A stretch of 64,000 nucleotides of DNA from contig NZ_LMDB01000038.1 of assembly GCF_001425005.1 (NCBI RefSeq), positions 76,978 through 140,977 of the forward strand, given 5' to 3'. The notes under the pieces were generated by a model. The model saw nothing but the letters and a program-made list of their open reading frames with translations. It was not told where the DNA came from and searched no databases. Origin of the DNA: Duganella sp. Root336D2. Lineage in GTDB: Bacteria; Pseudomonadota; Gammaproteobacteria; Burkholderiales; Burkholderiaceae_D. Within the stretch, counting starts at the first letter, position 1, and the number at the start of each line of letters is the position of its first letter. Positions 1 to 64,000 of the stretch are shown here, piece by piece. A program made the position numbers and the translations under genes.

Positions 1-959
1 AAGCCGATATGGCTGCCTTGGCCGGTGGAGGCCAGGATCGGTGCCGCAAAACCGCCGGTAATGCCGAAAATGGCGAGCCATTGGGCATTCTGCAGCACGG
101 CCAGCAGGCAGGTGCCAAACGTCAGCAGGAACAGCATGGCGAAGGCCAGGCCGCCGGGGATCAGGTGGTAGATGCGGAAGGCGCCAAACACCACCAGCAT
201 CAGTACGGCCATGCAGGTGCCCTGCAGCGGCAGGCTGACGCCCTGGTTGCTGTTGCGGATGCGCCAGGCCCAGGCCAGAGCGGCCAAATCGGCGAGCACG
301 ATGCCGGCCAGGCGCAGTTCGATGGGAACCGTGACGCGGGCGGCGGCGTATTTCAGCAGGAAGCTGACGCCGATGAAGAGGATCAGCAGGCCGATTTTGG
401 CGACTAGGTTGCCCTCAAACAGCCAGTTGCGGGCAGCGGTGAACCAGGCTGGCGGTTCCTTTGGCGGCAGGCTTGGCCGTGCCGCAGGGCGGGCGGGAGC
501 GGCGCTTTCCGGCGCGGCTTCCTTCGCCGTGGCCCAGGCCTGGTCGGCAGCGTCTGCGGTCTTTGCAGCGGCTTGCTGGGGCGTCGCTGCGGTGCTTGCC
601 GGCGCCAGTGCCGGAACGGGCTTTTCGGCCGCTGCCGGCGCTGGCGGCACCGTCTGCGGCGGCACGACGGCGCGCGCCACCAGCGGCTCGCGCTCGGCGG
701 GCTTGGCCGGTGCCTCCGGCACAGCGCGTGCAGCCGGCGCAGCCGGTGCAGCGGCAGGTGCTGGCGCGCCTTGCGACTCCGTTGCGGCGGCAGCCTGCCT
801 GCTGGCGGCAGTGCGCATTACGCTGTCGAATGTGATCTCCAGTGCAGCAAAGTCGCGCTGCAACTGGAGGGCGTGCTCGCGTGCCTGGCGCGCATCGCGG
901 CGGGCCAGCCAAGCCCAGCGCGCTACGAGCGCCAGTACGATAAACCAAAGCAAATCCAT
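1..959 (-). CDS. DUF2339-family polytopic membrane protein (C-terminus beyond window)
   Basis: The minus-strand frame opens with ATG at 957-959 and runs off the left edge, so about 319 N-terminal residues are visible. An AGGGAG Shine-Dalgarno at 965-970 sits 5 bases upstream. The protein begins with a hydrophobic anchor (LLWFIVLALVARW). A long Ala/Pro-rich linker follows (about residues 50-165), then from about residue 182 the motif GNLVAKIGLLILFIGVSFLL, which opens the multi-spanning DUF2339 domain. Several further membrane helices run to the edge. Family members are large inner-membrane proteins with many helices and no firmly established function. I infer the family from the motif and layout; most of the protein lies outside the window. 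Confidence 0.85.
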   Translation of the reverse strand, partial: MDLLWFIVLALVARWAWLARRDARQAREHALQLQRDFAALEITFDSVMRTAASRQAAAATESQGAPAPAAAPAAPAARAVPEAPAKPAEREPLVARAVVPPQTVPPAPAAAEKPVPALAPASTAATPQQAAAKTADAADQAWATAKEAAPESAAPARPAARPSLPPKEPPAWFTAARNWLFEGNLVAKIGLLILFIGVSFLLKYAAARVTVPIELRLAGIVLADLAALAWAWRIRNSNQGVSLPLQGTCMAVLMLVVFGAFRIYHLIPGGLAFAMLFLLTFGTCLLAVLQNAQWLAIFGITGGFAAPILASTGQGSHIG

Positions 960-1072
960 GATTGCTCCCTACATTGTTCTAATGGCATTATTTTCCAGCG
1001 GTAACAATATTGCAAGCGCCGGTGATACCCGTATCGCCGTTTGTTCGCAGGCGTATCAGGATCTGATCCTGC

Positions 1073-1612
1073 CTACATCGCCGCTTCCGGGACCAGCGCC
1101 AGCAAGTCCGTCACGCCGACATCCACGCCCGCTTGGGACAGCAAAGTAGTAGCCTGGCCGCGATGGTGGGTTTGATGGTTGAAGAAATGCAGCAGCAGCA
1201 GCCCGAGCTGCCGGTGATTGGCCTCGCCATTGAAGCGGCGGTAGGTGATGACGGCATCCAGGTCGGCCTCGTCCAGGCCGGCGCTCCAATCCAGGATCAG
1301 GCGGTCGAGCCAGATGCGGCGCTCGCGCAGGGCGCCGAGGGCATCGAAAAGCGGCTGGTCCAGCGCAGCCGGCGCCGGCAGGGCTGCAACCGGCGCCAGC
1401 GCGGCGGCAAAGCGCGGGTGGCTGGCAATGCGCTTCAGCCAGATGGTGTCGGCTACGGCGATATGGTTGAGGGTCGCCAGCAACGAACCAAAGAACGCCC
1501 CGCGATCCGCCGCCAGCTCTTCCGCCGGCAGGGTCGCCGCCGCCTCATACAGCTTGTTGTTCATCCAATCGTTGTAGCGGGCCAGCAGGGTGATATGGGC
1601 GGTTCTCGACAT
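1073..1612 (-). CDS. DinB-fold (DinB/YfiT-like) putative metalloenzyme
   Basis: This 179-residue protein has the four-helix-bundle DinB pattern. His50 (TLNHI) and the C-terminal HFFNHQTHHRGQ motif (His146, His150) match the three-histidine metal site of the superfamily. DinB-like proteins are diverse; characterised relatives include bacillithiol or mycothiol transferases and other metal-dependent thiol or hydrolytic enzymes, so the substrate cannot be read from sequence. The gene stands alone, divergent from ychF, and the two starts are only about 70 bases apart, so they share a promoter region. The length is normal for the family. Confidence 0.85.
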   Translation of the reverse strand: MSRTAHITLLARYNDWMNNKLYEAAATLPAEELAADRGAFFGSLLATLNHIAVADTIWLKRIASHPRFAAALAPVAALPAPAALDQPLFDALGALRERRIWLDRLILDWSAGLDEADLDAVITYRRFNGEANHRQLGLLLLHFFNHQTHHRGQATTLLSQAGVDVGVTDLLALVPEAAM

Positions 1613-1682
1613 GATCTGGGGTACAATCTCGGTCTATTTGCGGAAAATTCCGTAGCAGAACAATATCATTTAAAGGTTTTCC

Positions 1683-2774
1683 ATGAGTCTCAAATGCGGC
1701 ATCGTCGGCCTGCCTAACGTTGGCAAGTCCACCCTCTTCAATGCACTGACCAAGGCTGGCATCGCGGCCGAGAACTATCCGTTCTGCACCATCGAACCGA
1801 ACGTCGGCGTGGTGGAAGTGCCTGATCCGCGCTTGAAACAGCTGGCTGAAATCGTCAAGCCGGAGCGTATCCTGCCTGCGATCGTTGAGTTCGTCGACAT
1901 CGCCGGCCTGGTGGCGGGTGCCTCCAAAGGCGAAGGCCTGGGCAACCAGTTCCTGTCCCACATCCGCGAAACCGACGCGATCGTGAACGTGGTGCGCTGC
2001 TTCGAAGACGACAACGTGATCCACGTATCGGGCCGTGTATCGCCGCTGGACGACATCGAAGTGATCCAGACCGAACTGGCGCTGGCTGACCTCGGCACCG
2101 TAGAAAAAGCCATCCACCGCGAACAGAAGAAAGCCCGCTCCGGCGACAAGGATGCCGCCAAGCTGGTGGCCCTGCTGGAGGTACTGGTACCGCACCTGAA
2201 CGAAGCCAAGCCAGTGCGCGCACTGGGCCTGGACGCCGAAAAAATGGAACTGATCAAGCCGCTGTGCCTGATTACCGCCAAGCCGGCCATGTACGTGGCC
2301 AACGTCTCCGAAAGCGGTTTCACCAACAATCCGCTGCTGGACCAGCTGACCAAGTATGCCGAAGCGCAGAACGCGCCGATCGTCGCTATCTGTGCCGCCA
2401 TCGAAGCGGAAATTGCCGAACTGGACGACGCCGACAAGGAAGCCTTCCTGGCCGACATGGGCATGGCCGAACCCGGCCTGGACCGCCTGATCCGCGCCGG
2501 CTTCAAGCTGCTCGGCCTGCAAACCTACTTCACCGCCGGCGTGAAGGAAGTGCGCGCCTGGACCATCCACGTGGGCGACACCGCGCCGCAGGCTGCGGGC
2601 GTGATCCACACCGACTTCGAGCGCGGCTTCATCCGCGCCCAGACCATCGCCTATGACGACTACATCACCTACAAGGGTGAAGCCGGCGCCAAGGAAGCGG
2701 GCAAGATGCGCGCTGAGGGCAAGGAATACGTGGTCAAGGATGGCGACGTGCTGAACTTCCTGTTCAACGTCTGA
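1683..2774 (+). CDS. ychF: Ribosome-associated ATPase YchF (Obg-like family)
   Basis: The protein is 363 residues, the usual length. The P-loop GLPNVGKST lies at residues 9-17, followed by the YchF-typical [14 protein letters not shown] switch region, [10 protein letters not shown] (G3) and a C-terminal TGS domain (about 280-363). YchF is an HAS-GTPase-like protein that prefers ATP. It binds ribosomes and is linked to the oxidative-stress response and translation quality. The nearest upstream gene is divergent, and a hairpin at 2792-2817 follows the stop, so it appears monocistronic. The start lies just after an AAAGG stretch. The family assignment is secure. Confidence 0.97.
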
Positions 2775-2791
2775 TCCACCATCCCCTCAAG

Positions 2792-2817
2792 ATTGCTGCC
2801 CCGTCAGGGGCGGCAAT
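2792..2817. terminator. Shared hairpin between convergent genes
   Basis: ATTGCTGCCCC and GGGGCGGCAAT pair across a GTCA loop with one G-U pair. It lies between the ychF stop and the stop of the opposing gene at 2820. Neither side has a clear T-run, so it may act as a weak bidirectional terminator or a 3'-end stabiliser. Confidence 0.45.
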
Positions 2818-2819
2818 GC

Positions 2820-3479
2820 CTAGGCCTTAGTTCCATTGAACGAGGCGGACTGTGCGCTGTGCGGCGCCGGCTTTTCCAGTGCCATGAATACTTCCTGCTG
2901 CAGGACCTTGTCGTGCTGGTCGCAGCGCGCGCGCAGCATTGCCAATTCGCGCAGCGGCTGGCTGGCGAAGGAATCGCGCAGCACTGGCTTGTACCAGTAT
3001 TCTTCCAGCGTGGTACTGCTGTAGCGCTGCGCTACCGAAGTGATCTCGGGACTGAAGTTCTCCAGGCAATCGAACGGATCGAGCGCGACGCCCAGGTGGC
3101 GCCCCATCATCTCGCGCAGCAGGCGTTGTTGCGGTTTGAACTGTTTGCTGTCGACCCAGTAGGTAAGGCCGATCAGGCTGGCAAGCAGAATGGCCGGCAA
3201 CATGGCAACTGCAATTGCGGCCGGCTTGTCTTCCACCGCAGCCAGCGCGGCCAGGTTGGCTGCGCAGAATACGCCGAGCCAGACACGCGCGTAGCCGTAC
3301 AGTATGGAGCGCTTGCTCAGACGGTTCAGTTCGAATGCGCGCTTGTCCTTGCTGTTGATGAAATAGCTGGTCATCGGGAAAAGCGGCAAATACCATAGGT
3401 GCCCGAATATCGTCTGCTTGCTTACTGTCCCCACTTTCTGCGTCGCGCCGTATGGGCGTTTTCCCCAGATCAAAAGCAT
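2820..3479 (-). CDS. Hypothetical small inner-membrane protein
   Basis: I place the start at ATG 3477-3479 because GGGGGAAGG sits just upstream; an in-frame start at 3536 would add 19 residues without a ribosome-binding site. The resulting protein has 219 residues. After a polar N-terminus with a GHLWYLPLFPMTSYFI stretch it has two predicted membrane helices (about residues 62-82 and 86-108), then a soluble C-terminal half rich in charged residues and ending in a flexible tail. No family is recognised. It is convergent with ychF. Confidence 0.7.
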   Translation of the reverse strand: MLLIWGKRPYGATQKVGTVSKQTIFGHLWYLPLFPMTSYFINSKDKRAFELNRLSKRSILYGYARVWLGVFCAANLAALAAVEDKPAAIAVAMLPAILLASLIGLTYWVDSKQFKPQQRLLREMMGRHLGVALDPFDCLENFSPEITSVAQRYSSTTLEEYWYKPVLRDSFASQPLRELAMLRARCDQHDKVLQQEVFMALEKPAPHSAQSASFNGTKA

Positions 3480-3580
3480 TACCTTCCCCCGTGTGTCTAG
3501 TTGTAATAAAAGCAGCGGAGTATAACTGAAACACAACGCGTATTTGTTCTGGGGAATAAGGGTAAGCCCTTATGGCGCTG

Positions 3581-4063
3581 CTATTGCCGGGATTCATGCT
3601 CGCGGATTGCCTTGGTGAAGCTGTCCATGAGCGGATTGGGCACTGCCAGCGACAGCTGGTAGTGCTCGATCTTGAATCCCTTCCCGGTGTTGACCAGCAC
3701 TCCGCTGGCCTGGCATGTGCCCATCTGCGTGTTGAGCTGTTCGTCGAACCACACATATTTCTTATCGGGCGAGAAGTAGACATTGCGCTTTTGCGCGGTG
3801 AAGGTCCACGCCTTCTTGCGGTCCCAGAAGCGCTTGGCCCAGGCTTTGAATTCCTTGTAGCTCCATACTTCGCTTTTGTCGGTGCCGATGAACACGGCGT
3901 CCGGCGTGAACTTGTCCCAGTAGTCAGGGCGGGTGTTGGCAGCGTCGTCGTGCCAGCTGTCGACGAAGGCGTTGACCTGCTGGCGGAATTCGGCATCGGC
4001 TGGGGCAGCGCTTGCGCCAAGCATGATGAGCAGGGCCGCTATGGCGAATGCGAGTTTTTTCAC
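3581..4063 (-). CDS. Exported NTF2/SnoaL-like protein
   Basis: The 160-residue product starts with a clear signal peptide (MKKLAFAIAALLIMLGASA, cleavage near residue 19-23). It continues into a SnoaL/NTF2-like fold: an N-terminal helix with FVDSWHDD, then FTPDAVFIGTD, WDRKKAWTFTAQ and VLVNTGKGFKIEHYQLS. This matches SnoaL_3-type domains used as binding pockets or enzymes. It is probably periplasmic. Divergent from the kelch-like gene at 4138, with about 75 bases between starts. The function is unknown, and the fold is assigned by pattern only. Confidence 0.75.
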   Translation of the reverse strand: MKKLAFAIAALLIMLGASAAPADAEFRQQVNAFVDSWHDDAANTRPDYWDKFTPDAVFIGTDKSEVWSYKEFKAWAKRFWDRKKAWTFTAQKRNVYFSPDKKYVWFDEQLNTQMGTCQASGVLVNTGKGFKIEHYQLSLAVPNPLMDSFTKAIREHESRQ

Positions 4064-4137
4064 AAGGCGCTCCAGGAAAGGAAAACCGGCAGCTTACATC
4101 ATGTGGGTGATTGATCTGGACATGCCTGCGTGGCACC

Positions 4138-6144
4138 ATGTTCGCCATGCGCAACTATCTTGTCTTCCTGTGGCTCCTTGCCGCTGCGGCCCATGCGTCC
4201 CCGCCCGGGAACGCCTATGCCACTATCGACTGGCCAAACAAGCTGAACCCGCATTTTGTCCCCCTTGGAGCAGGGCGCTTCCTGGTTTCGACGCGCAGCG
4301 GAAAACTCGTTTGGGACGCCGAAATGAACAGTTTTGGCGAGCCGGCGGGTTGGCCCCTGCACACGGCTATCGGCGGCGACTGGACCCCGCTGGGCGACGG
4401 AGTCCTGGTGGAGGGCCGCGCGCACGACGATGACGGCAATCCGGTCAGGAGCCTGGTCTGGTGGAACAAGAAGGCCGCAACGTTTTCGCCGCCGCTAGTA
4501 CTGCCGTCGGCGAGCTACCCGTCGGCGCTGGTGCCGCTGGACGGCGACACGGTTTTGGCTTGCATGGGCAGCCCGTCGCACGGCACGCGGGCGGTGCTGG
4601 TGTCGCTGCGGCAGGGTATTCCCACCATCATTAACGAACCTGCACCGGCGCTGCGCCAACTGCTGGCAGCGAAAGGCGTCACGGGACCCGTCGATGGCAT
4701 CGGCCAGTCAGATGCCGGCAGCGCGCCGGTACGCTTTGAGATTGCCTTTTGCGGCTGGCAGATGCGCAATCCACCGCAGGGGCTGGCCAATGGCAAGCAA
4801 GCGGTCAAACCCCAGTACTTGCCGGATGGCCGTATTGTCATCGCTGCGGGCGAACCGGCGATCGACACCCCGTATATCTGGGATCCACAGCGCGAGCAAT
4901 GGGAGGCCTTTACCAGCAAGCCCCCCGTCAGTGCACGGCTGGTCAGCGGTTTCGCCGCGGACGACGAGGTGGTGGCGCTTGGAGGCTCCAGCAACAAATA
5001 TGCCGATTTCCTGGACCCCGCCACCCTGCGCTGGACCCGCTCCCAGGACGTAGCGGCTATAGATAGCCCGGATCCCGCCCTCGCACCTCTCGGCAAAGGG
5101 CGTGTGCTGGCTTTCCTGCGCGAGCATGGCCGCGTGGTGTTGCTGCAGCAGCTACACCGTGCGAAAGCGGGCGAATTCCTGTACTCGCATGGCGCGGGCG
5201 CCGATGTCCTGGCGCCAGGTGGCAGGCTGTATCTGCTGGATGGGGGGGATCCGGGGCAACCGATCAATCGTCCGGAAGCGGTCGGGGGCGAAGCGGATGG
5301 TACGCCGCAAGCCATTGCGCCGCTGCCGCTGCCCCTTGGCAGCTTGTCGGCCGTCGCGCTGCCCGACGGCAGCCTGCTGGCGTTCGGCGGCCGGCGCACG
5401 TACCGCGAGGCGATGCCGGCGCCAGCCTTCCGTTACGACGCAAGGCAAGACCGTTGGGAGCCGGCGCCGGGACTGGAAGTGGGCTATGCCGCGGGCCAGT
5501 TGGAAAGCACGGAGGGTGGCGCCCTGATATCGGAATGGCCGCGCGGCGATTTCCTGCTCGACCGGCACGGCACGCTGGCAGTGCTGGACGGCGCTGATCT
5601 GCTGCGCTGGCGTCCCGGCGCGGTAGCGCGGCGCATACCGCTGCCACGGCCGCATACTGCTGCGACGCTGCTGGAAACGACGGATGGCCGCCTGCTGGTC
5701 GTGGGCGGTACGACCGGGACCGGCGCCCCGAACCCGGTGAGTGATCTGTTCAGCCCTCGCAGCGGCCGCTGGCAGCGGGGACCGAAGCCACATGTGGCGG
5801 GCGGACGCGCCGTGCGCATGGCCGACGGCAGCATTTTCAAGGTGACGCTGGCCGACGCTCGCGTGCGCGCCGAGGTGGCAGGGGCAGCGCTGGCGCGTTG
5901 GAAGCTCCTGCCGCCGCCGCCGCTGCAGTCCTTTTCGCTGTTGCAGCTGGTGGCTGTAGGACGGGACGTTGTCCTGCTGCCGAACAACCGGTCGCAACTG
6001 GCTTTGGTCTGGAGCAGGCAGCGTGGCTGGCGCACCTGGCGCATCGCTACGGAATTCGCGCCAACGGCACTGGTTCCTGCCGGCGGCCGCCGCGCCGTGG
6101 CACGGGATTGGAACCGCTACGCACTGGTGGAGCTACCGCGATGA
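4138..6144 (+). CDS. Exported kelch-like beta-propeller protein
   Basis: About 668 residues. A signal peptide (MRNYLVFLWLLAAAAHAS) follows ATG 4138; ATG 4147 is an equally possible start and neither has a clear Shine-Dalgarno. The body contains repeated blocks with the kelch signature of hydrophobics, GG and a distal W: LPDGSLLAFGG then RYDARQDRWEPAP, and TDGRLLVVGG then FSPRSGRWQRGP, plus earlier WDPQREQWEA. This predicts a beta-propeller in the periplasm or at the surface. The stop overlaps the next start (ATGA at 6141-6144), so the two are translationally coupled and probably act together. The ligand is unknown. Confidence 0.8.
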   Translation: MFAMRNYLVFLWLLAAAAHASPPGNAYATIDWPNKLNPHFVPLGAGRFLVSTRSGKLVWDAEMNSFGEPAGWPLHTAIGGDWTPLGDGVLVEGRAHDDDGNPVRSLVWWNKKAATFSPPLVLPSASYPSALVPLDGDTVLACMGSPSHGTRAVLVSLRQGIPTIINEPAPALRQLLAAKGVTGPVDGIGQSDAGSAPVRFEIAFCGWQMRNPPQGLANGKQAVKPQYLPDGRIVIAAGEPAIDTPYIWDPQREQWEAFTSKPPVSARLVSGFAADDEVVALGGSSNKYADFLDPATLRWTRSQDVAAIDSPDPALAPLGKGRVLAFLREHGRVVLLQQLHRAKAGEFLYSHGAGADVLAPGGRLYLLDGGDPGQPINRPEAVGGEADGTPQAIAPLPLPLGSLSAVALPDGSLLAFGGRRTYREAMPAPAFRYDARQDRWEPAPGLEVGYAAGQLESTEGGALISEWPRGDFLLDRHGTLAVLDGADLLRWRPGAVARRIPLPRPHTAATLLETTDGRLLVVGGTTGTGAPNPVSDLFSPRSGRWQRGPKPHVAGGRAVRMADGSIFKVTLADARVRAEVAGAALARWKLLPPPPLQSFSLLQLVAVGRDVVLLPNNRSQLALVWSRQRGWRTWRIATEFAPTALVPAGGRRAVARDWNRYALVELPR

Positions 6145-7628
6145 TCCGGGAATTGTTTGCAGGACTGGCCTGCCTCATGCTGTTGGGTGGGCGATGCACA
6201 GCGTATGCGCAGCCGCTGGCGGCGCGCGAAGTGGCGGAGATCAAGCGGGAAGCCTGGCGCAAGAAGCGTGAAGAAGACGCCCCTGGCGGCGCCTGGCAAT
6301 CGCTGGACCGCGACAAGCTGGTGCGCCTGATGCGCATGCCCGAGTTTGTCGGCATGGAGCATGAGCCCAAGGCATTGCTGGTCGACCTGGCGGGCGAATG
6401 GGACTTGATGCGCTTCGACAAGCCGTCGGATGTCCAGGCCAGGTGGGCTGCCTGGTATCCGGATCGCGGGTTCGACAAGGTGGTCGGGGACCAACGTGCC
6501 AACCTTAATCGCGCCGGCTCCTTCCATTCCGAACCGCAGTACAGTCCCGAGTCCGGCGCTGCGATCGCTTTGCAGCATTGCCTGGCTACACCGGCCTGGC
6601 ACGTGCGTCACAAAGATCCGATGCTCTGGGCGGTCGAGCAGGGCGCGGGGTGGGAGGAACCGAACGTCTTCGATTTCGGGCAATGCGTGCTGCAGCAGGT
6701 GGACGACGTGAGCGTGAGCTATCCGGGCCGGCCCGCTACAGCGCGCGGCAAGCAGTCCGCAGCCATCCTCGAACAGAAGCTCAGTGCCTTCCTGATGTCG
6801 GGGCAATGCACCGTGGGCGGGCCGGATGCGTGCTTGTCCCTGCTGCACGCGCTGCACTCGCTGAACCGGCAAGCGCCGCAACTGCCCGGTATCCTGCAGC
6901 GCCTGGCGGGACCCGGCGAGCGCTTCGCCCTGCCCGCCGCGCTGGCAGAGCGCCCGGGCAACGCCACGCCGGACGAATTGTCCCAACTGCGTGCACTGCG
7001 CGAGCGCGCCATGCTGCGGGCGATCTATTTGTCGGTCAAGCTGCCCAATACGGTGCAGCAGCCGGACGCCTGGCCGGACGGGGAACTCGAACGTGAACTG
7101 GCCATTCTGGTGGAACTGACCGTGTTCCAGCGCCAGGGGGCGTGGGTCAACGCCCGTCAGGACGGCCTGGAGCTTGACCGACTCCAGGAGCGCAACCCGT
7201 GGGCGCGAATTGCTCCGGGTGGCGTGCTGCCGGAGCGGCTGGCTCAGGCTCTGGAGGCGCTGGGAGCGCAGGCGGCTGCGGCGCCAGGCTGCAGGCTGGC
7301 CGAGTTGCAGGTCAGTGAACTGCCGTGGCAGTATTGGCTGGGTTTTGCATTGGCCAGGCTGCAGATGGGGCAAGACGAATGCCGGATCCTGGCCAGCAGC
7401 GTGCCGGTCGCGCGCCGGTACCAGGAGGCTGCAGAGGGCAATCCGGCGGCGTTGCGCGAAATCGCACGGTTGCGGCCTTTCCTGCAGCGCCAAGGGGCGG
7501 GGCGCGATGCAGTGCTGGCAGCCTTGGTCCAGGCCTGTGCACAGCCTCACGTGGCTCGGCAGGATCCTTGGCGCATATGCCGTGCTACCGCCCTGTATAA
7601 TCGCCGGATTGAACAAGGCAACCAATAA
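6141..7628 (+). CDS. Exported protein of unknown function coupled to the kelch-like gene
   Basis: The start at ATG 6141 overlaps the upstream stop; a longer frame from 5898 would lie inside the kelch-like gene. The 495-residue protein begins with a signal peptide (about residues 1-23, ending TAYA). The mature part looks mostly alpha-helical, with several cysteines (for example HCLATPAW, FGQCVLQQ, SGQCTVGGPDACLS, PGCRLAE) that could form disulfides in the periplasm. I do not recognise a family. The overlap with the kelch-like gene suggests a two-protein exported module. Confidence 0.7.
   Translation: MIRELFAGLACLMLLGGRCTAYAQPLAAREVAEIKREAWRKKREEDAPGGAWQSLDRDKLVRLMRMPEFVGMEHEPKALLVDLAGEWDLMRFDKPSDVQARWAAWYPDRGFDKVVGDQRANLNRAGSFHSEPQYSPESGAAIALQHCLATPAWHVRHKDPMLWAVEQGAGWEEPNVFDFGQCVLQQVDDVSVSYPGRPATARGKQSAAILEQKLSAFLMSGQCTVGGPDACLSLLHALHSLNRQAPQLPGILQRLAGPGERFALPAALAERPGNATPDELSQLRALRERAMLRAIYLSVKLPNTVQQPDAWPDGELERELAILVELTVFQRQGAWVNARQDGLELDRLQERNPWARIAPGGVLPERLAQALEALGAQAAAAPGCRLAELQVSELPWQYWLGFALARLQMGQDECRILASSVPVARRYQEAAEGNPAALREIARLRPFLQRQGAGRDAVLAALVQACAQPHVARQDPWRICRATALYNRRIEQGNQ
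7568..7601 (+). promoter_or_regulatory. Candidate promoter for the NYN-LOTUS gene
   Basis: A perfect TATAAT lies at 7596-7601, inside the last codons of the preceding gene and 38 bases before ATG 7640. The only -35-like hexamer, TTGGCG at 7568-7573, is 22 bases away, longer than ideal. It is offered as a candidate on the strength of the -10 alone. Confidence 0.35.
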
Positions 7629-7639
7629 CAACCAACACT

Positions 7640-9049
7640 ATGGCTTCACCTAACGATAACGCCAGCATGGCACTGTTCTGCGACTTCGAAAACGTCGCAC
7701 TGGGCGTCCGCGACGCCAATTACGAGAAATTCGACATCAAGCCTATCCTGGAGCGCCTGCTGCTGAAGGGCAGCATCGTGGTCAAGAAGGCTTATTGCGA
7801 CTGGGACCGCTACAAGGCTTTCAAGGGCCCGATGCATGAGGCCAATTTCGAGCTGATCGAAATTCCGCACGTGCGCCTGTCCGGCAAGAACTCGGCCGAC
7901 ATCCGCATGGTGGTCGATGCGCTGGACCTGTGCTATACCAAGGCCCACGTCAATACCTTCGTCATCATTTCGGGCGACTCCGATTTCTCGCCGCTGGTAT
8001 CCAAGCTGCGCGAGAACGCCAAGCGCGTGATCGGCGTCGGCGTCAAGGATTCCACTTCCGACCTGCTGGTGGCCAACTGCGACGAATTCATCTTCTACGA
8101 CGACCTGGTGCGCGAATCGCGCCGCCAGCGCCAGGCAACGCGCAATGACCGCGAGCAGCAGCCAAAGCGCTCTGCAGAAGAAGAGAAGCGCCGCCGCGAA
8201 GAGATGGAAAAGCGCCGCAACCAGTGCGTGGAAATCGCTTACACCACCTTCGATGCGCTGGCAGCCGAACGCGGGGAAGGCAAGATCTGGGCTTCCGTGC
8301 TGAAGGAGGCGATCAAGCGCCGCAAGCCGGACTTCAGCGAGTCGTACTATGGTTTCCGTACTTTCGGCAACCTGCTGGAAGAAATGAAGGCGCGCGGCCT
8401 GCTGGAATTCGGCCGCGACGAAAAGTCGGGCGCGTACGTGTACCGTAGCAGCCAGCCGGTTGTGCTGCCTGTTGTGGATGCGCCGGTCGAACAGGACTCC
8501 GGTGTCGTTATGGATGCCGAGGCGCAGGAAGGTGCCGAGGAATCCACCGCTCCTGGCGAGGCCGGCGAAGCACGCCGCGAACGCGAAGGCCGCGATAGCC
8601 GCCGCAACCGCGGCAACCGTGGTGGCCGTGGCCGCCGTGGCGAGGGCGATGCCGCTCCTGCCGCTGCAGTTGACGTGGCGGCAGATGCAGAAGTCGCTGC
8701 CGTGGCGGTGGTGGAAGAAGCTGTGCCAATCGTGGAAGCGCCAGCCGAAACACCTGCCGAAGCGGCACCGGCCAAGCGTACCCGTGCTGCAGCCAAAAAG
8801 CCGGCTGCCAGGAAAACCAGCTCGCGCGGCAGCAAGGTAGCGCAGGTCGCGGCCGAAGCGGCGGAAGCGGTGCAGCAGGCGGAAGCCGTGCTGGCGGCGG
8901 CTGCGGAAACTGCGGTAGTGGCTGAAGCGGCGGCAGTGGATGCGCCGGACGAAGCCAAGGCTGCAGCGCCAAAGCGGGCCAGGAAGCCGGGCATGCACAA
9001 GCAGCCCGCGCGCAGCAAGCTGCCGAAGAAGCCGAAAACGGAAGCTTAA
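7640..9049 (+). CDS. NYN-domain (LabA/DUF88-like) putative RNase with OST-HTH/LOTUS domain
   Basis: The 469-residue protein has an N-terminal NYN (PIN-like nuclease) domain with the acidic residues expected of the active site: Asp15 in LFCDFENV, Asp87 in SADIRMVVDAL, and Asp113/Asp115 in SGDSDFSPLV. A charged coiled-coil (about 150-190) leads to an OST-HTH/LOTUS domain (about 195-275, KIWASVLKEAIKRR to GLLEFGRDEKSGAYVYR), which in this family binds RNA. The last ~190 residues are a low-complexity Ala/Glu then Lys/Arg-rich tail ending SKLPKKPKTEA. It probably cuts or processes RNA; the substrate is unknown. A strong terminator follows. Confidence 0.9.
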   Translation: MASPNDNASMALFCDFENVALGVRDANYEKFDIKPILERLLLKGSIVVKKAYCDWDRYKAFKGPMHEANFELIEIPHVRLSGKNSADIRMVVDALDLCYTKAHVNTFVIISGDSDFSPLVSKLRENAKRVIGVGVKDSTSDLLVANCDEFIFYDDLVRESRRQRQATRNDREQQPKRSAEEEKRRREEMEKRRNQCVEIAYTTFDALAAERGEGKIWASVLKEAIKRRKPDFSESYYGFRTFGNLLEEMKARGLLEFGRDEKSGAYVYRSSQPVVLPVVDAPVEQDSGVVMDAEAQEGAEESTAPGEAGEARREREGRDSRRNRGNRGGRGRRGEGDAAPAAAVDVAADAEVAAVAVVEEAVPIVEAPAETPAEAAPAKRTRAAAKKPAARKTSSRGSKVAQVAAEAAEAVQQAEAVLAAAAETAVVAEAAAVDAPDEAKAAAPKRARKPGMHKQPARSKLPKKPKTEA

Positions 9050-9057
9050 CGCCATAC

Positions 9058-9087
9058 AACGCCGCGCGCCGCGCGGCGTTTCTTTTT
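9058..9087 (+). terminator. Rho-independent terminator after NYN-LOTUS gene
   Basis: AACGCCGCGC and GCGCGGCGTT form a perfect 10-bp stem around a GCC loop, followed by TTTCTTTTT. It begins 8 bases after the stop codon. Confidence 0.9.
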
Positions 9088-9107
9088 CTGCCATACTCAC
9101 GGGCACT

Positions 9108-9959
9108 ATGCCCTTCATCTCTGAACTCTCCCTTTACCCGATCAAGTCCTGCGCCGGCTTGTCGCTGAAGCACGCGACCCTGACCCGCGCCGGCCTGATG
9201 ACCGAGCAAGTCTACGACCGCGAGTGGATGCTGGTCGACGCCAACGGTGTGGCGCTGACCCAGCGCGAGCATCCGCGCATGGCGCTGATCGTGCCGCGCC
9301 TGAAGGCGGAAACCATGGAGCTGCGCGCCCCCGGCATGCTGCAGCTGGAAATTCCGCTTGGCTTGCCCGATCCTGAGACCGCGCCGGCCTTGCAGGTGCA
9401 GGTCTGGGAAGACAATGTGCTGGCCTATGATTGCGATGAAACCACCGCCACCTGGTTCAGCAAGTTCCTCGGCATCGAATGCCGCCTGGCGCGCTTCCAT
9501 GCCAACGCCAGGCGCCTGACCAGCGGCAAGTGGACCAATGGCGAGCAGCACCCGACCCTGTTCTCGGACGGCTACCCGCTCCTGGTCATCGGCAGCGGCT
9601 CGCTGCAAGACCTCAACGACAAGCTGCAGCAGCAGGGCCGCCAGCCCTTGCCAATGAACCGCTTCCGCCCCAACCTGGTGGTGGGCGACCTGGATGCCTT
9701 TGAAGAGGACTACACGGAAGAATTCCGCATCGGCGGGGCTGCCCTGAAACCGGTCAAACCCTGCGCCCGTTGCCCGATGCCGTCGGTCGACCAGTCCAGC
9801 GGCGAATTCGGACCCGATCCGCTGGATATCCTGCAAGGCTACCGCGCCAAGCCGGAAGTCGACGGCGGCATCTGCTTCGGGATGAATGCAATCGTAATAA
9901 CAGGTGATGGTATAAAACTATCGGTTGGCGACCCAATCGAGGTTACACTGTCGTTTTAG
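9108..9959 (+). CDS. MOSC-domain protein (YcbX/mARC-like)
   Basis: The 283-residue product has an N-terminal MOSC beta-barrel domain (MPFISELSLYPIKSCAG onward) and a C-terminal MOSC domain. The latter includes RFRPNLVV and the cysteine motif KPVKPCARCPMPSVDQ, where the first Cys would coordinate molybdenum cofactor in mARC/YcbX-type enzymes. These reduce N-hydroxylated compounds using Moco and a redox partner. No ferredoxin domain is fused here, so an external electron donor is expected. Start 9108 follows the terminator at 9058-9087; the frame open upstream is not coding. The next gene starts 2 bases after the stop. Confidence 0.92.
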   Translation: MPFISELSLYPIKSCAGLSLKHATLTRAGLMTEQVYDREWMLVDANGVALTQREHPRMALIVPRLKAETMELRAPGMLQLEIPLGLPDPETAPALQVQVWEDNVLAYDCDETTATWFSKFLGIECRLARFHANARRLTSGKWTNGEQHPTLFSDGYPLLVIGSGSLQDLNDKLQQQGRQPLPMNRFRPNLVVGDLDAFEEDYTEEFRIGGAALKPVKPCARCPMPSVDQSSGEFGPDPLDILQGYRAKPEVDGGICFGMNAIVITGDGIKLSVGDPIEVTLSF

Positions 9960-9961
9960 TA

Positions 9962-11119
9962 GTGAATATCGGCAGGGCGATGGAGATCACGCAGAAAATC
10001 ACGGGCAAGCAGCCCACCCAGGCGGAACTGGCAGCGGAAAACCAGTCCCTGCGCGCCCGCCTTGCGTACCTGATCGAGCAGGCCGAACGCAATCATTCGA
10101 TCATGACGCGCCACCAGGCGTTCGACCTGGAGATTGTTGGCGCGGCCAGCTTCCCCGAGCTGATTGGCACCATTTTCCGCACCCTGCCGGTGATTTCCGA
10201 CCTGGATGCGGTGACCCTGGCCCTGGTTGACGTGGGTGACGATATCCGCACGGTGATGGAAAAACTGGGTGTCGATTTCGCCGATTTTCCCGACCTGCTG
10301 TTCGTGCCGGACGTTGAAAGCCTGGCCTTCGACCTCGATCCCGGCCTGGCGCCCAAGCCCTACCTTGGCATGTTCGACGCCCAAAAGCACGGCCGCCAGT
10401 TCGCGCTGCCGGGCATGCGCCTGCAAAGCGTGGGCATAGTGCCGCTGCTGCGCAACAAGCGGCTGATCGGCTCGCTGAACCTGGGCAGCCTGGATCCGAC
10501 GCGCTTCTCGCCCAGCCTGGGCACCGATTTCGTCGAGCACATGGCGTCCATCATCGCCATCTGCCTGGAGAACGTGATCTCCAATGAAATGCTGAAGTAC
10601 ATGGGCCTGACCGATGCACTGACCGGGGTGTTCAACCGCCGCTACGTCGATCGCAGGCTGCTGGAAGAAATTGCGCGTGCGCGCCGGCAGTCGTATCCGG
10701 TGTCGTTCATGTATATCGACATCGACCATTTCAAGCGCGTCAACGACACGGTCGGCCACGGCGGCGGCGATGAAGTGCTGCGCGAGGTGGCCAACCGCAT
10801 CAAGGCGGAGCTGCGGCTGTCGGATGCGCTGGCGCGCTTTGGCGGCGAGGAGTTTGTGGTGCTGCTGATCGATGCCGACCTGGAGAGTGCGACCTACGTG
10901 GGCGAGCGGATCCGGGCCGGTATTGCGGCCAGCATGATTGAGCTGTCGCACGGGGTGAAGGTGTCGATCACGGCCTCGGTGGGCGTGTCCAGCCTGGCGC
11001 AGGTGCCGGACGGCTCTACGCCGGAAGAGCAGGCGACGCAATTGATTGAGCAGGCCGACGAAGCGCTGTACCAGGCCAAGGAAGGTGGGCGCAATCGGGT
11101 GATCCGGTACGCTGCATGA
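9962..11119 (+). CDS. DUF484-GGDEF diguanylate cyclase
   Basis: The protein has about 385 residues from GTG 9962; ATG 9980 is an alternative start. A short coiled-coil (about 20-45) leads into a GAF-like DUF484 sensory domain (about 45-205) and a GGDEF domain. The catalytic GGEEF motif sits near residue 294. An intact RLSD I-site lies five residues before it, so c-di-GMP product inhibition is expected. It makes c-di-GMP from GTP in the cytoplasm; no membrane segment or signal peptide is visible. It lies 2 bases after the MOSC gene and may be co-transcribed with it. The ligand of the sensory domain is unknown. Confidence 0.92.
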   Translation: MNIGRAMEITQKITGKQPTQAELAAENQSLRARLAYLIEQAERNHSIMTRHQAFDLEIVGAASFPELIGTIFRTLPVISDLDAVTLALVDVGDDIRTVMEKLGVDFADFPDLLFVPDVESLAFDLDPGLAPKPYLGMFDAQKHGRQFALPGMRLQSVGIVPLLRNKRLIGSLNLGSLDPTRFSPSLGTDFVEHMASIIAICLENVISNEMLKYMGLTDALTGVFNRRYVDRRLLEEIARARRQSYPVSFMYIDIDHFKRVNDTVGHGGGDEVLREVANRIKAELRLSDALARFGGEEFVVLLIDADLESATYVGERIRAGIAASMIELSHGVKVSITASVGVSSLAQVPDGSTPEEQATQLIEQADEALYQAKEGGRNRVIRYAA

Positions 11120-11135
11120 CGGCGGGTGACCGGTT

Positions 11136-13115
11136 CTAGGCCAGCAAATCGCTTTCGGCGCGCGCTACCTCTTCTGCCGTGCCGCGCAATACCACCACGT
11201 CACCCGCCTCCAGCGTGGTGCCCGCGTCCGCTTCCAGCCGCACCTTGCCGCGGCGGATGGCGGAGATTTCGGCCCCGGTTTCATCCAGCCCCAGGTCCTT
11301 CACGCACTTGCCGATGCACGACGCCTGCTCGCCCAGCGACACCGAATGCAGGCGCACCATTTCCAACTCTTCGCCGCTGTCGCTGGCGCCGTGGAAGTAG
11401 CCGCGCAGCGAGGCATAACGCTCTTCGCGAGCCCGCTGCACGCGGTGCACAACCCGGCGCAACGGCACGCCCAGCATCACCAGCGCATGGGAGGCCAGCA
11501 TCAGCGAGCCTTCCATCAGTTCCGGCACCACTTCGGCGGCGCCGGCTTCCTTCAACCGGTCCAGGTCCGTATCGTCGTGCGAGCGTACGATCACCGGCAA
11601 TTCCGGCGCCAGTTCATGCACCAGGTGCAGTACCCGCAGCGCGGAAGGGGTGGAGGCGTAAGTGATCACTACCGCCGAAGCGCGCTTGATGCCGGCTGCC
11701 ACCAGCGACTCGCGCCGCGCCGCATCGCCGTACGACACATTGGCGCCGGCCGCCTGTGCCTCCTGCACCCGGATCGGGTCCAGGTCCAGCGCCTGGTAAG
11801 GAATCTTTTCTTCGGTCAGCAGCGTAGCCAGCGACTGGCCCGAACGGCCAAAGCCCGCCACGATCACATGCTTTTGCGCCGACATCGTGCGCGCCGCAAT
11901 ATTGGTCAGGTTCAGCGACTGCATCATCCACTCGTTGGCGGAGAACTTCATGACGATCCTGTCCGACTGCGCGATCAGGAACGGCGCCAGCAGCATCGAC
12001 AGCACCATCGAGGCCAGCACCACCTGCACGACGAAGGGATCGACCAGTTTCATGCCGCCCACCACATTCAGCAGCACGAAGCCGAATTCGCCCGCCTGCG
12101 CCAGCGCCAGGCCGGTGCGCATGGCAGTCGAGGTGGAGGCGCCGAACAGGCGCGCCAGCCCGGCGATCAGGGCGAACTTGAGCAGTACGGGCCCGGTGAG
12201 CAGTACCAGCACCAGCCACCAGTTTTCCAGCACCACGCGCGCATTGAGCAGCATGCCGACGGTGATGAAGAACAGGCCAAGCAGCACGTCGCGGAAAGGC
12301 TTGATGTCCTCTTCCACCTGGTGCTTGTATTCGGTCTCGGAAATCAGCATGCCGGCCACGAATGCGCCCAGCGCCATCGACAGGCCGGCCTGCTCGGTGA
12401 TCCAGGCCGCGCCCAGCGTCACCAACAGCAGGTTGAGCATGAACAGCTCCTGCGAGCGGCGCAGCACGACGATGGTGAACCACTTGCGCATCACCTTCTG
12501 GCCAACGAACAGCAGCAGGAGCAGCACCACCGCCGCCTTCAGGCCGGCCAGGCCCAGCGTCTTCGGCAAGTCGGCCGGATTTTGCGCCAGGGCCGGGATC
12601 AGGATCAGCAGCGGCACCACCGCCAGGTCCTGGAACAGCAGGATGCCGATGATCTTGCGCCCGTGCTCACTCTCCAGCTCGAGCCGCTCCGTGAGCAATT
12701 TGACGACGATGGCAGTGGAGGACATGGCCAGCGCGCCGCCCAAGGCAAAGGAAGCCTGCCAGCCGAGCTGGATCGAGGGCGGCAGCAGGAAATGGATGAG
12801 CCAGCCGAACAGCATGGTGGCGGCTATGGTGAGTCCCACCTGAGCCATGCCGAGACCGAATACGATCGAGCGCATGGCCATCAGCTTGGGCAGGGAGAAT
12901 TCCAGCCCGATCGAAAACATCAGGAACACCACCCCGAATTCACCCAGCAATTCAGTGGCATGGCTTTGCTCGGCCAGCCCCATGGCATGGGGGCCCAGCA
13001 GGATGCCGACAGCCAGGTAACCCAGCATTGGCGGCAGGTGCATCATGCGGAAGGCAACGACGCCGAGGACGGCGCTGCCGAGGAGGAGGAGGGTCAGTTC
13101 AAGGGGGGAGAACAT
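11136..13115 (-). CDS. Kef-type (CPA2) K+/H+ antiporter with RCK domains
   Basis: The 659-residue protein has about 12 hydrophobic segments of a Na+/H+-exchanger-type membrane domain (1-390, with FLMFSIGLEFSL and GGALAMSSTAIVVKLL). It continues with an RCK_N/TrkA-N Rossmann domain (VIVAGFGRSGQSLATLL, about 414 on) and an RCK_C domain at the C-terminus (about 570-659). This is the KefB/KefC/YbaL architecture, which exchanges potassium for protons and is gated by nucleotide or glutathione adducts. No KefF/KefG partner is adjacent. The gene is divergent from kdsD across 58 bases. Which Kef subgroup it belongs to cannot be settled here. Confidence 0.93.
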   Translation of the reverse strand: MFSPLELTLLLLGSAVLGVVAFRMMHLPPMLGYLAVGILLGPHAMGLAEQSHATELLGEFGVVFLMFSIGLEFSLPKLMAMRSIVFGLGMAQVGLTIAATMLFGWLIHFLLPPSIQLGWQASFALGGALAMSSTAIVVKLLTERLELESEHGRKIIGILLFQDLAVVPLLILIPALAQNPADLPKTLGLAGLKAAVVLLLLLFVGQKVMRKWFTIVVLRRSQELFMLNLLLVTLGAAWITEQAGLSMALGAFVAGMLISETEYKHQVEEDIKPFRDVLLGLFFITVGMLLNARVVLENWWLVLVLLTGPVLLKFALIAGLARLFGASTSTAMRTGLALAQAGEFGFVLLNVVGGMKLVDPFVVQVVLASMVLSMLLAPFLIAQSDRIVMKFSANEWMMQSLNLTNIAARTMSAQKHVIVAGFGRSGQSLATLLTEEKIPYQALDLDPIRVQEAQAAGANVSYGDAARRESLVAAGIKRASAVVITYASTPSALRVLHLVHELAPELPVIVRSHDDTDLDRLKEAGAAEVVPELMEGSLMLASHALVMLGVPLRRVVHRVQRAREERYASLRGYFHGASDSGEELEMVRLHSVSLGEQASCIGKCVKDLGLDETGAEISAIRRGKVRLEADAGTTLEAGDVVVLRGTAEEVARAESDLLA

Positions 13116-13173
13116 CCGTTGTTTGTTTTGTCTGGCAAGTTTTTTGCTTATCTAATTCGGCTATACTTCGGGC

Positions 13174-14196
13174 ATGAGTTTAACCCATGAAAAAACAATG
13201 CTGAAATCTTTTGATGCCAAGACCGCAACACGCGCGCTGGAACTGGCGCGCGAGGCCCTGCAGATCGAAACGGACGCCCTGGCAGCGCTGAATGCGCGCC
13301 TGGCTACCGACGAGACCGTGGGCCAGGCTGTGTCCTTGTTGCTGCAATGCAAGGGCCGCGTCGTGGTGTCGGGCATCGGCAAGTCCGGCCATATCGGCCG
13401 CAAGATTGCAGCAACGCTGGCGTCCACCGGCACCCCGGCCCTGTTCGTGCATCCGGCCGAAGCCGCGCACGGCGACCTGGGCATGGTGACGCCGGAAGAC
13501 GTGGTAATTGCCATTTCCTATTCCGGCGAAGCGGCTGAGCTGATGGCCATCCTGCCCGTGGTCAAGCGCATGGGCGGCCACGTGATTGCCATGACCGGCA
13601 AGCCCCAGTCGAGCCTGGCCAAGCTGGCCGACGTGCACCTGGACGTGTCAGTGGCCAAGGAAGCCTGCCCGATGAACCTGGCGCCGACCGCCTCCACCAC
13701 CGTCACGCTGGCGCTGGGCGATGCGATTGCCGTGGCCCTGCTCGACCTGCGCGGCTTCAAGGAAGAAGATTTCGCCCGCTCCCACCCTGGTGGCGCATTG
13801 GGACGCCGCCTGCTGACGCATGTGCGCGACGTGATGCGCAAGGACGGCGCCATCCCGGCCGTGGGCATGGAGACGCGCCTGCCGGACGCGCTGCTGGAAA
13901 TCACCCAGAAGGGCATGGGCATGACCGCCATCGTCGATGCCGGCAACAAGCCGGTCGGCGTATTCACCGACGGCGACCTGCGCCGCATGATCGAGAAGGT
14001 GCAGGACTTCACCAAGGTCGTGATCAAGGACGTGATGCACCTGAACCCGCGCAGCATCGGCCCCGACCAGCTGGCAGTGGATGCGGTGGCGGTGATGGAA
14101 GAATTCCGCATCAACCAGATGCTGGTGGTGGATCACGACGGCACGCTGGTTGGCGCGCTGCATATCCACGACCTGACCCGCGCCAAGGTGATCTGA
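13174..14196 (+). CDS. kdsD: D-arabinose 5-phosphate isomerase KdsD
   Basis: The enzyme converts D-ribulose 5-phosphate to D-arabinose 5-phosphate, the first step of Kdo synthesis for LPS. The 340 residues hold an N-terminal SIS sugar-isomerase domain (VVVSGIGKSGHIGRKIA and HPAEAAHGDLGMV) and two CBS domains (about 210-340). ATG 13174 is used; ATG 13198 is an internal alternative. Its stop overlaps the kdsC start (TGATG at 14194-14198), and it heads the kdsD-kdsC-lptC-lptA-lptB-rpoN-hpf run. The context makes the KdsD assignment secure. Confidence 0.96.
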   Translation: MSLTHEKTMLKSFDAKTATRALELAREALQIETDALAALNARLATDETVGQAVSLLLQCKGRVVVSGIGKSGHIGRKIAATLASTGTPALFVHPAEAAHGDLGMVTPEDVVIAISYSGEAAELMAILPVVKRMGGHVIAMTGKPQSSLAKLADVHLDVSVAKEACPMNLAPTASTTVTLALGDAIAVALLDLRGFKEEDFARSHPGGALGRRLLTHVRDVMRKDGAIPAVGMETRLPDALLEITQKGMGMTAIVDAGNKPVGVFTDGDLRRMIEKVQDFTKVVIKDVMHLNPRSIGPDQLAVDAVAVMEEFRINQMLVVDHDGTLVGALHIHDLTRAKVI

Positions 14197-14732
14197 TGGC
14201 GTTCAAACGCGAAGACCTCGTGGCCCGCGCAGCCAAGGTGCGCCTCTTCATCTTCGACGTGGACGGCGTGCTGACCGATGGCAGCCTGACCTACGGCGCC
14301 GACGGTGAAATGGTCAAAACCTTCAACGTGCACGACGGCCTGGGCATCAAGCTGCTGCAGGAAGCCGGCATCAAGACCGCAATCATCAGCGCGCGGCGCA
14401 CGCCGATCGTGCTGGCGCGCGCCAAGGACCTGGGCATCGATTACGTGCACCAGGGCGGCCACGACAAACTGACACCGTTCAAGGCCCTGTTGGCCGAACT
14501 GGCCCTGGCCGAAGAACAGGTCGCCTTCATCGGCGACGACGTGGTCGACTTGCCGCTGTTGAGCCGCGTAGGCTTCGCAGTCAGCGTGCCGAATGGCCGC
14601 CAGGAAGCGCAGCAGCGGTCCCACTACATCACCGAAGCTGCGGGTGGCCGCGGCGCGGTGCGCGAGGCCTGCGAATTCGTGCTGCGTGCAACGGGCAGCT
14701 ATGACCGCGTGATGGCGCAGTTCCTGGTGTAA
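14196..14732 (+). CDS. kdsC: Kdo-8-phosphate phosphatase KdsC
   Basis: A compact 178-residue HAD-family phosphatase without a cap domain, as expected for KdsC. The nucleophile motif IFDVDGVLTDG is at about residues 19-29, the ISARRTP motif follows, and GDDVVDLPLL supplies the final acidic pair. It removes phosphate from Kdo 8-phosphate to give free Kdo. It is translationally coupled to kdsD by a one-base overlap and followed 11 bases later by lptC. Confidence 0.96.
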   Translation: MAFKREDLVARAAKVRLFIFDVDGVLTDGSLTYGADGEMVKTFNVHDGLGIKLLQEAGIKTAIISARRTPIVLARAKDLGIDYVHQGGHDKLTPFKALLAELALAEEQVAFIGDDVVDLPLLSRVGFAVSVPNGRQEAQQRSHYITEAAGGRGAVREACEFVLRATGSYDRVMAQFLV

Positions 14733-14743
14733 GGGAGCCGGCA

Positions 14744-15343
14744 ATGCGTAACCAGAGGATCGCCCACCGCTTCCGCCTTTCGCTCGGCATGATTTTCGTG
14801 CTGCTGGCGGCGCTCGGCAGCTTCTACCTGCTCGAGTTGCTGAACCGTGCGGACGAACAGATGCAGGCCGATAAACGTTTGAACGAGCCGGACTACATCA
14901 TCCATAACTTCTCTTTCGTGCGCATGTCGAAAGATGGCAAGCCGAGCTATATCATCGCCGGCGACAAGCTGACGCATCGCCCGATCGACGATTCGTCCGA
15001 GGTCGACAACCCGCGTGTGCGCAGCCTGGCCGGCGGGAAGCCGCCAATGGAGATCGTGGCAAAAACGGCGCGCGTGGAAGACGCCAACAGCCGCGTCACC
15101 CTGAACGGCAACGTCACCATCGACCGCGCCGCCGCGCCGGACGCGCAACTGCTGCACCTGGAATCGGACAAGCTGGTGATCTTCCCGGACGAAGACCGCA
15201 TGGAAACCGACCAGCCGGTGAAGCTGCGCCTGGGGAATACCACCGCCTCGGCCAACAGCATGCGCGCCAACAATGCGACGCGCGAAATGCATCTGGCCGG
15301 CAATGGCACGCTGCAGCTTCCCCCCAGGGCTGCAGACCAATAA
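14744..15343 (+). CDS. lptC: LPS export system protein LptC
   Basis: The 199-residue bitopic protein has an N-terminal membrane anchor (about residues 8-28, LGMIFVLLAALGSFYLLELL) and a periplasmic LptC beta-jellyroll (from EPDYIIHNFSFVRMSKDG). In the Lpt bridge LptC joins the inner-membrane LptBFG transporter to periplasmic LptA. The gene lies between kdsC and lptA, the classic order. A GGAG ribosome-binding site precedes the start. Confidence 0.94.
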   Translation: MRNQRIAHRFRLSLGMIFVLLAALGSFYLLELLNRADEQMQADKRLNEPDYIIHNFSFVRMSKDGKPSYIIAGDKLTHRPIDDSSEVDNPRVRSLAGGKPPMEIVAKTARVEDANSRVTLNGNVTIDRAAAPDAQLLHLESDKLVIFPDEDRMETDQPVKLRLGNTTASANSMRANNATREMHLAGNGTLQLPPRAADQ

Positions 15344-15350
15344 CTGAGGA

Positions 15351-15944
15351 ATGACTATGAAACGACTACTCTTGTCGGCAGCATTGCTGCTGGGAGTCGC
15401 GGCTCCGGCGCTGGCCGAGAAAGCCGACTCTTACAAGCCGACCAATATCAGCTATGGCTCGATGGATATCGACGACGTCAAGCAGGTCACCATCCTGCTG
15501 GGCGGCGTCAAGCTGACGCGCGGCACGCTGACCATGACGGCGGAGCGCGCCTACGTCAAGCAGACGCCGGAAGGCTACCAGCAGGTGACCCTGTTCGGCG
15601 ACGGCAAGAAAGCCACCTTCCGCCAGAAGCGCGACGGTGCCGGCGACCAGTGGGTGGAAGGCGATGCCGACCGTATCGAATACGAAGAACAGGTTGAGCT
15701 GGTGAAGATGTTCAACAAGGCCACCATCCGCCGCCTGGAAGGCGGCAAGCAGAACGATGAAGTGCAGGGCGAGTTCATCTCCTACGACAGCCGCAAGGAG
15801 TTCTTCAGCGTGCGCAATACCGCGAGCGGCGAGAGCAAGCCGGGCGGCGGCCGCGGCACCATGGTGATCCAGCCGACCCGCACCGAACCGCCGGCAACGC
15901 CGCCAGCGGCTCAGCCAACCACCCCGCCAGCGGAGAAGAAGTAA
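15351..15944 (+). CDS. lptA: LPS transport periplasmic protein LptA
   Basis: This 197-residue protein has a cleavable signal peptide ([20 protein letters not shown]). An OstA-like beta-jellyroll follows (about 30-165, with [20 protein letters not shown] and a [13 protein letters not shown] strand), then a Pro/Thr-rich C-terminal tail. LptA oligomers form the periplasmic bridge that carries LPS from LptC to LptD. ATG 15351 and ATG 15357 are both possible starts. The stop is 2 bases before lptB. Confidence 0.95.
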
Positions 15945-15946
15945 GC

Positions 15947-16702
15947 ATGCAAGCAAATACCTGCGCCAGCACGCTGGTCGTGCGCGGCCTCCAGAAAACC
16001 TATGGCAAGCGCCAGGTGGTGCACGACGTTTCGCTGCAAGTCGATTGCGGCGAAGTGGTGGGGCTGCTCGGCCCTAATGGCGCCGGCAAGACCACGTCGT
16101 TCTACATGATCGTGGGCCTGGTGGCCTCCGATGCCGGCACCATCGATATCGGCGGCACCGACGTATCGAGCCTGCCGATCCACAAACGCGCCACGCTGGG
16201 CCTGTCCTACCTGCCGCAGGAAGCTTCGGTTTTCCGCAAGATGACGGTGGAGGAAAATATCCGTGCCGTACTGGAAATCCAGAAGGTCGACGGCAAGCCG
16301 CTGCCCAAGGCCGAGATCAACCAGCGCCTGGAAGCGCTGCTGGCTGACTTGCAGATCGAGAAGCTGCGCGAAAACCCGGCCTTGTCCCTGTCCGGTGGCG
16401 AGCGCCGCCGCGTGGAAATTGCCCGCGCCCTGGCGACCAACCCGCGCTTCGTGCTGCTGGACGAGCCGTTTGCCGGCGTCGACCCGATCGCCGTGATCGA
16501 AATCCAACGTATTGTGCGTTTCCTGAAGGAGCGCAATATCGGCGTCCTGATCACAGACCATAATGTGCGGGAGACCCTCGGCATTTGCGACCGCGCCTAC
16601 ATCATCAACCAAGGCGCCGTGCTGGCTTCGGGCCGCCCGGACGACATCATTGCCAACGAATCCGTACGCCGTGTCTACCTCGGCGAACACTTCCGCATGT
16701 AA
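15947..16702 (+). CDS. lptB: LPS export ABC transporter ATPase LptB
   Basis: The 251-residue ABC ATPase has Walker [10 protein letters not shown] (about 42-50), Q-loop [19 protein letters not shown], signature [15 protein letters not shown] and Walker [13 protein letters not shown]. LptB drives LPS extraction by the LptFG membrane subunits, which are not encoded in this window. The Q-loop region is typical of LptB. It lies between lptA and rpoN, as in many proteobacteria. Confidence 0.97.
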
Positions 16703-16710
16703 GCGAGGCC

Positions 16711-18210
16711 ATGAAACAAACACTGCAACTGCGAACCTCGCAACACCTGGCGCTGACGCCGCAGCTGCAACAATCCATCCGCCTGCTGCAGCTGTCCACG
16801 CTGGAGCTGCACCAGGAGTTGGAACAGCTGCTTGGCGACAATCCCATGCTGGAGCGCCTCGACGATCCGCTCGACCACTCGGTACGCCTGCTGGCCGATG
16901 GCGCCATCAGCCAGGGCAACGGCAATGGCACCGAAGCGCCCGCCGCGCCCGCCCCTGAAGGCGGGCAAGGCGAGGGCGGCGACGCCCCGGCTGCCGCTGC
17001 CGACGGCGAAGGTTATGAAGGCGGCGACAGCGAAAATGCCGGCAACGGCAGCGACGACGGCGACTGGAGCTCCAGCTCCGGCAGCAAATCCGCCGACGAC
17101 GAAGACAGCCGCCCGCAGCTGGAAGCTTCCGGCTGCACCCTGCGTGAACACCTGCTGGAGCAGATGCGCGTCACCGTGCAGGAGCCGCGCGACCGCGCGC
17201 TGATGGAACTGATCATCGACGCGCTGGACGACAACGGCTACCTGGAAGAAGCGCTGGAAGAAATCCACGAGCGCCTGCCGCCCGAACTGGAAATCGAGCT
17301 GGACGACCTGCGCTGCAGCCTGGTGCTGCTGCAAAGTTTCGACCCCGCCGGCGTCGCGGCACGCAATGCCTCCGAATGCCTGGCGCTGCAGATCAAGCGC
17401 ATGCCCGGCGTGCCGCTGGTGACGCGCCGCATGGCGCTGACCATCGTCGAGAAGCACCTGACCTGGTTCGCCCAGCGCGAGTTCACCAAGCTGAAGAAAG
17501 CCCTCGACTGCGACGACGAAGACTTGCGTGAAGCACAGTGCGTGATCCGCCAGTGCAACCCGCATCCGGGTGCCGAATTCGCGTCTGGCGAGTCCGACTA
17601 CGTGGTGCCGGACGTGATCGTGAAGAAGGGCCGCAGCGGCTGGCTGGTCACACTGAATAACGACGTGGTGCCGCGCCTGCGCGTGAACGCGCTGTACGCC
17701 AACCTGCTCAAGCAAGGCAAGAGCGAATCGCAGATGAATGGCCAGCTGCAGGAAGCCAAGTGGCTGATCAAGAATATGCGCCAGCGTTTCGACACGATCC
17801 TGCGCGTTGCGGAAGCGATAGTAGAAAGACAAAAGAACTTTTTCAGTCATGGCGCAGTGGCCATGAGACCCCTTGTGTTGCGTGAAATTGCTGATACACT
17901 GGGACTACACGAGAGCACTATTTCTCGCGTAACAACTCAAAAATATATGCTCACCCCACATGGCATGTTTGAGTTGAAATATTTCTTTGGTAGCCACGTC
18001 GCGACCGAAGCTGGGGGTGAAGCTTCTTCGACAGCGATACGGGCACTGATCGTGCAATTGACAGGAGCAGAAGACCCGAAAAATCCTTTATCCGACAGTA
18101 AGATTGCGGACATGCTGGGAGAACAAGGCATGGTGATTGCGCGACGGACTGTTGCCAAATATCGAGAAGCGTTGAAAATCCCTCCGGTAAGCCTCCGCAA
18201 ATCTTTGTAG
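16711..18210 (+). CDS. rpoN: RNA polymerase sigma-54 factor RpoN
   Basis: The protein has 499 residues. Region I is the activator-interaction segment ([20 protein letters not shown]). Region II is an unusually long acidic and Gly/Ala/Ser-rich linker (about 70-140). The core-binding and HTH regions follow, with the RpoN box [10 protein letters not shown] near residue 476. Sigma-54 directs transcription from -24/-12 promoters with enhancer-binding activators. ATG 16711 gives the standard N-terminus. From about 17810 to the stop, GC falls from about 63% to roughly 47% although the protein stays canonical. hpf follows 72 bases downstream. Confidence 0.97.
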
Positions 18211-18282
18211 TGCAGTGCATGGGTTCCTCTGTGCGTTTCGGCGTGCACGAACTCGAGAGCGACATCATCTTTAGGAGTGTGT

Positions 18283-18642
18283 ATGAATCTCACCATCAGT
18301 GGACATCATGTCGAAGTGACCCCAGCCATCCGCGAGTACGTGCAGAACAAGCTGGAACGCGTCAAGCGCCATTTCGATCAAGTAATTGATATTGCTGTCA
18401 TCCTGACTGTAGATAACCTCACCGAGAAAGAGAAGCGCCAGAAAGCGGAAATCAACCTGCGCATGTCTGGCAAAACCGTGTACGTCGAAAGCCTGTCGCA
18501 AGACCTCTACGCCGCCATCGACACCCTGATTGATAAACTGGATCGCCAGGTCATGAAATACAAAGACCGCGTGCAGAACCACAATCATGCGGCCATCAAG
18601 CATTTCCCGGATACGTACGAAGCACCACCCACCGCCGTGTAA
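18283..18642 (+). CDS. hpf: Ribosome hibernation promoting factor (short HPF/YhbH type)
   Basis: The 119-residue protein has the HPF/RaiA fold ([20 protein letters not shown] onward, then [11 protein letters not shown]). It lacks the C-terminal extension of long HPF. It binds 70S ribosomes in stationary phase and promotes inactive dimers. ATG 18283 is chosen because TTAGGAG at 18271-18277 is ideally placed. Position directly after rpoN is conserved in proteobacteria. A strong terminator at 18665-18690 closes the unit. Confidence 0.95.
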
Positions 18643-18664
18643 AGGAGCGGCCGTGTAGCACACC

Positions 18665-18690
18665 AAAGGGCGCAATTGGCGCCCTTTTTT
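18665..18690 (+). terminator. Rho-independent terminator after hpf
   Basis: AAAGGGCGC and GCGCCCTTT form a 9-bp stem around AATTG and continue into a T-run. It closes the kdsD-to-hpf gene run. Confidence 0.92.
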
Positions 18691-18717
18691 GCGGCCAGTG
18701 TGCGTTAAAATATTTGC

Positions 18718-19803
18718 ATGAGCGAACACGTCCACACCCATCTCTCCAACGGTACCGGCTTTATCACGCTGGACCGCCCGAAGGCCCTCAATTCACTGTC
18801 CCTCGACATGGTGCGCGCGATGACGCAGGCGCTGCTTGCGTGGCGCGACGATGCGTCCGTGGCGGCAGTCGTGTTGCGCAGCAGCAGCGAGCGCGCGCTG
18901 TGCGCGGGCGGCGACGTCCGCTTCTTCCACGACGTCGGCCGCGCCAACACGCAAGGCGACAGCGCACTGCTGGAAGACTTCTTCACCGAAGAATATGCGC
19001 TAAACCATTTAATCCATTTCTATCCCAAGCCATATGTGGCGCTGATGGACGGTGTGGTGATGGGCGGCGGCATGGGCATCGCACAGGGCGGGCCTGACTG
19101 CGGCGTGCGCATCGTCACCGGCCGCACCAAGATGGCGATGCCGGAAGTGAATATCGGCCTGTTCCCGGATGTAGGCGGCAGCCATTTCCTGTCGCATGCG
19201 CCGGGGCAGCTTGGCATGTGGCTGGGCCTCACCGGCCTGACGGTCGGCGCTGCCGATGCGCTGTACCTCGACCTGGCTGATTACTTCGTGCCGGAGACGG
19301 AACTGGCCGGTCTGGCCGCGCTGCTCGAATCCACGCCCGGCAAATCGCTGCGCGACGCGATTGCCGTTTATGCCGGCCCGCATAACGCCTTCGCCGGCGA
19401 CAGCGAGCTGGAAGCGCAGCGCGCTTTGATCGACAAGCATTTCTCGGCAGGCTCGGTGCCGACCATCATGCAATCGCTGCGCGGCGACAGTACGCCATTC
19501 GCGCAGAAATCGCTGAAGGCAATGGAGCTGCGCTCGCCGCTGATGATGAGCGTGACCCACGAACTGCTGAAGCGCGGTGCAGCGCTAGGGGTGCCAGACT
19601 GCTTGCGCATGGAACGCAATCTGGTGCGCCGCAACTTCGAGCATGGCGAAATTTTCGAAGGCGTGCGGGCGCTGGTGATCGACAAGGACAACCAGCCGAA
19701 GTGGAATCCCGCGACCCTGGCCGAAGTTACGCCCGCAATGGTGGAGCGCTTTTTCGAGCCATGCTGGCCGGCCTGGGCGCACCCCCTGCGGCATCTCGCA
19801 TGA
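18718..19803 (+). CDS. 3-hydroxyisobutyryl-CoA hydrolase-like enoyl-CoA hydratase family protein
   Basis: The 361-residue crotonase-fold protein is longer than simple enoyl-CoA hydratases. It carries the ECH_2-type motifs of 3-hydroxyisobutyryl-CoA hydrolases: CAGGDVRFFHD (oxyanion-hole region), DGVVMGGGMGIAQGG, and MPEVNIGLFPDVGGSHFLS with the expected catalytic Glu. The predicted reaction is hydrolysis of 3-hydroxyisobutyryl-CoA in valine breakdown. Its stop overlaps the start of an Lrp-family gene, which fits amino-acid-responsive control. A broader hydratase role cannot be excluded. Confidence 0.88.
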   Translation: MSEHVHTHLSNGTGFITLDRPKALNSLSLDMVRAMTQALLAWRDDASVAAVVLRSSSERALCAGGDVRFFHDVGRANTQGDSALLEDFFTEEYALNHLIHFYPKPYVALMDGVVMGGGMGIAQGGPDCGVRIVTGRTKMAMPEVNIGLFPDVGGSHFLSHAPGQLGMWLGLTGLTVGAADALYLDLADYFVPETELAGLAALLESTPGKSLRDAIAVYAGPHNAFAGDSELEAQRALIDKHFSAGSVPTIMQSLRGDSTPFAQKSLKAMELRSPLMMSVTHELLKRGAALGVPDCLRMERNLVRRNFEHGEIFEGVRALVIDKDNQPKWNPATLAEVTPAMVERFFEPCWPAWAHPLRHLA

Positions 19804-20261
19804 GGGAGTTGGACCGGATCGACCGCAGCATCCTCAATATCCTGCAAGAGGATGCCAGTACGCCGCTGCGAGAGATCGCCGAGCGCGTGCATTCATCGGT
19901 CGCAACCTGCCAGCGCCGCATCGAAAGGCTGCGTAGCGACGGCGTGCTGGTGAAGGCCGTCGCGCTGGTCGACCGCGCATTGGCCGGGCGGCCGCTGACG
20001 GTGTTCGTGTCGGTCGAACTGGAGAAGCAGAATACCGACATCCTCAAGCAGTTCGAGCATCGCATGCGCTCCGAGCCCGAGGTGATGTCCTGCTACGAGG
20101 TGGCGGGCGAATTCGACTTCCACCTGATCGTCACGGTGGAATCGATGGAGGAATACAGCGCCTTCACGCGCCGCGTCTTCACCTCCCACCACAATGTCAT
20201 CAACGTGAAGAGCCTGTTCGCCATGAACTGCTCGAAGTTCGAGACCAAGCTGACGCTTTGA
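19800..20261 (+). CDS. Lrp/AsnC-family transcriptional regulator
   Basis: ATG 19800 overlaps the preceding stop (ATGA). The 153-residue protein has an N-terminal winged helix (LDRIDRSILNILQED, then SSVATCQRRIERLRSDG) and a C-terminal RAM/ligand-binding domain (MSCYEVAGEFDFHLIV). Such regulators sense amino acids or derivatives. Coupling to a valine-pathway-type hydrolase suggests branched-chain amino acid control. The last 29 bases (20233-20261) reappear with 26 identities at 20670-20698, a sign of local rearrangement. Confidence 0.92.
   Translation: MRELDRIDRSILNILQEDASTPLREIAERVHSSVATCQRRIERLRSDGVLVKAVALVDRALAGRPLTVFVSVELEKQNTDILKQFEHRMRSEPEVMSCYEVAGEFDFHLIVTVESMEEYSAFTRRVFTSHHNVINVKSLFAMNCSKFETKLTL
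20233..20261 (+). repeat. lrp 3' end, copy 1 of a short direct repeat
   Basis: The final 29 bases of the lrp gene, encoding KFETKLTL and the stop. A diverged copy (26 of 29 identical by eye) lies in the same orientation at 20670-20698 and encodes KFETNLPL and a stop. Together they bracket the relic segment between them. Confidence 0.75.
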
Positions 20262-20287
20262 TTTTTGGGGCAGGGCCGGCTTAAGTC

Positions 20288-20602
20288 ATGGAAGTTCAAA
20301 TGGGAAACCATCTTGAGTTAATGAGGGATAGGGCGAGCACGTTTCCAGCAGTAGGGGACATGTCGGCAATTCGCACTGCGCGGATTTGGCATTGCAGGTA
20401 TCGCAGCCTGACGCCGATTTCCGGCATGATCAATGTTGAAGAGCTTGTGATTGGCACTTGGCCGGATTCACCGCATGAAGTACTGAGCAGAATGTCGCGG
20501 CTTCGCTATTTATCAAAGTCTGTACCAGGTCTGTCATTTGGACAGCTAGCGCTCTCACTTGAGAAATATCAAGACACGAATTTCGCCAATTTCTTGCATT
20601 GA
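20288..20602 (+). pseudogene. Truncated leucine-rich-repeat-like relic
   Basis: A 104-codon frame whose first ~77 residues look like part of a leucine-rich repeat protein (RTARIWHCRYRSLTPISG, MINVEELVIGTWPDS, VLSRMSRLRYLS). At about 20517 the repeat pattern stops and the frame enters the palindromic element at 20525-20646, ending after a short unrelated tail. There is no signal peptide or good ribosome-binding site. I read it as a fragment left after rearrangement; expression as a small protein is possible but unsupported. Confidence 0.55.
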
Positions 20603-20646
20603 GATTAGTCAAAGGTTCGGTGCTGATGTCCAAATGACAGACCTGG
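20525..20646. repeat. 20-bp inverted repeat flanking an 82-base core (CCAGACCTG-family element)
   Basis: CCAGGTCTGTCATTTGGACA at 20525-20544 is perfectly complementary to 20627-20646. The right arm (TGTCCAAATGACAGACCTGG) resembles the motif inside the repeat at 51055-51133, suggesting a dispersed palindromic family. It truncates the LRR-like frame. Confidence 0.75.
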
Positions 20647-20669
20647 CACTGGCTTGTGGCACTGGCTAG

Positions 20670-20698
20670 CGAAGTTCGAGACCAACCTGCCGCTCTGA
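20670..20698 (+). repeat. lrp 3' end, copy 2 (orphan tail)
   Basis: Diverged copy of the last 29 bases of the lrp gene, in frame to a TGA, but without any upstream lrp coding sequence. It lies just before the stop of the convergent membrane-protein gene. Confidence 0.7.
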
Positions 20699-20700
20699 CG

Positions 20701-21411
20701 CTAGGCCGGATTGCGTTTGGCTACCTCAAGCGAATAACAAAAATCATTGCAGCCAAATTCAACGGCTTTAAAGAGCTTGTCGAGCGCCGCTTCATATCCC
20801 CAGACCAATAGATAGGCAGCGATCAGCGTCAATGCCATTATTGCAAGGGTCCAAAGGCTCGACGCTATTCCCGCCATTGTGGACTGGGAGGGTTCCAGGA
20901 CCTTTGAAAACGTATAAATGAAGCTTGCCCAAATGAGACCAACAATCCATTTAAGTGCTGTGACGCGATTGCGTGAGCGTTCTTCAATAGGCTTGATTGA
21001 CTTTTTAAGGAGCTCGACTTCTTTCTCGGACTGGAACCCATTCTTGCCGAGAAAATCGACCACGAAATTAACGGCGTCCGGTGTCACACCGCTATGCGCG
21101 TAGAAGCTGGGCAGCGAAAACAAGACCAGCAGTGCTGGGGCTAACATCAGTGTCAGGTTCATGATGTTCGCGGCTTCCGTCTTTGCGAGGCCGATGCTTT
21201 CGATTAGTCCGACCCCTATGAAGGCAGCTGCAAAGGCGATATACGCCCACAAAAATATTCCATTGGTTTTTTCCTTCACCCCCATCTTCAAGAACTTCAA
21301 TGGTAGCCAGAGAAGCCGTTGAAGAAGTCGTAGCAGGGTGGAACTGCTCAAGCGGCCTTCCAGCAGGAAAGCCTCAAGTTCGATGATGAGGGAGAGGGTT
21401 TTTTCGTACAT
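20701..21411 (-). CDS. Hypothetical membrane protein, low GC
   Basis: The 236-residue protein has four to five predicted membrane helices: IFLWAYIAFAAAFIGVGLI, MNLTLMLAPALLVLFSL, LKWIVGLIWASFIYTF and LWTLAIMALTLIAAYLLVW. A charged cytoplasmic stretch (KNGFQSEKEVELLKKSIKP) lies between the pairs. I recognise no family. Base composition (about 50% GC by eye) is well below the neighbours, and it lies next to the lrp-tail duplication, so horizontal acquisition is likely. The gene is convergent with the relic. Confidence 0.7.
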   Translation of the reverse strand: MYEKTLSLIIELEAFLLEGRLSSSTLLRLLQRLLWLPLKFLKMGVKEKTNGIFLWAYIAFAAAFIGVGLIESIGLAKTEAANIMNLTLMLAPALLVLFSLPSFYAHSGVTPDAVNFVVDFLGKNGFQSEKEVELLKKSIKPIEERSRNRVTALKWIVGLIWASFIYTFSKVLEPSQSTMAGIASSLWTLAIMALTLIAAYLLVWGYEAALDKLFKAVEFGCNDFCYSLEVAKRNPA

Positions 21412-21494
21412 CGATCAAGCTTAGAGGCTTTTACCTTTAGTAGTTCGTATCAAAAGCCGCACGAATCGGTGCCATGAATCGGTCTTCTTGCCAG

Positions 21495-22055
21495 TTAATC
21501 GCAAGCGATACAGCTGGCATTTGATTTGGAGTGGGCACTTTTGCGTATCGCCAATGCGGCCACGATCAAGGAGAGGCACGGCAGCCAAACCCATAGGAGT
21601 TCAGATTTGATGACGGTTAAGCCGGCGGGGCCCAGGAAGCGTCCCATGGTTAATGGCGATACGCGGATGAACTGGACCGGGAAGAAATGCCGCTGATCGG
21701 AGAATGGCCACCAGATCGCGGCACCAAGGCCGCCTGTCGTCAGCATATCGAGCAAGGGGTGCGAGACGCAGGCGAACGACACGAATGCCATTGTCACCCA
21801 GCGTTTCGCTTGCAGCCATGGCGCGGCAAGCGCCGCCAGCAATCCTAATGCCAGCGCAAACACAATTGAGTGCGAGGCTCCGCGATGGCCAAGCTGGTTT
21901 GCATATTCGATCCCAAGCTTGAAGGCGATGACGTCCATATCAGGTACGATTGCCGCCACCATGCCGGCCATCAGCAGCCGACGTGAAATGCGGGTTGGGC
22001 CAAGTACGACGCCGAGTGCCAGCGGAATCGCTGGGTGGGTAAGGATGGTGGGCAT
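21495..22055 (-). CDS. YdjM/DUF457-type inner-membrane metal-dependent hydrolase
   Basis: The 186-residue membrane protein opens with MPTILTHPAIPLALG and contains IVPDMDVIAF, HRGASHSIVFAL and SHPLLDMLTTGG. The conserved Asp and His residues are the pattern of the YdjM/YfhO-like (DUF457) putative metal-dependent hydrolase family, with four or so helices. E. coli YdjM is LexA-regulated; no SOS box is evident here. The length is typical. The enzymatic activity of the family is not well established. Confidence 0.82.
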   Translation of the reverse strand: MPTILTHPAIPLALGVVLGPTRISRRLLMAGMVAAIVPDMDVIAFKLGIEYANQLGHRGASHSIVFALALGLLAALAAPWLQAKRWVTMAFVSFACVSHPLLDMLTTGGLGAAIWWPFSDQRHFFPVQFIRVSPLTMGRFLGPAGLTVIKSELLWVWLPCLSLIVAALAIRKSAHSKSNASCIACD

Positions 22056-22217
22056 GATGCTAAGGAAATTAAATGGAGGGCTCGCGATGGTGCTTACGCA
22101 AATCGCATGAAGCTCTTGCGGACTGCGGCGCTCCCCAGTTAAGGAAGTTGCGTTCGGTCTTCTGGGCTAGGAAGAGGTGCTCGCGGGCCGCCGGGTAAAA
22201 CGACGACTTCGCCTGCA

Positions 22218-22547
22218 TCACTCTTTAGGGCAGTCGACTGGCGGCAAGGGGCCGAACACGACCTCGGTATCGGCTGGGCCCGAAGTCTGCAGGATGTAGA
22301 CGACTTTAGCCGCGCTGTCGACGTACATCATATGCGCGCGGCCGCCCGGCAGCATGCCAGGTGAATTCAGCGTCATGTGTCGCGTGTCGCGCAGCTTCTC
22401 CGGCAACTGCGGCACGGTGGGCCATTTTTCGCGGGTGCCGGATGGCGACACGAAGCTGGCGTAATGCGCAGCCGTGCAACGCCAGATTGGTTCCGGCTCG
22501 GGAGGTGCAGCGCCCAGCGCTGCTGCAAGCAGTAATGAGATCGCCAT
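22218..22547 (-). CDS. Small exported protein, paralogue of the next upstream gene's N-terminal domain
   Basis: About 109 residues starting at ATG 22547 (MAISLLLAAALGAA signal peptide); an ATG at 22565 adds six residues. The mature part (IWRCTAAHYASFVSPSGT, then KWP, LRDTRHMTLNS, HMMYVD, VVFGPLPPVDC) aligns along its whole length with the N-terminal domain of the gene at 22594-23322. It is therefore a single-domain paralogue of the two-domain neighbour. The two conserved cysteines could pair in the periplasm. No known family is recognised. Confidence 0.75.
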   Translation of the reverse strand: MAISLLLAAALGAAPPEPEPIWRCTAAHYASFVSPSGTREKWPTVPQLPEKLRDTRHMTLNSPGMLPGGRAHMMYVDSAAKVVYILQTSGPADTEVVFGPLPPVDCPKE

Positions 22548-22593
22548 GTGCAGATGATAGATCAAAAATCAGCTATAGGATTACTTTAAATTG

Positions 22594-23322
22594 TTACCGT
22601 CGGCTGAGCTGCGGCCTGGCCGGAGGCGCACCGCTTTCCATCCGGATGCGCAGTTCTCCATCTTCCTTGACCAGCAGGACCGCATACGAATGGGATGTAG
22701 TCTCGGCACCTGCCTGGTCGCTTCGCGCTACACCGCCGGTGACCATGACCGATTGGTCGCCGAGCTTCTCGTATGCCAGGCCTTGCCAGCGGAACGTAGC
22801 GGGTGGCTTCCAGCTTTTCGCGTATTCGCTGGACAGCTTGTCGAACGTAAGCTCTTCTTTCCATTCTCCGCCAATGAAAATCGTGCCGCGCCGGGAGTAC
22901 CTGTTGGCCAGCGCCTTGCGGTCGCCTGCGGCGACATCGTCCGCGTAGGTATCCATGAAGAAGTGCGCGAGATCGAGGATGTCGGTTGCCGCAGGATCCG
23001 CACAGGCGACCTTTGCCAATGGGCCGAAGATCACTATTGAGTCCAGCGTGCCGGCGGACTGCTCGATGTAGGCCTTGCCGGCTTTGGTATCAACGTACAT
23101 GACGTGCGACTTGCCTCCAGCGTAGGCGCCGGAAGTGTTGAGCAGCATGGACCGCTTGTTCCGCAAATGTCCGGGCAAGGCCTTCAGCACGGGCCATTTG
23201 GCCGCGGTGCCGGATGGGGAGACGAAGGCACCATAATGCTGCGCAGTGCAGCGCCAGGCCGGATCCGGATCCACGGGTGCGGCGCCAACTGCGGCTGCTG
23301 CCAGCAAGACGAATAAGTTCAT
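22594..23322 (-). CDS. Two-domain exported protein: novel Cys domain plus NTF2/SnoaL-like domain
   Basis: The 242-residue protein has a signal peptide (MNLFVLLAAAAVGAAP). A first domain (about 17-110) shares WRCTA.HY..FVSPSGT, KWP, MYVD and FGPL motifs with the gene at 22218. A second domain (about 115-235, ILDLAHFFMDTYADDV to SYAVLLVKEDGELRIRM) looks NTF2/SnoaL-like. Its start overlaps the stop of the gene at 23319 (ATGA), so it is translationally coupled. It is probably periplasmic; the function is unknown. Confidence 0.75.
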   Translation of the reverse strand: MNLFVLLAAAAVGAAPVDPDPAWRCTAQHYGAFVSPSGTAAKWPVLKALPGHLRNKRSMLLNTSGAYAGGKSHVMYVDTKAGKAYIEQSAGTLDSIVIFGPLAKVACADPAATDILDLAHFFMDTYADDVAAGDRKALANRYSRRGTIFIGGEWKEELTFDKLSSEYAKSWKPPATFRWQGLAYEKLGDQSVMVTGGVARSDQAGAETTSHSYAVLLVKEDGELRIRMESGAPPARPQLSRR

Positions 23323-23648
23323 TTACCCTCCAACTCTTTCATGCGTTGCGTGATCTGGTCCATCTTGTCGACAGCGTTGAATGCATCGCAGTTGTCGGCG
23401 ACCTGTTCCTCTCGCCCTGGCTCTTTGGCGAAGTAGAGCTTTTCGCAGTCGCATCGCAGGCGAGCCTTGAGTTTCTTGCCCTTCCGGAGTTCCGCGGTCC
23501 AGCAGGAATCGGCACAGCCGCAGGACTGATAGGTCAGGACTTCGCCTGCGCGTGGCCAATCCAGATTGTATTGGCGATGCTGTCCGGCAGCCTGCACTGC
23601 AGGAGTCAGGGCCAGCATTGCAACCAGAGATAGCCGGCGTATTTTCAT
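23319..23648 (-). CDS. Small cysteine-rich exported protein
   Basis: ATG 23648 overlaps the stop of the lipoprotein gene upstream. The 109-residue product has a signal peptide (MKIRRLSLVAMLALTPAVQAA) and a mature region with six cysteines in the pattern SCGCADSCW, RCDCEK and DNC, implying disulfides or metal binding. The C-terminal KMDQITQRMKELEGK is helical. The 3' end overlaps the next gene by ATGA. No family is recognised; the context is a cassette of exported proteins. Confidence 0.75.
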   Translation of the reverse strand: MKIRRLSLVAMLALTPAVQAAGQHRQYNLDWPRAGEVLTYQSCGCADSCWTAELRKGKKLKARLRCDCEKLYFAKEPGREEQVADNCDAFNAVDKMDQITQRMKELEGK

Positions 23649-23986
23649 TCTGGGAAAATGGTTTGGAAGCTTACGCCGCAGGACTTGAAGGTAAGCACCG
23701 TCAGTACCTGCGGGTCGACCTTGAATGTGACTTTGGCGAACTCGTTCTCGCTGACACCATTGCACGGAATATCCAGCGCGTGCTCGCCAGCTTCAACCTG
23801 GACATTTTGACTGGCGCGGTCGATCGCCTCTTTCAGTGTCGTGCTGTCGATGCGCTCCATGAAGTCGGGGCGGACGCCTTGCGGGAGCTCGGGTGCGACC
23901 GCAACTTCCGCCAATTTTTCGGAACAGGCTGCGAGCGCAAGGCAAAGGATGGGAATAAGTTTCTGCATCATGGAGAATGTTAGCAT
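23645..23986 (-). CDS. Small predicted lipoprotein heading the exported-protein cassette
   Basis: Up to 113 residues from ATG 23986; in-frame ATGs at 23971 and 23968 are alternatives. A lipobox LAAC (in MQKLIPILCLALAACSEK) predicts a lipid-anchored protein. The mature region ends DIPCNGVSENEFAKVTFKVD, then LTFKSCGVSFQTIFPE, with two more cysteines. It is the first gene of a run of three overlapping genes plus a fourth nearby on the minus strand. The function is unknown. Confidence 0.72.
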   Translation of the reverse strand: MLTFSMMQKLIPILCLALAACSEKLAEVAVAPELPQGVRPDFMERIDSTTLKEAIDRASQNVQVEAGEHALDIPCNGVSENEFAKVTFKVDPQVLTVLTFKSCGVSFQTIFPE

Positions 23987-24087
23987 GTCGGCAAGTGAAA
24001 AAATTTCTCACTGGCATGTGCGTAATCGGGAAATCGTTTCGTGCGGACTGCCTAAGATGATCGCTCGTTGTTTGAAAGGAGAGCATC

Positions 24088-24462
24088 ATGATTGACCACG
24101 TATCCATTGCCACCCGCGACCTGCCGCGTGCGGTGGAATTTTATACAGCCTGCCTGGAGCCGCTTGGCTACAGCGTGCAGCACCAGGATGACAAGCAGGC
24201 CATCTTCGGCGCGGACGGCCACTGGGCCTTCGCCATCTATCCAGCGCAAGGCGATGCGCCGCTGATTGGCCAGCGCGGCCACATTGCCATCAAGTCGCCA
24301 TCGCAGCTCGCGACCCACGCCTTCCACGCCAATGCCATGGCGCAGGGTGGTGCATCCTTGCGCACGCCCGGCCTGCGCCCCGATGTCAATGAGCGCTATT
24401 TTGGGACGATGATCACTGATCCGGACCAGCATACGATCGAAGTGGTGCACTGGCTGGATTAA
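24088..24462 (+). CDS. VOC (glyoxalase/bleomycin-resistance fold) family protein
   Basis: The 124-residue protein shows the vicinal oxygen chelate pattern: MIDHVSIATRDLPRAVEFYT at the start, GYSVQHQ, GHIAIKS in the middle, and DPDQHTIEVVHW with the C-terminal metal Glu. Such small VOC proteins are dioxygenase-, isomerase- or resistance-like, and the substrate is not predictable. AAGGAGAG just before ATG 24088 is a strong ribosome-binding site. It is divergent from the lipoprotein cassette. Confidence 0.88.
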   Translation: MIDHVSIATRDLPRAVEFYTACLEPLGYSVQHQDDKQAIFGADGHWAFAIYPAQGDAPLIGQRGHIAIKSPSQLATHAFHANAMAQGGASLRTPGLRPDVNERYFGTMITDPDQHTIEVVHWLD

Positions 24463-24539
24463 TTTGGTGCACGGGGCCGGCCAACGGCTGGCCCGTATCT
24501 TGCAGTACCGCTTGGGTCATCCACTTTATCCAAGCGCTA

Positions 24540-25035
24540 ATGACCACCATCCGCTCAGCCCCACCCGGCCGATGCCGCTGCCATCGCTGCAATCTACAAC
24601 CACTACGTTTCGACCACCACCATCACGTTCGAAGAGGCCGAAGTAGGCATCGACGACATGGCCAACCGCATCACGAAAGTCATTTCATCCAAGCTGCCCT
24701 GGCTGGTGCTGGAGCAGGACGGGAAGATCCTCGGCTACGCCTACGCCAGCAAATGGAAAGAACGTTCTGCTTATCGCCTTTCGGTCGAGAGCTCGATCTA
24801 CCTGCACCAGGAAGTGCGCGGCAAAGGTTTCGCGCGCAAGCTGTACCAGCATTTATTCGACCTGCTGCGCCAGAGCGGCGTGCACCTGGTGATCGGAGGC
24901 GTGGCGCTGCCCAATGACGCCAGCGTTGGCCTGCACGAGAAGATGGGCTTCCAGCCCGTCGGCGCGTTCAAGGAAGTCGGCCGCAAGTTCGGCCGCTGGA
25001 TCGACGTCAGCTACTGGCAGCTGCGGCTGGAGTAA
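24540..25035 (+). pseudogene. GNAT N-acetyltransferase gene with an N-terminal frameshift
   Basis: ATG 24540 opens MTTIRSA, the usual start of this GNAT subfamily, but the frame then loses the family sequence. In another frame, from about 24560, the expected ADAAAIAAIYNHYV, then STTTITFEEAEVGIDD, continues without interruption into ITKVISSKLPWLVLEQDGK, VRGKGFARKLYQHLF (acetyl-CoA loop) and GRWIDVSYWQLRLE, ending at 25035. A one-base gain (or two-base loss) near 24556-24566 explains this. The remaining frame has no start before ATG 24658, which would drop the N-terminal strand and helix. The relatives are phosphinothricin-type acetyltransferases. A sequencing error is possible. Confidence 0.75.
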
Positions 25036-25041
25036 TTGAAA

Positions 25042-25905
25042 TTACGTCTGCTCACGGTGGCGCAGCACCACCGTCTCAGTCGGCGCGAAGTGGCGTGCCA
25101 GGCGTTCGGCCATATAGACTGAGCGGTGCTGGCCGCCGGTGCAGCCGACTGCTACCGTCAGGTAGGAGCGGTTGTCGCGCCTGAAATGCGGCAGCCATTT
25201 GGCGACGAAGCCTTTGATATCCTGGAACATCTCTTCCGCGCTTTCCTGCGCATCGAGGAAGGCGATCACCGGCGCATCGCGGCCGTTCAATGGACGCAGG
25301 GTGAGGTCGTAATATGGATTCGGAATCGCGCGCACGTCGAACACGAAGTCGGCATCGAGCGGTACACCGACTTTGAAAGCGAAAGATTCGAAGAACAGCG
25401 TCAGTGGTGCGTTCTCGCTGTGCACCAGGTCCTTGACCCAGGCGCGCAGCTTGTTGGCGTTCATCTCCGATGTATCGATCACGTGGCCAAGCTGCTGGAT
25501 GGCCGACAGGCGTTCGCGTTCCTCGGCGATGCATTCGATCAGGGTGCGGCGTGCCGCAGGATTCTGGCCGGGCGCCAGTTCGTGCGACAACGGGTGGCTG
25601 CGGCGGGTTTCAGAGAAGCGCGCCACCAGCGAATGGGTGTTCGCGGTGAGGAAGATCACCTTTACATCGTGGCCGTCTTCTTTCAGCTTGCGGTATTCGC
25701 CGGGCAGGCTGGCAAGGCTGGAAGCGCTGCGCGCATCGACCGCAACGGCCAATGCATCCGTTCCCTCAATTGCGAGGCGGTTGATCAGGTCTGGCAGCAG
25801 TGCCGGAGGCAGGTTGTCGACGCAGTAGTAGCCGATGTCTTCAAGAACGTTCAGCGCAACTGATTTGCCGGAGCCGGAGATGCCGGTGAGTAGTACGATT
25901 CGCAT
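25042..25905 (-). CDS. rapZ: RNase adapter / nucleotide-binding protein RapZ (YvcJ family)
   Basis: The 287-residue protein has Walker A GISGSGKS (residues 8-15), DARSASSLASLPGEY, ETRRSHPLS and a C-terminal domain with VAVGCTGGQHRSVYMAERLA, the RapZ hallmark. In enterics RapZ presents GlmZ sRNA to RNase E to control glucosamine-6-phosphate synthase; in betaproteobacteria the target is less clear. It is the last gene of the ptsN-hprK-rapZ unit. There is no Shine-Dalgarno; instead the 3' arm of a 10-bp inverted repeat abuts the ATG. Confidence 0.95.
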   Translation of the reverse strand: MRIVLLTGISGSGKSVALNVLEDIGYYCVDNLPPALLPDLINRLAIEGTDALAVAVDARSASSLASLPGEYRKLKEDGHDVKVIFLTANTHSLVARFSETRRSHPLSHELAPGQNPAARRTLIECIAEERERLSAIQQLGHVIDTSEMNANKLRAWVKDLVHSENAPLTLFFESFAFKVGVPLDADFVFDVRAIPNPYYDLTLRPLNGRDAPVIAFLDAQESAEEMFQDIKGFVAKWLPHFRRDNRSYLTVAVGCTGGQHRSVYMAERLARHFAPTETVVLRHREQT

Positions 25906-25939
25906 GCGACTGATAGTACCATTAGTCCGTATCAGTCGC
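25906..25939 (-). promoter_or_regulatory. Inverted repeat ending at the rapZ start codon
   Basis: GCGACTGATA and TATCAGTCGC form perfect 10-bp arms separated by 14 bases. In minus-strand reading the first arm overlaps the hprK stop and the second ends immediately before the rapZ ATG (25903-25905), where a ribosome-binding site would be expected. In the mRNA this could form a hairpin that gates rapZ translation. Confidence 0.5.
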
Positions 25940-26867
25940 CGGACATGGCTTGGCGTTGCCGCTCCATGAATTCCTGCAGCGTGTCGATGCCGCGCAGTTG
26001 CAGGATGGTGTTGCGCACCGCAGCTTCCAGCAGCACAGCGATGTTGCGGCCGGCAGCAACGGGAATCACGACCTTGCGGATCGGAAGTCCCAGCACGTCT
26101 TCGGTCGGGAACTGGAACGGCAGGCGCTCCACTTCTTCCTCCAGCGCGGAGCGGCGCACCAGGTGCACGATCAGCTTCAGGCGCATCTTGCGGCGCACGG
26201 CGGTCTCGCCGAAGATCGCCTTGATGTCGAGCAGGCCCAGGCCGCGCACTTCGAGCAGGTTTTGCAGCAGCGGCGGGCAGCGGCCTTCGATCATGTTCGG
26301 CGCGATGCGTGCGAACTCCACCGCATCGTCGGCCACCAGGCCGTGCGAGCGTGAAATCAATTCAAGTCCCAGCTCGGATTTGCCGAGGCCGGAGTCGCCG
26401 GTAATCAGCACGCCCACGCCCAGCACGTCCATGAACACGCCGTGCATGATGATGCGCTGCGCCAGCTTCTTCGACAGGTAGACGCGCAGGAAGTCGATCA
26501 CCTGCGCCGCCGGCAGCGGGGTGGAGAACAGCGGGATATTCTTTTCGTCGCAGATCGCCAGGATGTCCGGCGGCGTCTCAAGGCCCTGCGCGATGATCAG
26601 CGCCGGCGGTCCGCCCGCGATCAGTTCACCGATCACGTGGGCGCGCGTCAAGGACTTGAGGCGCTGGTAGTAATTGATTTCCTGGTGGCCGAACACCTGG
26701 ATACGTCCAGGGTGAATCGTATTCAAGTGGCCAACCTGGTCGGCCGCCGAAGCGACGTCGCCGGAGATCAGGCGTTCGCCGCCTGGAAAGCCGGCGAACC
26801 ATCCAAGCTGCAGGGTTTCGCGATTGTCGTCGTACAGTCTCTGGATCGTCAGCGGCGTTTGCAGCAT
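25932..26867 (-). CDS. hprK: HPr kinase/phosphorylase HprK
   Basis: The 311-residue protein has the HprK N-terminal domain (1-130) and a C-terminal kinase domain with Walker [10 protein letters not shown] (about 155-163), [15 protein letters not shown] and the HprK signature [15 protein letters not shown]. It phosphorylates and dephosphorylates HPr on serine. In proteobacteria with a nitrogen PTS this tunes PTS output rather than classical catabolite repression. It starts 3 bases after ptsN and is followed by rapZ. Confidence 0.97.
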
Positions 26868-26870
26868 GGC

Positions 26871-27353
26871 TTAACTCGCCGCCTGCAGGCTGGGCTGCCA
26901 GTTGACGATGCGGCTGTAAACCGATTTCGGGTCCGGGTCTTCCGTCAGGGCCTGGCGGAAGGCGTCGTCCGAGAACATTTCTGCGATCTCGGACAGGATT
27001 TCGAGGTGCTGCTGCGTCACGTGATCAGGAATGAGCAGGAAGAACAGCAGGTTCACTGGCTTGCCGTCCGGCGATTCGAAAGGAATCGGTTCGGCCAGGC
27101 GAACGAAGGCGGCCAACGGCGCCTTCAGGCTCTTGGATCCCTTGATACGCCCGTGCGGTACAGCCACGCCGTGACCCAGGCCGGTGGAACCCAGCCGTTC
27201 ACGCGCGAACAGGTTGTCCGATACGGTAGAGCGAGCGATGCCGCAATTGTTCTCAAAGATCAGGCCGGCTTGCTCGAAAGCGCGCTTTTTGCTGGAGACT
27301 TCCAGGTCGAGCTGGACGTTCTCTAGCGAAAGGATTTTGCTCAGGTTATTCAT
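26871..27353 (-). CDS. ptsN: Nitrogen-PTS EIIA protein PtsN
   Basis: The 160-residue EIIA-Ntr (fructose-type EIIA fold) has the phosphoacceptor His67 in GHGVAVPHGRIKG. It receives phosphate from the EINtr/NPr relay and regulates potassium, phosphate and nitrogen metabolism by protein contacts. It heads a minus-strand unit with hprK and rapZ and has a TATAAT promoter at 27383-27411. In related genomes the gene often follows hpf co-directionally; here it lies 8.7 kb away and is inverted. Confidence 0.95.
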   Translation of the reverse strand: MNNLSKILSLENVQLDLEVSSKKRAFEQAGLIFENNCGIARSTVSDNLFARERLGSTGLGHGVAVPHGRIKGSKSLKAPLAAFVRLAEPIPFESPDGKPVNLLFFLLIPDHVTQQHLEILSEIAEMFSDDAFRQALTEDPDPKSVYSRIVNWQPSLQAAS

Positions 27354-27382
27354 GACGCGACATTTAGGTGCTTTGCGAGCGC

Positions 27383-27411
27383 ATTATAGGCTTGTTTCTC
27401 AGCCGTGTAAC
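27383..27411 (-). promoter_or_regulatory. Candidate sigma-70 promoter for ptsN-hprK-rapZ
   Basis: On the minus strand GTTACA (27406-27411) is separated by 17 bases from a perfect TATAAT (27383-27388), about 30 bases before the ptsN start. Spacing and hexamers suit a housekeeping promoter. Confidence 0.55.
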
Positions 27412-27448
27412 TCGAAATTCACGCAATGTTTCCGCGTGGAAAATGCAC

Positions 27449-28282
27449 TTACTGGCGGGCGTTGCGCAAATTGGCCGGCCGCTGTGCACTACTAAAGTTG
27501 GTGCGCCATGGGTTGATATCAAGGCCGCCCCGGCGGGTATAGCGCGCGTACACCGTTAAATGTTGAGGCTTGCACTGGCGCAGGATGTCCGTAAAGATAC
27601 GCTCGACGCATTGCTCGTGGAATTCATTGTGTTCGCGGAAACCGATCAGGTATTTGAGCAAGCTTTCCTGGTCGATCTGCGGGCCGTAGTAGCTGATCTG
27701 CACGCTGCCCCAGTCGGGCTGGCCGGTCACCAGGCAATTCGACTTCAGCAAATGCGAGACGAGGGTTTCCTCTACTGGCAATTCGTCGAAGTTGGCTTTC
27801 AGGGTTTCCGGCTGCGGGGAATAGTTGTCGACATCGATATCCAGGCGGTCCAGCAACTGGCCTTCCAGTTCGCCCATTCCCAGCTTTTCGAAGTCTTCCT
27901 GCATGGTCAGGGTGACGTGTACGCTGGCGCCGGCGGCTGCGGACAGGTCTTGCTGCAGCAGGATTTTCAGTGCGTCGGGGCCGGCCAGCCTGGTCTGGTT
28001 GAAGGAATTGAGGTAAAGCTTGAAAGATTTCGATTCGATCAAGTTTGGCGAGTCGGCCGGGATGGTGAAGCGCGCCACGGCGACTTGCGGCTTGCCGCGC
28101 ATGTTGAGCCAGGACAGCTCGTACCCGTTCCAGATATCCACGCCGAAGAAGGGCAGGGTGCCTTTCAGTCCCAATTCGTCACGCTTGGCCTGGCGCGGGA
28201 TCGGGAACAGCAGTTCCGGCGCGTAGTCGGTGCGGTAGGCGGAGGTTTTGCCGAGGGGGGATTGCTCTGGGTGGTTGGACAT
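27449..28282 (-). CDS. queF: NADPH-dependent 7-cyano-7-deazaguanine reductase QueF (long form)
   Basis: QueF reduces preQ0 to preQ1 in queuosine tRNA-modification synthesis. ATG 28282 gives 277 residues, the size of the two-domain proteobacterial form; the open frame before it is non-coding. The motifs are [17 protein letters not shown], the QueF signature [13 protein letters not shown], the catalytic Cys in [16 protein letters not shown], and [10 protein letters not shown]. No Shine-Dalgarno precedes the start; an 8-bp inverted repeat ends exactly at it. It follows ilvA on the same strand. Confidence 0.95.
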
Positions 28283-28310
28283 GGCGGACTTCGTTTTGGG
28301 ACAGTCCGCC
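28283..28310 (-). promoter_or_regulatory. Inverted repeat abutting the queF start codon
   Basis: Minus-strand GGCGGACT and AGTCCGCC form perfect 8-bp arms around a 12-base loop; the second arm is directly followed by the queF ATG. It could hide the initiation region. It does not resemble the preQ1 riboswitch classes I know, although queF genes are common targets of them. Confidence 0.45.
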
Positions 28311-28337
28311 AGTTTACCTGAAACCCGGTTACCGGTT

Positions 28338-29870
28338 TTAGAGGAACAACTTGTAAACCGGATTCTGCGACTCATCCCAATAGCGATACCCAAGGGTAGC
28401 CAGGAACTGCGCAAACTTGTCCGCATCCTGTGCCGGCACCTGCAAGCCGATCAGGATCCTCCCCACATCGCCGCCCTGCGAGCGGTAATGGCACAGGGAG
28501 ATATTCCACTCCGGCGCCATCGAATCCAGGAAACGCATCAGCGCACCCGGACGCTCGGGGAACTCGAAGCGATACAGCAATTCATCCTTCGCCAGCACGC
28601 TCTTGCCGCCAACCAGGTGGCGCAAGTGCGACTTGGCCAATTCATCATGCGTCAAGTCCAGCGTCTTGAAGTTGTTCTCTTCAAAGCGCCGCGCAATCGT
28701 CGAAGACTCGCTGCGATCGGCTATCTGCACACCGACAAACACGTGCGCCTGTTCCTGGTCGCTGATACGGTAGTTGAACTCGGTGACATTGCGTGGTCCC
28801 ACCAGGCTGCAGAAGCGTTTGAACGAGCCGCGCTGTTCCGGCATGGTCACCGCGAACACTGCCTCGCGCGATTCACCCAGCTCGGCGCGTTCCGCCACAA
28901 AGCGCAGGCGGTCGAAGTTCATGTTGGCGCCGCTGCAGATGGTGACCAGGGTTTCGCCCTGTACCGGATACTTGCCCATCTCGGCCCGCTCGACATAGGC
29001 CTTGGCGCCGGCGACGGCCAGTGCGCCGGAAGGCTCCAGGATCGAGCGCGTATCGGTGAACACGTCCTTGATCGCCGCGCAGATCGCATCGGTATCGACC
29101 ACGATCACTTCATCGACAAACTGCTGCGCCAGGCGGAAGGTCTCTTCGCCCACCAGGCGCACGGCAGTGCCGTCGGCGAACAGGCCGACATCGGACAAGG
29201 TCACGCGTTCGCCAGCCTTGATGGAGCGGCCCATCGCATCCGAATCCATGGTTTGCACGCCGATGATCTTGATATCGGGGCGCAGCTGCTTCACATAGGC
29301 TGCGACACCGGCAATCAGGCCGCCGCCGCCGATCGGCACGAAGATCGCATGGATCGGGCCGGAGTGCTGGCGCAGGATTTCCATGGCGATCGTGCCCTGG
29401 CCGGCGATCACTTCCGGATCGTCGAACGGATGCACGAAGGTCAGCTTCTGCTCTTTTTCAAGCTGCAGGGCGTGGTTGTAGGCGTCTGTGTAGGACTCGC
29501 CATGCAGCACCACTTCCACGCTGGCGCCGCCGCGGCGACGCACTGATTCGATTTTCAGCTGCGGGGTGGTGGCAGGCATGACGATGAGGGCGCGGCAGCC
29601 GAGTTTTGCTGCGGACAGGGCAACGCCCTGCGCGTGGTTGCCGGCAGAGGCGCAAATGACGCCGCGCTTCAATTGCGCGTCGCTCAGATTCGCCATCTTG
29701 TTGTAAGCGCCGCGTACCTTGAAGCTAAAGACGTCCTGCACGTCCTCTCGCTTGAAGTAAATCTGGTTGCCAATTCGTTGCGAGAGAATCGGTGCCAGTT
29801 CGAGCGGAGTTTCATGGGCCACGTCGTAGACGCGGGAAGTCAGGATTTTCTTCAGGTAGTCGATAGTCAT
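28338..29870 (-). CDS. ilvA: Threonine ammonia-lyase IlvA, biosynthetic
   Basis: The 510-residue PLP enzyme starts at ATG 29870 ([18 protein letters not shown]), matching the family N-terminus. The catalytic Lys51 lies in [10 protein letters not shown] and the PLP phosphate loop in [12 protein letters not shown]. The C-terminal third has two ACT-like regulatory domains (about 330-510) expected to bind isoleucine and valine. It deaminates threonine to 2-oxobutanoate, the first committed step to isoleucine. No obvious ribosome-binding site precedes the start. The divergent neighbour is a YqaA-type gene. Confidence 0.95.
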
Positions 29871-30008
29871 GATTTGCAAAAGTAAAGGTGTGGTGCAAAG
29901 ACTGACAACGGCGGGTAACCGGAGGAGGTGCACGCCTGCCATGCGGGTATGCGGGTGGCAGGATGTCTAACGTGCTTTGAGCTTGGTACGGATGATTATA
30001 ATTGACCC

Positions 30009-30503
30009 ATGATTGAAAACGCTATTCGCTGGCTGCTGGACCTTATTGCGGCGCCAGAAGTGGGGCTGACGTCGGTGTTTATCATCAGTTTCGTCTCAGC
30101 CACACTGGTACCCCTGGGCTCGGAGCCCGCGGTCTTTGCCGTCTGCAAAGCCAACCCTGAACTGTTCTGGCCGGCCATTGCGGTCGCCACGGTGGGCAAC
30201 ACGCTGGGCGGGATGGTTGATTACTGGATCGGTTATTACGCCAAGAAAGCCTTCACCAAGGAACGTTCGAGCCGCTGGTTCGGCTGGCTGGCGCACCATG
30301 GGGCCAAGACCATGCTGCTGTCCTGGGTGCCTGGTATCGGCGACCCGCTGTGCACGCTGGGCGGCTGGCTGAAGCTGCCTTTCTGGCCGTCCGTCATGTA
30401 TATGGCGATCGGCAAGCTGGCGCGCTACCTGACCATGACCTCCCTGCTGCTGTACGTGCCGGATGGCTTCTGGCGCTCGTTGGCCCACTCGCTGGGCGGG
30501 TGA
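30009..30503 (+). CDS. YqaA-family (DedA/SNARE-associated) inner-membrane protein
   Basis: The 164-residue membrane protein has the small DedA-like YqaA layout: a short N-terminal helix, VFIISFVSATLVPLGSEP, then NTLGGMVDYWIGYYAKK, SWVPGIGDPLCTLGGWLKLP and a final helix. These conserved Gly/Pro re-entrant motifs mark the VTT/SNARE-associated fold. YqaA function is not established; DedA proteins are linked to lipid flipping and membrane potential. A TATAAT sits only 7 bases before the start. Confidence 0.88.
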   Translation: MIENAIRWLLDLIAAPEVGLTSVFIISFVSATLVPLGSEPAVFAVCKANPELFWPAIAVATVGNTLGGMVDYWIGYYAKKAFTKERSSRWFGWLAHHGAKTMLLSWVPGIGDPLCTLGGWLKLPFWPSVMYMAIGKLARYLTMTSLLLYVPDGFWRSLAHSLGG

Positions 30504-30711
30504 ACATTCCGCATGGCAGCGGGGTTGCAGAATTTCGGGTAGTTTGACGTGGAAACTTACAAACTAAATGTTGAATTATTTGCCTTTAGCGAAATTTAGT
30601 TCTTTGAATTGACGTTAACGGAACCCCGTTGGCCTCTAAGGCTGTTTCCATCTTGTGCGCCGCAATAAGATAGAATGTTCTGTCCCAGCGTCAGCCCCCC
30701 GTCCACGCAAT

Positions 30712-33700
30712 ATGAACGCACCAGCACAAATCCAGGCACTGCTCGCCGAATCGCCAGATGGTCACGCCCATACCCGCTTGCGGGAGATTCCGTACAACTA
30801 CACTTCCTTCTCTGATCGCGAAATCGTGATCCGCCTGCTGGGCGAAGAGTCCTGGGCGTTGTTGGACGAACTGAGGGCCTCGCGCCAGACCGGCCGATCC
30901 GCGCGCATGCTGTACGAAGTGCTGGGCGATATCTGGGTCGTGCGCCGCAACCCCTACCTGCAGGATGACCTGCTGGACAATCCGAAGCGCCGCCAATCCC
31001 TGATCGATGCACTGCATCACCGTCTGGCGGAAGTTGACAAGCGCCGCAACACTGTCGACGCTGCAGCCGATACCGATTCGGAAAAGCGCAGCGGCAATGT
31101 GGAGAAGCTGCTGCGCGCCGCAAGCAAGGCAGTGGCCGACTTCGGCGAAGAATTCCGCCAGATGTACGACCTGCGCAAGCGCACGCAGAAGGTGCTGGGC
31201 AAATACACCGAGAAGCACAATATCTGCTTCGACGGCATGAAGCGTATCACCCACGTGACCGACGCCACCGACTGGCGCGTCGAGTACCCGTTCGTGGTGC
31301 TGACGCCGGACAGCGAAGATGAAATGGCAGGCCTGGTGAAAGGCTGTATCGAACTTGGCCTGACCATTATCCCGCGCGGCGGCGGCACCGGCTACACCGG
31401 CGGCGCGATTCCGCTGACGCCATTGTCGGCTGTCATCAACACCGAAAAGCTGCTCAAGCTGGGCGCCGTTGAAATGAAGGTGCTGCCAGGCCTGGACCGC
31501 GAATACGCGACCGTGCACTCGGAAGCAGGCGTCATTACCAACAAGGTCAGCGAAGCGGCGGAAAAAGCTGGCTTCGTGTTTGCGGTCGACCCGACTTCGG
31601 CCCACGCCTCCTGCATCGGCGGCAATATCGCCATGAACGCGGGCGGCAAGAAGGCTGTGCTGTGGGGCACCGCGCTGGACAACCTGGCCTCGTGGCGCAT
31701 GGTCGACCCGAACGGCGACTGGCTGGAAGTCACGCGCCTGGACCACAACTTGTCCAAGATCCACGACACGCCGCTGGCGCGCTTCAAACTGGAGTGGACG
31801 CATCCGAACGGACGCGGCGAATCGAAAGGCGAGCCGTTCAAGACCGAGATCCTGGAAATCGAAGGCCGCAAGTTCCGCAAGGAAGGCCTGGGCAAGGACG
31901 TCACCGACAAATTCCTGGCCGGTCTGCCCGGCGTGCAGAAAGAGGGCACCGATGGCCTGATCACGTCCGCGCGCTGGATCCTGCACAAGATGCCGAAGTT
32001 CACGCGCACCGTCTGCCTGGAGTTCTTCGGTCAGGCGCGCGATGCGATCCCGTCGATCGTTGAGATCAAAGACTACCTGGATGGCCTGCCGGCACAGGGC
32101 GAGCAATTCACGACCATCCGCCTGGCTGGCCTGGAGCACCTCGACGAGCGCTACCTGCGCGCCGTCGGCTACGCCACCAAATCCAAGCGCGGCGTGCTGC
32201 CTAAGATGGCGCTGTTCGGCGACATCGTCGGTGACGATGAAAGCGCCGTGGCGCTGGCCGCATCCGAAGTGGTGCGCCTGGCGAATACGCGCGTCGGTGA
32301 AGGCTTCGTGGCCGTGAGCCCGGAAGCGCGCAAGAAATTCTGGCTGGACCGCGCCCGTACCGCGGCAATCGCGAAGCACACCAACGCCTTCAAGATCAAT
32401 GAAGACGTGGTGATCCCGCTGAACCGCATGGGCGAGTACACCGACGGCATCGAGCGCATCAACATCGAGCTGTCTCTCAAGAACAAGCTGCAGCTGGCCC
32501 AGGAACTGCGCGCATTCCTGGCCGCCGACAAGCTCCCGATCGGCAAGAGCGACGACGCCACCGACGACAAGGTCGGCTACGACGAAATGCTGGGCGACCG
32601 CCAATCCCAGGCGCTGGCGCTGCTGGACCAGGTGCATGCACGCTGGACTTTCACCCTGGCCAACCTGGACAAGCCGCTGGCGGAAGTGCGCGCCGACTTG
32701 CTGGCGCTGGGCCTGCAGCACCTGGCTGGCGCGCTGGACGACCGCCTGCAGCACCAGCCGCAAGCGACCCTGTTCGACGTGGCGCAAGACCGCACCGTGC
32801 GTATCAGCTGGAAGCAGGAAATCCGCGCGCAACTGCGCCAGGTCTTCAACGGCGGCGCTTACAAGCAGATCCTCGATGAAGCGCAGGCGATCCACAAGCG
32901 CGTACTGCACGGCCGCGTCTTCGTGGCGCTGCACATGCACGCCGGCGATGGCAACGTGCACACCAACCTGCCGGTCAACTCGGACCACTACGAAATGCTG
33001 CAGGATGCGCACAAGGCAGTGGCACGCATCATGAAGCTGGCCCGCTCGCTGAACGGCGTGATCTCGGGTGAGCACGGCATCGGCATCACCAAGCTGGAAT
33101 TCCTGACTGAAGACGAGATCGGCGAATTCCGCGAATACAAGAAACGCGTCGACCCGGAAGGCCGCTTCAACAAAGGCAAGCTGCTTAACTTGCCGGGCAT
33201 GGAAGCGACCCTGCTGAATGCCTATACGCCTTCGTTCGGCCTGATGGGCCACGAATCGCTGATCATGCAGCAAAGCGATATCGGCGACATCGCCAACAGC
33301 GTGAAGGACTGCCTGCGCTGCGGCAAGTGCAAGCCGGTGTGCTCGACCCACGTGCCGCGCGCCAACCTGCTGTACTCGCCGCGCGACAAGATCCTTGCGA
33401 CGTCGTCGCTGATCGAAGCCTTCCTGTACGAAGAGCAGACCCGCCGCGGCATTTCGATCCGGCACTGGGAAGAATTCGAAGACGTTGCCGACCACTGCAC
33501 CGTATGCCACAAGTGCGAATCGCCATGCCCGGTCAATATCGACTTCGGCGATGTGTCGATGAATATGCGCAACCTGCTGCGCAAGATGGACAAGCGCTCC
33601 TTCAATCCGGGCAAGCGTGCGGCCATGTTCTTCCTGAATGCGACCGACCCGTCCACGATCCGCGCCACGCGCGAGGTGATGATGGGCTGGGGCTACAAGG

Positions 33701-34719
33701 CGCAGCGCCTGGGGCATGAAGTGTTCAAGACCGTCGCGCGCAAGCAGGCCAAGGCACCGCCGCCTACGGTCGGCAAACCGGCCGTGCGCGAGCAGGTGAT
33801 TCACTTCGTGAACAAGAAAATGCCGGGCAACCTGCCGAAGAAGACGGCGCGGGCGCTGCTGGACATCGAAGACAACAAGATGATCCCGATCATTCGCGAT
33901 CCGAAGAAGACCAATGCCAATAGCGAGGCCGTGTTCTACTTCCCGGGCTGCGGGTCGGAGCGGCTGTTCTCCCAGGTCGGCCTGGCCACGCAAGCCATGC
34001 TGTGGGATGTGGGGGTACAGACCGTGCTGCCGCCGGGCTACCTGTGCTGCGGCTATCCACAGCGCGGTGCAGGCGATTACGACAAGGCGGAGAAAATGGT
34101 GACGGACAATCGTGTCCTGTTCCACCGCATGGCAAATACGCTGAACTACCTGGATATCAAGACTGTGGTGGTGTCTTGCGGTACCTGCTACGACCAGTTG
34201 GCTGGCTACGAGTTCGAAAAAATCTTCCCTGGCTGCCGCATCATGGACATCCACGAGTACCTGCTGGAGAAGAACGTCAAGCTGGAAGGCGTGACCGGCA
34301 CCCGCTACATGTATCACGATCCGTGCCACTCGCCGATGAAGATGCAGGATCCGCTGAAGACGGTGAACGCGCTGGTGTCCACGGTCGACAATGTGAAGAT
34401 CGAAAAGAACGATCGCTGCTGCGGCGAGTCCGGCACGCTGGCTGCCGCCCGTCCGGATATTTCGACGCAGGTGCGCTTCCGCAAGGAACAGGAGATGGTG
34501 GCCGGCGCCGACAAGCTGCGCCAGGATTTCGATGGCGACGTGAAGATCCTGACCAGCTGTCCGGCATGCCTGCAAGGCCTGACCCGCTATAACGACGATT
34601 CCGGTACCACTGCCGACTACATCGTGGTCGAAATGGCCAAGCACAAGCTGGGCGACAACTGGCTGGTGGATTACGTGGCGCGCGCCAATGACGGCGGCAT
34701 CGAAAGGGTGCTGGTATGA
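30712..34719 (+). CDS. DUF3683-FAD oxidase-[4Fe-4S]-CCG fusion oxidoreductase
   Basis: A 1335-residue protein from ATG 30712. In order: a DUF3683 N-terminal domain (about 1-165); an FAD-binding PCMH domain ([12 protein letters not shown] near 222, [13 protein letters not shown] near 295); a D-lactate/glycolate-type oxidase C-terminal domain ([12 protein letters not shown] near 741, [10 protein letters not shown] near 785); two 4Fe-4S motifs ([11 protein letters not shown] near 866, [13 protein letters not shown] near 929); and two CCG heterodisulfide-reductase-type domains (FPGCG near 1075, then [12 protein letters not shown] near 1203 and CCGESGTL near 1236). It resembles GlcD plus GlcF fused in one chain and probably oxidises a 2-hydroxyacid. 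The substrate is unknown. The stop overlaps the HIT gene. Confidence 0.92.
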
Positions 34720-35150
34720 CGATCAACTGCGACCTGTGCAAGCTGCTCGCCAATCCGCCTGTGGACGTGGTGATCTGGCATGACGACCGCCTGGCAGTGA
34801 TCCTGGTCGACGAGCCGGGCTACCCGGGCTTCACGCGTGTAGTGTGGCACGACCACGTGCGCGAAATGACCGACCTGCCGCCGGCGGACCGCGACCACCT
34901 CATGCAGGCCGTCTGGGCGGTTGAGCAGGCGCAGCGCGCCACCATGGCGCCGCACAAGGTCAACGTGGCCAGCTTCGGCAATATGACGCCGCACGTGCAT
35001 TGGCACGTCATCCCGCGCTACACTGACGACGCGCACTTCCCGAACCCGACCTGGGGCGCAAGGCAGCGCGAGCCTGACGCGGCCGCCACTGCGGCGCGTG
35101 CAGCCCTGCTGCCGGCCCTGCGTGCGGCTATCATCGAGAATCTGAAATGA
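34716..35150 (+). CDS. HIT-family (histidine triad) protein
   Basis: The 144-residue protein has the HIT nucleotide-binding fold with the histidine triad in [13 protein letters not shown] and an N-terminal DLCKLL motif. HIT proteins hydrolyse or transfer nucleotides. Its start overlaps the stop of the DUF3683 gene and its own stop overlaps the DUF971 gene (both ATGA), so the three are translationally coupled. The substrate is not known. Confidence 0.93.
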
Positions 35151-35566
35151 AGAACCCAACCGGCCTGACAGTCCACAGCAAATCGCGCTACCTGGAAATC
35201 TCTTTCGACGATGACGCGAGCTTCAACATCCCGTTCGAGCTGCTGCGCGTGTATTCGCCGTCGGCGGAAGTGAAGGGGCACGGGCCGGGCCAGGAAGTAC
35301 TGCAAGTCGGCAAGCGCGATGTCGCCATGACCAACCTCGAGCCGGTCGGCAATTACGCCGTCAAGCCGACCTTTGACGACGGCCACAATTCGGGCCTGTA
35401 CACCTGGGATTACCTGTACGACCTGGGCGCCCGCATGGAGCACCACTGGGCGGACTACCTGAAACGCCTGGAAGCCGCCGGCTTCCCTGGCGACTCCGGC
35501 CGCGAAGCCGGCACCGTGCTGCCCGGCGCCGCCACCAAGGCCCACGGCTGCGGCCACCACCACTGA
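35147..35566 (+). CDS. DUF971 (gamma-butyrobetaine hydroxylase-like N-terminal) protein
   Basis: The 139-residue protein matches DUF971: LTVHSKSRYLEISFDD, FELLRVYSPSAEVKGHG, NYAVKPTFDDGHNSGLYTW and YLYDLGARME. This is the GBBH-like N-terminal domain found alone in bacteria, often beside Fe-S or Mrp-type genes. The C-terminus is a short metal-binding-like tail, KAHGCGHHH. It is coupled to the HIT gene upstream and is the last gene of this unit. Confidence 0.9.
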   Translation: MKNPTGLTVHSKSRYLEISFDDDASFNIPFELLRVYSPSAEVKGHGPGQEVLQVGKRDVAMTNLEPVGNYAVKPTFDDGHNSGLYTWDYLYDLGARMEHHWADYLKRLEAAGFPGDSGREAGTVLPGAATKAHGCGHHH

Positions 35567-35720
35567 GCCAGTCCGGATCCAGATCCGGTGATGCGCGCGC
35601 GCAGGCGCCGCGGGCCGCCGGATCGGCCTGGCGCAGAGGATGGCGGTGTCGAGGTAGATCTTGCTGGGCATTGGGCCAGCTTGCGCTTGGCCCGAATGCC
35701 TGCTTTCGGATACGTCAAGA

Positions 35721-35743
35721 AATGGCGGCATGTTGCCGCCATT
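35721..35743 (-). terminator. Rho-independent terminator after the small 82-aa gene
   Basis: AATGGCGGCA and TGCCGCCATT form a perfect 10-bp stem with a 3-base loop. Read on the minus strand it is followed by TTCTT and lies 10 bases after the stop at 35754. Confidence 0.65.
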
Positions 35744-35753
35744 GAAAGAATGC

Positions 35754-36002
35754 TTAGTTGACCATCATTTTGCGGCGCTGGAACTCTTCATAGCGTTGCT
35801 GCTCGCGTTCCCAGATGTAGCGGAATGCGGCGCGGGCTTCCGGAGTCAGGCGACGGATGGCCTCAACATTGAAGGTCATCGGGTGCGGCTCAGCGGATGC
35901 CAGTGCACGCGATTGGGCGCGGGTGGCATCGATGAACTGCTTGGTGGCTTCGTCGATATCCGGGAAAAAAATGTCCGCGGGCAATTTTTGCTGAAGCTCC
36001 AT
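35754..36002 (-). CDS. Small conserved-looking protein of unknown function
   Basis: ATG 36002 is chosen because TAGGAGAT stands at the right distance; the longer frame from 36149 lies in the promoter area. The 82-residue product (MELQQKLPADIFFPDIDEA onward) is charged and helical, with RRLTPEARAAFRYIWEREQQ and a C-terminal QRRKMMVN. It has its own ribosome-binding site and terminator, which supports a real gene. I do not recognise a family. It is divergent from ubiE. Confidence 0.72.
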   Translation of the reverse strand: MELQQKLPADIFFPDIDEATKQFIDATRAQSRALASAEPHPMTFNVEAIRRLTPEARAAFRYIWEREQQRYEEFQRRKMMVN

Positions 36003-36104
36003 CTGAAAATCTCCTAGTAAGACAAATCGTCTGAGCCATAAAACGACTCGTTGAGCATTCTGGTTGACAAGCGTCATCAAAATCTGTGCGCCACCCCACA
36101 AATG

Positions 36105-36110
36105 TATAAT
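36105..36110 (+). promoter_or_regulatory. -10 element of the ubiE promoter
   Basis: A perfect TATAAT 26 bases upstream of the ubiE ATG, in the intergenic region between divergent genes. The -35 region (ATCTGT at 17-base spacing) is poor, so an activator or extended contacts may help. Confidence 0.5.
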
Positions 36111-36135
36111 GCGGCAATTACAAGGCACCCTCAAA

Positions 36136-36870
36136 ATGACCAATACCACCCATTTCGGTTATAAAACCGTCAACGAAGACGAGAAAGTCAAGGAAGTCGC
36201 CAAGGTCTTCCATTCCGTCGCGGCCAAGTACGACATCATGAACGACCTTCTGTCCGGCGGCCTGCACCGCATCTGGAAGGCTTTCACTATTGCTAACGCT
36301 GCCGTGCGGCCGGGCATGAAGGTGCTGGATATCGCGGGTGGTACCGGCGACCTGGCCAAGGCATTCGCCAAGGCGGCCGGAACGACCGGCGAGGTCTGGC
36401 TGACCGATATCAATGAATCGATGCTGCGCGTCGGCCGCGATCGCCTCTTGAATAAGGGCCTGGTGACCCCCACCTTGATTTGCGACGCGGAGAAGCTGCC
36501 ATTCCCGGATAACTACTTCGACCGTGTCAGCGTGGCGTTCGGCCTGCGCAATATGACGCACAAGGATGTTGCTCTTTCTGAAATGCGCCGTGTGCTGAAG
36601 CCGGGCGGCAAATTGCTGGTGCTGGAATTCTCGAAAGTGGATCCGGTCTTGCAAAAACCATATGACTTTTATTCCTTCACGGTGTTGCCGTGGATGGGCC
36701 AGAAAGTGGCCAACGATTCGGAGAGCTATCGCTACCTGGCCGAGTCGATCCGCATGCACCCGGACCAGGAAACGCTGAAGACCATGATGCAGGCTGCGGG
36801 TCTTGAGCGCGTGCAGTACTACAACCTGACGGCCGGTGTGGCCGCTTTACACACCGGCATCAAAATGTGA
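36136..36870 (+). CDS. ubiE: Demethylmenaquinone/2-methoxy-6-polyprenylbenzoquinol methyltransferase UbiE
   Basis: The 244-residue class I methyltransferase (start ATG 36136, [13 protein letters not shown]) has SAM motif [18 protein letters not shown], motif [18 protein letters not shown] (UbiE signature) and [15 protein letters not shown]. It C-methylates the quinone ring in ubiquinone synthesis. ubiJ and ubiB lie downstream, separated by the Tim44-like gene, making this a ubiquinone cluster. Confidence 0.97.
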
Positions 36871-36881
36871 GACGCCAAAAG

Positions 36882-37823
36882 ATGAAAATGAAAAAATTCC
36901 TGGCCGGCGCGATGATCGCGCTGTCCGCAGTGAGCATGATGAGCGAGTTGTCCGCACGCCCGATGGGCGGCGGCAAGTCCTTCGGCCGCCAGTCGTCGGG
37001 CGTGAGCAGCATGCCGCGCCAGGCAGCTCCGGCGCCGGCACCAAGCGCCCCGAGCGCCGCGCCGACCGCCAACCGTCCTGCTGCCGCACCGACTCCTGCA
37101 GCGCCCGCACCGGCCCCTAAGCCAAGCATGTGGAAGGGCATCCTCGGCGGCGCACTGCTGGGCCTCGGCCTGGGCGCGCTGCTGTCGCACTTCGGCCTGG
37201 GCGGCGCCATGGCGTCGGCCATCAGCTCGATCCTGATGATCGCCCTGATCGGCGGCGTGATCTTCTTCATCGTCCGTATGCTGCGCCGTAAATCGCAGCC
37301 GGCGGCCCAGCCGGCATTCAGCGGCGGCTACAACGGCGGCAACGTGCACCAGATGCAGCCAGCGGCGTTCGAACCGGTGGCGCCTGCGGCCGGTGCAGCG
37401 CTGGCGGCGCCTGCCGCGGCGGAAGCGGCAGCGCATGCGCCTTGGGGTGTGCCGGCCGATTTTGATACCGCTGGCTTCCTGCGTGGGGCCAAGTCCAACT
37501 ACATCCGCCTGCAAGCGGCATGGGACAAGGCAGACGTGGAAGATATCCGCACCTTCACCACGCCTGAAGTGTTTGCCGAGCTGCGCATGCAGATCCAGGA
37601 GCGCGGCGCGCAAGCCGAGTACACCGATGTGGTGGCAATCGAGGCTGAGCTGCTGGGCATCGAGAACGACGGCAACGATTCCCTGGCCAGCGTGAAGTTC
37701 TGGGGCAAGATGAAGCCTGCAGCCGATGCGCTGCCGGAACCATTCCAGGAAGTATGGAACCTGACCAAACCGCATAACGGCAAAACGGGCTGGATGCTGG
37801 CAGGTATCCAGCAGCTTGCGTGA
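36882..37823 (+). CDS. Tim44-like domain protein with signal/anchor and Pro/Ala linker
   Basis: About 313 residues. It has a signal-like start (MKKFLAGAMIALSAVSMMSEL), a Pro/Ala-rich linker (about 50-90) and a Gly-rich double membrane segment (about 90-130, GILGGALLGLGLGALL, then ISSILMIALIGGVIFFI). The C-terminal Tim44-like domain (about 190-313) contains YIRLQAAWDKADVEDIRTF. This is the bacterial Tim44 family, probably membrane-anchored with unknown partners. ATG 36882 is preferred to GTG 36867. It sits between ubiE and ubiJ and ends at a terminator. Confidence 0.85.
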   Translation: MKMKKFLAGAMIALSAVSMMSELSARPMGGGKSFGRQSSGVSSMPRQAAPAPAPSAPSAAPTANRPAAAPTPAAPAPAPKPSMWKGILGGALLGLGLGALLSHFGLGGAMASAISSILMIALIGGVIFFIVRMLRRKSQPAAQPAFSGGYNGGNVHQMQPAAFEPVAPAAGAALAAPAAAEAAAHAPWGVPADFDTAGFLRGAKSNYIRLQAAWDKADVEDIRTFTTPEVFAELRMQIQERGAQAEYTDVVAIEAELLGIENDGNDSLASVKFWGKMKPAADALPEPFQEVWNLTKPHNGKTGWMLAGIQQLA

Positions 37824-37850
37824 CCTGGCGCAGTAACTGGTAAGATCGAG

Positions 37851-37881
37851 ACCGCCCTGGTTTTCCGGGGCGGTTTTGTTT
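37851..37881 (+). terminator. Rho-independent terminator after the Tim44-like gene
   Basis: ACCGCCCTGG and CCGGGGCGGT pair (one G-U) around a TTTT loop and run into TTTGTTTT. It separates the ubiE unit from ubiJ-ubiB. Confidence 0.82.
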
Positions 37882-37900
37882 TATTTGGACCGACCTGATT

Positions 37901-38509
37901 ATGTTTCCATTTCCTACCAGGCTGCCCGGCCTCAGCATGCCGGCAGCCGCCACCGTCAACCACTTGCTGGCGCAAGAGCCTTGGGCGCGCACCGAACTCA
38001 AGCTGCACGCCGGCAAGGTCGCCGTGATCGACGCCAGTCCTGCTGTACTGCGCTTGCGCGTCACGCCGGACGGCATGGTGGAGGCGGCAGGCAGCGAGAC
38101 GGGAGCTGCGGTGACGATTCGCCTGAAGCTGGGCGACCTGCCGCTGATCGCGCAAAACCGCGAGCGCGCTTTTTCGTACGTACAGATCGAAGGCGACGCC
38201 GAATTTGCCAACGCCATTTCGCACCTGTCGCAATCGCTGCGTTGGGAAGCCGAGCATGACCTGGAGAAACTGGTGGGCCCGGTTGCTGCCGTGCGCCTGG
38301 TCCAGGGCGCCAAGGCATTGGTGGAGGGCGCGCGCAACGGCCAGCGCAAAGTGGCCGAGAATGTCGCGGAGTACTTCCTCGACGAAAACCCGCTGTTGAT
38401 CCGCCCGTTGGTGGCGGAAAGCTTTGCGGCCGACGTGACCCGCTTCCGCGACGACGTGGAGCGCGCCAGCAAACGGCTGGAAAAACTCGAACAAAAACTG
38501 GCTAAATGA
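37901..38509 (+). CDS. ubiJ: Ubiquinone biosynthesis accessory factor UbiJ (SCP2 domain)
   Basis: The 202-residue protein has a SCP2-like sterol-carrier domain (about 15-115, with [11 protein letters not shown] and [13 protein letters not shown]) and a C-terminal helical region ending in a coiled-coil ([17 protein letters not shown]). UbiJ binds lipid intermediates within the soluble Ubi complex. Its stop overlaps the ubiB start (ATGA at 38506-38509), which supports the assignment. Confidence 0.92.
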
Positions 38510-40065
38510 TCCGCAAATTCCTCAGGCTGTTCAAGATCGTCCGTGTCTCCGTCCGTTACGGGCTGGACGAAATCGCCATTTCCGGCTTCGACAAGCCGCG
38601 CATCAGCAAATTCCTCGACATCGTTTTCTTCTGGCGCGACCTGTCGACGCCGCGCGCCGTGCGCCTGCGCCGCGCACTGGAGGAGCTGGGCCCGATCTTC
38701 GTCAAGTTCGGCCAGGTGCTGTCGACCCGCAGCGACCTGTTCCCGCTCGATATCGTGTCCGAGCTGTCCAAGCTGCAGGACCGTGTGCCGCCGTTCGATT
38801 CCGACCTGGCGATTGCGATGATCGAAGCGTCGCTGGGCGCCCATCCTGACGAATTGTTCGCGCGCTTCGAGCGCGTGCCGGTAGCTTCAGCCTCCATCGC
38901 CCAGGTGCACTTCGCTGCGCTGAAGGATGGCACGCAGGTGGCGGTGAAAGTGCTGCGTCCGGGCATGAAGAAACTGATCGACGAAGACGTCGCGCTGATG
39001 CATATCGCGGCCAACTTCATCAACCGGCTGTGGGCCGATTCCAAGCGCCTGAAGATCCAGGAAGTGGTGCAGGAATTCGACAAGTACCTGCATGATGAAC
39101 TGGACCTGATGCGCGAGGCGGCCAATGCCAGCCAGCTGCGCCGCAATTTCGCCGAATCCAAGCTGCTGCTGGTGCCGGAGATGTATTGGGACTATTGCTC
39201 CAGCAACGTGATCGTGATGGAGCGCATGTACGGCATTCCGGTGTCGCAGATCGGACGCCTGGCCGAGGCCGGCGTGGACCTGAAAAAGCTGTCCTCGGAT
39301 GGCGTGGAGATCTTCTTCACGCAGGTGTTCCGCGATGGCTTCTTCCACGCCGATATGCATCCGGGGAATATCCTGGTGTCGATCGAGCCTGAATCGTTTG
39401 GCCGCTACATCGCGCTGGACTTCGGCATCGTCGGCACGTTGAACGATTACGACAAGGATTACCTGTCGCAGAACTTCCTGGCCTTCTTCCGCCGCGACTA
39501 CAAGCGCGTGGCGGAGGCGCATATCGAATCCGGCTGGGCGCCGAAAGAAACCCGTGTCGATGAACTGGAAGCCGCGGTGCGCGCTTGCTGCGAGCCGATC
39601 TTCGACCGTCCGCTGAAGGATATCTCGTTCGGCCAGGTGCTGCTGCGCCTGTTCCAGACCTCGCGCCGCTTCAATGTGGAAGTGCAGCCGCAACTGGTGC
39701 TGCTGCAAAAGACGCTGCTGAATATTGAAGGCCTGGGCCGCCAGCTCGATCCTGACCTGGATTTGTGGAAGACGGCCAAACCTTACCTGGAGCGCTGGAT
39801 GGCGGAGCAGGTGGGCTGGCGCGGGCTGGTGGATCGCTTGAAGGCGGAAGCACCGCGCTATTCGCATATCTTCCCGCAATTGCCGCGCCTGGCGCACCAG
39901 GCGCTCACCGTCGCGGCGGAGCGGGATGTGGAAACCAAAGCTTTGCTGGCGCACCTGGTGGCGGAGCAGCGCCATACCAACCGCTTGCTGTCGTTCTTTG
40001 CGTTCTTTGTCGGGTCGTTTGTGGTGGGTGCGGTGGCGTTTGTGGCGTATGCCCGACTTCACTAA
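38506..40065 (+). CDS. ubiB: Ubiquinone biosynthesis atypical kinase/ATPase UbiB
   Basis: The 519-residue ABC1/ADCK-family protein has the KxGQ-type [15 protein letters not shown], Ala-rich loop [10 protein letters not shown], the Lys in VAVKVLRPG, EVDLxxE-like [20 protein letters not shown] and [10 protein letters not shown]. Its C-terminal hydrophobic anchor is [19 protein letters not shown]. UbiB is an ATPase needed for ubiquinone synthesis. The length is typical. The 3' end overlaps the next methyltransferase start by 17 bases. Confidence 0.97.
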
Positions 40066-40687
40066 CCGCGATCCGCGCACGGCGGAGTTTTGGGACCAGC
40101 GGTTTGAGGCGGCGTTTACTCCCTGGGATCGGGGCGGGGTGCCGGAGCAGCTCTCCGCCTGGCTGCAAACCGGTGGCCCGGTGTCTGGCCCACAGGGTCA
40201 GACACCGGGCCACCGGTTTTCGGTGTTGATCCCCGGCTGCGGCAGCGGCTACGAGCTGCAAGCCTTCTGCCAGGCCGGCTGGAACGCCACCGCCATCGAC
40301 TTTTCCCCCTCCGCCGTTGTTGCGGCGCAACAAGCGCTGGGCCCCTGGCGCGAGCACGTGCTCGAGGCAGATTTTTTCGCTTACGCGCCGCAGCAGCCGC
40401 TGGACCTGGTCTACGAGCGCGCCTTCCTGTGCGCCATGCCGCGCGACATGTGGCCGCGCGTGGTGCAGCGCTGGGCGCAATTGTTGCCGGAAGGGGGCCT
40501 GCTGCTGGGCTACTTTTTCTTCGATGGCAATCCAAAAGGCCCGCCCTTCGGCGCCGAGCGCGAGCAGCTGGCGCAGTTAATGAGTGCTCACTTTGATCTC
40601 GAGCAGGACGCGCCGGTAAGCGATTCCATCCCGGTATTCCAGGGCAAGGAGCGCTGGATGGCCTGGCGCCGGAAAAAAGCTTTATAA
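40049..40687 (+). CDS. TPMT-family SAM methyltransferase with an in-frame palindromic repeat
   Basis: ATG 40049 gives a 212-residue product ([19 protein letters not shown]). This start matches TPMT-type methyltransferases, followed by [35 protein letters not shown] (SAM motif), [23 protein letters not shown] and [13 protein letters not shown]. Between the first two motifs lies a stretch encoded by a 53-base palindrome (40167-40219), giving [19 protein letters not shown], which looks like an insertion that kept the frame. The acceptor substrate is unknown. It overlaps the ubiB 3' end. Confidence 0.87.
40167..40219. repeat. 21-bp-arm palindrome inside the TPMT gene (GGTGTCTG-family repeat)
   Basis: Arms 40167-40187 and 40199-40219 are perfectly complementary over 21 bases, with an 11-base centre. 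The inner part GGTGTCTGGCCC..GGGTCAGACACC matches the intergenic repeat at 59023-59049. It can fold into a very stable hairpin in the mRNA of the coding sequence. Confidence 0.88.
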
Positions 40688-40720
40688 TTCAGGGTTTTGA
40701 TGTTTTTTGCGGAGTAATCG

Positions 40721-41002
40721 ATGCCTATCTACGCTTACCGCTGCGAGGAATGTGGCTTTGCCAAGGATGTGCTGCAAAAGATCTCCGATCCGCAGCTCAC
40801 GGATTGCCCTTCCTGCGGCAAGTCCACCTTTAAGAAGCAACTGACCGCGGCCGGCTTCCAACTCAAGGGCACCGGCTGGTACGTAACCGATTTCCGTGGC
40901 GGCACCGCCCCGGCAACCGGCGTTGCCAGCACGGCCAAATCCGAAGCCCCGGCAGCCGCCGCCCCGGCGCCTGCGCCGGCAAAGTCCACCAGCGAGGCGT
41001 AA
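40721..41002 (+). CDS. FmdB-family zinc-ribbon protein
   Basis: The 93-residue protein begins MPIYAYRCEECGFAKDVLQK and has a second CPSCGK pair, forming the FmdB/CxxC-CxxC zinc ribbon (about 1-45). It ends in an Ala/Pro-rich tail. Such regulators or adaptors are common beside DUF502 and aspS in betaproteobacteria. A TTTGCGGAG ribosome-binding site precedes the start. The precise role is unknown. Confidence 0.9.
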   Translation: MPIYAYRCEECGFAKDVLQKISDPQLTDCPSCGKSTFKKQLTAAGFQLKGTGWYVTDFRGGTAPATGVASTAKSEAPAAAAPAPAPAKSTSEA

Positions 41003-41023
41003 TTCCCCCGCACAAGGAACACG

Positions 41024-41602
41024 ATGCGTAAATATTTCATTACCGGCTTGCTGGTCCTGGTACCGTTGTCGATCACGGCCTGGGTGCTGCACCTGGTGAT
41101 CTCCACCATGGACCAGTCGCTGTTGCTGATCCCGGAGAAATGGCTGCCGGATGACCGTCGCCCATCGGGCCTTGGCACTATCCTGACCGTGGCGATCGTA
41201 TTCCTGACCGGCCTGCTGACCAATAACCTGGTCGGCAATTTCATGATCCGCCAATGGGAAAAGCTGCTGCATCGCATTCCTGTGGTCAGCTCACTGTACG
41301 GCAGCGTGAAGCAGGTTTCGGACACCTTGTTCTCCGAATCCGGCAATGCTTTCCGCAAGGCGGTGCTGGTGCAATATCCGCATGCCGGCTCGCGCACGAT
41401 CGGTTTCCTGACCGGCGCGCCGGCGACCGAAGTGCAGAAGCACCTGGACGGTGAATACATCAGCGTCTACGTGCCAACCACGCCGAACCCGACTTCCGGC
41501 TTCTTTTTGATGTTGCCGAAAAAAGATGTAATCGAGCTCGACATGAGCGTCGATGCCGCACTGAAGTACATCGTTTCGATGGGCGTTGTCGTCCCTGAAT
41601 AA
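41024..41602 (+). CDS. DUF502 inner-membrane protein
   Basis: The 192-residue protein has two membrane helices ([19 protein letters not shown], about 3-25, and [20 protein letters not shown], about 48-68). A conserved cytoplasmic or periplasmic domain follows, with [44 protein letters not shown] and [15 protein letters not shown]. This matches DUF502, a widespread family without an assigned biochemical function. It lies between fmdB and aspS. Confidence 0.93.
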
Positions 41603-41628
41603 AACTTAACCTGAAACTGAGAATCAAT

Positions 41629-43434
41629 ATGTCCATGCGTACTGAATACTGCGGCCTCGTAACCGAAGCCCTCATCGGCCAAACCGTCAGCCTGTGCGGC
41701 TGGGTGCACCGTCGCCGCGACCACGGCGGCGTGATCTTCATCGACCTGCGCGACCGCGAAGGCCTGGTGCAGGTGGTCTGCAACCCGGAACAGGCGGAAG
41801 TGTTCTCCGTCGCCGAATCCGTGCGTAACGAGTACTGCCTGCGCATCACCGGCACCGTGAAAGACCGCCTGGCCGGCACCGTCAACAACAACCTGAAGTC
41901 GGGCAAGATCGAAGTCGTTGCCGCCAAGGTGGAAGTGCTGAACGCCTCCGTGCCTGTTCCCTTCCAGCTGGACGACGACAACCTGTCCGAAACCACCCGC
42001 CTGACCCACCGCGTGCTGGACCTGCGCCGCCCGCAGATGCAGAACAACCTGCGCCTGCGCTACAAGGTCTCGATGGAAGTGCGCAAGTACCTGGACAACC
42101 TGGGCTTCATCGATATCGAAACCCCGGTGCTGACCAAGTCCACTCCGGAAGGCGCACGCGACTACCTGGTGCCATCGCGTGTGAACGCGCACGAATTCTT
42201 CGCGCTGCCGCAGTCGCCACAGCTGTTCAAGCAGCTGCTGATGGTCGCCAACTTCGACCGTTACTACCAGATCACCAAGTGCTTCCGCGACGAAGACCTG
42301 CGTGCCGATCGCCAGCCTGAATTCACCCAGATCGACTGCGAAACCTCGTTCCTGACCGAACAGGAGATCCGCGACCTGTTCGAGACCATGATCCGCAACG
42401 TGTTCAAGAACACCATGGACGTGGACCTGCCAAACCCGTTCCCGGTGATGGACTTCGCCGAAGCCATGGGCAAGTACGGTTCGGACAAGCCGGACATGCG
42501 CGTCCAGCTGGAATTCACCGAACTGACCGACATCATGACCAACGTCGAGTCCAAGATCTTCTCCAGCGCCGCCAACCTGAGCAACGGCCGCGTGGTCGGC
42601 ATGCGCGTGCCGAAAGGCGGCTCCATGTCGCGCTCCGAGATCGATGCATACACCCAGTTCGTTGCCATCTACGGCGCGAAAGGCCTGGCTTACATCAAGG
42701 TCAACGAAAAGGCCAAAGGCCGTGATGGCCTGCAGTCGCCAATCGTCAAGTCGCTGGACGACGCAACGCTGGCTACCATCCTGGAGCGCACCGGCGCACA
42801 GGACGGCGACCTGATCTTCTTCGGCGCCGACAAGGCAAAGGTTGTGAACGATGCGATCGGCGCGCTGCGCGTGAAGGTCGGCCATTCCGAGTTCGGCAAG
42901 GCCAACGGCCTGTTCAACGACGTGTGGGCGCCGCTGTGGGTGATCGACTTCCCGATGTTCGAATACGACGAAGAAGACGACCGCTGGACCGCAACCCACC
43001 ACCCATTCACTTCGCCAAAAGACGGCCACGAAGACATGCTGGAAACCAATCCAGGCGCATGTATCGCCAAGGCCTACGACATGGTGCTGAACGGCTGGGA
43101 ACTGGGCGGCGGCTCGATCCGTATCCACCGCGAAGAAGTGCAGTCGAAAGTGTTCCGCGCACTGAAGATCGGTGCCGAGGAAGCGCGCGAGAAGTTCGGT
43201 TTCCTGCTGGACGCACTGCAGTACGGCGCGCCTCCGCACGGCGGCCTGGCATTCGGCCTGGATCGTATCGTGACCCTGATGACCAAGTCCGATTCGATCC
43301 GCGACGTGATCGCCTTCCCGAAAACCCAGCGCGCACAGTGCCTGCTGACCCAGGCTCCTTCGCCGGTCGACGAGAAGCAACTGCGTGAACTGCATATCCG
43401 CCTGCGTTCGGCCGAGCCGAAAGTAGCCGGCTAA
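41629..43434 (+). CDS. aspS: Aspartate--tRNA ligase AspS
   Basis: The 601-residue class II synthetase of bacterial type has an N-terminal OB anticodon-binding domain ([20 protein letters not shown]), motif 2 [18 protein letters not shown], a GAD insertion domain (about 290-420) and motif 3 [10 protein letters not shown]. It charges tRNA-Asp, and possibly tRNA-Asn if an amidotransferase is present, which cannot be judged here. A strong terminator follows and nudB begins 3 bases later. Confidence 0.98.
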
Positions 43435-43442
43435 TCAGCTGC

Positions 43443-43472
43443 AAAGGGCGGGCCGCAAAGCCCGCCTTTTTT
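43443..43472 (+). terminator. Rho-independent terminator after aspS
   Basis: GGCGGGC and GCCCGCC (stem extended by A-T pairs) around a short loop, then TTTTTT. It ends right before the nudB start codon at 43475, so nudB expression depends on readthrough or on a promoter within aspS. Confidence 0.88.
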
Positions 43473-43474
43473 AC

Positions 43475-43924
43475 ATGAAGCCCTACAAAATCCCGGAATC
43501 CGTCCTGGTGGTGATCCATACCGCCGACATGGAAGTGCTCCTGATCGAGCGCGCCGGCAATCCCGGCTACTGGCAATCCGTCACCGGCTCGAAGGACGCC
43601 GTCGACGAGCCCCTGCTCACCACCGCCACCCGCGAACTGTTCGAAGAAACCGGCATTGTTGCCGACGGCAGGGGCATCGTGCTGCGCGACTGGGGGCTGC
43701 AGAACATCTACGAAATCTACCCGGTCTGGCGCCACCGCTACGAACCCGGCGTGACGCACAACCTGGAACATATTTTCAGCGTGCAGGTGCCGCGCAACGT
43801 GCCCATCATGCTGAGCCCGCGAGAACATACCGCCCACGTCTGGCTGCCCTACCTCGAAGCTGCCGACCGCTGCTTCTCCCCCTCCAACGCCGAAGCAATC
43901 CTGCAACTGCCGCAGCACTTATAA
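43475..43924 (+). CDS. nudB: Dihydroneopterin triphosphate diphosphatase NudB (Nudix)
   Basis: The 149-residue Nudix hydrolase (MKPYKIPESVLVVIHT) has the box-like GSKDAVDEPLLTTATRELFE followed by ETGI, the variant typical of NudB in betaproteobacteria. It removes pyrophosphate from dihydroneopterin triphosphate in folate synthesis. It sits directly after aspS, a conserved neighbourhood. The start lies just beyond the aspS terminator and has no good ribosome-binding site. Confidence 0.9.
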   Translation: MKPYKIPESVLVVIHTADMEVLLIERAGNPGYWQSVTGSKDAVDEPLLTTATRELFEETGIVADGRGIVLRDWGLQNIYEIYPVWRHRYEPGVTHNLEHIFSVQVPRNVPIMLSPREHTAHVWLPYLEAADRCFSPSNAEAILQLPQHL

Positions 43925-43943
43925 CTTGCAATTTGCTTGTTAA

Positions 43944-43970
43944 TTGCACCCGGCTCGTTGTGGCTATAAT
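43944..43970 (+). promoter_or_regulatory. Candidate promoter for the HD-GYP/kinase pair
   Basis: TTGCAC (43944-43949) and a perfect TATAAT (43965-43970) are 15 bases apart, slightly short, about 34 bases before ATG 44004. There is no coding in the interval after nudB. Confidence 0.45.
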
Positions 43971-44003
43971 CGGACATCGACTGTCACGCTGGGGGCGCAC
44001 GCC

Positions 44004-45293
44004 ATGCCGGAGACTCAGGATATCCTTCTGGAACAGTTGCAGGTCGGCTTATACGTCCACCTCGACTTGAAGTGGTTCGAGCATCCTTTTGCATTCAGCC
44101 ATTTCAAGATCAAGTCGCAGGAGCAGATCCACCAGCTGCGCAGCCTGGGCTTGCACAAGATCCGCATCGACCCCGCCCTGAGCGATGTCCAGCCTGCCGC
44201 GATGCCGGTCGAGGCGTCGGCAGCCGCTGCCATGGAGTCGGCCGGCAAACCGCAAGCGCCGGCTCCCGAATCCCCTGAGCTTGCCGCCAAGCGCGCCATG
44301 ATGGAACGCATGCGCCAGCAGCGCGAGAACGCGGCCCGCATCGAGCACGCCTTCGTCGATACTGCGCGCGCCATGAAGGACATGGAGAAGAACATCTTCG
44401 CGCGCCCGGCCGAGAACCTGCAAAAGGCGAGCGAGATGATCGGCAAGATTGCCGACTCCATCCTGAGCGCGCCGGAGTTGGCGATCCACGTCATGGGCGA
44501 CCGCACCGGGGGCGAAGAAATCTACCTGCACTCGCTCAACGTCACCATGCTGTCGATGATGATCGCGCGCGACATCAAGCTGCCGCGCGAAGTGGCGGGG
44601 GCGATGGGTGTCGGCTCCATGTTCCATGACCTTGGCGTACGCAATATCCCCGACAAGGTGCTGACCAAGGCGGAAGCGTGGACGCATTCCGAGCAGAACA
44701 TGTACGAGACCCATTGCGCGGTCGGGACCGAAATGGGGCAGCAGCTCAAGTTTCCCGCCGCCGCCGTGGCCATCGTGCGCGACCACCACGAGATGTTCGA
44801 TGGCAGCGGCTACCCGCGCCATCTGAAGGGCGAGGAAATCGGCGTATTGGCGCGCATTGTAGGAATCGCCAACTACTACGACCGCCTGTGCAATCCGGTT
44901 AACGGCACGCCCGGCTTGACCCCGCACGAAGCGCTGTCGCTGATGTTCGCCAAGAACCGCGGCAAGTTCGATCCCAAGCTGCTGCAGGTGTTCATCCGCT
45001 GCCTGGGCGTGTACCCGCCGGGCACCATCGTACAGCTATCGAACGGCGCCACCGGCATGGTGGCCACCGTCAACACCGAGAAACCGAACAAGCCGGAACT
45101 CGTCGTGTATGAAGCGGGCGTGCCGCGCGAGGATGCCATCATGGTCGACATGGCCCTGGAGAGCGACCTGAATATCGTACGCGCCATCAAGCCTGCGCAA
45201 GTGCCGAAGGAAATCTACGCTTACCTTAGTCCGCGCAAACGGGTCAGCTACTACTTCGACGCCACCAAGCCGGGCCAGGGAGCTGCCGGGTGA
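44004..45293 (+). CDS. DUF3391 / HD-GYP c-di-GMP phosphodiesterase-like protein
   Basis: The 429-residue protein starts at ATG 44004 with a DUF3391-type N-terminal domain (QLQVGLYVHLDLKWFEHPF), an Ala-rich linker and a coiled-coil. The HD-GYP domain has His176 (YLHSLNV), His208-Asp209 (FHDLGVRNIP), His237 and HHEMFDGSGYP (261-271). HD-GYP proteins break c-di-GMP to GMP. The usual HDxGK lysine is Val212 here, so activity may be altered. The stop overlaps the GTG start of the histidine kinase. Confidence 0.92.
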   Translation: MPETQDILLEQLQVGLYVHLDLKWFEHPFAFSHFKIKSQEQIHQLRSLGLHKIRIDPALSDVQPAAMPVEASAAAAMESAGKPQAPAPESPELAAKRAMMERMRQQRENAARIEHAFVDTARAMKDMEKNIFARPAENLQKASEMIGKIADSILSAPELAIHVMGDRTGGEEIYLHSLNVTMLSMMIARDIKLPREVAGAMGVGSMFHDLGVRNIPDKVLTKAEAWTHSEQNMYETHCAVGTEMGQQLKFPAAAVAIVRDHHEMFDGSGYPRHLKGEEIGVLARIVGIANYYDRLCNPVNGTPGLTPHEALSLMFAKNRGKFDPKLLQVFIRCLGVYPPGTIVQLSNGATGMVATVNTEKPNKPELVVYEAGVPREDAIMVDMALESDLNIVRAIKPAQVPKEIYAYLSPRKRVSYYFDATKPGQGAAG

Positions 45294-46978
45294 TCTCCGA
45301 ACTACGCCAGCTGATGCTCGACCACAGCCCGCATATGATGCTGCTGGTCGATCCCAGCGACCTGCGCATCATCGTCGCCAACCAGGTGGCAGAGCATGTG
45401 CTTGGCTACTCGGGAGCGCAGCTGGTTGAAATGCAGATTACCGATATCGAGAGCTCGCTTCAGGACGTGTTTTACTGGGAAGATGTGCGCGGCGGCCACT
45501 TCCAGGATATCGACGCGCAGGAAGGCGAATACCAGCGCGCCGATGGCACCCAGATCATGGTCATGAAGTCGCTGCGCGTGCTGCGCCACGAAGAGCGCTG
45601 GCTGATCCTGATCCTGGCCCGCGATGCCCGGCAGGAACGCAAGGTTGAGGACGTGCTTGAACAAACCCTGTCGCAGCTGCGCACCACGCTGGAAGCGACC
45701 GGTAATGGCATCCTGGTGATCGACTGGCACAACAAGATCGCCAGCATGAACCGTCAGTTCAGCGAGATGTGGCACATCCCGGATGCCTTCCTCAAGAACG
45801 GCAACGATGCCGCCATCCTTGAATTCCTGACGGCGAACGTGGTGGAGCAGGAAGTGTGCCGCGAACGGCTGCAGCAAGTCAGCGACCCGCACGAGACGCT
45901 GGACCAGCTGCATCTGCAGGATGGCCGCGTATTTGAATGCCGCTCACGCCCACAATTCCTCGGTGAGCGCATAATCGGCCGCGTGTTCGGCTTCCTGGAC
46001 ACCACGGAGCGCGAGCATGCCGAACAGGCTCTGCGCGAATCGCGCGACCAGCTGGAGAGCCGCGTACACGAACGCACGCTGGCACTGCAGATGGCCAACA
46101 TCACGCTGGAGGGCGAGAAGACGCGCCAGGCCGACTTGATCCGCAAGCTGGGCGAGGCGCAGAACCAGCTCCTGCAATCGGAGAAGATGGCTTCCATCGG
46201 CGTGCTGGCGGCCGGCGTGGCGCACGAGATCAACAATCCGGTCGGCTTCGTCAATTCCAACCTGAGCAGCCTGCAGCGCTATATGCAGTCCTTGATGCGC
46301 CTGCTCGACGCTTATGAGGCGCGCGAAGAGCACCTGCCGGAAAACGACCGCGGCGAACTGAATGCCCTGCGCAAGGAGATCGATGCGGACTACCTGCGCG
46401 AAGACCTGGGCAGCCTGCTGTCGGAATCGATGGATGGCCTGGACCGCATCAAACGCATCGTGCAGGACATGAAAGACTTCTCTCATGCAGGCGGCGGCGA
46501 CGTGCTGGTGGCCAACCTTGAAACGGGCCTGGACAGTACGCTGAACGTGGTCTGGAATGAAATCAAATACAAGGCGGAAGTCGTGAAGGAATACGGCGGC
46601 GTGCCGGAAATCGAATGCATCCCGTCGCAGCTGAACCAGGTGTTCATGAACCTGCTGGTCAACGCCGCGCACGCCATCGAGAACCGCGGCCGCATTACGG
46701 TGCGCACCAGTTATGAAAACGAGATGGTGACCGTGTCGGTGAGCGATACCGGCGGCGGCATCGCGGCCGAGAACCTGGGACGCATCTTCGAACCCTTCTT
46801 CACCACCAAGCCGGTCGGGAAAGGGACGGGGCTGGGCTTGTCGCTGTCTTACAGCATCGTGCAAAAGCACGGCGGCCGCATCGAGGTCGATAGCGAGATC
46901 GGGAGCGGTACCACCTTCCGTGTGATCCTGCCGCGACAGATGTCGCCCGCCGCCGAGGAAAATGATGTTGTAAATTGA
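45290..46978 (+). CDS. Cytoplasmic PAS-PAS sensor histidine kinase
   Basis: The 562-residue kinase from GTG 45290 (overlapping the HD-GYP stop) has two PAS domains (about 5-110 and 125-245), a coiled-coil, an HWE-like H-box VAHEINNPVGFVNSN with His about 311, and a C-terminal ATPase domain (QVFMNLLVNAAHAI, DTGGGIAAENLGRIF, GTGLGLSLSYSIVQKHGG). No membrane segment is visible. No response regulator is adjacent, so it may signal through the HD-GYP protein or a distant partner. The ligand is unknown. Confidence 0.9.
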   Translation: MISELRQLMLDHSPHMMLLVDPSDLRIIVANQVAEHVLGYSGAQLVEMQITDIESSLQDVFYWEDVRGGHFQDIDAQEGEYQRADGTQIMVMKSLRVLRHEERWLILILARDARQERKVEDVLEQTLSQLRTTLEATGNGILVIDWHNKIASMNRQFSEMWHIPDAFLKNGNDAAILEFLTANVVEQEVCRERLQQVSDPHETLDQLHLQDGRVFECRSRPQFLGERIIGRVFGFLDTTEREHAEQALRESRDQLESRVHERTLALQMANITLEGEKTRQADLIRKLGEAQNQLLQSEKMASIGVLAAGVAHEINNPVGFVNSNLSSLQRYMQSLMRLLDAYEAREEHLPENDRGELNALRKEIDADYLREDLGSLLSESMDGLDRIKRIVQDMKDFSHAGGGDVLVANLETGLDSTLNVVWNEIKYKAEVVKEYGGVPEIECIPSQLNQVFMNLLVNAAHAIENRGRITVRTSYENEMVTVSVSDTGGGIAAENLGRIFEPFFTTKPVGKGTGLGLSLSYSIVQKHGGRIEVDSEIGSGTTFRVILPRQMSPAAEENDVVN

Positions 46979-47002
46979 CTAATTGGCGCGCATCTGGCTA
47001 AG

Positions 47003-47917
47003 ATGCCGCGCATGAAGAGACTGTTCCATCCGGGGCTACACGCCAACACCGTCCGTCCGCCGCAGTCTGGCGAGTGCCACAACTGCCATGCCCCGGTGCC
47101 CGAAAAATTCTGCGGCCAGTGTGGCCAGCCCGGCCACGTGCATGTCGCCAGCGCGCACGAATTCATTCATCACTTCATCGGACATTACGTCGCCGCCGAG
47201 GGCAAGTTGTGGGCCACGCTGGGCTTGCTGTTTTTCCGGCCGGGGCAGTTGACGCTTGAATTCATCCAGGGAAGACGCGGCCGCTATATCGATCCCCTGC
47301 GGCTGTTGCTGACGATCTCGCTGGTCGCTTTCCTTTGCCTGAAAGTGATTCCCGCCATTGACCCGGCGCCCGGCAAGAAGGCGGTGCCTGAGGCGGCGCA
47401 GGCGCAAAATGCCGTGCCCCATGAGGCCATGCCGCCTTTGCAGCTGCTGGTGGTCAAGGCCTTCAGGTGGGGAAGTGCGTCATTTGCCACGAACTTCGAG
47501 CATTACCAGGCGCTCTCAAGCCACCAGCGAAATGAGGCTTTCTTCAAACTGTGGCTTGCAAAGGGGCCGACCGTGGCGCTGCTGCTGATCCCATTGATAG
47601 CGGTTTGGCTGAAGCTTGTCCACCTTGGCAATGGGTGGCGCTACGGCGAGCACCTGGTGTTCGCCATGCACCTGCTCGCATTCTCACTGGCCGGGCTGAC
47701 ATTGGGGATCGCGCTTGCCCCGCTCGCTGATGCCGCATGGATGGCCGCGCTTGTCGCCATTCCATTGTATTTACTTTGGGCGATGCGCAGGGTGTATGGC
47801 GGCGGCCTGGTGTTGCTGCTGCGCTGGGGAGCGGCAGCCTGCCTGACGGCGTATTCCTTCAAGGTCTTGATGTGGATGGTCTTTTACGGAGGCCTGGCAA
47901 TGTCGCCTGTCACTTGA
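47003..47917 (+). CDS. DUF3667 membrane protein with N-terminal zinc ribbon
   Basis: The 304-residue protein has an N-terminal zinc-ribbon motif CHNCHAPVPEKFCGQCGQ (about 25-42), a short amphipathic region and about four C-terminal membrane helices (for example LLLTISLVAFLCLKVI, VALLLIPLIAVWLKLV, MAALVAIPLYLLWAM). This is the DUF3667 layout, of unknown function. It converges with the murein endopeptidase gene, with an 8-base overlap of the 3' ends. Confidence 0.87.
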   Translation: MPRMKRLFHPGLHANTVRPPQSGECHNCHAPVPEKFCGQCGQPGHVHVASAHEFIHHFIGHYVAAEGKLWATLGLLFFRPGQLTLEFIQGRRGRYIDPLRLLLTISLVAFLCLKVIPAIDPAPGKKAVPEAAQAQNAVPHEAMPPLQLLVVKAFRWGSASFATNFEHYQALSSHQRNEAFFKLWLAKGPTVALLLIPLIAVWLKLVHLGNGWRYGEHLVFAMHLLAFSLAGLTLGIALAPLADAAWMAALVAIPLYLLWAMRRVYGGGLVLLLRWGAAACLTAYSFKVLMWMVFYGGLAMSPVT

Positions 47918-48623
47918 GGCAGGGGACGGCGAAATCGACGTGGTAATGCTCGTCATGCCGCACCCACGGCTTGCCCTTCATGAAGTTCAGCTTCTTTAGC
48001 GCCGCACCGCGCGGCGTGGCGAACAGGCGCGGCAGGTAGGCGGTGTCGAAGATGACCTGCGCGATGCCGCGGCCACGCGCCCGGGCGGCCTGGTCGAGCT
48101 GGTACAAGTGCTCGGCCATCGCGGTAAAGTCGATGCTGTATTCGCCATAGCGCGCCGTGCGGTCGAATTCGATGTCGTAGCCGAAGTGCTGGGTAGCCGG
48201 CGTTGGCAGGCGTGCAGGAAGGCCGTCCCTGCCGTGCACCGGCACGAAGAAGTCGACCGACAGGCCATTCTGGTGCGTGCGGTGGGGGCGGAAGCGGCCG
48301 CCATACTCGTTGCCTGTTTCACCGTAGACATATTGTGCTTTTGGCGCCGCAAGCTCGAGCTTCGCATAGGCTTCGAGGATAATCGCCGACACTTCGCTGT
48401 GCACATGGTTGCGCCGCATGGCGACCGCGACCGGGCTGTAGGCCGTGAAGTTGGCACCCTCAGGCGGCAACTGGACGCTGCCTTCAATGCTGCCGCGATT
48501 AACTGTGCCGTGGCAATTGCTGGCGGCCGTGGCGCCTGGTGCAATGGCTGCCATGCCCCAGGCGCACATCGCCAGCAGAAAAGCTTTCGATGCAGAAGGG
48601 AAGGTAGTGTGTCGTTCGGTCAT
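47910..48623 (-). CDS. Penicillin-insensitive murein endopeptidase-like (MepA/LAS) protein
   Basis: The 237-residue exported protein has a signal peptide (about 1-34, ending ATAAS). Its LAS-type metallopeptidase motifs are RPHRTHQNGLSVDFFVPV and WVRHDEHYHVDFAVPC, which supply the zinc His and Asp residues. MepA-type enzymes cut D-Ala-mDAP cross-links in peptidoglycan. The C-terminal cysteine (near the final CLK) and Cys37 may pair. The exact cleavage specificity is inferred from family resemblance only. Confidence 0.8.
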   Translation of the reverse strand: MTERHTTFPSASKAFLLAMCAWGMAAIAPGATAASNCHGTVNRGSIEGSVQLPPEGANFTAYSPVAVAMRRNHVHSEVSAIILEAYAKLELAAPKAQYVYGETGNEYGGRFRPHRTHQNGLSVDFFVPVHGRDGLPARLPTPATQHFGYDIEFDRTARYGEYSIDFTAMAEHLYQLDQAARARGRGIAQVIFDTAYLPRLFATPRGAALKKLNFMKGKPWVRHDEHYHVDFAVPCLK

Positions 48624-48697
48624 GGGGCATGACTATAAAGCAATTCCCAGCACTTTTGACAGGGAGCAAGCCGGGCAGTTGGGGTTAGAATGTTCCC

Positions 48698-49510
48698 ATG
48701 ATGATTCGCGTTGCCACATACAATATCCACAAAGGCGTCTCGTACCGTAGCCATCCACGGGTGCACGCCTTGCGCCATGCGATTGAAGCCTTCCATGCCG
48801 ACCTGGTGTTCCTGCAGGAAGTGCAGGGCCAGCACGACCGGATCGAGGCCCGTTATGGCGAGGAAAGCCAGGGCCACCGGCACTGGCCGAAAAAAGCCCA
48901 GCATGAATTCTTTGCGGGTGAATCGCACCAGTCCGTTTACGGCATGAATGCGCAATACGACCATGGCCACCACGGCAATGCCCTGCTCAGCAAATACCCG
49001 ATTGCACGCTGGACCAATACTGATATTTCCGACCACGCCTATGAATCGCGCGGCATCCTGCATTCGGTGGTGGAGACGGATGGCAAGCGGGTGCACTGTT
49101 ACGTGATCCACCTTGGCCTGTTCGAGCGCAGCCGGGTGCGCCAGGCGGAGATCCTGATTGAGGCGGTGCGCAGTTCGGCGCCGGATGGCGAGCCGGTCAT
49201 CATCGCCGGCGACTTCAACGACTGGCGCAATACCCTGACGGACAAGCTGCAAAGCGCACTCGGCGTGCGCGAAGTATTCGACGAGATCAATCACGGCCAT
49301 CCGGTAGGCGACCTGGTGCGCACTTTGGCGCGGCGCAAAGCCTCCCAGCGCCCGGCCCGCACCTTCCCGGCAGCCTTGCCATTTTTCAGGTTGGACCGCA
49401 TCTATGTGCGGGGCTTCAAGGTAGAATCCGCGGAAGTCCTGCATGGCCCGCTGTGGGCCAGGCTGTCGGATCATGCGCCCATCGTGGCGAACCTGAAACT
49501 GGTTTCCTGA
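48698..49510 (+). CDS. Endonuclease/exonuclease/phosphatase-family protein (YbhP-like)
   Basis: The 270-residue EEP-fold protein has RVATYNIHKGV, DLVFLQEVQ (metal Glu), YVIHLGLFERSRVRQAEIL, IIAGDFNDWRN and a C-terminal SDHAPIVANL. These are the metal and phosphate residues of the DNase I-like superfamily. It lies 3 bases before clsB, the arrangement of E. coli ybhP-clsB, so a lipid-phosphate or related role is likely. No signal peptide is visible. Confidence 0.9.
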   Translation: MMIRVATYNIHKGVSYRSHPRVHALRHAIEAFHADLVFLQEVQGQHDRIEARYGEESQGHRHWPKKAQHEFFAGESHQSVYGMNAQYDHGHHGNALLSKYPIARWTNTDISDHAYESRGILHSVVETDGKRVHCYVIHLGLFERSRVRQAEILIEAVRSSAPDGEPVIIAGDFNDWRNTLTDKLQSALGVREVFDEINHGHPVGDLVRTLARRKASQRPARTFPAALPFFRLDRIYVRGFKVESAEVLHGPLWARLSDHAPIVANLKLVS

Positions 49511-49513
49511 CAC

Positions 49514-50677
49514 ATGCGTCACGTTGATTTTCTGGCCGATAACGAAGTCAAACTCCTGCACTGCGGTACCGATTATTTTCCGGCACTGGTCGCGGCTATC
49601 GAAGCTGCCCAGTTTGAAATCTATTTCGAGACCTATATCTTTGCCGAGGACGAGACCGGCAAGCGCGTGATGGCCGCGCTCAAGGCGGCTGCGCAGCGCG
49701 GCGTCGTCGTGCGCATGATTACCGACTGGTTCGGCACCGGCCACAAGCCCGCCTACCGCCTGCATGCCGAGGTCACGGCGGCTGGCGTCGAGCATCGCAT
49801 CTTCAATCCCTGGTTCCGGCGCGGCGTCACGCGCACCCACCGCAAGATCTGCGTGGTGGACGCCCAGGTGGCCTTTGTCGGCGGCATCAATATCAACGAC
49901 GATATGTTTACCGACTACGACCACAACAAGGCGCTGGAGGCGCCGCGCTGGGACTTTGCGGTCGCAGTGCGCGGGCCGCTGGTCGAGTCCATCCATAGCG
50001 AGGCGGAAACGCAGTGGACCCGCCTGGGCCATATGAACTTCGTCAAGCGCCTGACCCTGTTCAACGAGGTGCGCAAACTGAACAAGATCGCGCGCCAGAG
50101 CACGATGCAGGCCGGGTTCGTCGTGCGCGACAACCTGCGTAACAGGCGCACCATCCAGCGCGCGTACCTGCAGGCGCTGGGCAGGGCGAAGAAGAGCGTA
50201 CTGCTGGCCAATCCTTATTTTGCGCCGGGACGTAAATTCCGCCGCGCCCTGGCGGCGACTGCGCAGCGCGGGGTGGATGTGGTGCTGTTGATCGGCGTCG
50301 GCGAATTCTGGCTGCAGGATGCGGTGGCGCATTCCTTCTATCCCAAGCTGCTGGAGGCGGGCGTCAAGGTGGTGGAATACCGCAAGACGCAGCTGCACGC
50401 CAAGGTGGCCGTGATCGACGATGACTGGGCGACCGTTGGCTCCTCCAATGTGGACGGGCTGAGCCTGTTCCTCAACCAGGAAGCGAATGTGGTCATCAAG
50501 GACGCCGCATTTGCGCGTTCGCTGCGGGCCAAGATCGAGCAGGCGATTGCCGATGGGGTGGTGATCCACCAGCAGGATTTCGAACATGTCGGGCGCTTCC
50601 GGCGGGTAGGTTACGAAGTGGCGTACTTCTTCTACCGCACGCTGATGCGCATTTTTGCGGTAGGGAAGTACACATGA
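49514..50677 (+). CDS. clsB: Cardiolipin synthase ClsB (phospholipase D family)
   Basis: The 387-residue protein has two HKD active sites: RTHRKICVVDAQVAFVGGIN (about 109-128) and LHAKVAVIDDDWATVGSSN (about 294-312). The chain is shorter than ClsA and has no N-terminal membrane helices, fitting ClsB. It makes cardiolipin or related phosphatidyl compounds from phosphatidylglycerol or phosphatidylethanolamine. Its stop overlaps the Hsp15-like gene (ATGA). Confidence 0.93.
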   Translation: MRHVDFLADNEVKLLHCGTDYFPALVAAIEAAQFEIYFETYIFAEDETGKRVMAALKAAAQRGVVVRMITDWFGTGHKPAYRLHAEVTAAGVEHRIFNPWFRRGVTRTHRKICVVDAQVAFVGGININDDMFTDYDHNKALEAPRWDFAVAVRGPLVESIHSEAETQWTRLGHMNFVKRLTLFNEVRKLNKIARQSTMQAGFVVRDNLRNRRTIQRAYLQALGRAKKSVLLANPYFAPGRKFRRALAATAQRGVDVVLLIGVGEFWLQDAVAHSFYPKLLEAGVKVVEYRKTQLHAKVAVIDDDWATVGSSNVDGLSLFLNQEANVVIKDAAFARSLRAKIEQAIADGVVIHQQDFEHVGRFRRVGYEVAYFFYRTLMRIFAVGKYT

Positions 50678-51054
50678 GTGACGTAAGAGTGGACAAATGG
50701 CTGTGGGCGGCGCGCTTCTTCAAGACGCGCCAGCTGGCCATCGACGCCATCGACAAAGGCAAGGTGAGGTTATCAAATGGCGAACGCATCAAGCCTTCGC
50801 GCAATGCGAAGCTGGGCGAGCGCCTGCATATCGACAATGGCGCGGATGAGTGGGACGTGCTGGTGGTCGGGATTTCCGGCAAGCGCGAAGGAGCGCCAAT
50901 TGCCCGCCTGCTCTATGAAGAGAGCGAAGAATCGCTGGCCCGCCGCGCCGCCCTGATCGAGCGCAGGAAGATGTTCCCCGAACCCTTTGCCGACAACAAA
51001 GGCCGTCCGACCAAGCGCGACCGCCGCGCCTGGGAACGAGCAACTGGTGAATGA
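50674..51054 (+). CDS. hslR: S4-domain ribosome-associated heat-shock protein Hsp15-like
   Basis: The 126-residue protein has an N-terminal S4 RNA-binding domain (VRVDKWLWAARFFKTRQLA, then DKGKVRLSNGERIKPSR) and a basic C-terminal extension (NKGRPTKRDRRAWERA) as in Hsp15, which recycles stalled 50S-peptidyl-tRNA complexes. It is coupled to clsB by ATGA. A palindromic repeat begins one base after its stop. Confidence 0.9.
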   Translation: MSDVRVDKWLWAARFFKTRQLAIDAIDKGKVRLSNGERIKPSRNAKLGERLHIDNGADEWDVLVVGISGKREGAPIARLLYEESEESLARRAALIERRKMFPEPFADNKGRPTKRDRRAWERATGE

Positions 51055-51133
51055 AAAGTCGGGGTCAGGTCTGGCAATCGGACATTGCGCGAAGCGCAAA
51101 GCTCCTCGAGAAGCCAGACCTGACCCCGACTTT
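51055..51133. repeat. 21-bp-arm inverted repeat with nested hairpin (CCAGACCTG-family)
   Basis: Arms 51055-51075 and 51113-51133 are perfectly complementary over 21 bases (right arm begins GCCAGACCTGACCCCGAC). The 37-base centre contains a second perfect hairpin, TTGCGC-GAA-GCGCAA at 51085-51099. It lies between the Hsp15-like stop and the next gene. It resembles the element at 20525-20646. Confidence 0.88.
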
Positions 51134-51147
51134 CACGAGGATATTCC

Positions 51148-52128
51148 ATGAATCAAATAGCCCTGCATTTTTTGGAAACCTATGCCAGCAATCGTGAGGT
51201 TGAGGGGGGATGGTTGTTTGGCAAAGCACTGCAACAGGCTCAACTCGATTATTCCGACAAGAGTCTTTGGCGCCTGGATCAATTGCTGACCCAGATTCAG
51301 GAGCGTGCGAAACCGTCGCGCGAGAAAGTACAGGATACGCTGGAAGGGCGCAATTTCTGCTCGCTCATCGCCTATTACCTGATCGAACTCGTGAGCCGTC
51401 GCACCGGCGCTTCGTTTGATTGGCACGATCGCGCCTCAGCGCTGGATGCGTTGCCGATAGGAAGCCAACTGCCGGACGATGGCTTCGCGCGCCTGGTTTC
51501 GATGGCGCCGGACCAGGGCGCGGCGTTCCTGCCGCTCGGCTGGCTCGAGGCAAGGCTGCTGGGCGACGGCCCGCAGCTCAGCGCCGATGATTATGTCAAT
51601 AGTCTGGTGGCGCAGGTGGAGCGTAATGGGCCGGTTGTGTGGTGGACCGGCATGCATGCGCTAGGCCGAATGGCGTCCTGGCAGATGATGATGGCGGCCG
51701 ATGGCGGGATGGTCTGGCCGGTGCGCCTGACTTCCAAAGCCCCGAATTCCTGGATTTCATCGGCTTTCTCCGGGCGCGATGTCGGCGAAGTCCTGGAATC
51801 AGGTGGCCGTATTCTTGAGGAAAATCCCGAAGGCACGGCTTGGCAGGTATTCAGTTATGACGGCGTGGCGGACCTCAAATCCGGACCAAGCGATGCGATT
51901 ATGGTCCTCCTGTATACCTACGGGCCTTCGCCGATGAAGCTGAAAATTGCCTTCCCTTACCGGCCGGCCAAGGCTGGTGGCCCATTCGCGATCCTGGATC
52001 CCCGGCTTCTTGGCGCCAATCTGGAGGACGCTCAGATTGAACGATTGAATGGCGCGCTGGAGCAGGGCATCCAGAGCATCAAGTGGCCGTTCGGGACAAG
52101 CTGGGACCAGCTGCGCGCAGCTGGATGA
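51148..52128 (+). CDS. Hypothetical protein
   Basis: The 326-residue soluble protein begins MNQIALHFLETYASNREVEG. An N-terminal helical part contains LFGKALQQAQLDYSDKSL, and the middle contains QVERNGPVVWWTGMHALGRM, MVWPVRLTSKAPNSWISS and VLLYTYGPSPMKLKIAFPYR. I do not recognise a family. GAGGATAT just upstream may serve as the ribosome-binding site. It is flanked on both sides by palindromic repeats (51055-51133 and 52132-52180), which marks the locus as possibly mobile or recently arranged. Confidence 0.72.
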   Translation: MNQIALHFLETYASNREVEGGWLFGKALQQAQLDYSDKSLWRLDQLLTQIQERAKPSREKVQDTLEGRNFCSLIAYYLIELVSRRTGASFDWHDRASALDALPIGSQLPDDGFARLVSMAPDQGAAFLPLGWLEARLLGDGPQLSADDYVNSLVAQVERNGPVVWWTGMHALGRMASWQMMMAADGGMVWPVRLTSKAPNSWISSAFSGRDVGEVLESGGRILEENPEGTAWQVFSYDGVADLKSGPSDAIMVLLYTYGPSPMKLKIAFPYRPAKAGGPFAILDPRLLGANLEDAQIERLNGALEQGIQSIKWPFGTSWDQLRAAG

Positions 52129-52131
52129 CCA

Positions 52132-52180
52132 GCAGGAAATGTCCACTTCCGTTCCTGACCCCATGGTGGACATTTGCTGC
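52132..52180. repeat. 15-bp-arm inverted repeat
   Basis: GCAGGAAATGTCCAC (52132-52146) is complementary, with one mismatch, to GTGGACATTTGCTGC (52166-52180). The centre contains CCTGACCCC, as in the other palindromic elements. It follows the unknown gene by 3 bases and precedes the TetR promoter. Confidence 0.72.
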
Positions 52181-52216
52181 GGCGCAACAATAGAGGTGCA
52201 CTTCTAGTAGTGCCGT

Positions 52217-52256
52217 TTGACTTTCGCCACACGCTGGATAATAGTACGAACGTTCG
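52217..52256 (+). promoter_or_regulatory. TetR-gene promoter region with operator-like palindrome
   Basis: A -35-like TTGACT (52217-52222) and an AT-rich -10 candidate (around 52237-52244) are followed at once by the perfect palindrome CGAACGTTCG (52247-52256). Such a palindrome beside the promoter is a plausible autorepression site for the TetR protein encoded from 52318. Confidence 0.5.
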
Positions 52257-52317
52257 CAAAACTTTTCACCAGCGGCCGATCTGTTAGAGCGAGAATAAGG
52301 TTTTTCCTTCTTTCTGG

Positions 52318-52956
52318 ATGGGTCCAAAAGTGAGTGGCACTCTTGTAAATACACCAACTAAATTCATGCGCAAAGGCGAAATGACCCGTGCGGCCATCCT
52401 CGATGTGGCCCTCGACCTGGCAAGCCGTGACGGCCTTGAAGGCCTCACCATTGGTTTGCTCGCCGACAAGATGAACATGAGTAAGTCCGGTGTGTTCGCG
52501 CACTTTGGTTCGCGAGAAGATTTGCAGATTGAAGTCCTGAAGCTGTATCACCATCGCTTCGAGCAGGAAGTGTTTTACCCGGCGATGAAGGAGGCCCGTG
52601 GCCTGCCTCGCCTGCGCGCCATGTTTGCCAACTGGATCAAACGTGTGAGCGTGGAAATCGCCTCGGGCTGCATCTATATCAGTGGCGCCGTTGAATATGA
52701 CGACCGCCCTGGCCCGATCCGCGAAGAGCTGCTGGCAATGGTCGGCGCGTGGCAGGCAGCATTGCTGCGTTGCGTGCGCCAGGCTATCGACAACGGCGAC
52801 CTGCGGCCCGATACCGATGCTTCCCAGCTTGTGTACGAGATGTATGGCCTGATATTGGCCCTGCACCACGAGGCGCGCTTCATGCGCACTCCTGGCAGCG
52901 TGGACCGGGCAGGCGTGGGCTTCAACCGACTGATCGAGAACTATCAACCATCCTAA
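52318..52956 (+). CDS. TetR-family transcriptional repressor of the beta-oxidation cluster
   Basis: The 212-residue protein has a TetR N-terminal HTH (TRAAILDVALDLASRDGL, LTIGLLADKMNMSKSGVFAH, FGSREDLQIEVL) and a C-terminal ligand domain (about 90-212). ATG 52318 is used; ATG 52366 is a possible shorter start. Immediately upstream of an acyl-CoA dehydrogenase, FadB-like and thiolase set, it probably responds to fatty acyl-CoA. The palindrome at 52247-52256 may be its operator. Confidence 0.9.
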   Translation: MGPKVSGTLVNTPTKFMRKGEMTRAAILDVALDLASRDGLEGLTIGLLADKMNMSKSGVFAHFGSREDLQIEVLKLYHHRFEQEVFYPAMKEARGLPRLRAMFANWIKRVSVEIASGCIYISGAVEYDDRPGPIREELLAMVGAWQAALLRCVRQAIDNGDLRPDTDASQLVYEMYGLILALHHEARFMRTPGSVDRAGVGFNRLIENYQPS

Positions 52957-53012
52957 GGCTGCGTTTCGCAGCAGCCGAGCAAACATAACCTTTTAGCTAT
53001 CTGGAGAATAAA

Positions 53013-54803
53013 ATGGGTCAATACGTCGCGCCAATCCGTGATATGCAGTTCGTACTGCATGAACTGCTGAAGGTGGAAGAGAAGCTGAAAGAGCTGCCTC
53101 CTCACGCCGAAACCGACGCGGACATCATCAACCAGGTGCTGGAAGAAGGCGCCAAGTTCACCTCCGAAGTGCTGTTCCCGCTGAACCACTCGGGCGACCG
53201 CGAAGGCTGCCACCACGATGCAGCGGCCAAGACTGTGACCACTCCAAAGGGCTTCAAGGAAGCTTACGCTCAGTACGTTGAAGGCGGCTGGGCTGCGCTG
53301 GCTTGCGATCCTGACTTCGGCGGCCAGGGCCTGCCTATCGTCCTGAACAACTCGTTCTACGAGATGCTGAACTCGGCCAACCAGGCATGGACCATGTATC
53401 CAGGCCTGTCGCACGGCGCCTACGAGTGCCTGAAAGAACACGGCACCGACGAACAGAAGAAGACCTACCTGCCTAAGCTGGTTTCCGGCGAGTGGACCGG
53501 CACCATGTGCCTGACCGAGCCACACTGCGGCACCGACCTGGGGATGCTGCGCTCGAAAGCCATCCCTAACGCCGACGGCTCGTGGGACATCACCGGCGCC
53601 AAGATCTTCATCTCGGCCGGCGAACACGATATGGCTGAAAACATCCTGCACCTGGTGCTGGCTCGCGTACCGGACGCACCGGAAGGCTCGAAGGGCATCT
53701 CCCTGTTCCTGGTGCCTAAGTTCATCCCTAACGCGGACGGTTCGATCGGCGAGCGCAACCCGATCTTCTGCGGCGCGATCGAAGAGAAGATGGGCATCCA
53801 CGGCAACTCGACCTGCCAGATGAACCTGGACGGCGCAAAAGGCTGGATCATCGGCCAGCCGAACAAGGGCCTGAACGCGATGTTCGTGTTCATGAACGCT
53901 GCCCGCCTGGGCGTAGGCGTGCAGTCCCTGGGCCTGACCGAAGTGGCTTACCAGAACGCGCTGGTGTACGCAAAAGACCGCCTGCAGATGCGCTCCCTGT
54001 CCGGCGTGAAGAACCCGGAAGGTCCTGCCGACCCGATCATCGTGCACCCTGACGTGCGCCGCATGCTGCTGACCGGCAAAGCCTACGCTGAAGGCGCGCG
54101 TGCTTTCGCTTCCTACGTGGCACTGCAGATCGACCGCGAACTGCACCACCCTGACGCCGATGTGCGCAAGGAAGCCGGCGACGAAGTAGCCCTGCTGACC
54201 CCAATCATCAAGGCCTTCATTACCGACAACGCATGGATCGCCACCTCCGACGCGATGCAGGTGTACGGCGGCCACGGCTACATCTCCGAATGGGGCATGG
54301 AGCAGTACGTGCGCGACGCGCGTATCAACCTGATTTACGAAGGCACCAACACCGTGCAGTCGCTGGACCTGCTGGGCCGTAAGATCCTGATGGACAACGG
54401 CGCCAAGCTGCGCAAGTTCGGCGAGAAAGTGCGCGCCTTCGTGGAAGAAAACGGCACCGACGAAGCGATGTCCGAATTCGTCACCCCGCTGGGCGACCTG
54501 GGCGAGAAGCTGACCAAGCTGACCATGGAAATCGGCATGAAGGCCTTCCAGAACCAGGACGAAGTGGGCGCCGCCGCCGTGCCTTACCTGCGCGTCGCCG
54601 GTCACCTGGTGTACTCCTACTTCTTCGCACAGATGGCGAAGATCGCCCTGGAAAAAGAAGCGTCGGGCGACAAGTTCTACACCTCGAAACTGGCAACCAT
54701 CCGCTTCTACTTCGGCCGCCTGTACCCAGAAACCGCAACCCTGATCCGCCAGGCTCGTTCCGGCGCCGCCAACCTGATGGCCCTGGATGCTGACCTGTTC
54801 TAA
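53013..54803 (+). CDS. Acyl-CoA dehydrogenase with C-terminal extension
   Basis: The 596-residue acyl-CoA dehydrogenase is of the long type: an N-terminal helical domain, FAD-binding middle region (MCLTEPHCGTDLGML and ITGAKIFISAGEHD), the C-terminal helical domain with YEGTNTVQSLDLLG carrying the expected catalytic Glu, and an extra C-terminal domain (about 470-596). This resembles DmdC/AcdA-like enzymes. It performs the first step of fatty acyl-CoA beta-oxidation. A TGGAG ribosome-binding site precedes ATG 53013, and the FadB-like gene starts 13 bases after the stop. Confidence 0.95.
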   Translation: MGQYVAPIRDMQFVLHELLKVEEKLKELPPHAETDADIINQVLEEGAKFTSEVLFPLNHSGDREGCHHDAAAKTVTTPKGFKEAYAQYVEGGWAALACDPDFGGQGLPIVLNNSFYEMLNSANQAWTMYPGLSHGAYECLKEHGTDEQKKTYLPKLVSGEWTGTMCLTEPHCGTDLGMLRSKAIPNADGSWDITGAKIFISAGEHDMAENILHLVLARVPDAPEGSKGISLFLVPKFIPNADGSIGERNPIFCGAIEEKMGIHGNSTCQMNLDGAKGWIIGQPNKGLNAMFVFMNAARLGVGVQSLGLTEVAYQNALVYAKDRLQMRSLSGVKNPEGPADPIIVHPDVRRMLLTGKAYAEGARAFASYVALQIDRELHHPDADVRKEAGDEVALLTPIIKAFITDNAWIATSDAMQVYGGHGYISEWGMEQYVRDARINLIYEGTNTVQSLDLLGRKILMDNGAKLRKFGEKVRAFVEENGTDEAMSEFVTPLGDLGEKLTKLTMEIGMKAFQNQDEVGAAAVPYLRVAGHLVYSYFFAQMAKIALEKEASGDKFYTSKLATIRFYFGRLYPETATLIRQARSGAANLMALDADLF

Positions 54804-54816
54804 TTAAAGGAAAAAC

Positions 54817-57213
54817 ATGAGCAACTTCAACGTGAAAAAAGTAGCGGTACTGGGTGCCGGCGTGATGGGTGCGCAGATCGCTGCCCACTGCGTCAACGCT
54901 AAAGTACCGGTGGTCCTGTTTGACCTGCCAGCCAAAGAAGGCAACAAGAACGGTATCGGCATCAAGGCCATCGAAGGCCTGAAAAAGCTGTCCCCGGCTC
55001 CTTTCGGCGACAAGGCCGACGCGGAACTGGTGCAGATCGCCAACTACGAAGACAACCTGGACCTGCTGGCCGGCTGCGACCTGATCATCGAAGCGATCGC
55101 CGAGCGCATGGACTGGAAGCATGACCTGTACAAGAAGGTCGCTCCGCACATCGCCCAGAACGCGATCTTCGCCTCGAACACCTCCGGCCTGTCGATCAAC
55201 AAGCTGGCCGAAGGCTTCGACGCAGACCTGAAGGCGCGCTTCTGCGGCGTGCACTTCTTCAACCCACCACGCTACATGCACCTGGTGGAACTGATCCCGA
55301 CCACCGACACCAAGCCGGAAATCCTGGACCAGCTGGAAACCTTCATGACTTCCGTGCTGGGCAAGGGCGTGGTCCGTGCCAAGGACACCCCGAACTTCAT
55401 CGCCAACCGCGTTGGCGTGTTCGGCATCCTGGCCATCATCCACGAAGCCGAGCAGTTCGGCCTGTCCGTCGACGTGGTCGACGACCTGACCGGCGCCAAG
55501 CTGGGCCGCGCCAAGTCCGGTACCTTCCGTACCGCCGACGTGGTTGGCCTGGACACCATGGGCCACGTGATCAAGACCATGGAAGACAACCTGCCGAACG
55601 ATCCGTTCGCAGCGCTGTACAAGACTCCTGCCGTGCTGTCCGGCCTGGTCGCCAAGGGCGCCCTGGGCCAGAAGTCCGGCGCCGGCTTCTACAAGAAGGT
55701 CGGCAAGGACATCATGCGCCTGGACGCAGCCACCGGTGAATACGTCGCCGGCGGCAAGAAAGCAGACGACATCATCGCCCGCATCCTGAAAGAAAAGGAT
55801 CCGGTCAAGAAGATGAAGGCGCTGCGCGAATCGACCAACCCGCAAGGCCAGTTCCTGTGGGCGATCTTCCGTGACGCTTTCCATTACATCGCGATCCACC
55901 TGGAATCGATCGCCGACAACGCGCGCGACATCGACTTCGCCATGCGCTGGGGCTTCGGCTGGAACGTCGGCCCGTTCGAAACCTGGCAAGCGGCAGGCTG
56001 GGGCCAGGTTGCACAGTGGGTCAAGGAAGACATCGAAGCCGGCAAGGCGCTGTGCAATGCACCGCTGCCAGCTTGGGTGTTCGAGGGCAAAGTTGGCGAG
56101 CAGGGCGTGCATACCGCTGAAGGCTCGTTCTCGCCAGCGACCAAGTCCTACACGCCACGTTCCGAACTGGCCGTGTACAAGCGCCAGGAATTCCGCGCTC
56201 CGGTAGTGGGCGGCGGCGGCGCCGATCCTAAGACTGCCGGCGTGACCGTGCACGAAGACGAGTCCGTGCGCCTGTGGCACACCGGCGACGACGTCCTGAT
56301 CCTGTCGCTGAAGACCAAGATGCACGTGATCGGCAAAGGCGTGATCAACGGAATCAAGCTGGGCCTGGCCGAAGCTGAAAAGAACTTCAAGGGCATGGTG
56401 ATCTGGAACACCGACGCAGCCGAAGGCGGCGCCTTCTCGGCCGGCGCCGACCTGCAGGAAGCCCTGCCAGCCTTCATGGCCGGCGGCGCGAAAGCGGTCG
56501 ACCCGATCATCAAGGAACTGCAAGACACCTTCATGTCGATGAAATATTCCAACGTGCCAGTGGTGGCGGCTGTTGCCGGTATCGCCCTGGGCGGCGGCTG
56601 CGAGATGATGCTGCACGCATCGAAGCGCGTAGCGGCACTGGAATCCTACATCGGCCTGGTGGAAGTGGGCGTTGGCCTGATCCCTGGCGGTGGCGGCCTG
56701 AAAGAAGCGGCTGTCCGTGCTGCCAAGGAATCCAAGGGCAACGACATCCTGCAATTCCTGAAGACCGGCTTCACCAACGCTGCTACCGCGAACGTCTCCA
56801 AGTCCGCGCTGGAAGCGAAGGCCATGGGCTACCTGAAGGAAGACGACGTGATCGTGTTCAACGCGTATGAACTGCTGCACGTGGCGAAAACCACGGCACG
56901 TGCGATGGCCGATTCCGGCTACCGCGCGCCGATCCAGCGTCCGGTGCCAGTGACCGGCCGTTACGGCTGGGGCACCATCCGCGGCCAGCTGGTCAACATG
57001 CGCGATGGCGGCTTCATCTCCGCCCACGACTACAAGCTGGGCGACATGATCGCCGAGATCGTGTCCGGCGGCGACATCGACCAGGGCAGCGTAGTGAGCG
57101 AGCAGTGGCTGCTGGATATGGAACGCAAGGCCTTCCTGGAATTGCTGAACCATCCTAAGTCGCAAGAGCGCATCATGGGCATGCTGCAGACCGGTAAGCC
57201 GGTACGCAACTAA
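54817..57213 (+). CDS. Bifunctional 3-hydroxyacyl-CoA dehydrogenase/enoyl-CoA hydratase (HCDH first, FadN-like)
   Basis: The 798-residue protein starts with the NAD-binding 3-hydroxyacyl-CoA dehydrogenase domain (VLGAGVMGAQIAAHCVN). The dehydrogenase C-terminal domain (about 190-400) follows, and an enoyl-CoA hydratase domain (AGIALGGGCEMMLHASK, then GLIPGGGGLKE) lies at the C-terminus. This order is the reverse of E. coli FadB and like FadN-type proteins. It performs two central steps of beta-oxidation. It sits between the acyl-CoA dehydrogenase and a thioesterase gene. Confidence 0.94.
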   Translation: MSNFNVKKVAVLGAGVMGAQIAAHCVNAKVPVVLFDLPAKEGNKNGIGIKAIEGLKKLSPAPFGDKADAELVQIANYEDNLDLLAGCDLIIEAIAERMDWKHDLYKKVAPHIAQNAIFASNTSGLSINKLAEGFDADLKARFCGVHFFNPPRYMHLVELIPTTDTKPEILDQLETFMTSVLGKGVVRAKDTPNFIANRVGVFGILAIIHEAEQFGLSVDVVDDLTGAKLGRAKSGTFRTADVVGLDTMGHVIKTMEDNLPNDPFAALYKTPAVLSGLVAKGALGQKSGAGFYKKVGKDIMRLDAATGEYVAGGKKADDIIARILKEKDPVKKMKALRESTNPQGQFLWAIFRDAFHYIAIHLESIADNARDIDFAMRWGFGWNVGPFETWQAAGWGQVAQWVKEDIEAGKALCNAPLPAWVFEGKVGEQGVHTAEGSFSPATKSYTPRSELAVYKRQEFRAPVVGGGGADPKTAGVTVHEDESVRLWHTGDDVLILSLKTKMHVIGKGVINGIKLGLAEAEKNFKGMVIWNTDAAEGGAFSAGADLQEALPAFMAGGAKAVDPIIKELQDTFMSMKYSNVPVVAAVAGIALGGGCEMMLHASKRVAALESYIGLVEVGVGLIPGGGGLKEAAVRAAKESKGNDILQFLKTGFTNAATANVSKSALEAKAMGYLKEDDVIVFNAYELLHVAKTTARAMADSGYRAPIQRPVPVTGRYGWGTIRGQLVNMRDGGFISAHDYKLGDMIAEIVSGGDIDQGSVVSEQWLLDMERKAFLELLNHPKSQERIMGMLQTGKPVRN

Positions 57214-57219
57214 GAGCAA

Positions 57220-57717
57220 ATGTCCATCCTGTCGCTGGCCTTTAAACTTTTACTTCGAGTGAAACCTGGCATGGTCTATGAGCAAATCAAGAAGCACATG
57301 ACGGAGTCGCTGCCGTTTGTGCGCCTGCTCGGCATCCGCATCGACAGCATCGGCCCGGGAATGGCCGAAGTGTCGATGCCGGACGACGGCAAGCTGCATA
57401 ACCACCTCGGCACGCCGCATGCAGGTGCGATCTTCACGCTGGCCGAAACGGCCTCCGGCGCAGCCATGGCAGGCGGCTTTGCCGACCTGATCATGGACAT
57501 GCGCCCGGTCGCCAAGGAGTCGCGCATCCAGTACCAGAAAGTGGCCAAGGGCGCGACGCGCGCCTCCGGCAAGGTACCGGGCGACCTCGCCGCGATCCGC
57601 GCACAGCTGAAGGATGAAGGAAAAGTAGCGTTCCCGGTCAACGTCGACATCTTCGACGAACACGGCACGCTGTCAGCACAAGTACAGGTGGACTGGTACC
57701 TCTCCGCCAAACGCTAA
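57220..57717 (+). CDS. DUF4442/PaaI-like hotdog thioesterase
   Basis: The 165-residue protein has a hotdog-fold pattern: MAEVSMPDDGKLHNHLGTPH, then AGAIFTLAETASGAAMAGG, and RIQYQKVAKGATRASGKV. The HxGAIFTLAE element is the thioesterase core of the DUF4442/PaaI group. It probably hydrolyses acyl-CoA intermediates in the cluster. It lies 6 bases after the FadB-like stop and 27 bases before the thiolase. Confidence 0.87.
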   Translation: MSILSLAFKLLLRVKPGMVYEQIKKHMTESLPFVRLLGIRIDSIGPGMAEVSMPDDGKLHNHLGTPHAGAIFTLAETASGAAMAGGFADLIMDMRPVAKESRIQYQKVAKGATRASGKVPGDLAAIRAQLKDEGKVAFPVNVDIFDEHGTLSAQVQVDWYLSAKR

Positions 57718-57744
57718 CGAATACAGATACTGGAAAGCTTAAAA

Positions 57745-58941
57745 ATGAGCAAACAACTCCAAGACGCATACATCGTCGCCGCTACCCGCACCCCGATCGG
57801 TAAAGCACCGCGCGGTATGTTCAGTAAGACCCGCCCGGACGACCTGCTGGTCGCCGCCATCAAGGGCGCCATGGCCGCCGTGCCTGGCCTGGACCCGGCC
57901 CTGATCGTCGACGCGATCATCGGCTGCTCCTTCCCGGAAGCGGAACAGGGCTTCAATATCGCCCGTAACTCCGTGGTGCTGGCAGGCCTGCCGAACACCG
58001 TGGGCGGCGTGACCATCAACCGTTACTGCGCCTCGGGCATCACCGCCCTGGCCATGGCTGCCGACCGCATCCGCGTTGGCGAAGCCGACGTGATGATCGC
58101 CGGCGGCGTGGAATCGATGTCGATGGTGCCGATGATGGGCCACCATCCGTCGATCAACATGGACACCTTCAAGGACGAGAACGTGGGCCTGGCCTACGGC
58201 ATGGGCCTGACCGCCGAGAAAGTGGCGCAGCAGTGGAAGATCTCCCGCGAAGACCAGGACGCCTTCGGCCTGGAATCGCACCGCAAGGCGATCGCCGCCC
58301 AGCAAGCCGGCTTCTTCAAGGACGAGACCACCCCGGTCGAGATCATCACCCGCACCCCTGACCTGCGCACCGGCGAGATCAAGGTTGGCAAGCGCACCGT
58401 GGATACCGACGAAGGCGCACGCGCCGACGCCTCCATGGAAGGCATGGCCAAGCTGAAGCCAGTGTTCGCCGCCAAGGGCACCGTGACCGCCGCGACCTCC
58501 TCGCAGATGTCCGACGGCGCCGGCGCGTTGATCGTGGTCTCCGAGAAGATCCTGAAAGAACACAACCTGACCCCGCTGGCCAAGTTCTCCTCGTTCGCCG
58601 TGCGCGGCGTACCACCGGAAATCATGGGTATCGGTCCTAAGGTTGCCATCCCAGCCGCTTGCGCCGCTGCCGGCATCACCCAGGACCAGCTGGACTGGAT
58701 CGAACTGAACGAGGCTTTCGCAGCACAGGCCCTGGCCGTGATCCGCGACCTGAACCTGGACACCAGCAAAGTGAACCCGATGGGTGGCGCAATCGCCCTG
58801 GGCCACCCACTGGGCGCCACCGGTGCTATCCGCGCCGCGACCGTGGTGCATGCACTGCGCCGCAACCAGCTGAAATACGGCATGGTCACGATGTGCGTGG
58901 GCGCCGGGATGGGCGCAGCAGGCATCATCGAGCGCGTATAA
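57745..58941 (+). CDS. Acetyl-CoA C-acyltransferase (thiolase, FadA-like)
   Basis: The 398-residue thiolase has the nucleophilic Cys in INRYCASGITALAMA (about residue 95), the GGVESMSMVPM region, the base His in AIALGHPLGATGA and the C-terminal CVGAGMGAAGI with its acid/base Cys. It cleaves 3-ketoacyl-CoA to acetyl-CoA and a shortened acyl-CoA, completing the cycle of the cluster. A terminator follows, so the next gene may be separate or attenuated. Confidence 0.95.
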   Translation: MSKQLQDAYIVAATRTPIGKAPRGMFSKTRPDDLLVAAIKGAMAAVPGLDPALIVDAIIGCSFPEAEQGFNIARNSVVLAGLPNTVGGVTINRYCASGITALAMAADRIRVGEADVMIAGGVESMSMVPMMGHHPSINMDTFKDENVGLAYGMGLTAEKVAQQWKISREDQDAFGLESHRKAIAAQQAGFFKDETTPVEIITRTPDLRTGEIKVGKRTVDTDEGARADASMEGMAKLKPVFAAKGTVTAATSSQMSDGAGALIVVSEKILKEHNLTPLAKFSSFAVRGVPPEIMGIGPKVAIPAACAAAGITQDQLDWIELNEAFAAQALAVIRDLNLDTSKVNPMGGAIALGHPLGATGAIRAATVVHALRRNQLKYGMVTMCVGAGMGAAGIIERV

Positions 58942-58970
58942 TCCGCGCGACGACGCGATAACGCATTAGC

Positions 58971-58997
58971 AAGGCGGGTCGGATGGCCCGCCTTTTT
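58971..58997 (+). terminator. Rho-independent terminator after the thiolase gene
   Basis: AGGCGGG and CCCGCCT pair across an 8-base loop and run into TTTTT. It separates the thiolase from the following hydratase/isomerase gene. Confidence 0.85.
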
Positions 58998-59022
58998 CAT
59001 ATCCACAGTCCTGTGAGCAGCA

Positions 59023-59049
59023 GGTGTCTGACCCTGCGGGTCTGACACC
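59023..59049. repeat. GGTGTCTG-family palindrome in the hydratase leader
   Basis: GGTGTCTGACCC (59023-59034) and GGGTCTGACACC (59038-59049) form a hairpin with one internal mismatch and a 3-base loop. It matches the inner part of the repeat at 40167-40219 and is followed by GGTTTACCGG. It sits between the thiolase terminator and the downstream ribosome-binding site. Confidence 0.8.
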
Positions 59050-59083
59050 GGTTTACCGGTTCAAAGAACGGAGACAAACGAAA

Positions 59084-59860
59084 ATGGCAATCCAGACCAG
59101 CAAAGCCAACGGCATCCTGACCATCGAATTCGACCGCCTGGACCGCAAGAACGCGATCACCTCCGCCATGTACCAGACCATGGCCGACACCATCAACGCC
59201 GCCGAAACCGACGCTGAAGTGCGCGCCATCCTGTTCACCGGCAAGCCGGAGATTTTCACCGCCGGTAACGACCTGGTCGACTTCGCCATGACCACCACCG
59301 CCAACGACGGCGTGGCATTCTCCGACCGGCCGGTAATCCAGTTCATGAAGGCCCTGTTCAACAGCACCAAGCCAGTCGTGGCAGCCGTGAACGGCGCCGC
59401 CATCGGCATCGGCACCACCATGCTGATGCACTGCGACCTGGTGTACGCCGCCGACAACGCGAAGTTCTCGGTGCCTTTCGCGGCACTGGGCCTGTGTCCT
59501 GAATTCGGCTCCAGCATGCTGCTGCCGGCCAATGGCGGCCATGCCCGCGCGGCGGAAAAGCTGATGCTGGGCGAACCGTTCAGCGCGCAGGAAGCCTACG
59601 ACATGGGCCTGATCTCCAAGCTGCTGCCGGCCGACCAGGTTCTGGCCCACGCCCAGGCGCAAGCAGCCAAGCTGGTCGCCCTGCCGGCGGAGTCGATCCG
59701 CCAGACCAAACGCCTGATGAAGGCCGGCCGCGAAGCGCTGAAAGCCCACATCGACTTGGAAAGCGCGCAATTCGGCTCGATGCTGACCGGCGCCGAAGCG
59801 AAGGAAGCCTTCACCGCCTTCTTCGAAAAGCGTAAGCCGGACTTCTCCAAGTTCGCCTGA
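59084..59860 (+). CDS. Enoyl-CoA hydratase/isomerase family protein
   Basis: ATG 59084 is preceded by GGAGAC; the open frame upstream to 59024 crosses the palindrome. The 258-residue crotonase has FTAGNDLVDFA (oxyanion hole), NGAAIGIGTTMLMHCD and GLCPEFGSSMLLP, where the Glu lies in the position typical of delta3,delta2-enoyl-CoA isomerases (PaaG/ECI type) rather than a two-Glu hydratase. The role may therefore be isomerisation of unsaturated intermediates for the cluster; hydratase activity is not excluded. Confidence 0.88.
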   Translation: MAIQTSKANGILTIEFDRLDRKNAITSAMYQTMADTINAAETDAEVRAILFTGKPEIFTAGNDLVDFAMTTTANDGVAFSDRPVIQFMKALFNSTKPVVAAVNGAAIGIGTTMLMHCDLVYAADNAKFSVPFAALGLCPEFGSSMLLPANGGHARAAEKLMLGEPFSAQEAYDMGLISKLLPADQVLAHAQAQAAKLVALPAESIRQTKRLMKAGREALKAHIDLESAQFGSMLTGAEAKEAFTAFFEKRKPDFSKFA

Positions 59861-59868
59861 CGCGAAGC

Positions 59869-60738
59869 ATGCAAGCGATTCCTGCTCTGGCCTGGCTGCC
59901 GTTTTGTTTGCTGGGCCTTTCGATTGCTGGCACGGGCCTGGCAGCGGCGAACGATGAACGGCCAGCCTTCCTGCGGCACCTCTGGCTCGTCCTGCTCGGA
60001 CTGGCGACTGGCGCCGGCCTGGCGGCAGGGGTGCTGCACCCCGTCGTGCTGGCCAGTATCTGCGCCTTACTGGCTTTCGCATGGTTGGCGAGCCGCCACG
60101 GCAAGCCCGCTGTGCGGGTGCTGTTCACGCTATTGACGCTGCTGCTGGCCCTTGCGCTCGCAGTGCATGCGGTTCCTGGCTTCGACAATCCCTTGTTGTT
60201 GAAGGATGTGCAGCTGTCAGCTGCTTCGGCGCCGTACACCATGTATGCGAACTTCGATAAGGGGGTGGTCGGGGTAGTGCTGCTGGTGTTCTTCTGCCAC
60301 CGTGCCAGTTCCTTGCGGGATTTTGGCGCCGCATTGAGATCGCAGGGTATTGTGCTGGCAGCGCTCCTGGTGGCGGTGCTGGGCGCGAGCTGGGCAATTG
60401 GATTCGTGCATCCCGACTTCAAACTTTCGCCATTCCTGCCGCTGTTCGCCGTCGTCAACCTGCTGTTTGTCTGCGTGGCGGAGGAGGCCTTCTTCCGTGG
60501 CGTCATCCAGGGGCAGCTTGCGCGCTACGGCAACACTTTAGCCGTAGCGGTTTCGGGCTTGTTGTTCGGTGCCGCGCACCTGGGCGGTGGTTGGCAGATT
60601 GGCGTGCTCGCCAGCCTGGCCGGCGTGGGATACGGGCTGTTGTATGCCAGGACGCGGCGCATCGAGATTCCGATCGCCGCCCACTTCCTGCTTAACCTGG
60701 CACATTTCATCGCGTTTACCTATCCGCGTGGCGGCTGA
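59869..60738 (+). CDS. CPBP-family intramembrane metalloprotease
   Basis: The 289-residue protein has about eight membrane helices. Its CPBP/Abi motifs are EEAFFRGVIQGQLAR (EExxxR), LLFGAAHLGGG (FxxxH) and HFLLNLAHFIAF (HxxxN), which line the glutamate/histidine active site of the Rce1-like family. The substrates of bacterial members are mostly unknown. It follows the hydratase gene by 8 bases, so it may be co-transcribed. Confidence 0.9.
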   Translation: MQAIPALAWLPFCLLGLSIAGTGLAAANDERPAFLRHLWLVLLGLATGAGLAAGVLHPVVLASICALLAFAWLASRHGKPAVRVLFTLLTLLLALALAVHAVPGFDNPLLLKDVQLSAASAPYTMYANFDKGVVGVVLLVFFCHRASSLRDFGAALRSQGIVLAALLVAVLGASWAIGFVHPDFKLSPFLPLFAVVNLLFVCVAEEAFFRGVIQGQLARYGNTLAVAVSGLLFGAAHLGGGWQIGVLASLAGVGYGLLYARTRRIEIPIAAHFLLNLAHFIAFTYPRGG

Positions 60739-60747
60739 ATGCGGGCT

Positions 60748-61530
60748 TCAAATCTCGACGATGCAGTTCGGATTGAAGCTTTCGTTCTCACCACTTCCGC
60801 TCTTTGACATATATCCAAACGGGTTGCACACAACTCGGCAAGGCCCGATTTCGTAGTCAAATGATTCGTGCATGTGGCCATGCACCCAAAGATCCGCCTT
60901 GGCCGCTACCTCGTCCAGGTTCGAGGCATAGGCGGATGAAGTCAGGTCGTTCGCATACTGGCTCGGAACCGAGCGCATGGAAGGCGCCATGTGGGTTACG
61001 ACGACGGTTTTACCGCCGTGGGGATCAGCCAGCTTAGTGCTGATCCAGGACTTGTGCTGCTCATGGAACAAGGCAGTATCCTTGGTGCGCAGCCTGCCGT
61101 AGTTCTTGCTGGCGAGCCGTATGCGGCGGTAGTCAGACATGACCTCTTCCGCCCTGGTCATGGCGAAGTATCGCCGGTCATCTCCAAACAGCTTGAAGTC
61201 GGTCCATAACGCAGCACCCAGGAAGCGCACGCCTCCTATGACATGCTCATCGCAATTCAGGAACTTCACATTCTGCGTCGCGGCACTGGCGGCACGTATC
61301 TTTTCGATCTCGCTATCCAGGTTGTGGCCGTAACCTTCATGGTTGCCGTGCACGTAGATGACCGGGATACCTGCAAAGGCAGCTTCGGCCCACTGCACGG
61401 ACCGCACGCCGCTGGTATCGATATCCCCAGCCAGGACAACGACGTCCGGCGACGAAGCGGCGATGTCAAACGAAACCTGGTGCTTATTCCAGAATTCGCG
61501 ATGGAGGTCGGAGAGAATCAGTAAGCGCAT
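60748..61530 (-). CDS. Calcineurin-like metallophosphoesterase
   Basis: The 260-residue protein has the metallophosphoesterase motifs ILSDLHREF (DxH), VVLAGDID (GDxx), VHGNHEGYG (GNHE), VVTHMAPS and HGHMHE (GHxH). These bind two metal ions. No signal peptide is visible, so it is probably cytoplasmic. The phosphorylated substrate is unknown. It converges with the CPBP gene and lies just downstream of the SDR gene. Confidence 0.92.
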   Translation of the reverse strand: MRLLILSDLHREFWNKHQVSFDIAASSPDVVVLAGDIDTSGVRSVQWAEAAFAGIPVIYVHGNHEGYGHNLDSEIEKIRAASAATQNVKFLNCDEHVIGGVRFLGAALWTDFKLFGDDRRYFAMTRAEEVMSDYRRIRLASKNYGRLRTKDTALFHEQHKSWISTKLADPHGGKTVVVTHMAPSMRSVPSQYANDLTSSAYASNLDEVAAKADLWVHGHMHESFDYEIGPCRVVCNPFGYMSKSGSGENESFNPNCIVEI

Positions 61531-61537
61531 GTCCTGA

Positions 61538-62248
61538 TCATATCAGGCGGCCCCCGCCATCGATATGCAGCACCTCTCCGTTGATGTAGGTATTGGTCAT
61601 CATGAACAGGATGGCGGCGCCAATTTCTTCCGCCTGTCCCACGCGTCCGACGGGAAGGCTTTCGGCAACCTGCTGAAGGAATGCTTTGCTGGTTTCACCC
61701 AGTACATCGAACAGTGGCGTGTCGGTGAAGCCTGGTGCAACCACGTTGACGCGAATGGGTTTCAGCTCTTGCGCGAGTGCGCCTGCAAGCGCTTCGACGC
61801 CTCGAACCGCAGCCGAAATCACCGCAACGCCGTTGCCGGTCGGGCGATCCGACAACTGGCCACCCGTCAGGATGATGGAACCTCGATTGGAAAACAAGGG
61901 CAGTGCTGCCTTGATCGCATACAGGGGCCCGGCGATACGTTCGTCCAGTGCGTGCAGCAAGACATCCGGATCGCAGTCGGCAACGCGGCCGGCATTAAAG
62001 GTGCCGGCGGTGACCACCAGGTGATCCACGCGTTCCAAGCCGGCGAATACTGCCTCGACTTCCGCACGGTCCGTAATGTCCGCCACGACGACACGCGCGC
62101 CTCCCAGCGAGTCTGCCGCCTGGTTCAGTTTTGCGCGGTTGCGGCCGACCAAAGTCAGTTCGGCGCCCAGGCTCCTGGCTTGGACGGCGGCGGCCAGGCC
62201 GATCCCGCTGCTGCCGCCGAAGATGACTACGTGTTGACTGTCGAGCAT
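61538..62248 (-). CDS. SDR-fold protein lacking the canonical YxxxK motif
   Basis: The 236-residue Rossmann protein has the cofactor motif GGSSGIGLA, VVADITD and TAGTFNAG, and a C-terminal VNVVAPGFTDTPLF and INGEVLHIDGGG. Where classical SDRs have YxxxK, this protein reads GNGVAVISAAVRGVEAL, without the catalytic Tyr and Lys. It belongs to the divergent SDR subgroup with altered or unknown chemistry. It is divergent from a LysR gene with which it shares a control region. Confidence 0.85.
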   Translation of the reverse strand: MLDSQHVVIFGGSSGIGLAAAVQARSLGAELTLVGRNRAKLNQAADSLGGARVVVADITDRAEVEAVFAGLERVDHLVVTAGTFNAGRVADCDPDVLLHALDERIAGPLYAIKAALPLFSNRGSIILTGGQLSDRPTGNGVAVISAAVRGVEALAGALAQELKPIRVNVVAPGFTDTPLFDVLGETSKAFLQQVAESLPVGRVGQAEEIGAAILFMMTNTYINGEVLHIDGGGRLI

Positions 62249-62332
62249 ATCGTTCTTCCAGTTGAAGTTGAGTTGCGACGCAGTGTATGCTCTTCAAAAA
62301 GCGTTGGGTACGCTGTCAAATCGAATGGGTGC

Positions 62333-62349
62333 CATTCCAAAATGGAATG
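62333..62349. promoter_or_regulatory. LysR-type operator candidate
   Basis: CATTCCA-AAA-TGGAATG is a perfect 7-bp-arm palindrome with the T-N11-A form expected of LysR-family sites. It lies in the SDR/LysR divergent region, 10 bases before the chosen LysR start, fitting autoregulation. Confidence 0.5.
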
Positions 62350-62358
62350 CTGAGGGCA

Positions 62359-63264
62359 ATGGATCAACTCAAGGGAATGCAGTCTTTTGTGCGCGTCGTG
62401 GAAACGGGCAGCCTGTCGGCGGCCGCGCGCGATGCCGGTATCACGCAGCCAACCGTCAGCAAGACAATCTCGAATCTTGAGCGAACGGTTGGCGCCCGGC
62501 TGCTGGAGCGCAGCTTCACCGGCCTGACGGTGACGGATGCCGGAAAACGATTTTATGAACAGGCCAAACGCGTGCTTGACGCTTATGAGGAAGCGCTGGC
62601 GGACGTGCATGGAGCGCGGGAGCAGCCCTCAGGGGCGATCCGGGTGAGCGCGCCGGTCGGCATCGGCCAGGCGCATTTGAGCGCGGCAATCCAGCACTTC
62701 CTGGAAACGCATCCGAAGATACAGGTCGAGTTGATTCTGAACGATCGCATGATCGACCTGGTCGAGGAGGGCGTCGACCTTGCGGTGCGCCTTGGCGGCG
62801 AGCTTCCCGGCAACCTGATCGCGAGAAAAATCGCTTCGTCGCCGCGCGTGCTGCTCGCGTCGCCGCAATACCTGGATCGCTTCGGTGCGCCGGCAGCGCT
62901 GGAGGAACTGGCCGATCACAATTTCGTGCGGTACGCGTGGCTGCAAGGCGGCGACCGGATTACCTTCCATCGTGAAGGGCAAGCGTCGGAAGTCGCGGTA
63001 CGCGGACGTTTTCGTATCAACAGTTCCCATGCGGTACGCGAATGCCTGGCGTCGGGATTTGCGCTCGGGATGGCGCCACTCTGGCTGGTCGGAGACTTGC
63101 TGCAAAGCGGGCAATTGGTACGCATCCTGCCGGCGTGGGAAGCTGCGCCGCATGAAGTTCATATTCTTTATCCTTCTCGCCGCTTTGTGCCAGTGCGTAC
63201 GCGTGCCTTGATTGAATTCCTGCAAGCGACGATTCCCGCATGGCCCGGTATGGAAAAGGTGTAA
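62359..63264 (+). CDS. LysR-family transcriptional regulator
   Basis: ATG 62359 gives the standard N-terminus MDQLKGMQSFVRVVETGSLS; a longer open frame from 62287 overlaps the shared promoter. The 301-residue protein has the LysR HTH (SAAARDAGITQPTVSKTISN) and a periplasmic-binding-protein-like effector domain (about 90-301). It is divergent from the SDR gene, which it probably controls, perhaps through the palindrome at 62333-62349. The inducer is unknown. Confidence 0.92.
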   Translation: MDQLKGMQSFVRVVETGSLSAAARDAGITQPTVSKTISNLERTVGARLLERSFTGLTVTDAGKRFYEQAKRVLDAYEEALADVHGAREQPSGAIRVSAPVGIGQAHLSAAIQHFLETHPKIQVELILNDRMIDLVEEGVDLAVRLGGELPGNLIARKIASSPRVLLASPQYLDRFGAPAALEELADHNFVRYAWLQGGDRITFHREGQASEVAVRGRFRINSSHAVRECLASGFALGMAPLWLVGDLLQSGQLVRILPAWEAAPHEVHILYPSRRFVPVRTRALIEFLQATIPAWPGMEKV

Positions 63265-63297
63265 AGGCCTTATCGATGCCTGGGCCTCGGGAACATT

Positions 63298-63972
63298 TCA
63301 GTCATCCGCGATGAGGGTGGCGCGGATGCCGCTGTGTTCACCTCCTTGAAGCAGCTGGAGAATGCTCTCGTGGCACACCAGATCGCCGGCGAAGCAGCCG
63401 CCCATCACGAACAACAGGCGCTCGTGCAAGGGCGTCCGTTCCAATAGCTGTGTATTCAGGCAGAAAGATGAAACGATCGGCTCAGGGTCAGTGGGATCGG
63501 CATCTTCTTCCTGGCCGGAATGCTCGGAAAGTTCCCGGTCCCAGCAATCGAACTTTTTTTGAAAGCCCACGTAGCAATAGTCCTCATAAAGGGACTTATC
63601 GTCATGCACCCACCACGCGGGGTGCATGGAAAGACCGGTAACTTTGCGTTCCAGCAGAGCCTCGCGCACGTGATTGCGCACGATAAGGTTGCCAGCGTCA
63701 TACATCACATCGGGTGGCACGAGCATTGGCTTGATACCTTCCTTGCGGTGACCGCGTTTTTCGCCGTTGTAGAAAGCTAGCGGCGCCGAGTCGGGCGCTA
63801 CCTTGCCCCTCCAGTATTCGCGCTCGTGCGTTTCATGGAAGGCGGTGGGATAGGGGAGCGACGCATTTCTGCCTCGCCGGAGGAAGTAGTACTCTTTTTC
63901 AAACGCGGTCATCGTCTGGCTTTCATTCGTACGCAACTGTACCCATGCGAACTCCATGTCCGCGATGTTCAA
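63298..63972 (-). CDS. Imm11/DUF1629-like protein, start uncertain
   Basis: Up to 224 residues from ATG 63972; ATG 63912 (MTAFEKEYYFLRRGRN) is an alternative. The sequence is rich in aromatic and acidic residues. Its central NLIVRNHVREALLERKVTGL and YEDYCYVGFQKKFDCWDREL resemble the DUF1629/Imm11 immunity-type family, in which partner effectors are toxins of secretion systems. No signal peptide is visible. The resemblance is by pattern only; the partner, if any, lies beyond the right edge of the window. Confidence 0.6.
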   Translation of the reverse strand: MNIADMEFAWVQLRTNESQTMTAFEKEYYFLRRGRNASLPYPTAFHETHEREYWRGKVAPDSAPLAFYNGEKRGHRKEGIKPMLVPPDVMYDAGNLIVRNHVREALLERKVTGLSMHPAWWVHDDKSLYEDYCYVGFQKKFDCWDRELSEHSGQEEDADPTDPEPIVSSFCLNTQLLERTPLHERLLFVMGGCFAGDLVCHESILQLLQGGEHSGIRATLIADD

Positions 63973-64000
63973 GGCTGCCGCAGGCGCGGCACGATTTGTC

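Follow-up and report, generated by a model that had tools for sequence, protein, structure and literature searches.

A REP/REPIN-type palindrome read in frame within a TPMT-type methyltransferase gene of Duganella sp. Root336D2, and its probable history in one clade

INTRODUCTION

How does a conserved enzyme gene come to be translated straight through a DNA palindrome, and is the resulting peptide of any use to the protein? The question is raised by a 64,000-nucleotide stretch of the Duganella sp. Root336D2 genome (here called the window), in which a sequence-only reading had described a palindrome with perfect 21-bp arms inside a TPMT-like methyltransferase gene and had proposed that a dispersed element had entered it in frame and been retained as coding sequence, possibly a case of repeat-derived protein evolution. 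According to our analysis, the most probable account (about 0.8) is that a REP/REPIN-type element, probably moved by a RAYT-type transposase, entered the gene in the ancestor of a clade and has since formed a tolerated loop that is reshaped at the DNA level.

RESULTS AND DISCUSSION

The methyltransferase gene and its palindrome

The gene lies at 40049..40687 on the forward strand and encodes a halide/thiol-methyltransferase-like protein of 212 amino acids, whose frame is uninterrupted through the palindrome. The protein matches the Pfam TPMT profile PF05724 with an E value of 8.2e-30 and 104.5 bits, above the curated cut-off of 26, and the halogen methyltransferase of Paraburkholderia xenovorans (8ajp) is its first match both by fold (TM 0.89 of the query) and by sequence profile (E 1.5e-77), which makes it the nearest solved structure. 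Profile and fold thus agree in placing the protein in the TPMT-type family to which it had been assigned from sequence.

The palindrome of 53 bp (40167..40219) consists of a single REP core, GGTGTCTGGCCC-ACA-GGGTCAGACACC (40180..40206), with a head on each side, the left one (40167..40179) reading AAACCGGTGGCCC here and AAACCGGTAAACC in the consensus of its family, and the right one (40207..40219), inverted, reading GGGCCACCGGTTT. Its 25-nt arms, 40167-40191 and 40195-40219, are separated by a 3-nt loop and are complementary at 24 of 25 positions; the outer 21 pairs are all perfect, as originally described. When at most one mismatch is allowed, the best palindrome of the gene has 24 Watson-Crick pairs; 200 codon shuffles of the same gene averaged 7.9 and never exceeded 13. 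The REP-derived or variable-loop segment takes up codons 40 to 59 (40166..40225, forward strand).

In the AlphaFold model, residues 41 to 57 form a loop between a helix (33-40) and a strand (58-62), with a mean pLDDT of 51 for residues 41 to 50 and of 72 for residues 51 to 60; this low-confidence loop agrees with the expectation that structure prediction would place the segment in a surface loop.

The REP family in the host genome and its relatives

The palindrome belongs to an abundant REP/REPIN-like family, whose consensus, read by eye, is the head AAACCGGTAAACC followed by a core, either GGTGTCNGACCC or GGGTCNGACCC, the latter being of the type that we call GGGTC. By eye, the head consensus carries neither a GTAG nor a CGTC tag at the element end. 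The match that had been noticed at 59023-59049 is a real second copy (59023..59062, reverse strand), in which the core is followed by an inverted head at 59050-59062; it lies between coding stretches, and its reverse complement differs from the core within the gene at 3 of 27 positions.

Many further copies were found when the host genome (6.58 Mb, 39 contigs) was searched, as had been proposed. BLAST with the 86-bp region returned 31 placements at E<=0.001, counting both strands and the gene's own, and 10 exact paired GGTGTC-type cores were detected by a pattern that misses the slightly changed core of the methyltransferase gene itself. GGGTCNGACCC occurs at 151 sites, against 6 for a reversed-pattern control, and GGTGTC-type arms at 31, against 3. 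Across the seven clade genomes the GGTGTC-type arms number 4 to 133 (controls 1 to 5), the metagenome-assembled genome (MAG) G056 not exceeding its control (4 versus 2), and across six genomes outside the clade they number 0 to 3 (controls 4 to 9). The GGGTC type is present at 13 to 340 sites across these 13 genomes (controls 5 to 11), its lowest count, in G041, being hardly over the control (13 versus 8).

The family has two features of REPs and REPINs: it is a short palindrome with many copies per genome, and it forms inverted pairs, seen in the tyrA genes of three species (see below) and, in the DNA retrieved, as doublets whose cores are 21-23 nt apart, 11 such cases being counted for 129 core elements. 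An automatic rule, which also catches some spacers, assigned one head to 105 of these elements, none to 12 and two to another 12, the two-headed ones including the methyltransferase copies of the host and of Duganella sp. Root1480D1 and the tyrA copies of the host and of Pseudoduganella violaceinigra.

Of 68 REP clusters retrieved from the host, an unannotated subset of all loci, 27 are spanned by some open frame, and most of these frames were dropped by eye as antisense or intergenic. By the same inspection, three clusters lie inside conserved genes, namely the methyltransferase gene, tyrA and soxA, and two more coincide with the C-terminus of a RAYT gene and with the start of a soxX-like gene. 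The last of these (L084 1502-1525; contig C39 of the host, about 34354-34377) may supply the first residues of a signal peptide, the start codon being uncertain. Single 11- to 12-mer matches in long genes (L162, L163, L165 and L168) were discarded as chance.

Association with RAYT-type genes

RAYT-type genes (PF01797) were identified in all 13 genomes, and also in 5 of 14 control genomes. REPs of this family stand on both sides of such a gene in Duganella sp. CF458 (L047), the host (L048), Massilia eburnea (L049, where one of the two is a single arm) and P. violaceinigra (L053), and on one side in Root1480D1 (L065); L051, L052, L057 and L060 show either single matches or one-sided REPs, and the other 21 of 30 loci retrieved have no such REP nearby. 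RAYT genes flanked by the same REP are thus present in these genomes. The HUH motif was recognized in the proteins of L047, L048, L049, L052, L053 and L065, and was not found by script in those of L058 and L073. The RAYT-type transposase whose gene is flanked in this way probably mobilises the family, a reading against which the 21 REP-free loci speak.

Two further observations concern these loci. The C-terminus of the RAYT-type protein of L048 (KTGKPGSDPRVRPD; 1449-2106 of the locus, contig C12 of the host, about 753468-754125) is contributed by the flanking REP, translated in the reading frame also used in the methyltransferase and tyrA genes, and L047 and L049 look alike. Moreover, an HFH motif occurs in the RAYT-type proteins beside GGTGTC-type REPs (L053, L065) versus HVH in those beside GGGTC-type REPs (L047, L048, L049), a pattern of five loci that is broken by L052, which has HVH beside a single GGTGTC-type arm.

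Distribution and history of the insert

The methyltransferase protein has a match in all 74 genomes of the genus, that in G060 being weak only (E 4.6e-5). Thirty of the orthologous loci were read, all as protein and 11 as DNA, and a REP is in frame at the methyltransferase site in six of them, all from one clade: the host, Root1480D1, M. eburnea, P. violaceinigra, P. guangdongensis and the MAG. The insert is therefore common to six species and not special to the host, which extends the original description. The other 24 lack it, and their loops are unrelated to the REP-type peptide. For 42 of the remaining 44 loci, match spans of 588-618 nt, versus 636 nt in the host, suggest that no insert of this kind is present; the last two are the weak match of G060 and a split match in G013. 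The latter (G013:C1:3007383-3007972) falls into two overlapping pieces, as if frame-shifted.

A tree was computed from five genes of 18 genomes, with nucleotide and protein data. The insert-free CF458 is sister to the insert-bearing Root1480D1 (bootstrap 98 nucleotide, 94 protein) and the insert-bearing MAG is basal in the clade (88 and 90); the order of the host, M. eburnea and P. guangdongensis is left unsettled (23-57 and 29-47). Since the insert-free genome is nested inside the clade, one gain followed by one loss would be the simplest history. A single shared insertion is also favoured by the tail variant TGCCGG, which recurs in four of the six inserts (Root1480D1, M. eburnea, P. violaceinigra and the MAG) although its equivalent is rare among heads of the host, at 3 of 62 exact matches. 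The methyltransferase gene has an open frame in every clade species read.

Further coding sites in tyrA and soxA

The tyrA gene was identified as encoding prephenate dehydrogenase by its sequence and by its position between hisC-like and aroA-like genes, and was read at 30 loci from the 74 genomes. REPs are in frame at one site of tyrA in the host, P. violaceinigra, M. eburnea, Root1480D1 and P. guangdongensis, the last three carrying a whole REPIN of two cores and a spacer. The tyrA of CF458 holds a REP-end remnant only, that of the MAG has a short form which may be a remnant or an empty site, and no REP was visible in the other 23 loci. The model of the host protein (mean 71, poor in the C-terminal part) places the insert between a strand (50-53) and a helix (71-75), the block means being 66 and 57.

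The third gene, which we take to be soxA from features of the family, has some match in 54 of 74 genomes and was read at 16 loci. A REP-derived segment lies between the signal peptide and the mature protein in the host, Root1480D1 and P. guangdongensis, much decayed in the last, and CF458 has a head only; the other 12 loci read have no such segment, and M. eburnea, P. violaceinigra and the MAG gave no match to the gene. The methyltransferase and tyrA copies are translated in a common reading frame (TGKPVSDPQGQTP and variants) and the soxA copy in the reverse orientation. The methyltransferase site is thus one of three such coding sites in the clade.

CF458 lacks REP cores at all three sites (L177, L271 and L013); its lineage may remove REPs more readily, and its genome is still rich in them.

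When the seven clade genomes were searched at the peptide level for further in-gene copies, 535 matches were obtained, about 150 of them listed, and 50 loci (30 plus 20) were examined with a codon-score filter, a survey from which the GGGTC-type copies of the relatives were left out. Among these 50 we saw only tyrA (host and P. guangdongensis), an apparent DNA methylase in the MAG, and one frame in Root1480D1 (L223) that was taken for spurious. In the methylase a GGTGTC-type REP is in frame near the C-terminus (L239 1514-1526, on G056:C149).

Selection and change at a fixed site

Outside the insert, the methyltransferase genes of the seven clade species (21 pairs) have dN of 0.07-0.15, dS of 0.40-0.67 and a ratio of 0.13-0.27, and are under purifying selection. 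Within the insert, the three species of equal length give dN and dS of 0.23/0.08, 0.35/0.20 and 0.21/0.07, so that dN exceeds dS over only 20 codons. As for the suggestion of repeat-derived protein evolution, the part that stands is an in-frame insertion that was kept; a useful new peptide finds no support in this pattern of substitution. The segment resembles a loop that the protein tolerates and that is rewritten at the DNA level, more than a peptide under selection; most likely it has no role and is neutral.

At the methyltransferase site the core is of GGTGTC type in the host and Root1480D1, of GGGTC type in P. violaceinigra, P. guangdongensis (two cores) and the MAG, and GTGCC-like in M. 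eburnea, with matching changes in both arms. The type embedded in a gene is not simply the commonest type of the genome, an idea that fails because P. guangdongensis and P. violaceinigra carry GGTGTC in tyrA and GGGTC in the methyltransferase gene.

The arms form 24 of 25 Watson-Crick pairs in the host, 20 in Root1480D1 and 17 in M. eburnea. Random arm changes were simulated, nine starting from Root1480D1 and fourteen from M. eburnea, and left means of 14.1 and 10.4 pairs, with none of 100,000 simulations from either start reaching 24, a difference for which decay in these living relatives, used as starts in place of ancestors, may account in part. Pair 10/46 is A-T in both relatives and G-C in the host, a change on both sides that suggests a process copying one arm from the other or replacing the element; the comparison as a whole points to such copying or replacement at this site. 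Template switching at quasi-palindromes is a known mechanism. We give about even odds to the broader proposal that in-gene REPs keep evolving as DNA elements and not as protein, with cores exchanged and arms re-matched in place across the clade, by conversion from other genomic REPs or by template switching at the hairpin. A mobile-element population would then repeatedly rewrite loops of conserved proteins.

Proposed origin and competing explanations

In the account that we favour, the palindrome is a REP/REPIN-type miniature element of a kind abundant in these Oxalobacteraceae (Pseudoduganella, Duganella, Massilia), probably mobilised by a RAYT-type transposase, and one such element would have entered the methyltransferase gene in the ancestor from which the clade descends. 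By eye, four of the consensus element's six reading frames are stop-free, and every insert has a length divisible by three; the gene could thus have survived with an extra flexible loop between a helix in the N-terminal part and the SAM-binding strand. This loop would be tolerated by the protein, and DNA-level processes would go on reshaping it: a two-core REPIN may have collapsed to a single core with two heads, one core type may have been exchanged for another, and the two arms may have been re-matched by template switching or conversion. The cores of a REPIN, each being palindromic, are also direct repeats of one another, and a deletion between them would leave one core and both heads; the two-headed solo elements counted above fit this collapse without proving it.

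The differing core types at one site could also mean that the methyltransferase, tyrA and soxA sites are insertion hot spots at which REPs arrived independently in different species, much as recB of two Xanthomonas species is reported to carry different REPs at about one site (PMC3733652). We regard such arrivals as unlikely, in view of the rare tail variant common to four of six inserts, the presence of a REP both in the basal MAG and in nested species, and the REP ends left behind in tyrA and soxA of CF458. Less likely still is that the palindrome is kept for a regulatory mRNA hairpin acting in ribosome stalling or RNase III cleavage. The predicted hairpin of the host is very strong (-59.7 kcal/mol, z -9.2), palindromy persists despite the change of core sequence, and the folds of Root1480D1 (-35.8 kcal/mol) and M. 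eburnea (-33.4 kcal/mol) were equalled by only 0 of 200 and 1 of 200 shuffles, respectively. However, strength varies by about 25 kcal/mol and the fold predicted for M. eburnea is a different one, which makes a regulatory role less likely; moreover, the CF458 orthologue has no palindrome, the same elements appear to lie mostly outside genes, and an Rfam search of 39500-41500 returned no match.

That the gene is a decaying pseudogene from which the insert has not yet been removed finds its sole support in the position of the insert near the active-site strand, and is very improbable given the open frame in all clade species read and the low dN/dS outside the insert. That GC-rich coding DNA produced the palindrome by chance, for which only base composition speaks, is refuted by the copy number of the element, and the codon shuffles fall far short of the pairing in the real gene.

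Relation to known elements

In-frame intragenic REPs are already known. Di Nocera et al. 2013 (PMC3733652) describe REPs within ORFs, as singles and dimers that add residues, and GTAG families associated with RAYT genes; the same paper refers to Rickettsia palindromic elements, which sit in frame within genes whose proteins are probably functional. Like these GTAG/CGTC REPs, the present elements are short palindromes, single or dimeric, inside ORFs, where they supply extra amino acids; unlike them, their consensus has no GTAG or CGTC tag. They also come from another bacterial family, since the main text of PMC3733652 contains no mention of Oxalobacter, Herbaspirillum or Burkholderia, and, compared with what that text covers, three coding sites are here followed through a clade. 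In-frame insertion in genes is likewise shared with the Rickettsia elements, selection having been measured here for the methyltransferase; the host is unrelated and we claim no membership of that group. Inverted REP pairs as a unit, and REPs adjoining RAYT genes, are features in common with the REPINs and RAYTs of Bertels and Rainey 2011 (PMC3116915), a study that deals with copies outside genes, in Pseudomonas fluorescens and other genomes, unlike the present copies inside genes. Perfect inverted repeats also occur in protein-coding genes of Nematomorpha mitochondrial genomes (PMC6649704), a resemblance limited to inverted repeats in coding genes: these are mitochondrial and are not known to be a RAYT-linked REP family.

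Titles and abstract openings, in a coverage that leaves most subscription journals outside, yielded nothing on this REP family or on in-gene REPs of Massilia or other Oxalobacteraceae. As far as these searches show, the untagged REP family, the three orthologous coding sites and the turnover of cores at a fixed coding site are new.

Intragenic REPs have been catalogued before, and their later history has rarely been traceable. Across about seven related species, the three coding sites offer a natural series, ranging from in-frame presence through change of core type and REPIN versus single core to absence or loss with a REP-end remnant. With this series two points become testable: whether a REP inside a gene has a function or is a loop that the protein tolerates, and whether recombination or replication slippage homogenises REPs in place.
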